Source: Rugalucina vietnamica (taxonomy: Eukaryota > Mollusca > Bivalvia > Lucinida > Lucinidae). Taken from it: a stretch of DNA of 64,000 nucleotides. Location: positions 3,100,151 to 3,164,150 of the forward strand of contig OZ024878.1 of assembly GCA_964017185.1 (NCBI GenBank), given 5' to 3'. The notes under the pieces were generated by a model. The model ran no database searches. It had not been told where the DNA came from and saw nothing but the letters and a program-made list of their open reading frames with translations. Made by a program: the position numbers and the translations under genes. Positions 1 through 64,000 of this stretch are shown here, one piece after another. Position 1 is the stretch's first letter. Each line of letters opens with the position of its first letter.

Positions 1-164
1 TTATGGATTCTAGTATACTAGGATACTAGTATAGTGGGATTTCTATGACCAAGCAGGTTTATCTCTGACCTTCCCATAGCAAATGCACTATATGTCAGAG
101 TTAATGCAGTAAGGTCAAAGAAATTGTACAAAAACAGAGTCAAGGTCTACTACTATTTGAATGC

Positions 165-395
165 AAGAAAACCAGTCTTCGGGGTTTCTGACCAAGTGAC
201 TTAGTCCAACATAAACTGGTCTGTATAGCCTCAGAAAACGATTAGAAAGTTGAAATTTTGGATTTAAAGAGAAGAGAAAGTATACTATCCATTTGTCGAA
301 AACAAAGGCGATGATCAGCTAGGCAGTTACTGCACAGCTGATCTGCACCTTTGTTTTCACATAGGCAAAAATCTGGTTTTCTTATGATGCGTCTC
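165..395 (-). mobile_element. Hairpin MITE family A, copy
   Basis: Family A is about 220 bp. Its ends are inverted (TGAGCCGCCTCATGAGAAAACC) and its core is a hairpin built from AAAACAAAGGCGCAGATCAGC and its complement. This copy has a diverged hairpin at 305-360. Confidence 0.7.
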
Positions 396-664
396 ATTTA
401 ACTTATTACATTAACCGATTGTCAACATATTTTGTCCAACCTTTGCAATAGAGCATCACAACATGATGTAATGAGACCATTCCTTAATTCAACTGTCATC
501 CCAGCAAGTCACACTATAGCAGAGTCAAAGTCTACTTATATTTGATTTATTACATTAACCCATTGTCAACATGATGTAATGAGACCATTCCTTAATTCAA
601 CTGTCATCCCAGCTAGTCACATGCAATGTAGAGACATACATCCTACATGCATCTTCTATGCACA

Positions 665-890
665 GTGTCAAGAGAAAACAGGATTTTAGCAAATGCAAAA
701 ACAAAGAAGCAGATCAGCTTTGAAGTAGCTGCACAGCCGATCAGCGACTTTGTTTTCCCTACACACATAGTATAATTCCTCTTTTCCTTAAATCTGAAAT
801 TTCAAGCTTCTGGCTTTCTTTTGTGACTGCACAGGCAGGTTTGTGTCAGACCTGGTCGGAAACCCAGAATACTGGTTTTCTCATGATGCT
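665..890 (+). mobile_element. Hairpin MITE family A, copy
   Basis: Hairpin at 700-756 and the family tail GTTTGTGTCAGACCTGGTCGG. Ends are diverged. Confidence 0.7.
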
Positions 891-983
891 ACTTTTTATA
901 GTGTCACAGTGGTCTCTAAACTAAAGTATACACATTTGTGCACTTGTTGAGCAAATGAAGTGCACACTACAGGTAAAGAAATG

Positions 984-1212
984 AGCCACTTCGTGGGAAA
1001 ACCAACAATGTGGTTTGGTCTGACACAAATGAGGCTGCACAGTCACAGAAGCAGGCCAGAAGCTTGAAATTTTGGATTTAAGAAGAAGAGGAAGTGCACT
1101 ATCGGTGTAGCGAAAACACAGGCGCTGATCAGCTTTGCGGTAACCGCGAAGCTGATCTGCGTCTTTCTTTTTGCATATGCAGATAGTTGGTTTTCTCACG
1201 AGGTGACTCAAA
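984..1212 (-). mobile_element. Hairpin MITE family A, copy
   Basis: Nearly complete, reverse orientation: terminal GAGCCACTTCGTGGGAAAACC and GTTGGTTTTCTCACGAGGTG, hairpin at 1110-1172. Confidence 0.8.
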
Positions 1213-1441
1213 ATTGTGCATCAAGTGCACAAAGGGTGTATATACTTTAGTTCACTGTATGTTACCTTATTCCATTGTCAATATGATGTACCCAACCATC
1301 TTCACCATAGAGTAACACAACTTGTGGAGTCCTGTATCCATCCCTAGTTACAATTGTCTTTCTGGCTAGTCTCTGACACTGTAAAGACCTACACACAGTC
1401 TGCCACAGTGTATCACCTAAAGTAAATAACAAAGTTAGTCT

Positions 1442-1690
1442 ACATTACAAAAACTTGCCCATGCAATACAGGTACATAGATTTTTTTCAGCGGTAAAAAT
1501 TGAAATTTTCCATAGAAAAATTTTTTTTAGCTCAAAACATAGATTATGGGTGCAGGTTAGAACTGCCTCGCCCAGGCGGTTCTAACGAGTGCCCACAATC
1601 TATGTTTTGGAGCAAAAATAAGAGAAATAGGTATACTCTTGCATACCCCAGTTTTACTATATACATGTAAAAGTGGGGTTTAAGAAATCA
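1442..1690 (+). mobile_element. Hairpin MITE family B, partial copy
   Basis: Family B has ends like ATTACGAAAACTTGCCCATG and a central hairpin AGAACCGCCTCGCC...GAGGCGGTTCT flanked by ACCCACAATCTATGTTTTG. Here the right end is missing. Confidence 0.7.
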
Positions 1691-1694
1691 AAGG

Positions 1695-1905
1695 CACTGA
1701 TCAGCATGAGAAATGCAAAAACAAACATGCAGATCAGCTGTGCATTAGCTCATCAGCACCTTTGTTATCACTGCAAGGATAGTACACCCCCTCATCCTCT
1801 TCAGTCCTAAATTTCAAGCTTCTAGCATTCTTCTCTGACTCTTGGATTAATATGTTTCGAGTCTGACTAACAGGCCGGTTTGTGTCAATCCTGGTCTGAT
1901 ACTCA
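1695..1905 (+). mobile_element. Hairpin MITE family A, diverged copy
   Basis: Family A hairpin remnant at 1710-1765 followed by the AAGCTTCTAGC and GGTTTGTGTCAATCCTGGTC tail. It abuts a family B copy. Confidence 0.6.
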
Positions 1906-2059
1906 GACCATTTCTTGAATTAAAGCTTAAATAATAGTTCCTGACAATACATTAAAAATATGTAATATCAAGCATATTTAAAGCATATTTACACTAGCTC
2001 TGAAAATTTTGACATAGTACCTGATATGATATACAGGTACATGTACAATGAAAACCTAC

Positions 2060-5000
2060 CAAACATTTTCCAGTCCTCTGATACAAAGGCTGTGTCTGGT
2101 AGGAGTACAAGGTCACCATGTTTCTCCCAGTGGCCAGGGATCTCGCGTCTCAGCCCCTCCCCCAGGCCCCTGCCCCTCTCCTGAAACAGCCTCATCAGAG
2201 CATCAGTCAGCAGCTTCTGTGGTGTTCTCACCAGGAGTTTCTTAGCAGTGGGGAGGCTCATCTCTTGGATATCTGGAAGAATAAAATAAAAAAAAAAATG
2301 TTAATTCTTTTTGGAATTTTCAGACTTTTGCTGTACAGTGTACACACACACACACACACACCTTTAGGCTTGATCTTGTCTGTCCTAACATGACCTTGAT
2401 ATTAAACTACAATAGAAAAATATATGCCATTTTATAAATTATAATAAAGCAAAAAAAGTGAAATCAGTTTTATGGATAATTATTGTCACTCGAAATAATT
2501 TCTTATCATGCATCTAACATGTTTTATGAGAAAAGGTAAGGCATGGCTGTGTAGTCAGGAAAGATCAATGTTTGATGCATTTATATAACAAGTTTGTTTC
2601 CAAGCTGGTATCTGTGTTGCAATGTCAACTTTTATTGTATCAGTTTTCAAACCTTCCATTCTTACTATAGAAAATCTTAATGCGCTCACTCTCAGATCAG
2701 AATGTGAACCCATTTCAGTTTACCTATATGTGCATAGATTTTCTCTCTAACCAGATCCAAGAGCCTGTCAGGATCATAATGCTGTGTTGTTATGGGAATG
2801 GCAGCCAAGCTGGTTCCCTCAATGGCCATCAGTCTACGAGTACCATCCCAGCTGTTCAGCTCTTTCAAGACTTTCCTGTGAGAGAGAAGAACTTACAGTT
2901 GTTTACATTAATAGGAATACCATAAAGAGAAGCAGATCAGCTACAAAACCAGTCAACCATAGAATATCAACATTATTTTGTAGGTGTTATAAATGCCAAA
3001 ACATAAAACACAGCAGTACAGTATGTACTTTTGTTGACAAAAAATAACATTCTATTTCTGATCATCATCTCAGTTCTGGCTTTTTCATCACCTCAATGAG
3101 GAAAAAAGCCAATGAGAAGGACCAGTATTTTACTGAAAGAAGAAGATAGTCATTTCAGTTGTGTAAGGCTGTTTTCTGGTAAACAGGATATTTTACCTCT
3201 TTTAAGGATGTTCGCTGCTAACATTTGACATTTCGGAACTTCCGGTTTTTCTTTTCTTGAATATCTCGTAAACGGTTGCAGATATTTTCCTAATATTTTA
3301 TATTTGGATACATATTGATGATATGCATTGAATGAGCCATAAAAATTGTCAATCTAAGAAACTTCATTTTTTCACCCCATTTTCTGCAACTTTTCAGAAA
3401 ATTTTAGTTAACAATAAAATTTAGGGGGTAGGGTAGATTAAACTTGAATATTACACATCTTCAAATTAATTGCACTAGTTCGATGTTAATTTTAGCAGCA
3501 ATATATGTGTACATGGTCTTCTAAGTCATTCGTTGTGTCTTTGGTGCGCTGGTTTTAAAATTTTAGGTGGTTTTATGAAATGGGCTTTTAGAAACAAAAC
3601 AGCCAAAGAAAGGCTGAAAATGGCGATTTTCAAGTTGTTGGCTCTCTCTTATATGCTCACTACCCTATATATTTCTTTCTTTTATTCGAACAACATTACC
3701 AAGTTCTATGTTGTGTGAAAATACAAGAAAAAGTTTGAATCAACAAATATGGTTTTGGCACATTTAAAAATATTGATTTTTTCCGACTTTTCAAGTATGG
3801 GGGTAGGGTTGGAAAAGGAATCGTAAAATTTTGTCATCCACTTCAAGTTGCAAATTTTTCTATGTTTTTGGTCAAAAATAGTCTGCGTTACATAAATATT
3901 ATGACTTTTGAAAGCATTCTAAGTGTACTTTTGTTCAAGACAGGTATGTTTCAAAGAATTAAAAATTAAATTAATTTTACCAAATTTAAAACATGGTGCT
4001 CAGAGGTCTCATTCAGAGGCTTGTAGCTTGAAAAAATGCACACTACCCTATATTTATTTTGTTTTCAAATGTCTTGTGTTGTATTTTGGAATCAAAAAAG
4101 AGTGGTTAGAAAAAAAGTTTGAATACTTTTTCATTGGCAGCGAACATCCTTAAGGATGTTCGCTGCTAACATTTGACATTTCGGAACTTCCGGTTTTTCT
4201 TTTCTTGAATATCTCGTAAACGGTTGCAGATATTTTCCTAATATTTTATATTTGGATACATATTGATAATACGTATTGAACGAGCCATGAAAATTGTCAA
4301 TCTAAGAAACTTCATTTTTTCACCCCATTTTCTGCAACTTTGTAGAAAAATTTTGTTGTCAGTAAAATTTAGGGGGTAGGGTAGATTAATCTTCAAATTA
4401 ATTGCACTAGTTCGATGTTTATTTTAGCTGCAGTATATGTGTACATTGTCTTCTTAGTCAGTCTTTGTGTCGTTGGTGTGCTGGTTTTAAAATTTAAGGT
4501 GGTTTTATGAAATGGTCTTTTAGAAACAAAACAGCCGAAAAAAGGCTGAAAATGGCGATTTTCGGGCTGTTGGTTCTCTCTTATATGCTCACTACCCTAT
4601 ATATTTCTTTCTTTTATTCGAACAATATTACCAAGTTCTATGTTGTGTGAAAATACAAGAAAAAGTTTGAATCAACAAATATGGGTTTGGTACATTTCAA
4701 AATATTGATTTTTTCCGACTTTTCAAGTATGGGGGTAGGGTTGGAAAAGGAATCGTAAAATTTTGTCATCCACTCCAAGTTGCAAATTTTTCAATGCTTT
4801 TGGTCCAAAATTGTCTGCGCTACGTAAATATTATGACTTTTGAAAGCATTCTAGGTGTATTTTTGTTCAAGACAGGTATGTTTCAAAGAATTAAAAATTA
4901 AATTAATTTTACCAAATTTAAGACATGGTGCTCAGAGGTCTCATGCAGAGGCCTGTAGCTTGAAAAAATGCACACTACCCTATATTTATTTTGTTTTCAA

Positions 5001-5269
5001 ATGTCTTGTGTTGTATTTTGGAATCAAAAAAGAGTGGTTAGAAAAAAAGTTTGAATACTTTTTCATTGGCAGCGAACATCCTTAAAAGCTGTTCTTGTGT
5101 AAATGCAAATGTAAATGCTGAAGATCTGGATAAATTTCATTTTGAAAACATTTTATTTGTTAACTCTATCGTGGAGTAATCATAAGCAAGTTTAACTTTT
5201 TTTTCCCTACTAAACATACTTTCCTTTCTGAGCATCAACAGCGGGAAGAACGATACAATTTTTTTCCAT
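2060..5269 (-). CDS. TYW2: TYW2, tRNA wybutosine-synthesising protein 2, 5' exons (partial)
   Basis: TYW2 transfers the aminocarboxypropyl group of S-adenosylmethionine to the tricyclic base at position 37 of tRNA-Phe during wybutosine synthesis. Three minus-strand exons join in frame: 5269-5220 (starts MEKNCIVLP), 2875-2724 and 2272-2060, giving about 138 residues. Exon 1 uses a GTATGT donor; exon junction phases are 2, 1 and 1. Recognisable pieces are VLKELNSWDGTRR followed by IPITTQHYDPDRLLDLVRE, then the hallmark EIPGHWEKHGDLVLLP segment that precedes the methyltransferase-like core. The catalytic Rossmann domain lies beyond the left edge, since positions 1-2059 hold only intronic repeats. 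Intron 1 carries two tandem TTAA elements. The family call comes from remembered motif order; exon 1 is the least certain part because it is short. Confidence 0.82.
3206..4149 (+). mobile_element. TTAA-flanked TIR element, copy 1
   Basis: 944 bp bounded by inverted ends GGATGTTCGCTGC and GCAGCGAACATCC, with TTAA directly outside each. TTAA duplications are typical of piggyBac-type transposition. No transposase. It lies in TYW2 intron 1 in tandem with copy 2. Confidence 0.85.
4154..5081 (+). mobile_element. TTAA-flanked TIR element, copy 2
   Basis: 928 bp, same ends and orientation as copy 1 and highly similar throughout, with a short deletion near 4385. It shares the single TTAA at 4150-4153 with copy 1 and ends at TTAA 5082-5085. 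Confidence 0.85.
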
Positions 5270-5468
5270 GATGCGATTCTACTTTCGGTTTGTACTGTAG
5301 CACCGGTTCAGCTGCGACACCGGCCTAACTAAACACCGAAGATAAAAGTCGGTACACTCTAATTCCCGGAAAATCCTACTTTCATTTTCACAACTTCTAT
5401 TAAATTTACATGTAAACGCGGAAGTGGTTCTGCCTCTCTGATTGTGTGTCACAGAACAAGAAGGAAGG
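5270..5468. promoter_or_regulatory. Possible shared divergent promoter of TYW2 and the Kelch gene
   Basis: About 200 bp separate the TYW2 start codon (minus) from a good donor site at 5468 (GAAG|GTAAGAA, plus). That donor could end a 5' untranslated exon spliced to 7622, just upstream of the Kelch start codon. No TATA box was seen. The arrangement is inferred from head-to-head gene order and the orphan donor. Confidence 0.3.
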
Positions 5469-5527
5469 TAAGAATTATAATCATTATTTTGCTTGTTTGA
5501 CTCAACTCATTCAATCTCCTAATTTAG

Positions 5528-5650
5528 CGTCTTGCGGGTGTGTCAGGTGGTTTTTCTCGGGGTTCTCCCGTTTTCGCCCCACCTACCGATTGGCCCGTCT
5601 ATTATGAGCAGAAATAATCTTGAAAGGGACGTTAAACTGAATAAAAAATA
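5528..5650 (+). mobile_element. 5'-truncated tRNA-derived SINE
   Basis: Matches the body of the full SINE at 14721 from GCTTGCGGGTGTG through GAAAGGGACGTTAAACTG, without the tRNA head. Confidence 0.75.
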
Positions 5651-6064
5651 CTAATTTGGCGTGTCACCAGTAAACCACTTGGCGACCCAGCGCTATATCA
5701 AAAACAAAGACAATAAACAAGTAAAAAACGTACATGTAGTTTACAAACAGGTCACAAAAATTTGTGACGGTTTTTCAGGAATGCTTCAACTGTATTACAA
5801 ATGTTATGCGACAGTCTGCATGCATGCTTCGTCTGCATGGTTGACAACAGTTACTGACTATGCTGCCGGTGGGTCGGGCGTCAGACTCTATGATGGCCCC
5901 GACTTAAAGACCCATTGTTTCCATGTCTATTGAGGTGTATTGTTTTGCTCTGGATTTCAATGTTGTTTGGCGCACATGGATCTCCATCGTCAGGCAGCTT
6001 ATTGTATCTGTGAGCCCTCGTTTTTGATTCATCTTGTTGGTTATTTTTCCATGATGATTCATTG

Positions 6065-6500
6065 ACTAGTTAGAGATTCGCCACTAGGACCGAACAACTA
6101 ACTAAATGTTGTGAACCACTGCAGAAACTAAGGCCTGTAAAACTAGTTTAAGCACCCTCTTCCCTTCCAGTATTTTTATTACTGATCGTTCCAAGGCGAT
6201 ACTTTTGTAGTGGTTCTAATTGTTTTATGTTATGGCGTTTGATTTATGTGCTATTTGCTCATTATGTGCGTTTTCATATTCTTAGTTAAGTTTTGGGTAA
6301 TTGAGTGGCCGCCTATTTGGAAATAGCCGCTCACTCGACTTACGATTGTTTATCGGTATAAGTACCCTAGTGCTATTTTAGTTCTTTTCCCACCTCGGTT
6401 TTTGAAGTGGGAATTTCTTTCTGATTGTGCCATTTCCCGATCACTGTCTACTTTTATTTTCACTAAGTTGACCATGAACCTGCTCGAATTGTAATTACAC
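6065..6500 (+). repeat. Dispersed repeat family C
   Basis: Shares with copies at 31.9, 37, 43.2 and 47.4 kb the blocks ACTGATCGTTCCAAG, GAGTGGCCGCCTATT, AGCCGCTCACTCG and CCCACCTCGG. About 420 bp when complete; non-coding and unclassified. Confidence 0.7.
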
Positions 6501-6532
6501 ACTGTCTAGTTTCCGAAGTTGTAGCTTTCGTT

Positions 6533-6720
6533 CTCATTACGAAAACTTGCCCATACAATAAACAGAGATTTTTCTCAGCCATAAACGATGAAAATTTCAA
6601 TGGAAAGATTTTGATATGTTTATAAATGTGCCCAAAGCATTGATTTTCTTTCTGATTGCGCCATTTCCTGATTATTGCCTACTTGTACCTTTCCACACCA
6701 CGGTGTTCCATTTTCGGACG
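6533..6720 (+). repeat. Fused pieces of repeat families B and C
   Basis: A family B end (ACGAAAACTTGCCCATACAA) breaks off near 6615 and is followed by the family C segment TTTCTGATTGCGCCATTTCC. Confidence 0.5.
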
Positions 6721-7375
6721 TCAGTCCTCTCGGAAAGCAATATCGGAGAGCAACGGAGGTGTTGGCACTTTGGGGAATTTGAACTTAGCCATTGCACATC
6801 CATGTACTTGTCGGGAACACGGGGTGCACATTAAGTGCTCAAAGGGTGTCAGCTTGCATTAACTTTTAGTACGTATATGAATAAGGCATTCAGAAGATTT
6901 GCATTTTTAATACCTATATAACACAAGGGAAATAATGACAGCGGTTACTTGACTTAGAAAAAAAAAGCTTTTATCCTTGCTTCTTTTCTTTTCATACTAA
7001 ATCATTTATTCTATTGTGCTTCAGGGATTTTAGTATGTCTTAAGGGGCGTTCATCTGTCCCATTTTCAATGCAGAATATCAAAATATCCTACTTTTTCCA
7101 GTTTCCACAACAAAGTTCCAAGTCAAAAAATTGGCCTCTGTATTTATTGCAATAGTTTCAGTTCTTTCATTGGTGACATGCTCTATTGCTATAAAAAAAA
7201 ACAAAAAGCAAATTCTGCTGTAATTAATTTAATAAAAGACAGTTCCCGAAATCACAAAATAACTATTTCCCAATTAAATGCTTAAAGCCATCAAAGGGCC
7301 ATAGGGCTCCCTTCCCAAAAGTGCTGAAAAATTCCTTGCGGCTTCAAGCGGCAATACCATTCTAAAAATTAAAAA

Positions 7376-7608
7376 TTGAACCGCCGCATGGGAAAACCAA
7401 CAATCTGCATAGGCGAAAACAAAGGCGCAGATCAGCTTCGCAGTAACTGCGAAGCTGATCAGCGCCTTTGTTTTCGCTAGTACAATTCATCTTCTTTCTA
7501 AATCCAAAATTTACAGCCTCTAACCATCTTCTGTGACTGTACAGCCCGGTTTGTGTCGGACCTGGTCGGAACCCAAATTGTTGGTTTTCGCACGCACAGG
7601 CTCAATTC
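7376..7608 (+). mobile_element. Hairpin MITE family A, near-complete copy
   Basis: Ends ATTGAACCGCCGCATGGGAAAACC and TTTTCGCACGCACAGGCTCAAT; strong hairpin at 7413-7475. It ends about 12 bp before the acceptor at 7620-7621 of the Kelch gene. Confidence 0.85.
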
Positions 7609-7639
7609 GTTTTTTTTCTAGGACTCTACCTAAGTCTCC

Positions 7640-9958
7640 ATGGCTTGTAACAACGCAGACTATCATTCAGAATTCCATCAACGTTTGAATGACCTCCGAA
7701 AGATTCAAGTTTTCACAGATGTCAAAGTCAAAACAGCAGATCAAGGATCGTTTGATTGTCACAAGATTGTGCTTTCTGCGATCTCGCCATATTTTGAGAC
7801 AATGCTTCAAGCAAATATGCTAGTAAGTATAGTGTAGAATAAAGAAACTGTTTGATTACACAATAATTTAAATACATCGTCATCATCTTCCTCTTCATCA
7901 TCATCATCCAATGACAGATTTTAATGTAACTAAATTCAAAGACAGAAAAGAACAGAAACGAATGTTTCCTTACGTTTCAAGTCTTTGTTTGAATTGATGT
8001 TTAATATCTCGGTCAACAGGGACGATGCCTCCAAATAATGGGACTTTTTCCCAAAACTAGGATGTCATGACATCAAAAAAATGCTTCAGATATAACCACC
8101 CCACTAAACCAATAAGGCTTATATGTATGGGTGGTTTGACTTGAACCACTTTTCCTGGGCATGCTCGGACGTGAGCGAATGACCAGAAGCCAGATGATTA
8201 GTCAGTAGCTTAGAAGCTATGCCAGGCGATACAAGCAGCCCATCTATTTCTTTAAGCCCCAATGGACGGGGGCCCATCGTTTCAAGTATTTTAAGTTGCT
8301 TTGATAGCACCTACATATCACAATTACTTGTCTTGACCACCAATATATTAACTAGTGGTGCACAATTAGCTGTTAGTTTTGTATTTCAGGAAGCTGCGAC
8401 TGGAGAGATCCAACTGACGTTTGACGAAGAAACGGTCGCGACAGTCTTGGAGTACATATATACGGGGAAGCAGATTCTCTCAAGGACGAATGTATTGCAC
8501 GTGTATCAGGCTGCACACATGCTGCAGATATCTCCCTTAATCACAATGTGTGAAAAGTACTTGAAGACAGAAATGAGCAAGGAGAATTGCCTCGGGATTT
8601 GGAAGATATCCAAGCTGTTAGGAAGGTCTGATATGGCGGGAGTTGCGCAGACGATAGTACTGAAGAGTTTTGCTGAAATTTGCTCAGTTGAAGCGTTTGA
8701 ACAGGCGGACGTCAACATTGAAGATCTGAAGATTTTATTGGTCGACCCTTTTCTGAATTGCAGTCCGACAGTAAAGTGCAATGCTGCAGTAATATGGCTG
8801 GCGTTACAAGAGGACGTTGATCAAGACTTGATCGTCGAGTTGTTTCTGTACCTGTTGAAATCGTGTGGAGTAAGTGCAGACACGTTTCATGAAAGTTTGG
8901 ACGAAAGCAACACTGCCCTTTGGAGCCAGTTGCCGGCATCCGAAGCCACGAGGCTTAGGATTACATTTCAAGAGGTATTGCAGCGAATGACGTCAGCAAT
9001 GCCATCGGCACATTCGGAGTCACTCCAGGCTCGACATGATGAAGGGTTTGTTGTGATTGGGGGCAACGAAATGAGGTCGAATACTTTCATGATGACGCTT
9101 AACTTGCGTGACCATAAATGGTACGCGCTGGAGCAACTTCCGGAAGACCCCGGATTTTACTTTGCCGTCTGTTGCAGTGGAACTAGTTTGTTCCTGACAG
9201 GTGGTTCAAAACGAAAGGAACAGTTTCTGCAATATGATATCAATAAAAATGCTTGGAACAGGCTACCCAACCTACCAATCGGAAGAGAGGGGCATGGAAT
9301 GGTTGGCTTTGACAGCGCCATCTACATGTTTGGAGGAAAGACAAGTCCGCCATCTTGCAAGTCCTACGTTGAAATGTTCGTCCCAGACGACAGATCGTGG
9401 AGGAAGGTTGGCGAGATGGCAAAACCCGTTTATTCTCCAAGCTACTGTGTGCTTGAAAACAGGATCTACATTTTTGGCGGAAGCATGATTGGTGAGACGG
9501 CGCCATCTGATTGGGCGCAGTATTACGACACGCGCGACAACCTGAGCGGGAACCTTGATTTCAAGCTCCCATTCAGATCGAAAGCGTCAACCTTGCTAGC
9601 TGTTGCGGGACCCAGTGCCATATACTTAGTATACAAAGGAGATATCTACATGCTAATTCCCAAGAAACGTGCTGAGAAAGTACAGTGTCGCACAGCTGGT
9701 CCACAGAAGGGTGCTGGAGCGGTGCGTTATGGCGATAAAATTCTTCTTATCGGAGGAGAGGATGACAGCTTCCGTATTCTGGACACAATTGTTCTATTTG
9801 ACCCCGTGACAAGCGATGCCACGGCATTGCCTGCGAAAACACCGTGGTCCCTATCGGCGTTTCATTTTGCAAAGATAAAGATACCAACTGCTCTTGTACA
9901 CGGATTGAAGGAGGTTAGCCCTACAGATGGCGCTTTACTCGCAATCGGATATCACTAG
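7640..9958 (+). CDS. Kelch-like (BTB-BACK-Kelch) protein, complete coding region
   Basis: KLHL-type proteins usually act as substrate adaptors for cullin-3 ubiquitin ligases: BTB binds CUL3 and the Kelch propeller binds the target. Exon 7640-7822 encodes the first 61 residues of BTB (VFTDVKVKTADQGSFDCHKIVLS, then SPYFETML) and ends at a GTAAGT donor. Exon 8390-9958 follows a TTTGTATTTCAG acceptor, in phase 0, and continues BTB with EAATGEIQLTFDEETVATVLEYIYTG. The product is 583 residues: BTB about 15-125, BACK about 130-235, then Kelch blades with repeated GG pairs (VVIGG, LFLTGG, YMFGG, IYIFGG, LLIGG). The open frame upstream to 8219 is intron, not protein. A 5' untranslated exon starts at 7622 after an acceptor. 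It converges with the P450 gene. The KLHL number cannot be assigned. Confidence 0.94.
7985..8290 (-). repeat. SINE-like dispersed repeat family E
   Basis: Reverse copy of a repeat also at 21005 and 31370, recognised by CTGAGCCTGCCCAGGAAAAG, CTTGTTGGATGTCAT and a tail ending in CAATTCAAACAAA. It fills most of the Kelch gene intron. Confidence 0.6.
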
Positions 9959-9979
9959 GACCAAAACAGTAAAATCTAT

Positions 9980-10198
9980 CATTACGAAAACTTGCCTTTA
10001 TAATATTCAGAGATTTTTTTTTTTAGTTTCACAAAAAGAAATTCAGTAGAATTTTATTTATATTTTTCTTATTTCTGCGCAAAACATACATGTAGATTGT
10101 GGGTACTCGTTAGAACCGCCTATCAAAACTTTTCTACGGAAAATCTTCAATATTTACAACTTTTTGTAATACATGGGCATGCTTTCGTAATGAAACAA
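9980..10198 (-). mobile_element. Hairpin MITE family B, copy
   Basis: Ends TTACGAAAACTTGCC and GGGCATGCTTTCGTAAT are inverted. The central hairpin has lost one arm. Confidence 0.65.
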
Positions 10199-10389
10199 TT
10201 TGGCAACCATTGAACCTTGCTTGTATACTGAATGTGGCATATTCGTGTCATGAGCGGGACATGTTTCCATTAAAATTGGCCGCAGATGATCTTTGCAACA
10301 ATTTGCATAGATCTATAAATGAATTGATAAAGAAAGACTTAGTAGTTGATGAGGTAATGAGTTGAGCACTTGTTTAGTCTTTATGCTGC

Positions 10390-10395
10390 TTTATT
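10390..10395 (-). terminator. Possible poly(A) signal of the P450 gene
   Basis: AATAAA on the minus strand about 160 bp beyond the P450 stop codon. Position fits a 3' end, but the sequence here is AT-rich and could match by chance. Confidence 0.35.
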
Positions 10396-10554
10396 CTATT
10401 TTATTTTCTTCTTCTTCTTCACCTTAATTTCGACGTTCTTCAGGTAGGCGAATACACTATCCATTAGACTACCGCAACCGGTATCAAAAGGGAATGTCGG
10501 AGAAAAATGAAATGAAATTTTTAGTTCAAGATTTTAATACAGTGAGATAACTAC

Positions 10555-12882
10555 TCATATTATTGCATCTTCCCTTGGCACTACAATACAACAGTACACC
10601 GGTTCACTCATTGGATAACCTTTCCCATAAGTCCTTGGATCTGCAGAAGGAAGTATGTCCCCTTCCGGTGGTATGAAGCGCATGCGTTGTAGAAATGACA
10701 CCAAACAGATGAACAACCTTGACCTTGCAAAATCTTGTCCGGGACAGGATCTTTTACCGAGCGAAAATGGTATCACGCTGAAACAAAAAGATAAAAAAGA
10801 ATACAAATGCTATGTCTATACATATCTTTCTTATAGAAAAGTTTTCCATTGAAAGACGAGCATGTATTATGTTCAGCTATGGAAACTTGCTGTATAATTG
10901 TTTATATGTACAGAGATTTTAATCTTAAAGTTTAGTGGAGGGGAAATAAAGACGATGATCAGTCTGTGCAGGTGCGATTACTTAAAGAATGCAAAGATAT
11001 ATCATAAAAATATTGCGAGGCTTATCTTCAATATGATGGCTCACGTGATATTTATCAATTGGTTATTATATATAAATTAAAATATGTTTTGTCTTACTTT
11101 TGCATGACTTTATGCTCCTGAGGAAGGAGCGCTCCATCTGCGTCTAGAAATCTCTCCGGTCGGAACTCCCAGGGGTCTCCCCAGATAGAAGGATCGTGAT
11201 GAACGCCCCATAGGTTGGCAATTACCTGTAGCCAAATGCATCTTTGTCTTATTAGCATCAGGAAAACATGTCCATGTAATGAATACCCCCTTTTACCACA
11301 CTTTTGTATAGCGAATATGGGGTATGCAGGGGTATACCTATTGTTTTTAAAATGTGCACTAAATTTTGTCTGTAAATGTCTTACAAAACCATTAATTCTC
11401 TTGCAAGATTGATTTCATCGCTCGTTGGAAGACTGTCTTTTAAGGGAAAACATGGGGATCATGAAGAGAAATTAATATGTATTGTTCGGAAAGGATTCAA
11501 AATATCAGCAAAATTAAAATATTCCTGACGACTTTACAACTTCTTTCCTTACCCACCGTCGAGTTCCTACTGACCCATCCCATGGCTTACTAGTACTCAC
11601 CACTGAGCCCTTTTCTATCAAATATCCGTCGAGAACGGCATCTTTATTGCACATATGAGGTACAGCGAGCGGCGTCTATGATCACCCCGATCCCCGGGAC
11701 CTACTGTCCCTCCTACCACCCCACCCCGTGGCTTACCATCGAGCCTTTTTCTATCAAATAACCATCGAGTATAACATCTTTATTGCACTTATGCGGTATC
11801 GCGAGCGGCGTCTGCGACCCGTAGCGGAAAATCTCGAGTATCGTAGCCTCTGTGTACGGCATCCACCGTCGACTGTCGACCGTCGGGAATCTGTCGGCAC
11901 CTATAACACAGTCGACCTCTGCCTGTAGTTTGGCCTGGATGTGTGGGTGATGGCACATTAGTAGTACGAATAATCTCAGTGTCTTTAGTAATTCAGTCAT
12001 ACCTGGCGAATACAGATAAAATTGATAAAGAAAGAAAAAAGAAAGAAAAAAAAGATGCGCGTGTAAATTTACACTGAATTTAACCCATATTTGACGAATG
12101 GTTTCTTCCATCATTATCAATAGGGTGAGTCCAATTTCATTTTAAGGGGTTTTGGAGTGATTTTTATTTTTTTATCACATTTTTCGATGAAATTTCTCTG
12201 TCCAAACAGAATAGCCCCAGATGGGACGCCGCGTTCTGCGGCGTCACATCTGGGGCTATTCTGTTTGCCTATGTCCCACAAAAGGGACATCAGGCTTAAA
12301 TGAGTTAAATAAAGGAATGAGATGAGCAGGTTGATTTTATTGTGATATCGAGAAAGAGACCCACAATGAAGCCAGCTTCTTGGGCGATAACTAGTAGTGT
12401 ACGATGGGGAGCGGATTCGGCTTGATTAAAACCATAACCCGCTGCCAATGGGATTCGAACGCAGGACACCTTAGGGCACCGACCGCAGTCCTCTCATATA
12501 TACTTATTTATAAAAACAAGTCGACAGTTTCAGAATACCCTGGACATAACGTATGAAGATCAGGATGCCATAAACCTCTGAAAGTTTGCGACAGAAATAT
12601 CACTAGGGACTATATTAGAAACGAACCTGCAGCCAAGGTATCAAATATCAATCCTTTGATGTATTCATCTCTAAGCCAAGTGTCCCCTGTTTTGTCCCTG
12701 TCTTCTCTCTGTTTCTTCAAACAAACATCCACCAGACCCCGAATCTTACCATGTCTGTAGGTGTCCTGGAAGACAAATGAGCCGCCGCTTAAGAAAATAA
12801 AGTCTCTGCTTATGTGAAAACAAAGACGCAGATCAGCTGTGCAGTCACTGCACAACCGATTAACGCATTGGATTTCGTTTTT

Positions 12883-12917
<35 letters not shown>

Positions 12918-14075
12918 ATAATTATGTATTATTTCATTTTTATTAAGCAATATCATAATTTTTCCAGGATTATATAGATTAACGTTTAAACTTCATATGA
13001 AACAAATTCTTCAGGTAAGACAAACCACCTGCTAGCTCATCATAAAAGATAGAAAGTCAGAGACGCTTCAACACAAAGCCAACAGTATGGACTTTGCACC
13101 GTCCTCAGACTCACTGAGCCAATGACCATCAGATCATTACACTCATTTGAGCTGCGACGCGAGAAAACCGGTCTTCTGGGTTTCCGACCAGGTCCGACAC
13201 AAACCGGTTTGTGCAGCCACAAAAGATGACTAGAAGCTCGACATTTCGGATTTAAGAAGAGGAATTGTACTATCGAAATTGTACTTCTAGCGAAAACAAA
13301 GGCAGTTACTGCACAGCTGATCTGCGTCTTTGTTTTCGCATATGCAAAAACTCATGACGTGGCTCATATTTTATAGCGAATTAAGGAAGTTTTATGTACC
13401 ACGCAGTGAAGAATCTAATGAGACTGAGCAAATGCACAGAAAATACATCCGCCTCCTGAGAAAACCAACAATCTGTAGTATGCGAAAACAAAGACGCAGA
13501 TCAGCTTCGCGATAACCGCGAAGCTTATCAGCGCCTTTAAACCGGAAATTGCAGCTTCTAGCCTGCTCCTGAGACTGTACAGCCAGATTTGTGTTGGACC
13601 TGTTCGGAAACCACATTGTTGGTTTTCTCACGAGACGGCTCATTCCTTACTACAGGATCCAGCTCTCGTGTTTATGTTACACTAATGGGTTTGTCTACAT
13701 TTAATGACATAAAGAAAACATTAGCCTGTCTTCCTCAAATAAATAATTTGCACCTCGAATACCGGTAGATAAACAAAATACCTGTAACGCCAAGGAAAGA
13801 ATAAACAAAACCTCTAGATTTACTTCATGTAGTTGCTAGAGCATTGTCTTAAAGTTAAATATATAATGCAAGTAGCTTATGATACTCATATGCTATTGAT
13901 AACTCTTCAACGGATCGTGTGTGGTATGCAATGCATCATGTCACGGCTGGAAATTGCTACAACTAAAGAGGAGTTTTGTCCCAACTTGGTGTGTATGGCG
14001 GGACTTTGGTTCCGATTGCAACAGTTTCTTAGTTTACCTTTTGTTAGCGAAGACTGGTATTATGACAGTCATTTC

Positions 14076-14117
<42 letters not shown>

Positions 14118-15541
14118 ATTTTAACTTTAACAAAATTCAAGAATTGGACTCGCACCTTAATATCCTCGAAGTATCTCTTCGCTACCCTGTCTCTGGCGGC
14201 TATGGTTCGTCGGTACGCTCGACCATATTTCCCCGGGAGGCTCTTCAGACAGGGGAATCTCTTGAGGGGCCCGTCTATAGAGGGGTCTATCAGGTCAAAC
14301 AGACTGTCTACAAACTCCCACAGTGTGTCTATTTCTTCATCTTCTTCGGGAATAGTGTCACCTATAAGCTGAAATTGATTGAGTTTGAGCCGCCTCATGA
14401 GAAAACGCACAATCTACATATGCGAAAACAAAGACGCAGATCAGCTTCGCGGTTACCGCGAAGCTGATCAGCGCCTTTGTTTTCGCTACACGGATAGTAC
14501 AATTTCTCTTCTTCTTAAATCCGAAACTTCAAGCGTCTAGCTGTCTTCTGAGGCTGTACAGCGGTTTGTGTCGGACCTGTTCGGAAACCACAATGCTGGT
14601 TTTCCCACGAGATGGCTCAATTTAATGACCTTTTCCTTATGTATGTACATGCAAACAAACTTTTCTGATATTAGAATTTTAATAAAGTTTTATTAATTTT
14701 TAAGCCTCCGTGATGGTGTGCGGCCCCCGTGGCCGGGCGGTTAAGAGCGCTGTTTCTTAATCACTCGATCATCTCACCGCTGTGTCTGGTGCGGGTTCGA
14801 GCCCCGCACTGGCCACATGTGAGACAAGCCAAGTTCTGCTTGCGGGTGTGCCAGGTGGTTTTTCTCGGGGATCTCCCGTTTTCGCCCACCTACTGATTGG
14901 CCCGTGTCATATGAGCTGAAATAATCTTGAAAGGGACGTAAAACTGAATTAAAACAAAAACAAAAAAAGCCTCCGTGATGGTGTGATTATGTTACTCGCG
15001 TTTTAAACCAGAGGTCACACGCTCGATCTCGGGCTTACCCAGTCTGTCCTCGGAGACTATAAACCGAGGTTTCCTCTCCATATGACCTTTGCTGTTGATG
15101 AGACGTTAAACGCAAAATCAACCAACCTATTTTTGAAAAGCATATAATGAGCTTGTATTTAATTTAAAAAAACAAATGCCTATATTTTAAAGCCTTGCGT
15201 GTTAAACCATGCAACCGAGTTTATGTTTGATACTAACTTTTGACATTTGTAGTATCAAGCCATCATGCGTCGCATTGATGTTTTGACTGAATAATGTTTT
15301 GAGACCAAAAGGCTCCATTTAGATTCCATTGTTTATATATGTACAGCTGATAAATTGAAATGTGGACACACTGGATCAACATAATAGGCAGTGTACAATC
15401 TTAATTTCATCGGTCACCACTTAAGCTGTTATCATGTTAAACAAACCAGTCCGAAATAAGGAACATTTAAAATTTGGTTTAGTCCTGCAATTTGTTCGGC
15501 AGTTTAATATTACAAGTCGCGTAGTCACAGTCGCGTAGTGC

Positions 15542-15573
<32 letters not shown>

Positions 15574-16492
15574 CTGCTCAGTCTACTTTCTGTTAACGCA
15601 GTCCAAACTAATGATTATTGTTTGGCATTTTCTGTAAAATGCGCGAAATTATTCCTAACCTTTTACAATTGGCTTATTTCTCAGCGTGACAATAAAATGT
15701 CAGCGGAAAACACAATTGTTTTCAGCTTTTTATATTCATAGATCATTTCCTCAGTAGCAAAGCAATGTGTTGTGATGAAAAAATATAAAAAAAAAATGCT
15801 TCCCTCTAATTTCCCGTGATATGCTATGAGCCTAGTCACAAGAAAACCTGGTATTTGCTACAAAGATTCTATTCTATTCTATTCTATTCTATTCTATTCT
15901 ATTCTATTCTATTCTATTCTATTCTATTCTATCTACTTACCAAGATAGAGCATAGATTTTTCAAGAACAACTTGAGGAAATTGTCTGGGTTTATATTCAC
16001 ATTTTGTTTACTAGTCAGATTTAAAAACAACTTATTAACTTCTGTTCTGTACTGAAACTCAAATAAACTTGATCCATCAAAATATTTTTGAATTCCTTGA
16101 ATATGAAAATCTCGTAGACCAATCGTTTCTCTCGTTAGATTTGCACATCCCATGTGCTTTCTGTTATAAAAGATATCATTGGTCGAATTTGAAGATCTGT
16201 CATTTAAATGAGCGTCTGTTGGGGCCAGGTCAAAAGCCCTCTGCATGACGTATGATGACGTCAAGACAATTATTTTACTTCCAAACAACTTCAGTTTGAA
16301 AACTGGTCCATACTCGTGACTTAGATCAGTTAGACAATGTTGAAACCGATCGAGATCTATTTTACATGGCGTCCCACAAAACGGAAGTCCACATGGTCCA
16401 GGCGGAAGTTCATATTTGCGCCTGCGCCGGAACACACAATAAGAACAAAACAACAACGCACACACCAGTAAACCTAATACAAGTTCTATCAT
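10555..16492 (-). CDS. Microsomal cytochrome P450, CYP2 clan, complete, six exons
   Basis: Haem-thiolate monooxygenase of the ER membrane. Exons (minus): 16492-15941, 14368-14156, 12765-12627, 12002-11737, 11225-11098, 10777-10555; phases 0, 0, 1, 0, 2. They give 506 residues, a normal microsomal length. Visible parts: N-terminal anchor about 3-21, RRRRK stop, hinge [11 protein letters not shown] (30-40), K-helix ExxR as E358-I-F-R361, PERF at 413-416, haem loop [10 protein letters not shown] with ligand C444. The I-helix reads AAGMTELL (300-307), so the usual acid/Thr pair of AGxD/ET is T304/E305; the C-helix WxxxR Trp also seems absent. A duplicate of the exon 4 tail lies at about 11606-11682. 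Three long T runs and four MITEs sit in its introns. All junctions are clean, so a functional gene with atypical chemistry is more likely than a pseudogene. Confidence 0.94.
11263..11345 (+). mobile_element. Hairpin MITE family B, fragment
   Basis: Matches the AGGAAAACATGTCCATGTAA end and GGGGTATGCAGGGGTATACC only. In P450 intron 4. Confidence 0.55.
11606..11682 (-). pseudogene. Duplicated 3' end of P450 exon 4
   Basis: Minus strand reads [25 protein letters not shown] and ends at a GTGAGT donor, paralleling [19 protein letters not shown] in exon 4. An ATAG precedes it but lacks a good pyrimidine tract, so it is probably a dead partial exon duplicate. Confidence 0.75.
12084..12304 (+). mobile_element. 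TTAA-flanked hairpin MITE family D, copy 1
   Basis: 221 bp between TTAA 12080-12083 and 12305-12308. Centre is a long hairpin, CAGAATAGCCCCAGATG and its complement around GCCGC..GCGGC. Second copy at 62334. It lies about 80 bp upstream of P450 exon 4. Confidence 0.8.
12778..12875 (+). mobile_element. Hairpin MITE family A, truncated, next to a splice acceptor
   Basis: Begins TGAGCCGCCGC only 11 bp from the acceptor AG of P450 exon 3 (12767-12766), has the hairpin at 12815-12868 and then stops before a 30-bp T run. Confidence 0.75.
13150..13368 (-). mobile_element. Hairpin MITE family A, copy
   Basis: Reverse copy with GAGAAAACCGGTCTTCTGGG and CATGACGTGGCTCAT ends; one hairpin arm partly deleted. 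Confidence 0.75.
13440..13648 (+). mobile_element. Hairpin MITE family A, copy
   Basis: CCTCCTGAGAAAACCAACAATC to TTGGTTTTCTCACGAGACGGC, hairpin at 13485-13540. Confidence 0.8.
14078..14115. repeat. 38-bp T run in P450 intron 2
   Basis: Homopolymer starting about 40 bp inside the intron after exon 2. Similar runs occur at 12884-12913 and about 15543-15573. Confidence 0.9.
14384..14614 (+). mobile_element. Hairpin MITE family A, complete copy next to a splice acceptor
   Basis: TTTGAGCCGCCTCATGAGAAAAC to GGTTTTCCCACGAGATGGCTCAA with an almost perfect hairpin at 14428-14488. Its edge is about 15 bp from the acceptor of P450 exon 2 (14370-14369). Confidence 0.88.
14721..14965 (+). mobile_element. 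Full-length tRNA-derived SINE with 19-bp target duplication
   Basis: The head has pol III boxes (GTGGCCGGGCGG and GGTTCGAGCCCC) and looks like a long-variable-arm tRNA such as Leu. A conserved body follows (CTTGCGGGTGTGCCAGGTGG, GAAAGGGACGTAAAAC), then an A-rich tail. AAGCCTCCGTGATGGTGTG flanks both sides (14702-14720, 14966-14984). Confidence 0.9.
14985..15125 (+). repeat. Second SINE-like relic
   Basis: Host sequence interrupted by the SINE above continues with CGCTCGATCTCGGG, GACCTTTGCTGTTGATGAG and ACGTTAAACGCAAAATCAA, a SINE-type tail. tRNA boxes are not clear. Confidence 0.45.
15866..15930. repeat. (ATTCT)13 microsatellite at the P450 intron 1 donor
   Basis: Thirteen uninterrupted ATTCT units; on the gene strand it reads AGAAT and begins 10 bp inside intron 1. 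Confidence 0.95.
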
Positions 16493-16919
16493 TGTTTATT
16501 TCCAAATGGAATGTCTATCGTTGACTTCTAGTACGTACACGTATTAAATCCTAACCACTTGAAAAAATTGAACTCCATCCAAAATATCAAGATTTTCATT
16601 ATTTCCATTATATCATAGGTTATCGTCGAAAAAAAATGTTTTGGCCCGACATACTGTACTCCTATAACTTGATGTATATCAGTTTTGATATATGCAGAAT
16701 AAAGACATTTTGTCGTGGTACTGCTCAATTTGAGTAATTCAGCCAACCAATGAAGCATAAAATCCGGCGATGTATCACAATTTATCAAATCACAATTCAT
16801 CACATTTAATTCGGAAAAAAAAATGTTTGCCAGCAATGACCGAGTATTAATTCGTTGGTTTTACACACTTTATACAGACCACTAATTAATACATCTAGGT
16901 ATCCTAACTTCCACTCTAT

Positions 16920-17165
16920 ATGAGCCACCGCATGAGAAACCCAGCAATTTTGGTTTCTGACCAGATCTTACACAAACCAATCTGTACAGTCACAGGTGCA
17001 GGCTAGAAGCTTGAAATTTTGGATTTACGTAGAAGATCAATGGTACTATCCTTGTAGCAAAAACAAGGGCGCTGATCAGCTGTGCAGTTACTGCACGGCT
17101 GATCTGCGTCTTTGTTTTCGCATATATATGCAGATTGTTGGTTTTCTGGTGCGGCGGCTCGTATT
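16920..17165 (-). mobile_element. Hairpin MITE family A, complete copy upstream of the P450
   Basis: TGAGCCACCGCATGAGAAACC to GGTTTTCTGGTGCGGCGGCTC, hairpin at 17060-17118. Confidence 0.82.
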
Positions 17166-17502
17166 ATACTAGTAGATTCTTTTTATCTAAATATTTATGA
17201 GTGCAACCTTTCTTTCTCTAATCAAGATGATTTATAATACCAGTTCAGAGAGATCTAAGACAAATGGTGATTATAGCAGATTATAACAAGCTCTTACCTA
17301 TATAAAAACCTGCAAACCGGCGTCAAGGGCTCGAAAAGCGCATGGTGAAATTATGTTTCACGGCGGTCAGAATTTGTAACATTAACGTGAAAAGCATAAA
17401 TAAGTTCTGAATCTGAATGGTTTACTGGCCAAATTTACAATGCTTCACCGGGCTTACTTTTGCGTAAGTGTAGACTGTAGTACGGAAGCGTATGTACTTC
17501 AG

Positions 17503-18835
17503 CACGGCTAACAAACCTTTAAATGCGTAACCGCCGGTTAAGAAAGAAAATCCGATTCACGCCCTTCCGGTTCCGCATATGAAGACCAAGAAAAGGTAAA
17601 CAAAACATACACTACTAGGATCGACTGATGATTATATTTTAGTACAGAAATATATCGATTATCTATGAATGCTATTTTGTCACTTATTTACTATGGTAAC
17701 TCAGCACCAAAGTAGCTCGCAAAATAATTTGATGGTCTTTGAGTTATTTATTCCCTTCTTCGAACCTGGTGTTCCAACAAGGCCAAAGTCGGCGAAATAC
17801 AACTAAAAATTGGACAATTTGCTGGTAAATATCAAATTTTAGTGATTGTTCTACGACAAATTTACAGATATGTATTAACTAAATTGCATCTGATGTCTGT
17901 GCAAGTATTTCGTTGTGTTAGTGCCCGTCATTATCGATTTGAAGGGAAGGAAAAGATGGGTACGCATTTAATCATTAAAATATGAAGGATATATTTCAAG
18001 ATACGTTTGAAAACCTCAACCTGTTCAAGTTATGGTATTTATTTCCCTGTAAAGCGTTTTGAAAGACATAAAACCAAGAAAAAACAAATTAAAGTATACA
18101 TAATGCTGTAAAATCGTCTTCATGAACGGGAATATCATGCATGTGAACTTTTGTATTACATGTATTTCATAGACAGTTTGTATTATTTTATATCAAACAT
18201 TTTCACTGCAAATATCACAAACACACCAAATTTGAGTAAGCATTTATTAAGAAAGGACGAGAGAATGTGACAATAATCTTCAGCGTAAAACAATTAACAA
18301 AAACAAAAACTTTAATACATGTGTTCTATAATGACTATATTGCTATCATTCTAATGATTAAATTCGCAACCGAAATGTTGACACAGCTTTTAACCACATA
18401 TGCATAGAATGCATTGGTCAGAGGCAACGAAACTATCACCAGACCTCACACAGTGTTAAAATCATCTGCGCACTGTATTGCTTTCCGTTAATATGGACGT
18501 AATGAGCGGAAATCTAAAAATATCCCTGCGACTGACCCACATTTTCGTCGTGTACAATGCAATCCCAACATGTGTTTTGGGGTAGGGAATAAAAAGCATG
18601 ATTATAAAGAAAAATTTCTGGAAATCCTTTGGGGTCCAAATATAGCAATGTCTAAATAATAAAATAGCATTGAGAGAATTATAATATTTGTCTTCGAATC
18701 GAAATATTTTACTCGGAAACACGAGCTGCAAAAGTTTGTTTACCTTTTGTTGGTTATCTGATGCGAAACCGGAAGGACATGAATCGGATTTCTTTTCTTA
18801 CCCGCGGTTACGCATTTAAAGGTTTGTTAGCCGTG
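17503..18835. mobile_element. 1.33-kb TIR element, CTTCAG target duplication
   Basis: Ends CACGGCTAACAAACCTTTAA and its complement, with inverted similarity for about 100 bp (17503-17600 against 18727-18835). CTTCAG flanks both sides (17497-17502, 18836-18841). No coding capacity seen. Confidence 0.82.
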
Positions 18836-19228
18836 CTTCAGGGAGTAAATATTGCACAAATATTAAAGAAAAAAGGGGGGGATACAATCTTTCTACTAGA
18901 TTATTCCCACTAATGTAATGGGACAACTAATTTACCCAAACTGGCTTATTGGAAACCGACCCTTTGGCTTCGATTTGTACCATTCTCATCCAAAACAAGC
19001 TTGACCAGTTTACATAAAACCAAGGGCCCTGGATTTGCGATGGCAAAGTAACACTTTTTGTCCCACGAAATAATAAAAGTGCACATGATATACATGTACA
19101 ATCTTCTCCTATAGCATCAGTCACGTTCCAAAACACGCTTCCAAAGTCACGTTTAGTCCACGTTTTCCTAAAAATAATATCTTATCGTTGCCCCTCATTC
19201 TTACATTTTTGATTCTCCAAACAAGACA

Positions 19229-19234
19229 TATAAG
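19229..19234 (+). promoter_or_regulatory. Possible TATA-like element of the lipocalin gene
   Basis: TATAAG lies about 50 bp before the lipocalin start codon, a plausible distance for a TATA-driven promoter with a short leader. This is positional inference only. Confidence 0.3.
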
Positions 19235-19281
19235 AAACTTATACACCCGGAGCCTCGACCAAAACGAACAAAGACATCACA

Positions 19282-22200
19282 ATGATGCAGCGGTTGTGTT
19301 TGTGCGCCCTGGTGGTTCCGGCGTGTTTTGGGTTTGTACTGGACACGGTGTTTGGACCGGAACCTCAGACGGTGTCGCAACTGGACGTGAATAAATATCT
19401 AGGACGATGGTACCAGGTAAGCTCTACTATCACATTACAAATTTGCCCATACAATATACAGAGATTATTTTGTTTTACAGTTGAAAAAAATGAAAATTTA
19501 ATTTGAAACAACAAAAAAATATTAAAAACATATATTGTGGATGCACGTGAGAACCGCCTCGCCAACGCGGTTCTAAGAGTACGCACAATCTATGTTAAAC
19601 AGCTTTGGGCCAAACTGAATTAAAAAAAAAATGTACACCCCTGTAAACCCAAAATTAATGAGCTATATAAAAAGTTGTGTTTAAGGGGGTATATTTTCAA
19701 TGGACATGTTATCCTGATGTATGACTTTTATTACGTTGACAAAGTCGTGCCTTTCCGCCGCGCACGGCTGCTGACCGACTGGCAATCAGAACTACGGTCT
19801 GCACATCTTTCAGAAACTGTATTTTTCAAAATCTCACTTTTCTGAAACACCACAAGAAAAATATAACCATGTCATCTTTTTGCAACCCAAAAGGCATAAA
19901 AAGTGCCGCAAAAATTTTGAAAATCGGTTCATTAATAAATTAATTATGCCCAAAAATTATTTTGCCTTTTGTATGTGCAAGGGAGGTAATCCAAACACCC
20001 AAGCAAATCTGTGGAATGATTTTTGAGAGTTTGGCACAATACGGTATCCATACAATACAATTTTGATTTTGGTTTGGTGCATTTTAAGTGAAAAATAGCC
20101 AATTTAGATTTTTTACGGGAAAATAGTTACTTCCCTTGCTGACATTTTACAATCATTATGGCAAAAGCCCTATTCAAAATTATTTTCTGGCATAAAATGT
20201 TTATGTTAACATATTTTCAAAATTTTTGTCGCATTTTTAGGACTTTTGGAATGCAAAATGGTGACGTGGTAATATTTTCCTTGAGGTCTTTCAGAAAAGT
20301 GAGATTTTGAAAAATGCAGTTTCTGGAAGAAGTAGGCCTGAGCCCTCCCTGGAAGAGGATAAGGCAAATCCATAATGTACATGTACGTATGAATTGTTTG
20401 CTTGACTGGTGTCAGGTCTTAGCATATTGGGATGTGATTCTAATTTGGAATAGAAGAGGCGACATCCCGACGTGACTAAGTGACTGTTAATTAGGATGCT
20501 AAACAAGGAAAAATGCACTGTTTTAATGTGCCAGTTTTACGGTTGTCAGATAACTTTCAAGTGGTCATTTTTCATCTTTGAGTAGCACTATGACGGTCAC
20601 GATAATCAATGGCGCCTGTCCCGAATTTCTTAGAACCTGTCATGATACGAAAATAAAGATCTGCCACATACGTAATCAAACAATCTGCATATGCGAAAAC
20701 AAAAGCGCAGATCAGCTGTGCAGTCACTGCACAGCTGATCAGCGCCTTTGTTTTCGCTACTTGGATGCTTACAATTCCTCTTCTACTTATATCCAAACTT
20801 TCAAGCATCTATCTTGGTACTGTGACTGTACATGTCAGTCGGTTCGTCGGAACCCGAAATGGTTGGTCTTCTTGTGCATAGACAATGTTCTCTTTCTTCC
20901 AGATGTATGCCAGTCAGTCAGTTGTAACACTTTGGGAGTCTGGGGCTATCTGTGTCACCGCTGATTGTAAGTTCTTTTTCAACTTTAAACGTTTCTTTAA
21001 AAGTGTCTCGGGCCCCGCCCATTTGGGGCCTAAAGAAATGTATGGACTGCTTGTGCCTCTAATCAAAGCTACTGACTTGCTATCTGACTAATGGTCAACC
21101 GCTCATGTCTGAGCCTGCTCAGGAATAGTTAATTCCATTCAAACCATTCATTCATATACCATAGTCGCTTACTTTGAAGCACTTTTTTGCATGTCATGAC
21201 ATCCTAATTTCGAGTAGAGGTCCCATGAAGTGGAGGGAACGTCCCGACATGACCTACAGCTGTTGACTGGGATGTAAAGCAGCACCAATTCAAACAAACA
21301 TACATACAAAGAAACAATAAAAGTGCAATGCCTTACTGACACAAGGGATGAGAGATAAGCATTGGTGAATTTTTGTTTGCTTCCTTTCTCCCAAACATTC
21401 GTCTGGTAATGCTAAAATTGTTGTCAGTTCACAGATGAACCATTGTAAGTACACAGTTCATACTGACATGTAGCTCCGACATGCCTGGTTTGCAACATGT
21501 TTTATCTTATTAATGTAAGGTGAATAAATGCTTTTCAACACCAACAAACCTGGCAGAGCTATTTATAATCCCATTTTAATATTGCATTTGCTTTAATTAA
21601 TATCAAATCTTTTTTGTAGATGAATTGGCAGCCAATGGTCAAATAACTGTCCTAAATTCTGAACGGATAAAGGCGGGCAACGGTACTCTACAGGTTATTC
21701 ATGGATACGCCATACCTTCAAAAGAGCCGGGAAAACTCAGTGTCCACTTGGAAACCGTGCCCGTCAATGCCCCATGTAAGTTAAGTTTGGTATTGCGTGT
21801 TTTAGTTTTTGCTCAGTAGATCTATATACTTAATAATATGGTGTACTGGAAGGGTCAAAATGACCGAAGTGGTTAACCGATCGGAATCAGAATCAGAATA
21901 GTTTACTGGTGAAACGTCAAACTGACAATACTACACCAGGGGGGATGGGGCTTGACCGGAGGGGATTAGTCCCGAGCTCTCACAAGAGAAGTAAATTTAG
22001 ACACACAATCATCTGACAATTCAGCAGAGGAGATCAGAGAATCAGGGAGTTCATTCCAATCTCTAATGGTCTGGGGAAAGAAACTGTGTAAATAGGCATT
22101 TGTACTTGCTGAAGGTATCTGAAATGCCAAGGAGTGTTGATTCCTACAACGCCTATTTTTGGGGATAAGGTCATCCGTGGGTATTTTTGCTCTCCCTTTT

Positions 22201-25200
22201 AGACCTTTGTAAAGTAATATAATTCTATTATCCTTCCTTCTTTTCTGCAGGGATTCCCATTTTAGTTTTTTAAGGATGCCCGTCATACTACCTTTTTCAT
22301 ATGTATAGTTCCTAGTTACAAACCTAGCCGCACGCTTTTGCACCTTCTCCAAATCATCTATCAAACCTTCATAATGAGGGTCCCAAACTGAGCTACCATA
22401 TTCAAGAATAGGTCTCACCAGACCTTTATAGGCAGCTTCTCTCACATCTTGGGGGCAAGAAAACAGATTTCGTGTCTCAAAAAACCAAGGGTCCTATTGG
22501 CTTTGGTACACACATTGCTGATGTGAGTATTCCATTTTAAATCCTTAGTTATTGTTACACCAAGATATTTGATACTCTCAACATTTTCCAACACAGTACC
22601 CTCAAGCTTGTAAGAAGCCTGAATTTTACTAGTACGTTTATTTGTCAGCTGCATCATGTTGCACTTGACAGGTTGAAATCTCATACCCCATTTCCTGGCC
22701 CAACTACCTAATCGATCAATATCCTTCTGAAGTTTCACTGTATCCTCCACATTCTTAATTTCACGATAACAAACACAATCATCAGCAAAGAGTCTGATTT
22801 CCGATTCAATATCTGAGGTGATATCATTTATATGCAACGAAAACAACAAGGGGCCAAGAACGGTGCCCTGTGGGACACCAGATACAACCGGAGCCCAGTC
22901 TGATTTAACGCCATTAACCACAACTCTTTGTTGTCTATAGCAAAGGAAGGCATCAATCCATTTAATTGTCTTCCCACCAATTCCATAACTGAACAATTTG
23001 CTTTTAAGGAGTTCATGCGGAGGAGTGTCAAAAGCTTTTTCGAAATCCAAGATAAATGTGTCAACCTGACCTTGATTGTCTAAGATTTTTGCCCAGTCAT
23101 CAATCACTGTAGCTAACTGGGTTTCACAACTGTGGGATTTCCTGAATGCATGTTGCCTGTCTGACAAAAGTTTATGATGATCCAAATGGGACATGATATT
23201 AGAACACACTATATGTTCCAGAAGTTTGCAGGGTACGCAGGTCAAGGAAACTGGACGATAGTTGCAAGCAAGAGACCTGTCAGCCTTTTTGAACAGGGGA
23301 CAAATGTTTGCTAAAGACCATTCTTTGGGGATTTCACCCGAGTCTATTGACTGTTGAAAAAGATGTGCAAAAACAGGACCTAGCTCAGATGCCAATTCCT
23401 TAAGGACTCTGGGATGAAGCTCATCAGGACCTAAAGCTTTCGACGGGTTCAAACCTTTCAGAAGTTTTGTGACACCTTCTTTGGATACCACTATGTCTTC
23501 CATAAACGGGGCTTTTCTATTCAGAAGAGGGACCTGGCTATGTTCAGTTTTGGTGAACACATCCGTAAACTGACCATTGAATTCACCAGCCTTTTCAAAA
23601 TCTGATTCAGCAAGACCACTTCCATTTCGCTTTTTCAAAGGGGGGATACCTTGAACATCTTTTTTCTGACTATTTATGTACCGATAAAAATCTCTTGGAT
23701 TAGCCTTAACATCACCAACCAAGTTATTTACATACAACTCATGCTGTTTTCTGATATCTGCTTTGATTTCTCTTCTCAAAGTTTCAAATTTCGTTCTAAA
23801 TTTTGCATTCCCAGTTTTCTTCGCTTTAGCGTGAGTTACATTTTTTCTACGAATCTTTCTTCTTATTTCAGGAGTTAACCATGGGACTGAGGAAACTGAG
23901 CGACTAGTCTTTGATGGGATATGTTTATCCACTGATTCCTGGATAAAAGATGTGATCAAATTAAAGTTTTCTTGAACCGACCGTGTGCCAGAGTAACCGT
24001 TGAAATATTTCTCCTTTGCAAATTTAAGGGCATCACCTTTCATAGATTCATAATCACCTTTCTGATATTTATACACCTTTCTCTTAGGTTTCTTGATGGG
24101 GGGAATAACTATTTTCAAAGTTCCAGAGACAATGTCATGATCACTAAGCCTGTCCGGGGAATGAATATCAACAAATTGTCCGGGAAGTGAAGTGATAATC
24201 AAATCCAATGTGTTTTGTCCTCTTGTGGGGAAGTGCACTACCTGTTCCAATTCGTGGTCACTTATAAGTTCTACCAACTTTGCACCTTCAGACACGCTCA
24301 ATGAAAAACCTAGTTTGTTGAGTCTATCTGGCCAAACAATATCTCTGAAGTTGAAATCACCCATGACATGGACCGAGGGGGGTTTGTTTCCTTTATGTAA
24401 AGTTTTCACCTTTTCAAGTTGGTCTTTGAATAACTCAAGTTCCTCTATCTTACCATCTGGAGGTCGATACCAACTTGCCACAAAATGGGAAGTTTTGTTC
24501 GCAAATACCTTTACCCAAACTGATTCGGAGCCGTTTTCCAATTCAGTGATCGGCATATGAGGAATATTTCAAATTAGACATGCACCCGCAAATATAGGGG
24601 TGCACCCGCATATTTAGAGGTTCACCCCTATTTTAAGATAGAGGTTAACCCCTAAAATGCAGGTACATGCCTATTATAGGGGTGCATGCCTATTTTAGGG
24701 GTTAACCTCTACTTTACGGGTGCACCTCTAAAAATAAGGGTGCACCCCTTAAATAGGCATGCACCGCTATTTAGGGGTTAACCTCCATTTAGGGATGCAC
24801 CCGCATATTTGCAGGTTAAAGCCTAAATATACGGGTTCACCCGCAATTTTAAAATAGGGGTTAACCTCTATTTTTGCAGGTTCACCCCTATTTAGGGGTT
24901 CACCTCTATTTAGGCATGGACCCCTAAAAATAGGGGTTAACCCCTATTTTTAAATTGCGGGTTAACCCCTATATTTAGACATGCACCTGCAAATATGCGG
25001 GTGCACCCCTAAAATAGAGGTTAACCCCTAAATAACGGTGCATGCCTATTTTAGGCTTGCACCCGTATTTTTAGGGGTTAACCTCTAAAATGGAGGTGAA
25101 CCGCTAAAATAGGCATGCACCCCTAAAATAGGGGTGCACCTGCATTTTTAGAGGTTAACCTCTAAAATAGGCATGCACCTCTAAAATAGGCATGCACCGC

Positions 25201-26138
25201 TAAATTGCAGGTTAACCCCTAAAATGCAGGTTAACCCGTATCTGAAAATAGGGGTGAACCTCTAAATATGCGGGTGCACCCCTATATTTGCGGGTGCATG
25301 CCTATTTCAAAATAGGCATGGACCGATCGGTTAACCGATCGGTTAACCACTTCGGTCATTTTGACCCTTCCAGTACACCATATAATAATAAATAAAATCG
25401 TTTTCCGGGAAGTCCTGCAATAAGGGTGCCTCTTCACGCGGACTGATTGGGTGTTCCGGAAGATTTTACATTCCCGTCGTCGTGCTTGTGTGATGCACGG
25501 AATAACAGCTTTCATGTCACGGTGACATTAGCAAAATTATATTCGTCAGACTATAAGCAGATTTATTTTATTTTTCATTTACGTCTACTTCATGTAAAGC
25601 CAGAGTTGATCGGGATTCGCTAATTGAGCCGCCTCATGGGAAAACCAACAATCTGCATATGCGAAACCAAAGGCGCAGATCAGCGCTGATCAGCGCCTTT
25701 GTTTTCGCTACTGGGATAGTACAATTCCTCTTCTACTTAACTCCAAACTTTCAAGCTTCTAGCCATCTTCTGTGACGGTACAGACCAGTTTGTGTCAGAC
25801 CTGTTCGGACACCACATTGTTGGTTTTCCCACGAGGCGGCTCAATTTTCATTTTGTTGATGTGTCCACATTAACAAGACAGCATTTCCTTTTCCAGACTG
25901 GGTGTTGAAACTGGGACCAGAGACTTGGGGCCCCGACAAGAAGTACCAGTACGCCGTTGTCAGTGACAATGTCCGGGGCACACTGTTCGTTCTAGCCCGG
26001 GACCCTGTCGTCTTCCAGAGAGATTACGAGACAGAAATACTCCAGTTTCTTAAGGATCAGGGATTTACAACGTTTTATAACAAACCATTAAACACATATC
26101 ACGGACCAGACTGTGTGTATAATACAGACCATCATTAA
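19282..26138 (+). CDS. Apolipoprotein D-like secreted lipocalin, complete, four exons
   Basis: Lipocalins carry small hydrophobic ligands in a beta-barrel; the apolipoprotein D/Lazarillo group is extracellular. Exons 19282-19416, 20903-20966, 21620-21775 and 25897-26138 join with phases 0, 1, 1 and encode 198 residues. Residues 1-17 form a signal peptide (LCLCALVVPACFGF). The first lipocalin motif is YLGRWYQ (40-45). Then come CVTADYELAANGQITVLNSE, typical of ApoD, and NAPYWVLKLGP with a YAVVSDN strand; a late Cys near YHGPDCVY may pair with an earlier Cys. Intron 1 carries a 523-bp TIR element and hairpin MITEs; intron 3 (4.1 kb) holds a LINE and a palindrome array. The gene converges with JMJD7, with 535 bp between stop codons. 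Ligand is unknown. Confidence 0.93.
19432..19715 (+). mobile_element. Hairpin MITE family B, complete copy in lipocalin intron 1
   Basis: Ends ATTACAAATTTGCCCATACAA and AATGGACATGTTATCCTGATG; hairpin at 19550-19595. Starts about 15 bp after the exon 1 donor. Confidence 0.75.
19807..20329. mobile_element. 523-bp TIR element in lipocalin intron 1
   Basis: About 45-bp inverted ends: CTTTCAGAAACTG, then TTTTTCAAAATCTCAC, matched by the complement at 20285-20329. No clear target duplication; non-coding. Confidence 0.75.
20665..20872 (+). mobile_element. Hairpin MITE family A, copy near lipocalin exon 2
   Basis: Near-perfect hairpin at 20694-20757; 5' end diverged. It ends about 30 bp before the exon 2 acceptor (20901-20902). 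Confidence 0.78.
21005..21305 (+). repeat. SINE-like dispersed repeat family E, copy
   Basis: Contains GAGCCTGCTCAGGAATAG, GACATGACCTACAGCTGTTG and the CAATTCAAACAAAC tail. In lipocalin intron 2. Confidence 0.6.
21888..24570 (-). mobile_element. 5'-truncated CR1/L2-like LINE with frameshift
   Basis: The minus-strand frame 24556-22442 encodes the C-terminal part of an endonuclease/exonuclease/phosphatase domain (VMGDFNFRDIVW, then LSDHDIV) followed by a reverse transcriptase (ILDFEKAFDTPPH, SGVPQGTVLGPLLF, LFADDCV). The frame then breaks near 22442; the rest (KEAAYKGL-like through TIRDWNELP) continues in another frame down to 21966. The 3' end at 21888 finishes in (ATTCTG) repeats on the element strand, a simple-repeat tail of the kind seen in CR1/L2 elements. 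A 5' truncation plus the frameshift make it non-autonomous. It lies between the left 49-bp TIR and the palindrome array. Confidence 0.88.
24572..25334. repeat. Combinatorial array of palindromic words
   Basis: About 760 bp in which an 8-10 bp GC-flanked core alternates with an AT-rich spacer every 19-22 bp. Cores come from a small set: GGTTAACC, GGTGCACC, GGCATGCACC, GGTTCACC. Spacers come as complementary pairs (CTAAAATAG/CTATTTTAG, GCAAATATGC/GCATATTTGC). Units are not copies of one monomer; words recur in changing order and both senses. The right TIR repeats the same style (GGTTAACCGATC twice). Confidence 0.9.
25624..25847 (+). mobile_element. Hairpin MITE family A, complete copy near lipocalin exon 4
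   Basis: Ends TTGAGCCGCCTCATGGGAAAACC and TTTTCCCACGAGGCGGCTCAA are inverted; the hairpin is shortened. It stops 48 bp before the exon 4 acceptor. Confidence 0.88.
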
Positions 26139-26673
26139 GTCATGTACAGAAAACTGTTACATATACTGTACAAAATATCACATTGGTGCATTGTGCATCA
26201 ATGGGGCATCAGTCATAGAGAACATTTATTAACATTTAATTTCGCCTACTGACAATGTACATAGTTTTTGAATTTCAAATTTTGTCACATATTTTTCCTC
26301 AATATTCAATATCATTGTTAAAATACATTCATACCAATCTTGGATTTGTTCAATGTTTCTTTTGGCAAGGGAGAACGGGCTGCTATAGTTTATTCAGCCA
26401 AGCTTGTTTAAATTAAACATAGACCATATACATGCAACAGGTATAGTGGTAACTAAGGTCCGTCCGCAAGTTCAAGAGATACGCTTAATACGTTAACATT
26501 GGAGCAACGTCATGGCGATGCATAAACGACTGCACTAGCTCTTCCTCTTCTATTGTTTGCGGTTAAGCGAGCCGTTAAAATACTGAATATTCCGGCATAA
26601 CGTTTGTAAACCCTCTTTCCACCAAGGTAAGTTGCATGACTGTACAGTAATCCAGCATAGCAGTAAGTGAACA

Positions 26674-32903
<6,230 letters not shown>

Positions 32904-33064
32904 TCCAAGCTGAAAGATCCCGTAAATGAACCAACGTCAATAAAACAATCTAAGAAAAGAGGTGAAACATGTACGCTTATCACAATTACTATACGCTTTT
33001 GTGTGTGGGTAAAACGTGTAACCGAAACAAAAATCCGGATTCGTCAGATTTTTTCGGAAAGAAA

Positions 33065-33072
33065 TGACGTCA
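33065..33072. promoter_or_regulatory. CRE-type palindrome upstream of JMJD7
   Basis: TGACGTCA, the consensus CREB/ATF site, lies 162 bp upstream of the JMJD7 start codon, with CCAAT-like boxes farther out (33212, 33370, 33538). Function is inferred from position. Confidence 0.4.
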
Positions 33073-33079
33073 GTGTGTT

Positions 33080-35390
33080 TCGTCATGATTAAAAATAGCG
33101 AGCCAATTAAATAATTCGGTCGGGCGTCTGATGCAATTTCATGACTCAGGTCATGGCCAAAGCGTGATCGGTTGATAAATTTAAGAAATTAGGTCGTGGT
33201 CGCCGCATTTTCAGCCAATCGGATTATACATTTTCGACACGTAGACACATTCGTTAGCATTTATGGTGCAATAGCATGATATGAGTCATATCCATTGCGT
33301 GATCGTCGAACTATAACACCTCGAAGCAATATGTACCACGCAATGTCATGGACCTCGCAATATAATTAGCCAATCAGACCACTACATCCTTGAAACGTAG
33401 GACTTTCTGGTGCAATGTGGTTAAATTAAATGTAACAAAAACTTACATCTTTGACCTTTAGACCTTCATGTCAAGTACATCGAAGGTCATTTTGAGATCG
33501 TTATATCAGATGCGTGTGTTCGAGACCTCTTTTTTAACCAATCAAAACCCCCGGCAACAGCTTGCGACCTTGAATAATTAATCAGGTGAGTTTATTGCAC
33601 CATCCATCCTTGCAACTCTGAACCTTTACGCTTGTTCATCTGTTAGCAAATTACAATTACTCACAATATCTATAGTTTTATATAAGGACTTAGGAGGCTT
33701 AAAAAGTATACGGTGAGTCAAAGATATTTATATATTTTCATGAATAAAGCCTTAAATATGAAACAGTCAGCTGGATTTTTTTTTGTTTGTTTGTTTGTTT
33801 GTTGTTGTTGTTGTTTGTGTCACATGATGATAAAAATATTAGGTATTACATAAATGACTTTGATTTTGTTAGCGCAATGCATGGTGAGGTAACATATAAA
33901 TTCGACTTTGATTGTTGGTTTTCCGTTTCAATTCCATTCTTTTATACAATGATATTAAGGGGTTTTCGATATCTGGAGGGAAGGGCCGTTTATTTTGAGG
34001 AATCTGAGGGAGGAGTGCCATTTATTTTATAAGGGAGCTGCATAGGGAGCAAACAAAGCATGTTGGGGTTTTAGGGAACAGTCCGGGATCTTAGGAAAAA
34101 CATGTTAGGGAGCTAAGGATAAAAGTCATTTTCTTTCAGGGATCAGTGTGATAAGATCCACCTGGTAGGGCCTCATTGATAAGTGGATTCAGCGACTTAA
34201 GTTTCTGTCTACATGATATACATAGTTAATAAATGCAGATCCAATAAGAGACAATACGTCCTGTATTAGAATAATAGAATTATAGTCGTCGCGTTTATCA
34301 TAGATTTGCTGAAACAAAGCCATTAATCATTTGTTATTTGTCAGCTTTATCATGTTTATTTAATTGCAGTTCAGCTGGATTTTGACTTGCCACAAACTTT
34401 TGGCATAGTTTTGTTGGTAAATGACATTGGAAATGTATATTGTTTTTTTTTTTCTTTTTCTTGTTTCCTCTGTCGGACTCAATACTAGTTTTTGTCGGAT
34501 TTTGATGCTAAAACAAGGGTGTTAATTCAGCATGTTACCAGCCAATTACAAATATAGTTATTACTTGATTTGTCGCTATTTTAAGTTAACAGTATATTCA
34601 GAATTGGACAATATCAGAGTCATTTGAGACAAGTAAATGCACCTAAATTAATTTATCGAAATTTATCAAATCCACTCCATGACATACTCCCCTAGTTTTG
34701 AAATAAATTTCTGGTATTTTTCCAGTCCGGAAGGTCAAAGAAACACTGTAAAACGTTGACTCTTTCAAAGTCATCGTTCTTGAGAATGAGAGACTTTAGA
34801 AAACCAATATTTACCTGGACGATATTCCGCCTGGTACAATATATTATATTGAATTAATGGAATAGCCGTGAACAGCCGTCGGTATCGACTTTTAACCAAT
34901 GGCAATGAAGGGATTTATCGCATGACATTCCGTTCACCACATATAACGACTGTTTTAGAGTCAATGTAAAACGTTTACGCGTTTCATTAATTTTCATGAA
35001 TACCCTTATTATATGAACTGAAATGACTGATTTAAATTTTAAAAGCAGAATAAGCGGAATACTGCCCATTAACAAAATGTATGATCATTGTGCTAGCCAC
35101 TGCAGTGTCAGAAATAGTGCGAATTGTCTGTGACTAGACAAAAATACCGAAAGTAATTGCATTTGCTATAAAATTCGCAGGAACGATGGCCACTGATGAA
35201 TAGTGATATTTAAAAATTGTATATTCTGCTGGAAAGGAAAGAAAACATCTGGCAAGTGGGATTACTGTGTTTTGGCAATGCAGTATTTCCGTTATTCGAC
35301 GTTGTACTTAAGAAGTTATTATAATAATGAAGTACAGCATTTACTGTTTTTCTAGCTAGGATTAACCAACGAAACAATTGTCGTCGAGCT
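33080..35390. other. Intergenic region without a recognised gene
   Basis: Divergent space between JMJD7 and the acidic-protein gene. Holds scattered CCAAT-like boxes, a (GTTT)n/(GTT)n tract near 33783-33815 and a T-rich tract near 34441. No convincing exon or large repeat seen. Confidence 0.6.
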
Positions 35391-35396
35391 TTGAGC

Positions 35397-35403
35397 TATA
35401 AAA
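35397..35403 (+). promoter_or_regulatory. TATA box of the acidic-protein gene
   Basis: TATAAAA about 150 bp before the ATG at 35552. A short intron could lie at about 35477-35531, ending in TTTTTGCAG, so the leader may be spliced. Confidence 0.45.
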
Positions 35404-35551
35404 TGTGTCAGTTGCTGGAATTCTAATTCCATCGATAAGAAGAGACACCTCTTTCCACAGTGATTCAACAAGCAAGGTTACCGGTTGTGTTAGCCACGTT
35501 TGCTGTTAAACTTTGGATATTCTTTTTGCAGGGCGATCATTGAATGCAGAT

Positions 35552-36154
35552 ATGGACGCAGAAAATAGTAGCGATGTACATGAAGTCAGCTCAGAAAATG
35601 AATTATACTCGCAAAGATATGGTATGGATCAGTGTGTCCCATTTGATGGCGACTCAGTAAGTAACGAATCAGAAGAAGATTGGTTACAGTCAGATCCCGG
35701 AAATCTAGATGATATTTTGGGAACAGAAGAACCAGAGCCTCTGAGTACATGCCCATCGCCACCAAGGAATCCTTCACCTTTTACATACGAAAGCGAAACA
35801 TATTCTATGGAATATGAAGCAGCTGAAAGCGAACATCAAGGTCCTTCAGATGACACAGTTCTACCCAAGATGCAAATACTTATCAAAAGATCTGAGCGAC
35901 AGAAGTGGCACGACATGGAAAATGATTATTATCGTGTAATACCGTTACATGCTATGCCGCTTGCCAATGGACCTTTTGATTGTACTTCACATGAAGGATT
36001 TCTCAGTGCAACTATACAACCGAAGGAATTAGTTAGCGTAGGTGTTCAGACCGATCCTGTGAGAAAGAAACGAGTGGTTTGGAAATCTACACGGTACCAA
36101 GAAGATCAAAAGGAAATAGAAATAGTTGAGGTTGACGAAGTGGAATATGTATGA
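35552..36154 (+). CDS. Acidic 200-residue protein, unknown function
   Basis: Not recognised. The frame is open from 35513, but TTTTTGCAG at 35523-35531 looks like an acceptor, so the ATG at 35552 (MDAENSSDVHEV) is the likely start. The first ~100 residues are rich in Glu, Asp and Ser and look disordered (SNESEEDWLQSDPGNLDD, with PSPPRNPSP). A more ordered basic stretch follows (IKRSERQKWHDMENDYY), then SVGVQTDPVRKKR, and an acidic C-terminus EIEIVEVDEVEYV. VGVQTD resembles dynein light chain LC8 docking sites, whose core ends in QT. No membrane segment or signal peptide. The TATA box, lack of introns in the coding part and stable composition support a real gene; a lineage-specific protein is most likely. 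Confidence 0.6.
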   Translation: MDAENSSDVHEVSSENELYSQRYGMDQCVPFDGDSVSNESEEDWLQSDPGNLDDILGTEEPEPLSTCPSPPRNPSPFTYESETYSMEYEAAESEHQGPSDDTVLPKMQILIKRSERQKWHDMENDYYRVIPLHAMPLANGPFDCTSHEGFLSATIQPKELVSVGVQTDPVRKKRVVWKSTRYQEDQKEIEIVEVDEVEYV

Positions 36155-36479
36155 ATCTTTTTTACAATCACAAATATTTACATTTTTCTAAAACCTCCTT
36201 TGATGAACCATTAGATGTTCATCTGTGTTCATACTTCCATGAACAACATTGTGTCACGCGACGTGACGTAATCCAAACTTAACGTCAAAAAACATGAATC
36301 TCACCAATCTGATTGGACGTTGTAAACGTCGACGCCGTTCCGCTGTTTGAACACACACTGTGTGTAGATTCTCTGTTTGCTGGTAAATGTGACCGCCTTG
36401 GTGATTTTTCAACAAGCGATAGAGAGAAATTAATGTAAATATAAGCAATTATTTTAATGACTTTAATTTTTCTGTTGTT

Positions 36480-36580
36480 CATGGAGCTATGAACCGCAGT
36501 GGGTCGCTAGCAAAGCTTACATGAACCCCTTCGGGGTTCATTCACATTGCATGCGACCCACTGCGGTTCATAGCTAAAAT
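36480..36580. repeat. Strong foldback sequence
   Basis: GCTATGAACCGCAGTGGGTCG pairs with CGACCCACTGCGGTTCATAGC, enclosing a second hairpin ATGAACCCCTTCGGGGTTCAT. It could form a cruciform; probably a short hairpin transposon. Confidence 0.75.
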
Positions 36581-36984
36581 GAAATTCATTTCATAAGTAA
36601 ATTAAAGACCATTCGTTGTTCTCATATATGAATGCAATTAGTGTTTCAGTCAATTACTAATTGAAACTGATTCAGTGTGGATTATTCAATTTGCGAAAGT
36701 GCTAAAAAAGAAAATATGATCAACGGTCATGATGCATATATTATTTTCAATTGTTGCATGTAATAAAACATGTTGCTACAGGCTTGGTGCTATTGTGATA
36801 GGTTTGTGTATATATTTTCGAAATGCTTGTGTAATTATACTGCGATTTAATGTAAACTGAAAGGGTTTTATGTTATCTTTGTTTCCCAATTTGGTTGAGG
36901 ATGACCAGCTAACATTCAATGCTGTATGTTCTATAACAGAGATATTGAACAATAAATAAAGATATATTCTTATAGTTTTAAAAT

Positions 36985-37290
36985 CAAAACCATACAAAGA
37001 AGGTACAAGTAGGCAAAGATCAGGAAAAGGCGCAATCAGAGAAAGATTCCCACTCCAAAAACCGAGGTGGGAAAAAACCAAAGTAACAATCAGGTACTTA
37101 TACCATAAAAACATTTCGTAAGCCGAATGAGCAGCTATTTTCCCAATAGGTGGCCACTCAGTTACCTTAACTTAACTAAAATATGAAAACATACATAAGG
37201 CGCCAACAGCACAAAATAATTTAAACACCAAGACATAAAAACAAAAAGAACCACCACAGAAGTATCGACTTGGAACGATCAGTAACACAA
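36985..37290 (-). repeat. Dispersed repeat family C, reverse copy
   Basis: Complement of the family C order, ending GGAACGATCAGTAACACAAAG. Forms a head-to-head pair with the next copy. Confidence 0.75.
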
Positions 37291-37349
37291 AGTTATTGGC
37301 GGGTTTAAATCGATTTTTAGCATTCCGCATTAAACCGGTTAAAGCCCCC

Positions 37350-37645
37350 AGTAATCGTATATTACTGATCGTTCCAAGGCTATACTTCTGTTATGGTTCA
37401 AATAGTTTTGTGTTTTGGAGTGGAATTTTTGTGCTTTTTGAGCCTTATGTACGTTTTCATATTTTAGTTGTTCGGGTAACTGAGTGGCCGTCTATTTGGG
37501 AATAGCTGCTCACTCGGCTTACGACATGTTTTGGTATTAGTACCTAAGTGTCTTTTTTTCCCCACCCCTCGGTTTGTAGAGTGGGAATTTCTTTCTGATT
37601 GCACCATTTCCTGATCATTGCCTACTTGCACTTTTTCATTTGCGA
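37350..37645 (+). repeat. Dispersed repeat family C, forward copy
   Basis: From ATTACTGATCGTTCCAAGG to CTGATCATTGCCTACTTGC; inverted relative to the copy 60 bp to its left. Confidence 0.75.
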
Positions 37646-37649
37646 GACG

Positions 37650-38650
37650 TAAAAGTATACTACTGACGCGAAAGGACACCTGGATATTGGCGTCTTTACT
37701 TGCGACAATGAGACTATCCGTTCCAATCATTTTTAATGTATGTTTATTCTGTCTGCCTGTCTCTTTTGATCGTCATCTTTGTTATTTGATGGCTTCCTCG
37801 CAGGGAAAGAGATTGATCTCTTGCTCATCATGCATATTTTAGTTAGATTTTTTGTGATGTCTGTTATTGTATTTTCGATCACTTCTGATGTATTAGCTGG
37901 GGTTTCAAACCTAATTTTATCAATAATAAATGCTAGCCGGCATAATATTAACTTGAAAAGGTATAACATGTCGCATTGTGAATCCTCCAAGCAATATCAT
38001 TGTAGATATTGTAGGATTAACTACCACGGACTGTCGAAAAGGGGATTGGTTATTCTTCCACTGAATAGCTGCATTTTTATTGTACAAGTTAAAAAGAATA
38101 TTACCGTAACCAGTCTAATTAGCACACATTCTTCAATAAGTTTTACGTGCATAAAAGCATACTGCTCGACTAGCATTTTGGCACTTAACACTATTTTAAC
38201 ACATAAATACTGTATCTGCTGCATAAAATCCTAACCTTAAATAATCAGACACTATTTTGCAATGATTGGAACACTTTAAATGACATCATGATTTTTTTTC
38301 AGCTATTCATGTGTTGTTTTCATTCGTAGTGTGCGCTTATTAGAACGATATTGTGTTACATTAACTTTTGAGTTATTTTGAAAAGTTACGCGCGTTGTGC
38401 GCTAATTAGAACGAATACGGTACTTTCCCCCATGATGCTTTGGTATTTTATTGTGACACTCCCTCGACCTTCAATTTTTGCACATATTAATTCCACACTT
38501 CAAACGAAAAGCCACCAAGAACAATCCGTCTGTACGTCTTCGTTAATATTTTCAGGCAAACTCCGTCTATTATTTAATTCTTTGCATTCATCCATGCTGC
38601 TCCGGCGGAGCTCTGGCGCGGCATTAGTTTCACGTGATTCATGTGCATTT
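37650..38650. other. Intergenic region, nothing recognised
   Basis: An AT-rich plus-strand frame at 37779-38234 has 151 codons but a Cys/Ile/Ser-rich, unpatterned product and no supported start. I regard it as chance. Confidence 0.5.
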
Positions 38651-38651
38651 T

Positions 38652-39955
38652 AGCGGCGTCCTGAAAAATCCGGATTTTTGCATAGGCGAAAACAAAGGCG
38701 CAGATCAGCTTCGCAGTAACTGCGAAGCTGATCATCGCCTTTGTTTTCGCTACACAAATAGTGCAATTCCTCTACGATCTAAATCCAAACCTTCCAGCCT
38801 CTAACCATCTTCTGTGACTGTACAGCCCAGGGGGGGGGGGGGGTACTCTCATTTTTTGAGGATACATAGGCGAGGCACCAGCTTCTACCCCCAAACCCAA
38901 AAAATTACTGAGATTTGCTGACCACCCCAAAAAATACCAGTCCTATCAGGCGTACCCAAAAAAATACTTGAACTTTTAGCTTACCCCAAAAAATTACATG
39001 TATTCATCTTTTTTGTGCCTATTGATGAAATTTTATCACATCCATATGATCTAAGCTGTTGGTGGGACGTTAATAAATCCCAAATCAGCCAACCAACAGA
39101 ACACGTCACAATACAGTTAGTATATGTAGGAACTAGGAAGTAAATACCAAGTTGGATAAAATTTAAAGATTTTATTTATTCTCAAAGTGTAAGTCTTATG
39201 ATGGTTTTGATTCCATTTGATTTGCAATCCAAACAACATCATCATGATCAAGCTTCCAAAATTTCACCGAGACCAGTCATAAGGCATGGTCGCAAACAAA
39301 ATGGAATCTTAAAGCCTTGTAAGCTCGGGGTAACTACCTATATATGACGTAGTAGGGATGTGCCGCCCGAATAGCCCCCTTTTTCAGCCTCGCCAGATAT
39401 ATGAATGGGTTACCTTTTTCAAGTCAAAATATATGAATGGCCCTATATTTCCATATTTAGTCTACGAATGACCAAATTTTTCGGATATCCATGTTTAAGA
39501 GCACTTTTTGCTGACATACACAGCTCAGAAAGTCGAAATATTTGTATATAATTGTGTATAGGTCAAAATTTTGTACAATCAAATATATGAATGGGTCACT
39601 TTTTTGATGGCATGATATATGAATGGGTCCCTTTTTTCGATTACCAGGTATATGAATGGGGTATGTTTTAAAGTATCCCCCCGAGCTTGTAAGACATAAG
39701 TGTGACCCCCAAAAAATAATTCAGAAAAGGCATGACCCCCCAAAAAATATCCATAAAAAGCTCACTACCCTAAAAATAACTAGTTTTTCTGAAAACCCAA
39801 AAAAATATGGAAATTCAAAATTTTGACCCCAAAAAAGTCAGCCTTGCCTATGTATACAGAAAATTTCAGAGTACTTCCCCTGGGCTGTACAGCCCGGTTT
39901 TTGTCGGACCTGAACAGAAACCTAATTGTCGGTTTTCTCGCGCACAGGCTCATTC
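38652..39955 (+). mobile_element. Hairpin MITE family A copy split by another element
   Basis: Left part 38652-38825 with a complete hairpin (38690-38748); right part 39885-39955 resumes at CTGTACAGCCCGG and ends TTTTCTCGCGCACAGGCTC. The interruption is the 1.06-kb element below. Confidence 0.85.
38826..39884. mobile_element. 1.06-kb TIR element with 8-bp target duplication
   Basis: Ends CCCAGGGG...GTACTCT...TACATAGGCGAGGC and the complement of CCCAGGGGAAGTACTCTG form about 40-bp inverted repeats. CTGTACAG flanks both sides (38818-38825, 39885-39892). The interior repeats CCCCAAAAAATA-type and TATATGAATGGGTC-type phrases. No open frame of note. Confidence 0.85.
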
Positions 39956-40891
39956 ATTACCGCTCCGGTGGCGCAGCATTATGTCCACGTGATTTAACGC
40001 CTAAAGGTCATTGAAGGTATTATGAGACATAAATAGTCCACCCTGTCCAACGTTGACGCCGGTGAAAGGTTCCAACACCGGTTACTACGGTGCTTTCGCT
40101 ACAAAATTTGATGGATGCGAATAAATTTCTTGTTTTGTTCAATGTAATATAAACTTTTGCGATGAAGTAAAACGTGCATCTAATGGAGAATTAACTTGAC
40201 TTTTTATTTCTGCTTGAACGGAAAACTGTTTTTGTATAATTTTTCCAAACATTCGATTCAAAGTTGGTAAACAAGGTTCGGCCAAGGCCTATTCGGCCGA
40301 TTTCTACAGAAACTGTTCGTATTTTCCAAAATAAGCACAAAATGTGAGCAAACGAGCATTTTGATATGACTTGTAGGCAAGATTGTTGGACGTTTGCATC
40401 GTTCTCGATAGATTTTCCCCCGAAAAATGCACAGGAAGAATTTTATGGCAAAAAGTAAACACAACGCCGGTTACTACGGTACCAGAATTACCTGGATTAT
40501 TGGATAAATGGGCATTCTAGCTTTATAAGATGCGGATTGTGTTACTAATTCGTGCCCAGCTTCTGCCTACATACCTCTTTTATGTAGTTTAGGAAACTAT
40601 ACGTTCATTGGCATGGTTATAACCCTAGAATGAAGAGATTCCAATGAAACAGTTCCGTATTGTTATGAGATAGAAGTGGTTCCAATAGGAAAACTTGTCC
40701 GTGACTCACCAAATGCACGTAATTATACTTTGAGGTACATGTACCTTGGTATTATAAGTTTCACCAACCTTTCTGAAACCCTTTGAAATTGAAGCACTTT
40801 CTTGCTTGTACTTACTTACTCGCTCAATAACTCTATGACTGACTCTGGCATTCGAACGTTTATAAGTCAAAACATTATCCACATATCCAAC

Positions 40892-40947
<56 letters not shown>
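40892..40947. repeat. (AAT)n microsatellite
   Basis: About 19 AAT units at the inner end of the left foldback arm; a shorter interrupted ATT tract marks the right arm near 43655-43694. Confidence 0.95.
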
Positions 40948-40948
<1 letters not shown>

Positions 40949-41076
40949 GGTTATTGAATGAATGTCGAAAACTATTCTGAACGAGTTCATATTGCGAGGA
41001 CGCACGAGCTTGCGAGTGAATCTCAGCCATATGAACGAGATCCAAATTGTTTACGATTTTCATTCAATAACCTTTT
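40948..41076. mobile_element. ~130-bp hairpin MITE inside the foldback element
   Basis: GGTTATTGAATGAATGTCG...GAACGAGTTCATAT pairs with TTCATTCAATAACC and its inner arm. Non-coding. Confidence 0.7.
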
Positions 41077-41079
41077 CAT

Positions 41080-43189
41080 TACATGTATATACCCTAAAGT
41101 ACGCAATGGAAGGTTTGTAAATGCTTATTCCTGGCATTTCCAGTCCTGATAGACATTTCATTTGGCCACATTTCACGTACAAAGGTATCGGTTTTAGCGA
41201 CTTATCACCATATTGCAACACACGCAGAACTTCGCCTTAGTGTACGCGAGAACCGTGACGTTGCAGTAAAATTGATGACGTCGACGTGACTCTTTGGCGT
41301 CGTTGCGATCGGAAATTTCATGAACAAAGTTAGAAATTCGGAGTACAAACACTTTTAAATCATTGTTCTTCCAAAATTTGAGGTATTTGTCATGAAATGA
41401 AGTTTTGTGTATTTATTGTGCGAGGAAACCTGTATTTTTCCTAGTATCGTCGTTCGTTTAGTTGAAATGGAAACGGAAAATGGCTGCCAGATATTTTTTT
41501 TCAATGGCGACCTACTGTACTATCAAAAGTAGTCCCACCGGGAACTTGCTTCTTTAGACCCGTGCAAACTATTGAATATGATATAAGTTTCCATCGAAAA
41601 CATTCTTCACTATTGAATATGGAAAATTCTAACACGTCTCGCCTATAAGACAATGGTTATAAAACGTGTCATATTGTGCATCAATTTTACTGGGCGAATA
41701 AGCGTGACTTAAATTTTCGACGTTTTTACGCCATTTTGGTAAGATTATGACCTAAGCAATCTCATAAGTCACATTACCTTGACATTAGACGATAAAACGT
41801 CATTTCAACGCGTTAAAACGTAACAAACATGTGTAGACATTTGCGGTAACGTCAAAAGTTTGGCGGAATTTTATCAGTGCAATGGTCGGAAAGTTATTGA
41901 GAAACTTAAGGTTTAAAATGATTTCATTTTGTTTATTGCGTGTTAGAATCGAAAAAGATCAGCTCTAGTGCGTGATTTGTTGAATAACAATTCACTATTT
42001 GTCAGTCAGTTGTATGCAGATAAATCACTCGCGTTGCGCGCTCACGATTTGATCTCACAACTCACTGCTAGAGCTGATCTATTTCTTAAATATTCAATAT
42101 TTTTAGCAATGTAAAGTGAACGGAGTAATTTCTTCGGTATAAATATAATACATGTATGCTGTGTTGGAGCAAACAATGGATTTCAAATGGCACCCCAATC
42201 TGGAAAAGCAGTCCCACAAAATGTCGAAGCCCTTCCCAATCTGGCCACAACAGTTACTGTTGACTGGAACGTCAAAGCAAGAACAAACATACAAACAAAT
42301 AATTTATCTCCCCTTCAGTGACATCATACATGCACCTTATGTTAACCGTATATTGCCTCATATAGTTATTTGGAATGCTATACCCGAAATACACTAAATA
42401 ATCAAATTGATACGTATATGTTTACTTATTTGTTGTCAGAAAATGGAATGTCACGTCTGTGGAAAAAAATCCCAACCAAACAGGAGCTTTTCAATGGGGG
42501 AGAAGATTATATTTTCAGTAGATACTGGACTTCTTAGTTCACTTGGAGCTCGGTCTTCAATGAAAGTCTCTAAGGTTCCCGTTTGAAACGAATGTGGATC
42601 TTTTTTTATCTTTGATTTATTAAAAGGTCAATGATGACTCCTTTCGCATCGTCCACTTATAATTATTGTCTCATTCTGCAAGAAACAATACGATACTTTG
42701 CCGTTTGGATAATGCTAGTCTTTATGTTGACTTCCCTCTTGAATGTTACAAATTTACAGTAATTCTCTTTGTTGCCAAATCTAAAGGGTCACTTGAGTAT
42801 CCTAAACCGCGGTATGACCCACCCCTTTCTCATTAATATGTTTTTTAATCATTGATTGTCAATAAGCCAGACAAAGAAGTTATTTTACTATATGGCTTAC
42901 GCATTTTTAAATACTTTTTAAAAACTCTAATTCATGGGAGAAAATCGGGTTGATCAGAGGAACGTTTATTTTCCAGAACAGTAAGATATGTTGTTTTTGT
43001 TTTGGTTTTTTAGTTTGTAAAGAGTTGTTAGAAACATCTTAATCTTAATGAGTCAGTTCTGAAGTAAGAACAAATACGAAGAAATTTAATTAGAAATGAG
43101 TAGTGTCTTATATGGCTAACGGCAACCTTTTCTTCAATGAGACACTATCTATCTTATACGGAACCGTTTTATTAAAAGAAATCAATATA
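41080..43189. other. Middle of the foldback element, no gene seen
   Basis: AT-rich. Contains an inverted pair AGATCAGCTCTAG (41958) and CTAGAGCTGATCT (42069) and a family E tail fragment near 42195-42300. No convincing exon. Confidence 0.55.
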
Positions 43190-43605
43190 GACTTGACTAG
43201 TTAGAGATTCACCACGAGGACCGAAGAACTAACTAAATGTTGTGAACCACTGCAGAAGCTGAGGGTGAGGTTAGGTACCTGTAAAACCGGTTTAAGCCCG
43301 CCAGTAACTTTGTGTTACTGATCGTTCCAAGTCGATACTTCTGTAGTGGTTCTTTTTGTTTTATGTCTTGGTGTTTAAAATTTTTTGTGCTGTTGGCGCC
43401 TTATGTATGTTTTCATATTTTTAGTTAAGTTAAGGTAACTGAGTGGCCACCTACTGGGAAAATAGCTGCTCATTCGGCTTACGATATGTTTCATGGTATA
43501 AGTACCTGATTGTTAGTTTGGGTTTTTCCCACCTCGGTTTTTGGAGTGGGAATCTTTTTCTGATTGCGCCTTTTCCTGATCTTTGCCTACTTGTACCTTT
43601 TGATC
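43190..43605 (+). repeat. Dispersed repeat family C, near-complete copy
   Basis: GTTAGAGATTCACCACGAGG through GGTTTAAGCCCGCCAGTAAC to TTTGCCTACTTGTACC. Nested within the 4.5-kb foldback element. Confidence 0.75.
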
Positions 43606-44544
43606 ATGGCCATGCCAATGAACGTAAAGTTCCCGAAACCCACATGAAAGATTATTGTTATTATTATTATCATCATTATTATCATTATTATTATGCTTCG
43701 ATTCGAAACTTCCGAATGCGTGAGTCAGTCATAGAGTCATTGAGCCAGTAAGTAAGTACAGGCAAGAAAGTACTTCAATTTATATGGGTTGCAGAAAGGT
43801 TGGTGTAACTCATAATACAAAGGTGCCTCAACGTATAATTACGGTGCAATTGGTGAGTCATGGACAAGCCCTGTTTTCCTATTGGAACCACTTCTATCTC
43901 ATAACAATACGGAACTGATTCATTAGAATCTCTTCATTCTAGGGTTGATAACCATGCGAATGAACGTATAGTTCCCTAAACTACATAAAAGAGGTATGTA
44001 GGCAGAAGCTGGGCACGAATTAGTTACACAATCCGCATCTTGTAAAGCTAGAATGCCCATCTATCCAATAATCCAGGTAATTCTGGTACCGTAGTAACCG
44101 GCGTTGTGTTTACATTTTGCCATAAAATTCTTCCTGTGCATTTTTCGGGGGAAAATCTATCGAGAACGATGCAAACGTCCAACAATCTTTCCTACAAGTC
44201 ATATCAAAATGCTCGTTTGCTTACATTTTGCGCGTATTTTGGAAAATACGAACAGTTTCTGTAGAAATCGGCCGAATAGGCCTTGGCCGAATATTGTTTA
44301 CCAACTTTGAATCGAATGTTTGGAAAAATTATACAAAAACAGTTTTTCGTCCAAGCAGAAATAAAAAGTCTAGTTAATTCTCCATTAGATGCGCGTTTTA
44401 CTTCATCGCAAACGTTTATATAACATTGAACAACACAAGAAATTTATTCGCATCCATCAAATTTTGTAGCGAAAGCACCGTTGTAACCGGTGTTGGGGCC
44501 GTTTCACCGGCGTCAACGTTGGACAGGGTGTAGTCACAAAACTA

Positions 44545-45043
44545 ACGGCTGTATTCTCTACCAACACTCGAGGCATACTCCACTCAAACTCATTCAGATA
44601 ATCTGATCAGTCACTCGTGTGAGCGCATAACTGTACGATTTGGTATGCACATGTCCCACTCACGCTCGAACTCAACTCAAATTTCGAGTAAACGTTGAGT
44701 GAAGACGACACCTCACTCGAGCGCCACTCGAAAATTTTTGGACCCTTATTTCTCCATATTTTCTTCGAAAAAGCCCAATAATAGCAGATTACATACATCA
44801 CCCGGACCAAGCTTTATGTTCGGGACAAATGTTTTCTTGAGAAGGGTGGCGAATTCTAGAACAGATTTCGATTTTCCCAAGGCATGTCATTTGCGACTAT
44901 TTTGACCATGAAAAGCAATGATCCATATTTTTTTAGGTGAGTGGTCAATATTGTACATCCAGATGCAGGACACATTTGTGCCTTTGCGCTAGATATCGCT
45001 GTCACAGACTCATCCCCTCCACCCCCACTCACACCCAACTACT

Positions 45044-45102
<59 letters not shown>

Positions 45103-45109
45103 ATCAAGC

Positions 45110-45146
<37 letters not shown>

Positions 45147-45524
45147 AACACAGAAAAAAAGACAATAAACCAACAAGCAGACAAGCAAGCAATAAAGAAG
45201 GAATGAGTATAAGCAAATACCATACCATGCGTGCACATCAAAATTAGATAACAGCCCACCGCAATATGCAGCGTCTAGTCAGAGTCTTTGCTGCTTGCTA
45301 ATTTGATGTTAGAATAATAACTTCAAATGTCCATAAGATTTCAAATTTCTTTGTTTTATAATGAAAATCTGACACTCCAGTGAGTGATGGTTGAGTGACT
45401 GTTGTGCATACCAAATCTATACTCCACTCACACTCAGTTTAATCCCACTCGACTCATACTCCAACCATACTCTCGCGAGTTGAGTTCGAGTTTGAGTTTG
45501 AGTGACGGAAGAGAATATAGCCGT
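44545..45524. mobile_element. 980-bp TIR element rich in ACTC motifs
   Basis: Ends ACGGCTGTATTCTCTACC and the complement ACGGCTATATTCTCTTCC. Subterminal CACTC/CTCGA motifs recur in both arms. Flanked by AAAACTA and AAAACTT, a probable 7-bp duplication with one change. Contains (GA)n tracts at 45049-45146. Confidence 0.75.
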
Positions 45525-46077
45525 AAAACTTAGGTGAAAGGAATCCGTTATGATTTCGTGGTAATTAAGTAGCGATTTTCGTTGCGTTTCGTCTGGACGA
45601 GTCATGTTTTACTTGTAAAGCAAGAGCTTATGACGAGAAGCGTTGTATTCCAGTACGATTTGCAAATACGTAGATGCGTGGGTTACGCCCGGTAAACTGC
45701 AAATTGACCACCCTCGGTGGTCATTGTAAAAAAGGTTGAATCATATCCGGTGGTGATTTTTAGCGTTTCCTATTATAAGTTTTCGCGAGATTCACTAATG
45801 TCCAACATGGGCTGCAAGAGTGCAAGAGTCGGTGGACAATGTAAAAAAAAAAGTTTATTTATATTCGGCGGTCTTTTTGAGCGTTTCCTGTTATTAGTAC
45901 ACTAACATATATTGGGCTGTTTAAATGTGACTTGCTCAATGCCCCGGACAGGGATCGAATATAAGACAGCAGCCAGGTGGGTCTGCAGGCGATGTCATAA
46001 TACCAGTATCGTCTATGACGTGCTTAGATGAACTTGGGTGGCCATCCCTGGATGACCGCAGGCTAAAAATGTACAAG

Positions 46078-46156
46078 AATGCAACGATGAGGAAAAGGCG
46101 CAACCAGAAAAAGATTCCCACTCCAAAAACTAAAACTAACAGTCAGGTACGTATAC
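46078..46156 (-). repeat. Dispersed repeat family C, split by the Penelope-like element
   Basis: Reverse family C sequence AAAAAGATTCCCACTCC to GTATACC; it resumes at 46743 with GTAAGCCGAATGAGCAGC. Confidence 0.75.
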
Positions 46157-46170
46157 CATGAAAACATATC

Positions 46171-46728
46171 ATTGGATAAATTACAGAGAATAACTTCAAA
46201 CATAGATTTACTGTTTATTTACACAACGTTTCAGCCTCATGGCCTTTTTCAAGTGTAATGAAAACAAATAGACAGGAAATGACGTCAACGTCACATGACG
46301 TCAATGACGACGACGTCAAGTAGAAACAAATCAGTTGGCGTAAAAAATCAAAATAAAGGATCTTTACGGATGCTGATTACTGACAGAGATACAGGTGTCA
46401 TGTAAAAATCACAGAAGTCAGTAAAAACTTTATAATGACTTAATACATTATTTTGGAATTTAAGCCAAAAGGACACACCGTTCCAAGACGGTGCATCCAG
46501 GAAGTCTCCTTCAAAAGCCTTTTCCAGTTGCAGGTTACTCTATCAATAGGCATAAATGAAAAGTCTTTGATTGAATGTCCTGGTGAATTGAAATGCTCAG
46601 AGACTGTTGTAATAATGTCAGGGAAATGTTTTATGTCAAATTTGTGTTTGTTCATTCTTTGACTACATTTTTGCTGAGTTTGTCCAACATATTGTAGGTG
46701 ACATTTTTTGCATGTAATAAGATTTTTA
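46171..46728 (-). mobile_element. 5'-truncated Penelope-like element (GIY-YIG end)
   Basis: The minus strand encodes ITCKKCHLQYVGQT, then RMNKHKFDI and SEHFNSPGHSIKDF, the pattern of the C-terminal GIY-YIG endonuclease of Penelope-like elements. The frame ends at 46440; about 270 bp of 3' region follow. CATGAAAACATATC flanks it on both sides (46157-46170 and 46729-46742) and the insertion splits a copy of dispersed repeat C, so this is a genuine target-site duplication. Reverse transcriptase is missing. Confidence 0.82.
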
Positions 46729-46825
46729 CATGAAAACATATCGTAAGCCGAATGAGCAGCTATAAAGTCTTCCTTAACTTTCTTTTACAAGATTCACTCC
46801 GGTACAGTTTCACTTGACAAAGATA

Positions 46826-47136
46826 CACCATGTAAACATATCCGTGAAATGTATATACCTCCTTATATCCCACTTTTATGTATAAAAACTGGGGTTTGTA
46901 GAGGTATAATGCCTATTTTCTTATTTTTTTTTATCCAAAAATGATAGATTGTGGGTACTCGTTAGAACCGCCTCGCTTAGAACCGCCTCGCTGAGGCGGT
47001 TCTAACGTGTGCCCACAATCAATGTTTTGAGCGAAAAATTTTAAAAATATCATTTTTTTTTTTTCAAATGCAATTTTCAATTTTTGCTTCTGAAAAAAAA
47101 AATTGTCTATTGCATGGGCAAGTCTTCGTAATGAAT
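46826..47136 (-). mobile_element. Hairpin MITE family B, copy
   Basis: Has GGTATAATGCC, a hairpin with AGAACCGCCTCGC partly duplicated, and the end GCATGGGCAAGTCTTCGTAAT. Confidence 0.72.
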
Positions 47137-47429
47137 ATCTGAACCCGGCACCGGACCCAGACTAATATATACCAGGACATCTAGCTCATGATTCACAGTA
47201 CGCAAGATACATGTACCTGAAGAATTGGTTTAAACAATATTTATTTTTTCCATTAATACATATATATGTTACAAGCATATTATATTGAGCATTTGGATTG
47301 GAAAGCAAGCTGTAATAGCTTATATATATCCTCTCCAAAGAAGAATTCGTTCTTCCCAAGGACTATTCTATTGTTGAATAGTCTTCCTTCTTCAGCGGCT
47401 GCATTGAAGAATTCAAGGTTCTCGTTCAC

Positions 47430-47790
47430 AACTGCAGAAGCTGAGGGTGAGGTTAGGTACCTGTAAAACCGGTTTAAGCCCGCCAGTAACTTTGTGTTAC
47501 TGATCGTTCCAAGTCGATACTTCTGTGGTGGTTCTTTTTGTTTTATGTCTTGGTGTTTAAATTTTTTTGTGCTGTTGGCGCCTTATATGTGTTTTTATAT
47601 TTTTGGTTAGGTTAAGGTAACTGAGTGGCCACCTATTGGGAAAATAGCTGCTCATTCGGCTTACGATATGTTTTATGGTATAAAGTACCTGATTGTTAGT
47701 TTGTTTTTTTCCCCACCTCGGTTTTTGGAGTGGGAATCTTTTTCTGATTGCGCCTTTTCCTGATCTTTGCCTACTTGTACCTTCTTATTT
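47430..47790 (+). repeat. Dispersed repeat family C, near-complete copy
   Basis: CTGCAGAAGCTGAGGGTGAG to GATCTTTGCCTACTTGTACC, very close to the 43.2-kb copy. Confidence 0.75.
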
Positions 47791-47799
47791 AAGTGCAGG

Positions 47800-48650
47800 G
47801 TTCAGAGGTATACGTTTTAGTATATGCCTCTGTTCAGCTTCTTGTAAATAGTTTAATGGCCCATCCCGAATGTTTTCCCACATTTTGCTAAATTCAAAAT
47901 TTAGTCACAAGCCCCACACCTGAGGTGATGATCAGAAATTGATCGACTCAATATTTGAAGAAAGAAAGAACCAGATAGGGACACCTCGGCCCCGGCCCCA
48001 TTTTGGTCCGACTGCGCCAGCCCGCTCAAAAATCATTAAAGGGGAAGTGTGATCTGGCGCTCCTGGAATAAATTAGCTATAAGACGTTTTTACTTCTCGA
48101 GTATTATACCTCTATTTCTGAAATTTGATTGGAAAACATATCGGGCAATTGCTGATAAATATCTAGTCGAGTGCGAGAAACTGGAAAAAAAAGTTGGAGC
48201 GAAGCGACTCGTTAAGCGGAATTGGTGGTTATATATTTTACCCGATTACAAATTTCACAACCGGTGTCTAGGTAAAAATATACGAACCGGAAAAAAAAAG
48301 AAAGTGAAACAAAACTGAAAGTTGGGGGCACTACACTTTGTCCAGCAAGTTTAATAGACTAGAGTAGAGGTAACATAAAATTGTCTATAGTTAATGATGG
48401 TTACTTTGGGTCTGTAAATTGGTCCACCATAGTTTGTAATTTTACATGAAGTTCATGAAAGGCAAGTTTCAGTTTCATTTTTGTCTAAAGAAGGACCTAC
48501 TTATTTATCCTCCTTGTCATTTATTTCAAAATATATGTATGTATGTTCGGAAAAACAAGAAAAAAAGTCTAAGGCATACCAGGGCATCATTATTCATAAT
48601 AAGCAGATAAGATATATCTGCAAATTAAAGTCATATCTTCCAAGGAAAAT
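47800..48650. other. Intergenic stretch, nothing recognised
   Basis: A plus-strand frame at 48049-48318 has 89 codons with a Lys-rich end; no start context, no family signal, so not called. Confidence 0.5.
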
Positions 48651-48654
48651 TGTC

Positions 48655-49437
48655 TGAATCTGAATAGTTTACTGGTGACACGCCAAATCACATTATTTCA
48701 CCAGGGGGTTCGGATGGGGGAGAAATTAGTCCCTTGAACGCACTGGACACACAATCATCTGACATTTCAGCAGTAGAAAACAGAGTCAGGGAGGTCATTC
48801 CAGTCCCTGATAGTCTGGGGAAAGAAACTACGTTTATAGGCCTCTATACTAGCAGATGGAAGCTGAAATGCCTTTGAGTGGCTATTTCTACAACGCCTAG
48901 TCTTTGGGATAAGGTCATCTGTAGGTATTCTGGCTTTACCCTTCAGACCTTTGTATAGTAATATAAGTTGATTATCCGTCCTCCTTTTCTTGAGAGATTC
49001 CCATTTGAGTTGTTCAAGAATGCCAGTCATACTACCTTCCTCGAAGGTATAATTCCTAGTTACAAATCTAGCGGCACGATTCTGTACCTTCTCCAATTCC
49101 TCCTGGAGGCATTTAGTATGAGGATCCCACACAGAGCTTCCATATTCCAGGACTGGGCACACCAGTCCTTTATAAGCTGCTTCTTTAACATCTTGGGGGC
49201 AAGAAAATAAGTTTCTCCTCAAGAATCCAAATGTTCTGTTGGCTTTAGTACAGATATTATTGATATGGGTATTCCACTTGAGGTCATTTGTAATTGTTAC
49301 ACCTAGATATTTAATGCTATCAACGTTTTCCAATACCGTTCCCTCGAGGGTGTACGAGGCCTCAGTTTTATTTATCCGCTTATTTGTCAGCTGCATGATG
49401 TTGCATTTGACAGGTTGAAATCTCATGCCCCATGAAT
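48655..49437 (-). mobile_element. LINE fragment, second copy of the 22-24 kb family
   Basis: The minus strand encodes the post-RT C-terminus of the same LINE (GMRFQPVKCN, IKYLGVTITNDLKWNTHI, LEYGSSVWDPH, FFPQTIRDWNDLPDS), in frame across the point where the first copy is frameshifted. It lacks endonuclease and most RT. A further short LINE 3' end (AATCAGAATAGTTTACTGG) abuts its truncated side at about 49434-49480. Confidence 0.88.
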
Positions 49438-49605
49438 CAGAATCAGAATAGTTTACTGGTGAAACATCAAACTGACAATACTGAAAATTAACGGTGTTGT
49501 CCAAATGCAAATTAGACATGACATAAAGTTTCTCACCTCCAGCGCCTGATCAATGTGAAGGTCGCGTTCATAATGTTTCTTTGTGTAAACATGTTTCGGT
49601 TCATC

Positions 49606-52600
49606 GGAATCAAGACAACTCACCGACAAGACAACTCACCGACATGGTTTTTGAGACAATTTACCGACAGATTTTGAGACAATTCACCGATACTTCTGAA
49701 GACAATTCACCGACACTTTTGTTCAAAGTTAATGACTTGTAACTGTTGATCTTGATTGGCAATAAAGAGCAATTAAGACTAATAACTAGCATGAGACAGA
49801 TTTGATTAATATGAGGTGACTTTAATAAAACCTTAGTGTTGCTTAATTATATCTTGGATTAATATTTTTCGGACTATATAAAATATCTCAAGACAACTCA
49901 CCGACAGATTTTGAAGACAATTCACGGACAGATTTTGATATTAAAAATATACTGATCAAAATAAGTTTATTCCTACTATATTATTGTCGGTTATTTTATA
50001 TGTGGCTGATATTTCTTAATTTGTGTTATGTAGCATATGAGAATCACATTAAAGAAAAGGTTTATGGCAAAAGTTTACTTAAAAATTGGCTTGACGTCGT
50101 TTAACGTCATTTTACCCATATTTATACCATTCAAGTGCCCACGTTTTTAGTGCAATCACATTTAACCAAACTTGCTTTTAAACATTTGTTTGGTGTCAGT
50201 AAAGCAGGAATCCGCTCAAACTTTTGCAATTTGTTTCATTAGACACTCGTGAGAGACTACGTTATTCTGACGTTTATTTGCCTTATTTTTCAATGTGCTC
50301 CTACACGTTCAAAACTTCTCAATTTAGAAACTTTCTTTCTGAATGACTCCTCTCTGTATCAAGAGCTTCTGATTATGACAAAAATTTTGTCTGTACAATT
50401 TTGGATAGTCCACTGAATAAGAAAATCATGCATAAGTTTGTGTGACTGACGTTCGTTTACGCTCAAATGAATCAAATCTCAATCACTGCATTTTAAAAGA
50501 GACATAATCGAAATTGTTAAAGAGGTGTTAAAATCACAATCTGACGTTCTCAGTAAAGAACACAGACGATTTTACGTTTAACGTCAGCTTTGACGTTGAG
50601 TTAACTTTTCTTGGATATTTTTTTCAGGTCAAAAAACCACTTATATAAGTTATGCTTTAATTAGTAATTATGACAATATTAACTTGAATAGGTTATTAGT
50701 ATCATTACCCCACTTGTCTTTGAAGTACCTGCGTAATACTTTTTAGACTATCATGCGTAATAAGAAATTCTTTTGTAGTAGCTACATTAAAGTTACATCA
50801 TCCTGGGAAAATTGTCTAGACATGTGCCAAAATTCTGGTAAGGTGGGAACAGATGTTTTAAAATCAGGGATTTTGCCATTCTGATGCCCAAAAATTGCAT
50901 AAAAAACTGAAATTTTCAAAATCTTAATGGTATATACTAACTTTCAGCCATGTGAGTATAAACCTCTCATCTTGCTGCATCTCCCATGAGCATTTTAATT
51001 ATGTGAAACCCTGCATATTTCAATTAAATTAAGAAAAACTCTACAGATTTTGACTGATGCAGGGAAAATGACAAATAACTTGTTTCAGTTATTATTTTTA
51101 TAACCTGTTTAGGTTTTGTCCCTGACTGTTAATGATTCAAATGAACAAAGAGAATACAAAACGATTTTATCGCTGACCTAAACCAAAATGATTTCCAGCC
51201 TCGGTTCTAAACCGAAATGATGACATTTTCAGTCACTACCATTTGACGTCATTTGTAACGCGTACACACATTTATTTGCACCAAATTTCAAGCGGAAATA
51301 AACCTTTGACATGTTCTCATGTGTGTTTAATATAGAGATGGAATTTTAAAGCGTAAATGTCGATCTAATGCTTGCTGAAAAGTCTTGCTTTTTCAGCAGC
51401 TTCATGTGTGAATTTTCATAGTGACCCCTACTTGGAACCAGGGTCGATAGGTCTCATCTCGGCCTATCGTTTACCGTTATCTTTGTGTAACAATGATCCA
51501 GAGGGATGAAATTAACTTTCTGAGAGGGAGAATCTGCTCCAGGTGTGTAATACCTCACACTATTTTAAAAACATTATAGTAGGAATAAACTTACATGTAT
51601 TTTGATCAGTATACATATGAAGGTATTTGGCCAAAACTTACCGACACGATTTTGAAGACAATTCACTGACAGATTTTGATATTAAAATACATATGAAGGT
51701 GTTTGGCAAAACTCACCGACACGATTTTGAAGACAATTCACTGACAGATTTTGATATTAAAAAGATATGAAGGCATCTTGTCTCGATTTTTGAGACAATT
51801 CGCCGACAGATTTTGATATTAAAAATACATATGAACGTATTTGGCCAAAACTCACCGACACGATTTTGAAGACAATTCACCGACAGAGTTTGATATTAAA
51901 ATACATATGAAGTTGTTTGGCAAAACTCACCGACACGATTTTGAAGACAATTCACCGACAGATTTTGATATTAAAAAGATATGAAGGCATCTTGTCTCGA
52001 TTTTTGAGACAATTCACTGACAGATTTTGATATTAAAATACTGCAATTTTATATCAAAATCTGTCAGTGAATTGTCTAAAAAACCGTGTTGGTAAGTTTA
52101 ATTTAATGACACTTTAAATTTTGGTAAGGTGCCTTCTTTTTATGAGAATCTGTCGGTGAATTGTCTCAGAAATCGTGTCTGCGAGTTTTCATATCTAAGT
52201 GGTTACTGTTGAAGAAACAAAGGAAAGACGGAAACTGCATTATTTTGATTGATCATTGCTTACTTTTTTTCAGACTCGGATGCGACAAGTGAAGAGATAT
52301 TGTGGCTGATTTGTATGGAATTCGAGTAAATGACATGGCATTCATGTTCTAATTTGTTTTACGGTGGGACTTTGGTTCTGATATTACGAAGTTTTAAATG
52401 ACCATTGCTTACTTTTTGCAGACTCGGAAGCGGTCAGTAAAGGGATATTGTGGCTTATGGAATAAGCATAACAAGGAGATATGAAATTCATAATTTTATT
52501 GAGGAATGCACGTAAATGGAACAAAATAGCACACATATAACGTACGATAGTATATACACACAAACGAGACATGTTACACACATGATAATTTTATGAAGAA

Positions 52601-53733
52601 AATGAATTAAACAAATTAACACAAAACAAAATAGCACACACATCAATTAAAACATATACTATATACACATTTAATAGTCGTTGTAAAAAACAAACAAACA
52701 TGAATTGTTTATATTCGTTGCGACATGACAAAAATTGTTGACTTGGAAGTCATTACCAAATCAAAACTACTACATGCACAATAAAACCATCGCATTCTCG
52801 ATGAAAAAAGAGTATGTTAACATCAAGTATGTGCTCAAAATTAAAGGTATGAAATACATGAGTGCTCTATGTTGAAATGTGCACAAATTATTAAAAGTGA
52901 ATCAGGCAAACAAAAAATTAGAGATATGTCAGTGAATTTTCTATTATGGCTAAACTCGTACAATCTTAAATCCGTTGATGACTAATTTTTGAAATGCCTT
53001 TAAATTCCTATATGAAGTCAAAGTCAAAATTTATTTAAAGTCGGGTAGTTTAAGTAGTTTGAAATTTTTGTTTCAAAATTCTTATAAATCTTTTAAATCT
53101 TAAAACTGTCAGTGAATTGTCTGATATATATGCAAGTCTTTTCAAATTTTAACTTTGTCTGTGAATGTTTATGAATTCTTGTTATTTTTTTTTAAATCTT
53201 GAAGCTGTCGGTGAATTGTCTTTGAAACCTTGAATCTGTCAGTAAATCGTATTAAAAGTGCCTTTCAATACTTAAAAATAAGGTGAATTGTTTAAAACTA
53301 TTCTCTAATATCTTAAAACTGTCGGTGAATTGTCTTAAATAATCTTTCAAAATTCAAATCTGGTGATTAAATATTATAAAATAGTTTTTAAAAAGTTAAA
53401 TTTGCCGGTGGACTGTCTTAAAATTTTCTATCAAATCTTAATTTTATCTGTCGGTGAATCGTCTTAAAATTGCTTTCAACTTTTTATCTGCCGACAAATT
53501 GCCTTAAAACTTAAATCTGTCGGTGAATTGTCTCAATATTTTGTCGGTGAAAATGTGATAAAACTGTCTTAGCAATAATGGGGAATGTATGATCGCCAAT
53601 CAAGGTCATCAGTTACAAGTCATTAACTTTAAACAAAAGTGTCGGTGAATTGTCTTCAGAAGTGTCGGTGAATTGTCTCAGAATCTGTCGGTGAATTGTC
53701 TCAAAAACCGTGTCGGTGAGTTGTCTTGTTCCC
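49606..53733. mobile_element. 4.1-kb iteron-rich TIR element with 8-bp target duplication
   Basis: Ends GGAATCAAGACAACTCACC and the complement GGGAACAAGACAACTCACC; GGTTCATC flanks both sides exactly (49598-49605, 53734-53741). The motif AATTCACCGACA recurs dozens of times, in that sense through 49.6-52.0 kb and as TGTCGGTGAATT in 52.0-53.7 kb, so the whole element is a loose palindrome of iterons. No long open frame. Size and 8-bp duplication recall hAT-type elements, but the ends are not a known signature to me. Confidence 0.85.
52245..52460 (+). repeat. Tandem exon-like segment inside the iteron element
   Basis: Two ~65-bp copies (from about 52250 and 52398) each read TTGCTTACTTTTT(T)nCAG|ACTCGGA then GTGGCT, i.e. 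a pyrimidine tract and acceptor followed by a short open frame. May be a captured or ancestral exon border. Confidence 0.4.
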
Positions 53734-53808
53734 GGTTCATCTGTCAGCTACTATGAAACAATTTACTTCTTAAACAGTCATAAAATCCTGTGGAAACCTA
53801 GCGATTTT

Positions 53809-54506
53809 TATCGCACCTGCTTATAGCAGGGTGCGATATAGGAGTTCAAATTTCCGTCCGTCCGTACGTTCGTTCGTTCGTCCGTGCGTTCGTTCGTCCG
53901 TTCGTCCGTCAACATTTACGTCGAAGTTTAGTTTTCTCGACATCAGAGATAGCTGCGAGTCTGAAACCTTGCATAGTAATTGTCCCTGACATACCCTTCA
54001 AGCACGCACCTTAACCCGTTGCCCTTGACCTATATTTCACGGTCCACTGACTTTGAAAATTTTTACGTCGAAGTTTGGTTTTCTCGCCATCAGAGATAGC
54101 TGCGAGTCTGAAACCTTGCATAGTAATTGTCCTTGACATACCCTTCAAGCACGCACCTTGACCCGGTGCCCTTGACCTATATTTCTCGGTCCACTGACTT
54201 TGAAAATTTTTACGTCGAAGTTTGGTTTTCTCGCCATCAGAGATAGCTGCAAGTCTGAAACCTTGCATAGTAATTGTCCTTGACATACCCTTCAAGCACG
54301 CACCTTAACCCGGTGCCCTTGACCTATATTTCATGGTCCACTGACTTTGAAAATTTTTACGTCGAAGTTTGGTTTTCTCGACATCAGAGATGGCTGCGAG
54401 TCTGAAACCTTGCATAGTAATTGTCCTTGACATGCCCTTCAAGCACGCACCTTGACCCGGTGCCCTTGAACTATATTTCATGGTCTATTGACTTTGCCCG
54501 ATGCAG
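53809..54506. repeat. Inverted-end repeat with four ~147-bp tandem units
   Basis: ATCGCACCTGC at the left and GCAGGTGCGAT at the right. After a (CGTT/CGTC)n stretch come four units starting ACGTCGAAGTTT (about 53918, 54064, 54210, 54358). Directly follows the iteron element. Confidence 0.8.
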
Positions 54507-55826
54507 GTGCGATATCGACCTCCGCGGAGTTCTTGTCATATTTTGAAGTTAATTTAATTACATAAATTACGCAAATATAAAAAGCAAACTTATATACTTT
54601 TGGATCGATTTTAGAAATGTCATTAGTTTTTGCAACTGAAGATTTTATGAAAAAAAAAGTGATTATTTCTTTGTTCCAGTTGCCTCTAAATCAAAAATAA
54701 TATTGTTGGTAAAACTTTGTTCAAAGTGTTCGAAAGGTTTAGTGTCCATGTTTTAGTAATGCACTAATGGGCCGGGGATAGCAGGGATATGGCAGGGCTT
54801 AAGTGCCGGGATTTAACCTCTGGTGAGTCCCGACAGTGCCGGGGATGTGCCGGAGTTTTAATTTCCCGCCAATATAGCAATTTATTGTCTAACCACACTT
54901 TCAAACATGAATATTGAACACATTAATTTGAATTAAGTATCAAGATGTATTTTCACATTTAATATATTCTTTATTTTTTTTTGTGCTGTTTGCAAAAACT
55001 CATTCATCAGTTTAATGTACTTAAATGACTTAAACTTTCGCAGGGGGTTAAAAGCAATACTTCAAATAGTTCATATTGTTCAAATTAATGATTAGGCCAC
55101 AGGCGCTTGATGTTATATTAGTGACCCAAATATCATCAGATTTACGGTAATGTCTAAGGTCAATATATATATTCTATATTGACCTACACTACGATTATAA
55201 TTATATATAGGACTTCAAGCGCCTGTGATTAGGCTGGCAGCATGTTAAGTATGTATTATAACTAGCTCTACTACATATAGTGTATCTACTTCTGAATTAT
55301 AGTTACAGGTAATGGAGGCTGTGAAGAATGCTGAGATGACTATTGGATGAACAGAGATGAGGAGGATACTGCCCAAACTTTGAAAATTCACACCAGTCCT
55401 GTCATCTTCCAACGAATGTAAGGAACCACCATTTGAAACGCATAGTGACAGAAATTCCTTCAGGTTTGCTCAGATTGTTCATCACAAAACCAGCTTAATA
55501 TATGCAGCCTCAGCCTCAGCCTCAGGAGTTCACCATCCCAGTCAACAACTTTTGAATCATGTTGGGACAGAGATACTGCTTCCAGTACTGCAGGAAGATA
55601 ATGTGTCTTGCTCAAGGACACAAACTGGTACCTCTATGTGGGGATCTTGGCTCTACTATTAGGCCCCCATAGAAGTATTAGGGATAATGGATTTAAATTC
55701 TTGAAATTTCGAATTGAGACATTTAGCTGTATTACTGAAGCTGAAAATGTTAACAATTGCTTTTAATATCAGATTGCTTTTGCAATTAAGCAGTAACATA
55801 AAACAGACTTAATGTTTAAATTTCAG
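54507..55826. other. Upstream region of the SIM-rich gene
   Basis: No coding exon seen. A 130-bp hairpin (55099-55228, CACAGGCGCTTGA and its complement) lies within. Leader exon(s) of the SIM-rich gene should be here or further left; the acceptor is at 55825-55826. Confidence 0.5.
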
Positions 55827-55835
55827 CCCTGTAAA

Positions 55836-58800
55836 ATGGCGGACAGGAGTGGGAATGGGATGCCTGTGGATGATGATTTTGACTTTGACCTTGACCTAAC
55901 AGAAACCGAGATGTTATGGGAAAAGAAGATCCTGGCCATCACAGACCAAGCTTTGGCATCTGGGGATTCTGACATGGAAAAACAGTCTGCTAATAAGAAG
56001 GATGTTTCTATGAATGATGTAGAAGATCTAACTGATGACGAACCTGATCTGATTCTAGTGAAAGATGAAAGTGAAACTAGCAGAGTCCAAAGTGAAAGTA
56101 GAAATGAAAGTGAAAGTAGCAGAATTAAGAATGTAGGGCAAAGAATAGATTCTGATGCCATGGAAGAACTGGATGATAGTGGCAATCCAAAATCACCGTC
56201 AATATTAGATTGTACAGATGGAGATGGTGGTAGTGTTGCCGCTCGAGAAAACAGCATTAATGCTCTACGCGACAGTCTAAATGCCTGGAGAGATGAAATA
56301 GATACTGTTAGGGACTCTATCCTGAACAATGGAAAACAAGAAAAGAACAAAAATACAGATAAAATCAATGATGATGTAAAAAATTATGACTTGCCAGACT
56401 TGGATGATGAAAATGCCGTGAAGCCAAATGGGACAAGAAATATCATGGATTCATTGGATGAGGAGAAGGCAGTTATTGTCAGTTTCTATGATACCATTGA
56501 TCTGACAGACCAAAGTCAGATAGAAATGTCATGTCCAGGTTAGTGCAGTTATCTTTTTATGACATCACTGAATTAATTTTACAAACTATGCCAGGGTTTT
56601 CCCAGGCACACACATGTGCTTTTGGCCTCCACTGACCCCCAATACTGTCCAGGGAGGGGACTGTGATGTACCCCAAAATCCTCAAGTATTTCTATTTCCT
56701 GAAGTAAATGATTATGTCCCCAAAATTCTCAACAATATTGTCAAAATGCGCCTTAGAAGCTTCCATCAGTGGGACATTTGTTCTCTTAAATTAAAACTGC
56801 AAGGGAAAACCCTGCTAACCTTACAAAATTATTACCAAAGTCACATGACATAAAAAGAAACAGCCAGACATTATATGAGTCGCAACGTGAGAAAACATGA
56901 GAAAACTGCTCCTAGGTTTTCCAATCAGGGCTGACAAACCGGCCTGTGCAGCTACAGAAGATGGCTAGAGGCTGGAAATTTTGGATTTAGAAAGTAGAGG
57001 AATAGGGAAAACAAAGGCGCCGATCAACTTTGCAGTTAGTGTGAAGCTGATCTGCGCCTTGGTTTTCGCATAGGCAAGAATCCGGTTTTCTCATGACGCG
57101 GGTAATATGGTGTTAACAAGAGCCTTGTAGGTCTTGAATATTCAAAATGAAAATAATAAATAAGCCACAGCACAAGAAAGCAAACAATTTGCTTGTAGTG
57201 AAAACAAAGACGCAGATCAGCTGCGCAGCAGGTTCTTGGGTACAGGGATAGTACAATTCCTCTTCTTCATATATTATCTGAAATTTCAAGCCTCTAACCT
57301 GCTTTTGTGTCTGTACAGCCTGATTTGTGTTGGAGCTGGTTGATAACCAAAACTGTTGGTTTTCTCATGGGAAGGCTCAAATCATTACGAAAAACATGCC
57401 CATACAATAAACAGAGATTTTTAAAGTTGTAAAAATTGAAAATTTTCAGTAGAAAATATTTGCTATTTTTCCAATTTTTGCTTAAACATACATTGTGGGT
57501 GCACGTTAGAACTGCCTCGCCCTGCATACCCCAGTTTTGCTATATAAAAGTGGGGTTTGAGGGGGTATACATTACATGGACATGTTTTCATGATATATGT
57601 TTTTAGCTCACCTGAGCCGAAGGCTCATAAGGTGAGCTTATAGGATGGCCATGCTCCGGCATCAGTCCGTCGTCCGTCGTCGTCCACAATTTCAAAGATC
57701 TTCTTCTCTGAAACCGCTTGGCCGATCAAGTTGAAATTTTATGTGGAGCCTCCTTGGGTAGTGGCATTGTAATTTTGTTCGTGATATCTTGGTCACATGA
57801 CCAAGATGGCCACCATGCCCATATATGGTAAAAACCACTCAAAAATCTTCTTCTCCAGAACCGGTGGGCCGATTTCCACGAAACAGTATGTAGCATCGGG
57901 GACTTCAGCCCATCATAGTTTGATAAAATGATGACCATAGGATGACCTTGACCTATTTTACGGCAAGATCAATTTTGGAAACATAGGCTTTTACTTGGGA
58001 AAAAGTGAAAACTATGGATTTTTTGAAAAATATTGCAGCCTGAGGCCTGAAAAGTTGTAGATGCAAACAACTATTGGAGTAGATGAAGGCATGTGATTAA
58101 TTTAGGTCAAGGTCATCTCTTGACCTTGGCCAGTCTGTCGTCCATACACACTTTTCAAAGATCTTCTTCTCTGAAACTGCTTGGCCAATCAAAGTGAAAT
58201 TTTATGTGGAGCATCCATGGGTAGGGGAGACGAAAATTTGATCGCGAAATCTAGGTCACATGACCAAGATGGCCGCCACGCCCACATATGGTAAAAACCA
58301 CTCAAAAATCTTCTTCTCCAGGACCGGTGGGCCGATTTTCATGAAACTTGGTATGTAGCATTTGGGACTCCATCCCATCATAGTTTGATAAAATGATGAC
58401 CCTAGGATGACCTTGACCTATTTTACGGCAAGGTCAATTTTGGAAACATAGGCTTTTACATGGGAAAAAGTGAAAACTATGGATTTTTTGAAAACTATTG
58501 CAGCCTGAGGCCTGAAAAGTGGTAGATGCAAACAACTATTGAAGAAGATGAAGGTATGTTATTAATCTAGGTCAAGGTCATCTCTTGACCTTGGCCAGTC
58601 TGTCGTCCATACACACTTTTCAAAGATCTTCTTCTCTGAAACTGCTTGGCCAATCAAAGTGAAATTTTATGTGGAGCACCCATGGGTAGGGGTAACGAAA
58701 GTTTGATCGCGAAATCCAGGTCACATGACCAAGATGGCTGCTTTGCCCAACTATGGAAATAAACACTCAAAATCTTCTCCAGAACCGCCAGGCAGATTTT

Positions 58801-60398
58801 CGTGAAACTTGGTATGTAGCATTTGGGACTCCAGCCCATTATAGTTTGTTGAAATGATGACCCTAGGATGACCTTGACCTATTTTACGGCAAGGTCAATT
58901 TTGGAAACATAGGCTTTTTCATGGGAAAAGGAGAAAACAATGGATATTTTGGAAACTGTTGCAGTCTGAGACCTGAAAGTTGCTCGATGCAGACAACCAA
59001 TGGAGTCAATGAAGGTAATTAATTAATGAAGGCCGAGGTCATTTCTTGACCTTGACCCAAAGTCATTTAAATATCAAAACTAAAATTATGGTTTTCTCAG
59101 AAATCACTGGGTTTGGAAACTATTGCAGCCTGAGACTTGAAACTTTGCAGATGCAGACAACTTATAAATTCAATAAAGGTGTGTGAGTATTCAAGGTCAA
59201 GGTCATTTCATGATGACTTAATACTCCAGGATCAGGCTTCAGGTGAGCGTTCTCAGGACCAATGGTCCTCTGGTTTACTGTTGTCCTTACAGGGGAGGAA
59301 CTGAACACCTCTAGCTCTGGTACAGTAGGTGAAGATGAGATGAACACATTCGTGATTAGTTCTGACAGTGAGAAACAGAGAAGTGGGACCCAAGCCAGTA
59401 ACAAACACTCACAAGGTAAGAGTATGTCCCAACATGACTAAAAAATATTAACTTGGACATTTAACCAGAAAGCAAACCTCTCACGCAGTAGGAAAAGATG
59501 AGATATCATGATCTTGTTGTCGTCACATGATCACATGACCTTGCTGTCATCACATGACCTTGCTGCCATCACATGACCTTGCTGTCATCACATGATCTTG
59601 CTGTCATCACATGATCTTGCTGTCATCACATGACCTTCCTGTCATCACATGACCTTGCTGCCATCACATGACCTTGCTGCCATCACATGACCTTGCTGTC
59701 ATCACATGATCATGTCTAACATTAAGAAGTTCTGTGGCACAAATTAATGACAAACACTCACAAGGTAAAAAGTCTGTCTTGGCATCACTAGTTGTTGACT
59801 GGAACCTGTAACCACAAAATAAAAACAAAAAATCACTGGTAAGAGTAATACAGTGTGAAGAGACACATAGTGCTGCTTATGCTTTAGGTTTAGCAAAAAT
59901 GCAACAGAAAATCACTGGTAAGATACAGTGTGAAGAGACACATAATGCTGCTTATGCTTTAGGTTTAGCAAAAATGCAGTAGACTTTAAATTGCATGTAA
60001 CAAAATGTTTTGGAGGACTGACGGTGTACAAGATACATTGCATCACAAAATTTTTCACTGGGCTACCATTACACAAGTGAAGAACTATTGATATAAACCC
60101 AAACTTTTTTTTTGCAGAAGAAAGCAAGCGGCCATCATCCTCAGCAAGTGTTGGAGGAGCTGACACATACATTAGTCTAGACCTGCCCCCATGTCAGTCA
60201 TGTCTGAAGGCTAAGGAGAAGAGACGCTGTACACACAGACACCACCCCTACCCCCCGTCCCAGGGTCAAGGACCAAGCTCATCTGGAGGGCAAGGTAAGC
60301 CTCAATATGGCCACAGACTCATCACATTGCTTATAAGTTGACTGTCATGTCTGAAGGCTAGAAGAAGAGACACAGTACACACAGACACCCCCCCACCG

Positions 60399-60432
<34 letters not shown>

Positions 60433-63400
60433 TCCCAGGGTCAAGGACCAAGCTCATCTGGAGGGCAAGGTAAGCCTCAACCTCTTTATGCAATATGGCC
60501 ACCGGCTCTTCACATTGCTTATAAGTTGACACTGTCATGTCTGAAGGCTAAGGAGAAGAGACACTGTACACACAGACACCCTCCCCTACCCCCCATCCCA
60601 GGGTCAAGGACCAAGCTCATCTGGAGGGCAAGGTAAGCCTCAACCTCTTCATACAATATCGCCACCGGCTCATCACGTTGCTTATAAGTTGACTGTCATG
60701 TCTGAAGGCTAGAAGAAGAGACACAGTACACACAGACACCACCCCTACCCCCCATCCCAGGATCAAGGACCAAGCTCATCTTTAGGGCAAGGTAAGCCTC
60801 AACCTCTTCATACAATATGGTCATGGGCTCATCATGTTGCTTATAAGTTGACTGTCATGTCTGAAGGCTAGAAGAAGAGACACTACACACAGACACCACC
60901 CCTACCCCCGGTCCCAGGGTCAAGGACCAAGCTCATCTGGAGGGCAAGGTAATTCTGTTCTTGCATTCAAAACAAGCTTGAACGGCTACTCACCACTACC
61001 AGTGCAAAATCCCAGTTAAAAATTTAATTTGGTCATAAAATATCTGTTGGCTGTTTAAAATGCTTGCTCTAAGATCAAGATGAAGTTGCAATTCCTGCTT
61101 TCTAAGAGGCAGAATTTACCATGGAAATCCAGTCTCAGTCCAAGCCCCAATGTTATCAAACTTTTTTCATGCTCAGTCAGCTGAGACTAAAATTTATCCT
61201 GCTCATATATGTTAAAATGCCAACAATTGTTTGCATTTGACCATTTATTAGCAGGATAAATTACAGGCATTGGAGTTCTAATCCGTCAATTTCAATATAT
61301 TTGGGCTATTTTGGTATTTATGAGCAGTTTGAATTTTAGTCTCAGCTGAGTTGAGCATGAAAAAAGCTTTAAAACCTCGGGACCAGGTTTCAGTAACTAC
61401 TATATTTGGGAAAGAGCTGCTCACTCGATTGTTCTTTTTGTTCTAGTAATTTATTTGCTGTTTAGGTTTTTGCCCTCCTATGTTTTTTATGTGGTTTGGC
61501 CCAGCTTATGCTGGTTCCTTTACTCTTTAACAATATTGTTATATTCTCAGTTACAGTTGGGGCTAGAGGCATAGGAAGAGGGGCACTGTTGGAGCAGTTG
61601 ACTGAGTTGGGAGTCAAACCTGCTCCCAAGGGCCGGGGTATACTGTCAACAGACTGGGGTAAGCACTTTTATGGACTATTTATTTATTTTTTTATATTTT
61701 TATTCAGTTTTACGTCCCTTTCAAGATTATTTCAAATCATATGAGACGGGCCAATCGGTAGGTGGGGCGAAAACAGGAGAACCCTGAGAAAAAACACCTG
61801 GCACACACGTAAGCAGAACTTGGCTCGTCTCACATGTGGCCAGTTTTGGGCTTGAACCCACACCAGACACAGCGGTGAGATGATACAGTGATTAAGAAAC
61901 AGTTCTCTTAACCGCTAAGCCATGGGGGCCGACAGTTATGGAGATACATGAGGTCCAATATAGCCAGTATGTAGCATAGTACATGCATCATAGAGTCAGA
62001 CAGACATATTAATCCTAGCCCTAAAAATCAAGGACGGTCCAGGTTTGGTGGTTTTCCTGGTGTTGACCGGCTTTCTCCACCACAGTTTACTATATAACGC
62101 CAACATTTGCACCTTCAAGAATGCCTATATAAATTCCATGAGCTTTCTGTGTAATTGAAGTAAAATGAATAGTTCAAATTTTGAAGTTCCCTAAAATCAA
62201 GAGGCCTCTTGTAATATAAATGAAAGAAACATATTAATATGGAGTTGAATTATCTAGACCAGTTTCATTTTGAGTAGAAGTTAAAACTGCAATGAAAACA
62301 AAATTACTCAAATGTTGACACTCACAACCTTAACCCATATTTGACGAATGGATTTTCCCAACATTATCATAAGGGGGAGTCCACTTTCATTTATAGGGGC
62401 TTCAGGTGTGATTTTAAAATTTTGTTCCATTTTTTAATGAAATTCTTCTAAGCAATCAGAATAGCCCCAGATGAGACGCAGCGTTTTGCGGCGTCACATC
62501 TGGGGCTATTCTGTTTGCCTATGTTCCATAAAAGGGGCGCCAGGCTTAAATGAGTTAATCTTTCTGTTTCTGTTTGTAGCTGGTCTTGGAGAGATAAAGA
62601 AAGAATCTAAAAAGCTCAAGTATAGTGTAGAAGTACAGCATGTGGTGAGTGCTTTGTTCTCTAGTATTATGACTTTGTGATTTTGTATCTTGGAAATGAC
62701 ATTAGTTATTTTAAGCTGTGTTGGAGCATCTGGCTCAGAATCACACACTAGGCATTAAACTCCCATTTGCACCGGACTGTGTTCTTTATCAAGACACATT
62801 AACCATCAGGAAAACATGTCCGTGTGATGTATACCCCCTTGAACCCCACTTTTATATCGCAAAACTGGGGTATGCAGGGGTATACCTATTTTTCTTATTT
62901 TTGCTCCAAAACATAGATTGTGGGTACTCGTTAGAACCGCCTCGCCGAGGCGGTTCTAACGTGTACCCACAATCTATGTTTTGAGCGAAAATAAGAAAAA
63001 TATCAAAATTTTTCAGCTGAAAATTTTCATATTTTAAGCTCAAACAATCTCTGTTTATTACATGGGCAAGTTTTCGTAATGCTCTCCATAGAACTTGTTA
63101 ATACTAGGAAGTGGTAGCTCTGTCCAAACATGAATTATTGACCAAGATCTAAAGCTATAATCAAACCAAACCAGAACAAAGCATTTTCTTAGAATTTGAT
63201 TCATGCAAAAGTATATTTTTCAGAGAGAAATATTTCCATCTGTTCATCGGCACTTTGTGAAGAAACTCCTCAAGTACCTCTCTGACCGTTTCTCCAACAA
63301 AGAGACAATACTCCAGCACGCTGTGACATTCCTGAGTGACCACCCCTATCCCATGGATGGTGACTCGCAGTGGGAAATTGATGCTGCGATAGACTCGTTG

Positions 63401-64000
63401 AAAAAAGTTGTGATAACGCCGACAGGTGTGGATATTCCGAAACGTAAAGACAGCAAGTCGAGTGGTGAACGAGATAATTTTGTAAGTAACTGGATTTCCC
63501 AGTCGGACTTTCAAAAGAGCCTGGATACAGGTGGTCCTAGTACTCCCTCTAGTTTTGACACTATTGATATATTGGATAGTGAATCAGCTAGTACAGGTGC
63601 TACAGGTGACTCCAGACTGTTTGGTTTTTCTAATCCCGAGACCCTGACCGTGCCTTTGGGATTGCCGTTAGTGCCTTCGGGAACCAGTGTAAGATCACTG
63701 GGAACCAGTGTAGCATCTATAGTTAATTCACCACCGGCAAGTCCGTGTTCCTGGCATGGCTCTTTATCATCCAGTGATGACTTGTTTGGAAGTTCACCCA
63801 ACAGAACTACAGAAGTGGTCGGCATTTCATCTGACACAAGTCCAGAATCTGTAAAACTTTCAACTGCAGGTGCAAGTTTGACCAAAGCATCAAATGATGA
63901 TGTTTTAAGCCTTGATAGTAATACACAGAAAGCTGTCCTGGACATGATTCGAACTGGTGAAATTGTCAATGATCCATCAATATTAGGAGCTACTGGTACA
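55836..64000 (+). CDS. SIM-rich protein, possibly RNF216/TRIAD3-like E3 ligase N-terminus (partial)
   Basis: Six exons join in frame: 55836-56538, 59293-59415, 60118-60294, 61551-61658, 62580-62644 and 63224 onward past the right edge (phases 1, 1, 1, 1, 0), giving 651 residues so far. An upstream acceptor at 55826 implies a 5' untranslated exon. The N-terminus is acidic and has SUMO-interacting-type motifs: DLILVKDESE (71-80), IDLTD (221-225), VISSDSE (255-261). A small Cys/His cluster follows (C300, C303, C312, H314, H316, H317). Residues 393 onward (IFPSVHRHFVKKLLKYL, FLSDHPYP) resemble the FPDV...FLLENPDYP region I recall from RNF216, whose N-terminus is also SIM-rich. No RING domain is visible here. 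The last exon turns Ser/Thr-rich. The gene is likely real; the RNF216 link is tentative. Confidence 0.6.
56876..57110 (-). mobile_element. Hairpin MITE family A, copy
   Basis: Reverse copy in intron 1 of the SIM-rich gene: TGAGTCGCAACGTGAGAAAAC to TTCTCATGACGCGGGT, hairpin at 57010-57070. Confidence 0.75.
57160..57380 (+). mobile_element. Hairpin MITE family A, copy with deleted hairpin arm
   Basis: GAAAACAAAGACGCAGATCAGC without its partner, then the normal tail ending GTTGGTTTTCTCATGGGAAGGC. Confidence 0.75.
57384..57602 (+). mobile_element. Hairpin MITE family B, copy
   Basis: CATTACGAAAAACATGCCCA to TACATGGACATGTTTTCATGAT; central hairpin has lost one arm. Confidence 0.75.
57603..59277 (+). 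repeat. Long dispersed repeat with ~465-bp tandem units and TGACCTTGACC motifs
   Basis: Starts AGCTCACCTGAGCCGAAGGC and ends TTCAGGTGAGCGTTCTCAGG. Units beginning CAGTCTGTCGTCC recur at about 57663, 58130 and 58596. All carry CACATGACCAAGATGGCC and pairs of TGACCTTGACCT or TCAAGGTCA. Occupies intron 1 of the SIM-rich gene up to 15 bp before the next acceptor. Confidence 0.82.
59515..59708. repeat. ~19-bp minisatellite
   Basis: About ten copies of CATCACATGACCTTGCTGT with small changes, in intron 2 of the SIM-rich gene. Confidence 0.9.
59830..59982. repeat. Tandem duplication of ~80 bp
   Basis: Two copies from AAAATCACTGGTAAGA to TTTAGCAAAAATGCA, 3' to the minisatellite. Confidence 0.85.
60340..60958 (+). 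repeat. Four extra copies of the exon 3 end and its donor
   Basis: The last ~105 bp of exon 3 plus its GTAAGC donor and ~60 bp of intron are repeated four more times. Most copies read GAAGGCTAGAAG (a stop where exon 3 has CTAAGG), so they are not coding. A 33-C run lies at 60399-60431. Confidence 0.88.
61163..61368. mobile_element. 206-bp MITE with ~47-bp TIRs
   Basis: TTTTTTCATGCTCAG, CAGCTGAGACTAAAATT and GCTCATA at the left are matched inversely at the right. Non-coding, in intron 3 of the SIM-rich gene. Confidence 0.8.
61676..61935 (-). mobile_element. tRNA-derived SINE, reverse copy
   Basis: Complement of the SINE at 14721, including the tRNA-like head at 61845-61930. TTATGGA on both sides (61669-61675, 61936-61942) is a likely target duplication. 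Confidence 0.82.
62334..62554 (+). mobile_element. TTAA-flanked hairpin MITE family D, copy 2
   Basis: Same length (221 bp), order and orientation as the 12084 copy, between TTAA 62330-62333 and 62555-62558. It ends 23 bp before the exon 5 acceptor of the SIM-rich gene. Confidence 0.82.
62800..63084 (-). mobile_element. Hairpin MITE family B, complete copy
   Basis: ATCAGGAAAACATGTCCGTG to TACATGGGCAAGTTTTCGTAAT with an intact hairpin, AGAACCGCCTCG/CGAGGCGGTTCT, at 62930-62962. The best copy for defining the family. Confidence 0.85.

Follow-up and report, generated by a model that had tools for sequence, protein, structure and literature searches.

A recently active foldback MITE, probably of the IS3EU type, with arms built of palindromic words in the bivalve Rugalucina vietnamica

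The window analyzed here, a 64-kb stretch of the Rugalucina vietnamica genome, contains at 21837-25382 a transposable element that has been split by a second one. Its terminal inverted repeats (TIRs) align over 52 bp at 98% identity (21833-21884 and 25335-25386); a preliminary description of this DNA had given perfect TIRs of 49 bp, and the perfect inverted ends were recovered, although the perfect part is the inner 48 bp. As placed by the TIR alignment, the left TIR (21837-21884, forward strand) starts TATGGTGTACTGG and the right TIR (25335-25382, reverse strand) ends CACCATA. A 6-bp target-site duplication, TAATAA, abuts the element on the left (21831-21836), where the reading of the sequence is joined by 6-bp duplications at other copies, and on the right (25383-25388). 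Inside the element lies a 5'-truncated non-LTR retrotransposon on the reverse strand (about 21885-24565, the right boundary being uncertain by a few bases), whose open reading frame (22442-24556) carries Exo_endo_phos_2 (PF14529, E 9.2e-12) and RVT_1 (PF00078, E 8.2e-33) domains and is the only domain-carrying frame of at least 150 aa within the window copy. Alignment with two intact copies placed the join after element base 48, with around 9 bp of the element lost; intact copies measure about 874 bp. Because the retrotransposon split the element, the left TIR is 2.7 kb from the palindromic array, and the extent first proposed, 24572-25383, captured the array and the right TIR but not the left TIR beyond the retrotransposon.

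Elsewhere in the window we found a single uninterrupted BTB-Kelch frame of 579 aa (8219-9958) and two tandem arrays (53915-54496, 147-bp unit, 4.0 copies; 57690-59054, 465-bp unit, 2.9 copies). Adjoining the element, a short repeat at 25624-25850 has inverted ends of about 30 bp as read by eye (ATTGAGCCGCC.. and ..GGCGGCTCAAT), and a similar sequence was seen, also by eye, in L083. A further element-like structure occupies 49626-53729, with 138-nt inverted arms that are 94% complementary, lie 3.8 kb apart and are made of a word of about 23 bp, GACAATTCACCGACAGATTTTGA; another array of this word is found within it at 51611-52038. With two array-armed inverted structures in one window, such an architecture would be recurrent in this genome.

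The array of the split element contains 38 recognised core centres with a median spacing of 20 bp (range 17-25), the cores being 8-10 bp long and self-complementary or near-palindromic. Two of the words are strongly over-represented in the 64-kb window, GGTTAACC with 14 occurrences (0.88 expected) and GGTGCACC with 6 (0.53 expected), counts as high as these appearing in none of 100 shuffles, and the near-palindromic cores at intervals of around 19-20 bp that had first drawn attention to the locus are thus borne out. Thirteen of the 14 GGTTAACC copies lie inside the array or inside the right end that adjoins it, and the left end holds the other, at 21871. The TIRs also contain GGTTAACCGATC, an extra copy of which (25329-25340) overlaps the inner edge of the right TIR; with GGTTAACCGATC and GGTTAACC present in both ends, the TIRs are indeed written in the vocabulary of the array. 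Identity between array units averages 0.62 in direct and 0.61 in inverted orientation (666 pairs). The local dyads look like one half-motif of about 10 bp repeated in alternating orientation, and the words look interchangeable at short range because all units resemble one another. The hexamers TTAGGG and CCCTAA together number 11 in the array of the window and 12 in the reference copy L006; a telomere-like reading was considered and then dropped.

The words had been thought to shuffle freely along the array, but the array as a whole (24566-25325) is a single long imperfect palindrome with its centre near 24901. Arm alignment gives a left arm of units of about 19-20 bp (24566-24900, forward strand) and a right arm (24901-25325, reverse strand) that is around 95 bp longer as folded and includes 1.9 copies of a 77-bp period (25058-25204). 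When the left arm of the window copy is aligned with the reverse complement of the right, there are 292 matches, 36 mismatches and 99 gap positions, so that 292 of 328 aligned arm bases are matched. The mirrored score of 404 compares with 253.4 ± 18.7 (maximum 319) in 500 shuffles of the unit order of the right arm, about 8 standard deviations above them, with a slight bias in its favour from a fold point optimised on the real sequence only; four other copies have mirrored arms as well (z 7.9-8.0). Arms compared without reverse complementing score 273-293, far under the mirrored value, the 293 of the window copy being about 2 standard deviations over its shuffle mean. The mirrored score so exceeds the direct one that the arms must mirror each other unit by unit, and free shuffling is therefore contradicted within a single copy. 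As a transcript, the array has a minimum free energy of -500.8 kcal/mol against a mean of -225.0 ± 7.6 kcal/mol in 20 shuffles, in agreement with the strong self-pairing originally proposed, and so stable a predicted hairpin makes small-RNA production plausible. As is characteristic of foldback elements, most of the element consists of one long inverted repeat that is internally repetitive.

Searching the 1.09-Gb genome (47 contigs) with an 811-bp query, we found at least 131 matching stretches on at least 15 contigs among the 40 of 373 candidates that were scored. In the same scored set, at least 24 places, the window's included, cover query bases 8-810 of 811 or more, the other 23 being 84-98% identical to the window array. 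The 29-bp end has 236 + 236 matches in the genome with up to three mismatches and none for the reversed pattern, and the 26-bp end has none in viral contigs. Both ends were recognisable in 25 of 30 excised loci; L001, L014, L015, L024 and L025 are incomplete at their ends and were left out of the order and duplication counts. Of the 25 two-ended loci, 18 are bordered by an exact 6-bp target duplication; L004, L013 and L026 match at five of six bases, and L007, L016, L027 and L030 do not have it. The flanks shared by L020, L021, L023 and L026 identify these as one insertion copied along with its surroundings, and since three of them (L020, L021 and L023) are among the exact cases, we count around 16 independent sites rather than 18. 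Most loci have the ends TATGG..CCATA. Inverted ends, target duplications and many copies confirm a TIR-bounded mobile element and, together with the fixed length of the duplication, the near-identity of the copies and the lack of coding capacity, describe a MITE. The many copies that have target duplications of their own make an assembly artefact very unlikely.

Judged by eye, the order of the word tokens is common to the 25 elements, with tokens missing where words have changed. All 24 of the two-ended copies compared with the reference L006, itself a 25th, are colinear with it, being 90.8-98.8% identical at aligned bases, and each aligns to L006 with a higher score than any of its own 20 unit-order shuffles. 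Other copies thus carry one fixed sequence, the observation that the preliminary description had itself named as contrary to its reading. A set of 15 copies chosen by length (855-880 bp, which leaves out the more diverged L027 and L029) lies 0.69-3.10% from its majority sequence, CpG sites changing more (0.38 per site) than sites elsewhere (0.17 per site). The structure is not perfectly fixed: 14 of the 25 copies compared (the 24 plus L082) have an indel of at least 8 bp, including deletions in L030 (356 bp), L082 (504 bp), L022 (36 bp) and L028 (33 and 32 bp), while L017 (1015 bp), L020, L021, L023 and L026 have gained pieces. The element is recently active, one fixed sequence having been copied nearly unchanged to many sites.

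There is also a shorter family, of about 455 bp, in which the first 150 bp or so are shared with the foldback family and the right side differs. Both of its ends are present in L061, L062, L064, L065, L066 (397 bp), L067, L068 and L079, and L070 and L080 were recognised by the left part. The top of the end-match list, on contig C1 and outside known array matches, supplied ten places, eight of them members of this family and two of the foldback family (L063 and L069). Most copies of about 455 bp sit in the same flanking sequence, and they have therefore probably spread within a larger repeat. L077 and L078, in which paired TIRs stand at distances of 3.3 and 5.1 kb, are MITE copies holding other repeats, the insert of L078 being judged from the starts of its reading frames.

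According to the account in PMC10045372, TA..TA termini are invariable in complete IS3EU families and 6-bp target duplications are usual, while GingerRoot elements have 6-bp duplications and ends that are mostly TA..TA. The element studied here has both features, in the TATGG..CCATA ends of most loci and in duplications such as TAATAA in the window, and it is therefore most likely a non-autonomous foldback MITE of the IS3EU/GingerRoot type, the termini making this membership likely. It differs from IS3EU and GingerRoot as described there in its foldback arms of palindromic words and in having no linked transposase that we could find (PMC10045372). Overall, we consider it quite probable that this foldback MITE, with its TA..TA ends and 6-bp duplications, is mobilised by a DDE transposase of IS3EU/GingerRoot type, which would act in trans on the element ends.

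The group is further defined by an IS3/IS481-like DDE transposase in an autonomous relative that has the same ends. Such an autonomous partner, which the preliminary description had suggested looking for, did not emerge: there was no transposase gene with these ends among about 100 of 472 end matches listed, nor in the other places read. Three patterns in which an element end has a different continuation occur at 17, 1 and 1 places, and the five of those 17 that were read have no match to two integrase-core (rve) proteins of this genome. Such proteins do occur, and the two examined, P0002 from L075 (G000:C12:30975864) and a frame in L076 (G000:C15:46518204) that combines rve with an OTU cysteine protease domain, have rve and no reverse transcriptase domain in the part searched; they are candidate IS3EU/Ginger-like transposases. 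The long frames of L071-L074 start like reverse transcriptases, as read by eye from the letters and not by family search. P0002 retrieved at least 42 matches (56 scored of 3777 candidates), and the IS481 profile NF033577, from whose matches the six loci L071-L076 were taken, gave at least 68 (68 scored of 2990), none over its cut-off. In L084 and L085, which flank a P0002 match at C11:4337476, and in the flanks of L075 and L076, the 29-bp end was present only at 8-9 differences, and a long inverted repeat was not found in L084, L085 or the stored L075 and L076 flanks. About 145 bp beyond the element of L009 there is a weak integrase-like match (E 7e-5), which is also contained in L043, a stretch from the same genomic place.

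Drosophilid FB elements have 9-bp target duplications, and with duplications of 6 bp the present element is not an FB element in the strict sense. The TU elements of sea urchins have inverted repeats with short direct subrepeats of 15 bp and target duplications of 8 bp; the likeness lies in the short tandem subrepeats, the difference in their length and direct orientation and in the duplications. As described in the respective sources, Drosophila FB4 (PMC2955051) and Tetris (PMC4079207) are likewise non-autonomous, with long, internally repeated or modular inverted repeats and variable copies, although the repeats of Tetris measure about 220 bp, compared with a unit of about 20 bp here that is itself near-palindromic. 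Galileo also has long, internally repetitive inverted repeats but belongs to the P superfamily and has a known transposase, with binding sites identified in its internal repeats (PMC3688188). In oyster, the IS3EU-assigned satellites CgiSat35 and CgiSat47 are a further case of IS3EU-linked tandem repeats in an animal genome, likened here by their description, with repeats of 690 and 129 bp in place of palindromic words of about 20 bp (PMC8268682). Foldback elements whose arms are internally repetitive are known, and the earlier statement that no described family is built in this way therefore claimed too much. Among the open-literature papers listed, titles and abstract openings describe no IS3EU element of foldback form that has an array like this one.

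For the words themselves, one possible, though doubtful, role is that of a modular transposase-binding region, in which the dyad word would bind a transposase dimer and multiplication of the word would have been favoured by recruitment of the enzyme. The regular placement of dyad sites about 20 bp apart and the presence of the GGTTAACC word in the TIRs are consistent with such predicted binding, and there is a precedent in Galileo, whose THAP domain is described as binding near the end, with more sites in the tandem repeats of the long TIRs (PMC3688188). Against it, cores are not more conserved than spacers (0.154 changes per site over 280 sites versus 0.190 over 474 sites; Mann-Whitney p=0.58), which in 15 copies, a sample of low power, weighs weakly against a binding role. 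The 7-bp halves flanking a core were matched no better than chance (3.91 of 7 bases, versus 4.17 for randomly paired cores; p=0.84, 23 cores), and copies shortened to 370 and 517 bp still have both ends, as far as their sequence tells. A more specific form, in which a half-site of about 10 bp in an IS3EU-type foldback element was multiplied in alternating orientation to some 37 dyads and so formed a predicted enlarged end-recognition region that recruits the transposase, appears unlikely.

We regard as improbable the proposal that hairpin-primed or template-switching copying keeps making new word orders. Extra array segments or misplaced end segments are present in L017, L020/L021/L023/L026 and L069, five deletion copies (L019, L023, L026, L029 and L030) have 11-15 nt of homology at their junctions, and a stem-loop template-switch model for MITEs by Izsvak et al. 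is described in PMC8268682. However, one word order is common to the copies, the rearranged ones are a minority in which L020, L021, L023 and L026 represent one insertion site by their flanks, and homology at the other deletions (L016, L017, L018, L022, L027, L028 and L082) is 0-5 nt. Copying of this kind can account for how the palindrome arose, though not for shuffling that still continues, and the idea that repeated copying still recombines words is at odds with 24 of 24 colinear copies. Chance capture of a satellite array between TIRs, suggested by the tandem periodicity of about 19-20 bp, is very improbable in view of the words common to TIR and array, the mirror order across the whole array and the lack of a long stand-alone array of the 20-bp unit among the matches listed (40 of 373 scored).

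Most likely, then, the words either offer the transposase or a host factor additional binding sites of low affinity or arose as a by-product while the foldback grew, and we lean slightly towards the by-product. The three tiers of divergence (units 0.62 identical, arms 87.5-90% identical at aligned bases, copies 0.69-3.10% from their majority) point to an old array with a young spread, in the order units, arms, copies. In such a history, a unit of about 20 bp, made of two half-motifs of about 10 bp head to head, would first have multiplied in tandem; the block would then have been duplicated in inverted orientation, and slippage may later have lengthened the right arm. The finished element would finally have been copied whole, the array being far older than the burst.

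The element is thus ordinary in kind, a foldback MITE probably of the IS3EU type, and attractive in form. It illustrates how a DNA 'language' that seems combinatorial can in fact be one old, fixed sequence that recent transposition has amplified. Unit, arm and copy, each with its own divergence, provide a natural series for studying the growth of foldback transposons and, if the words do bind transposase, the element would be a strong case of the multiplication of binding sites as a selfish strategy.
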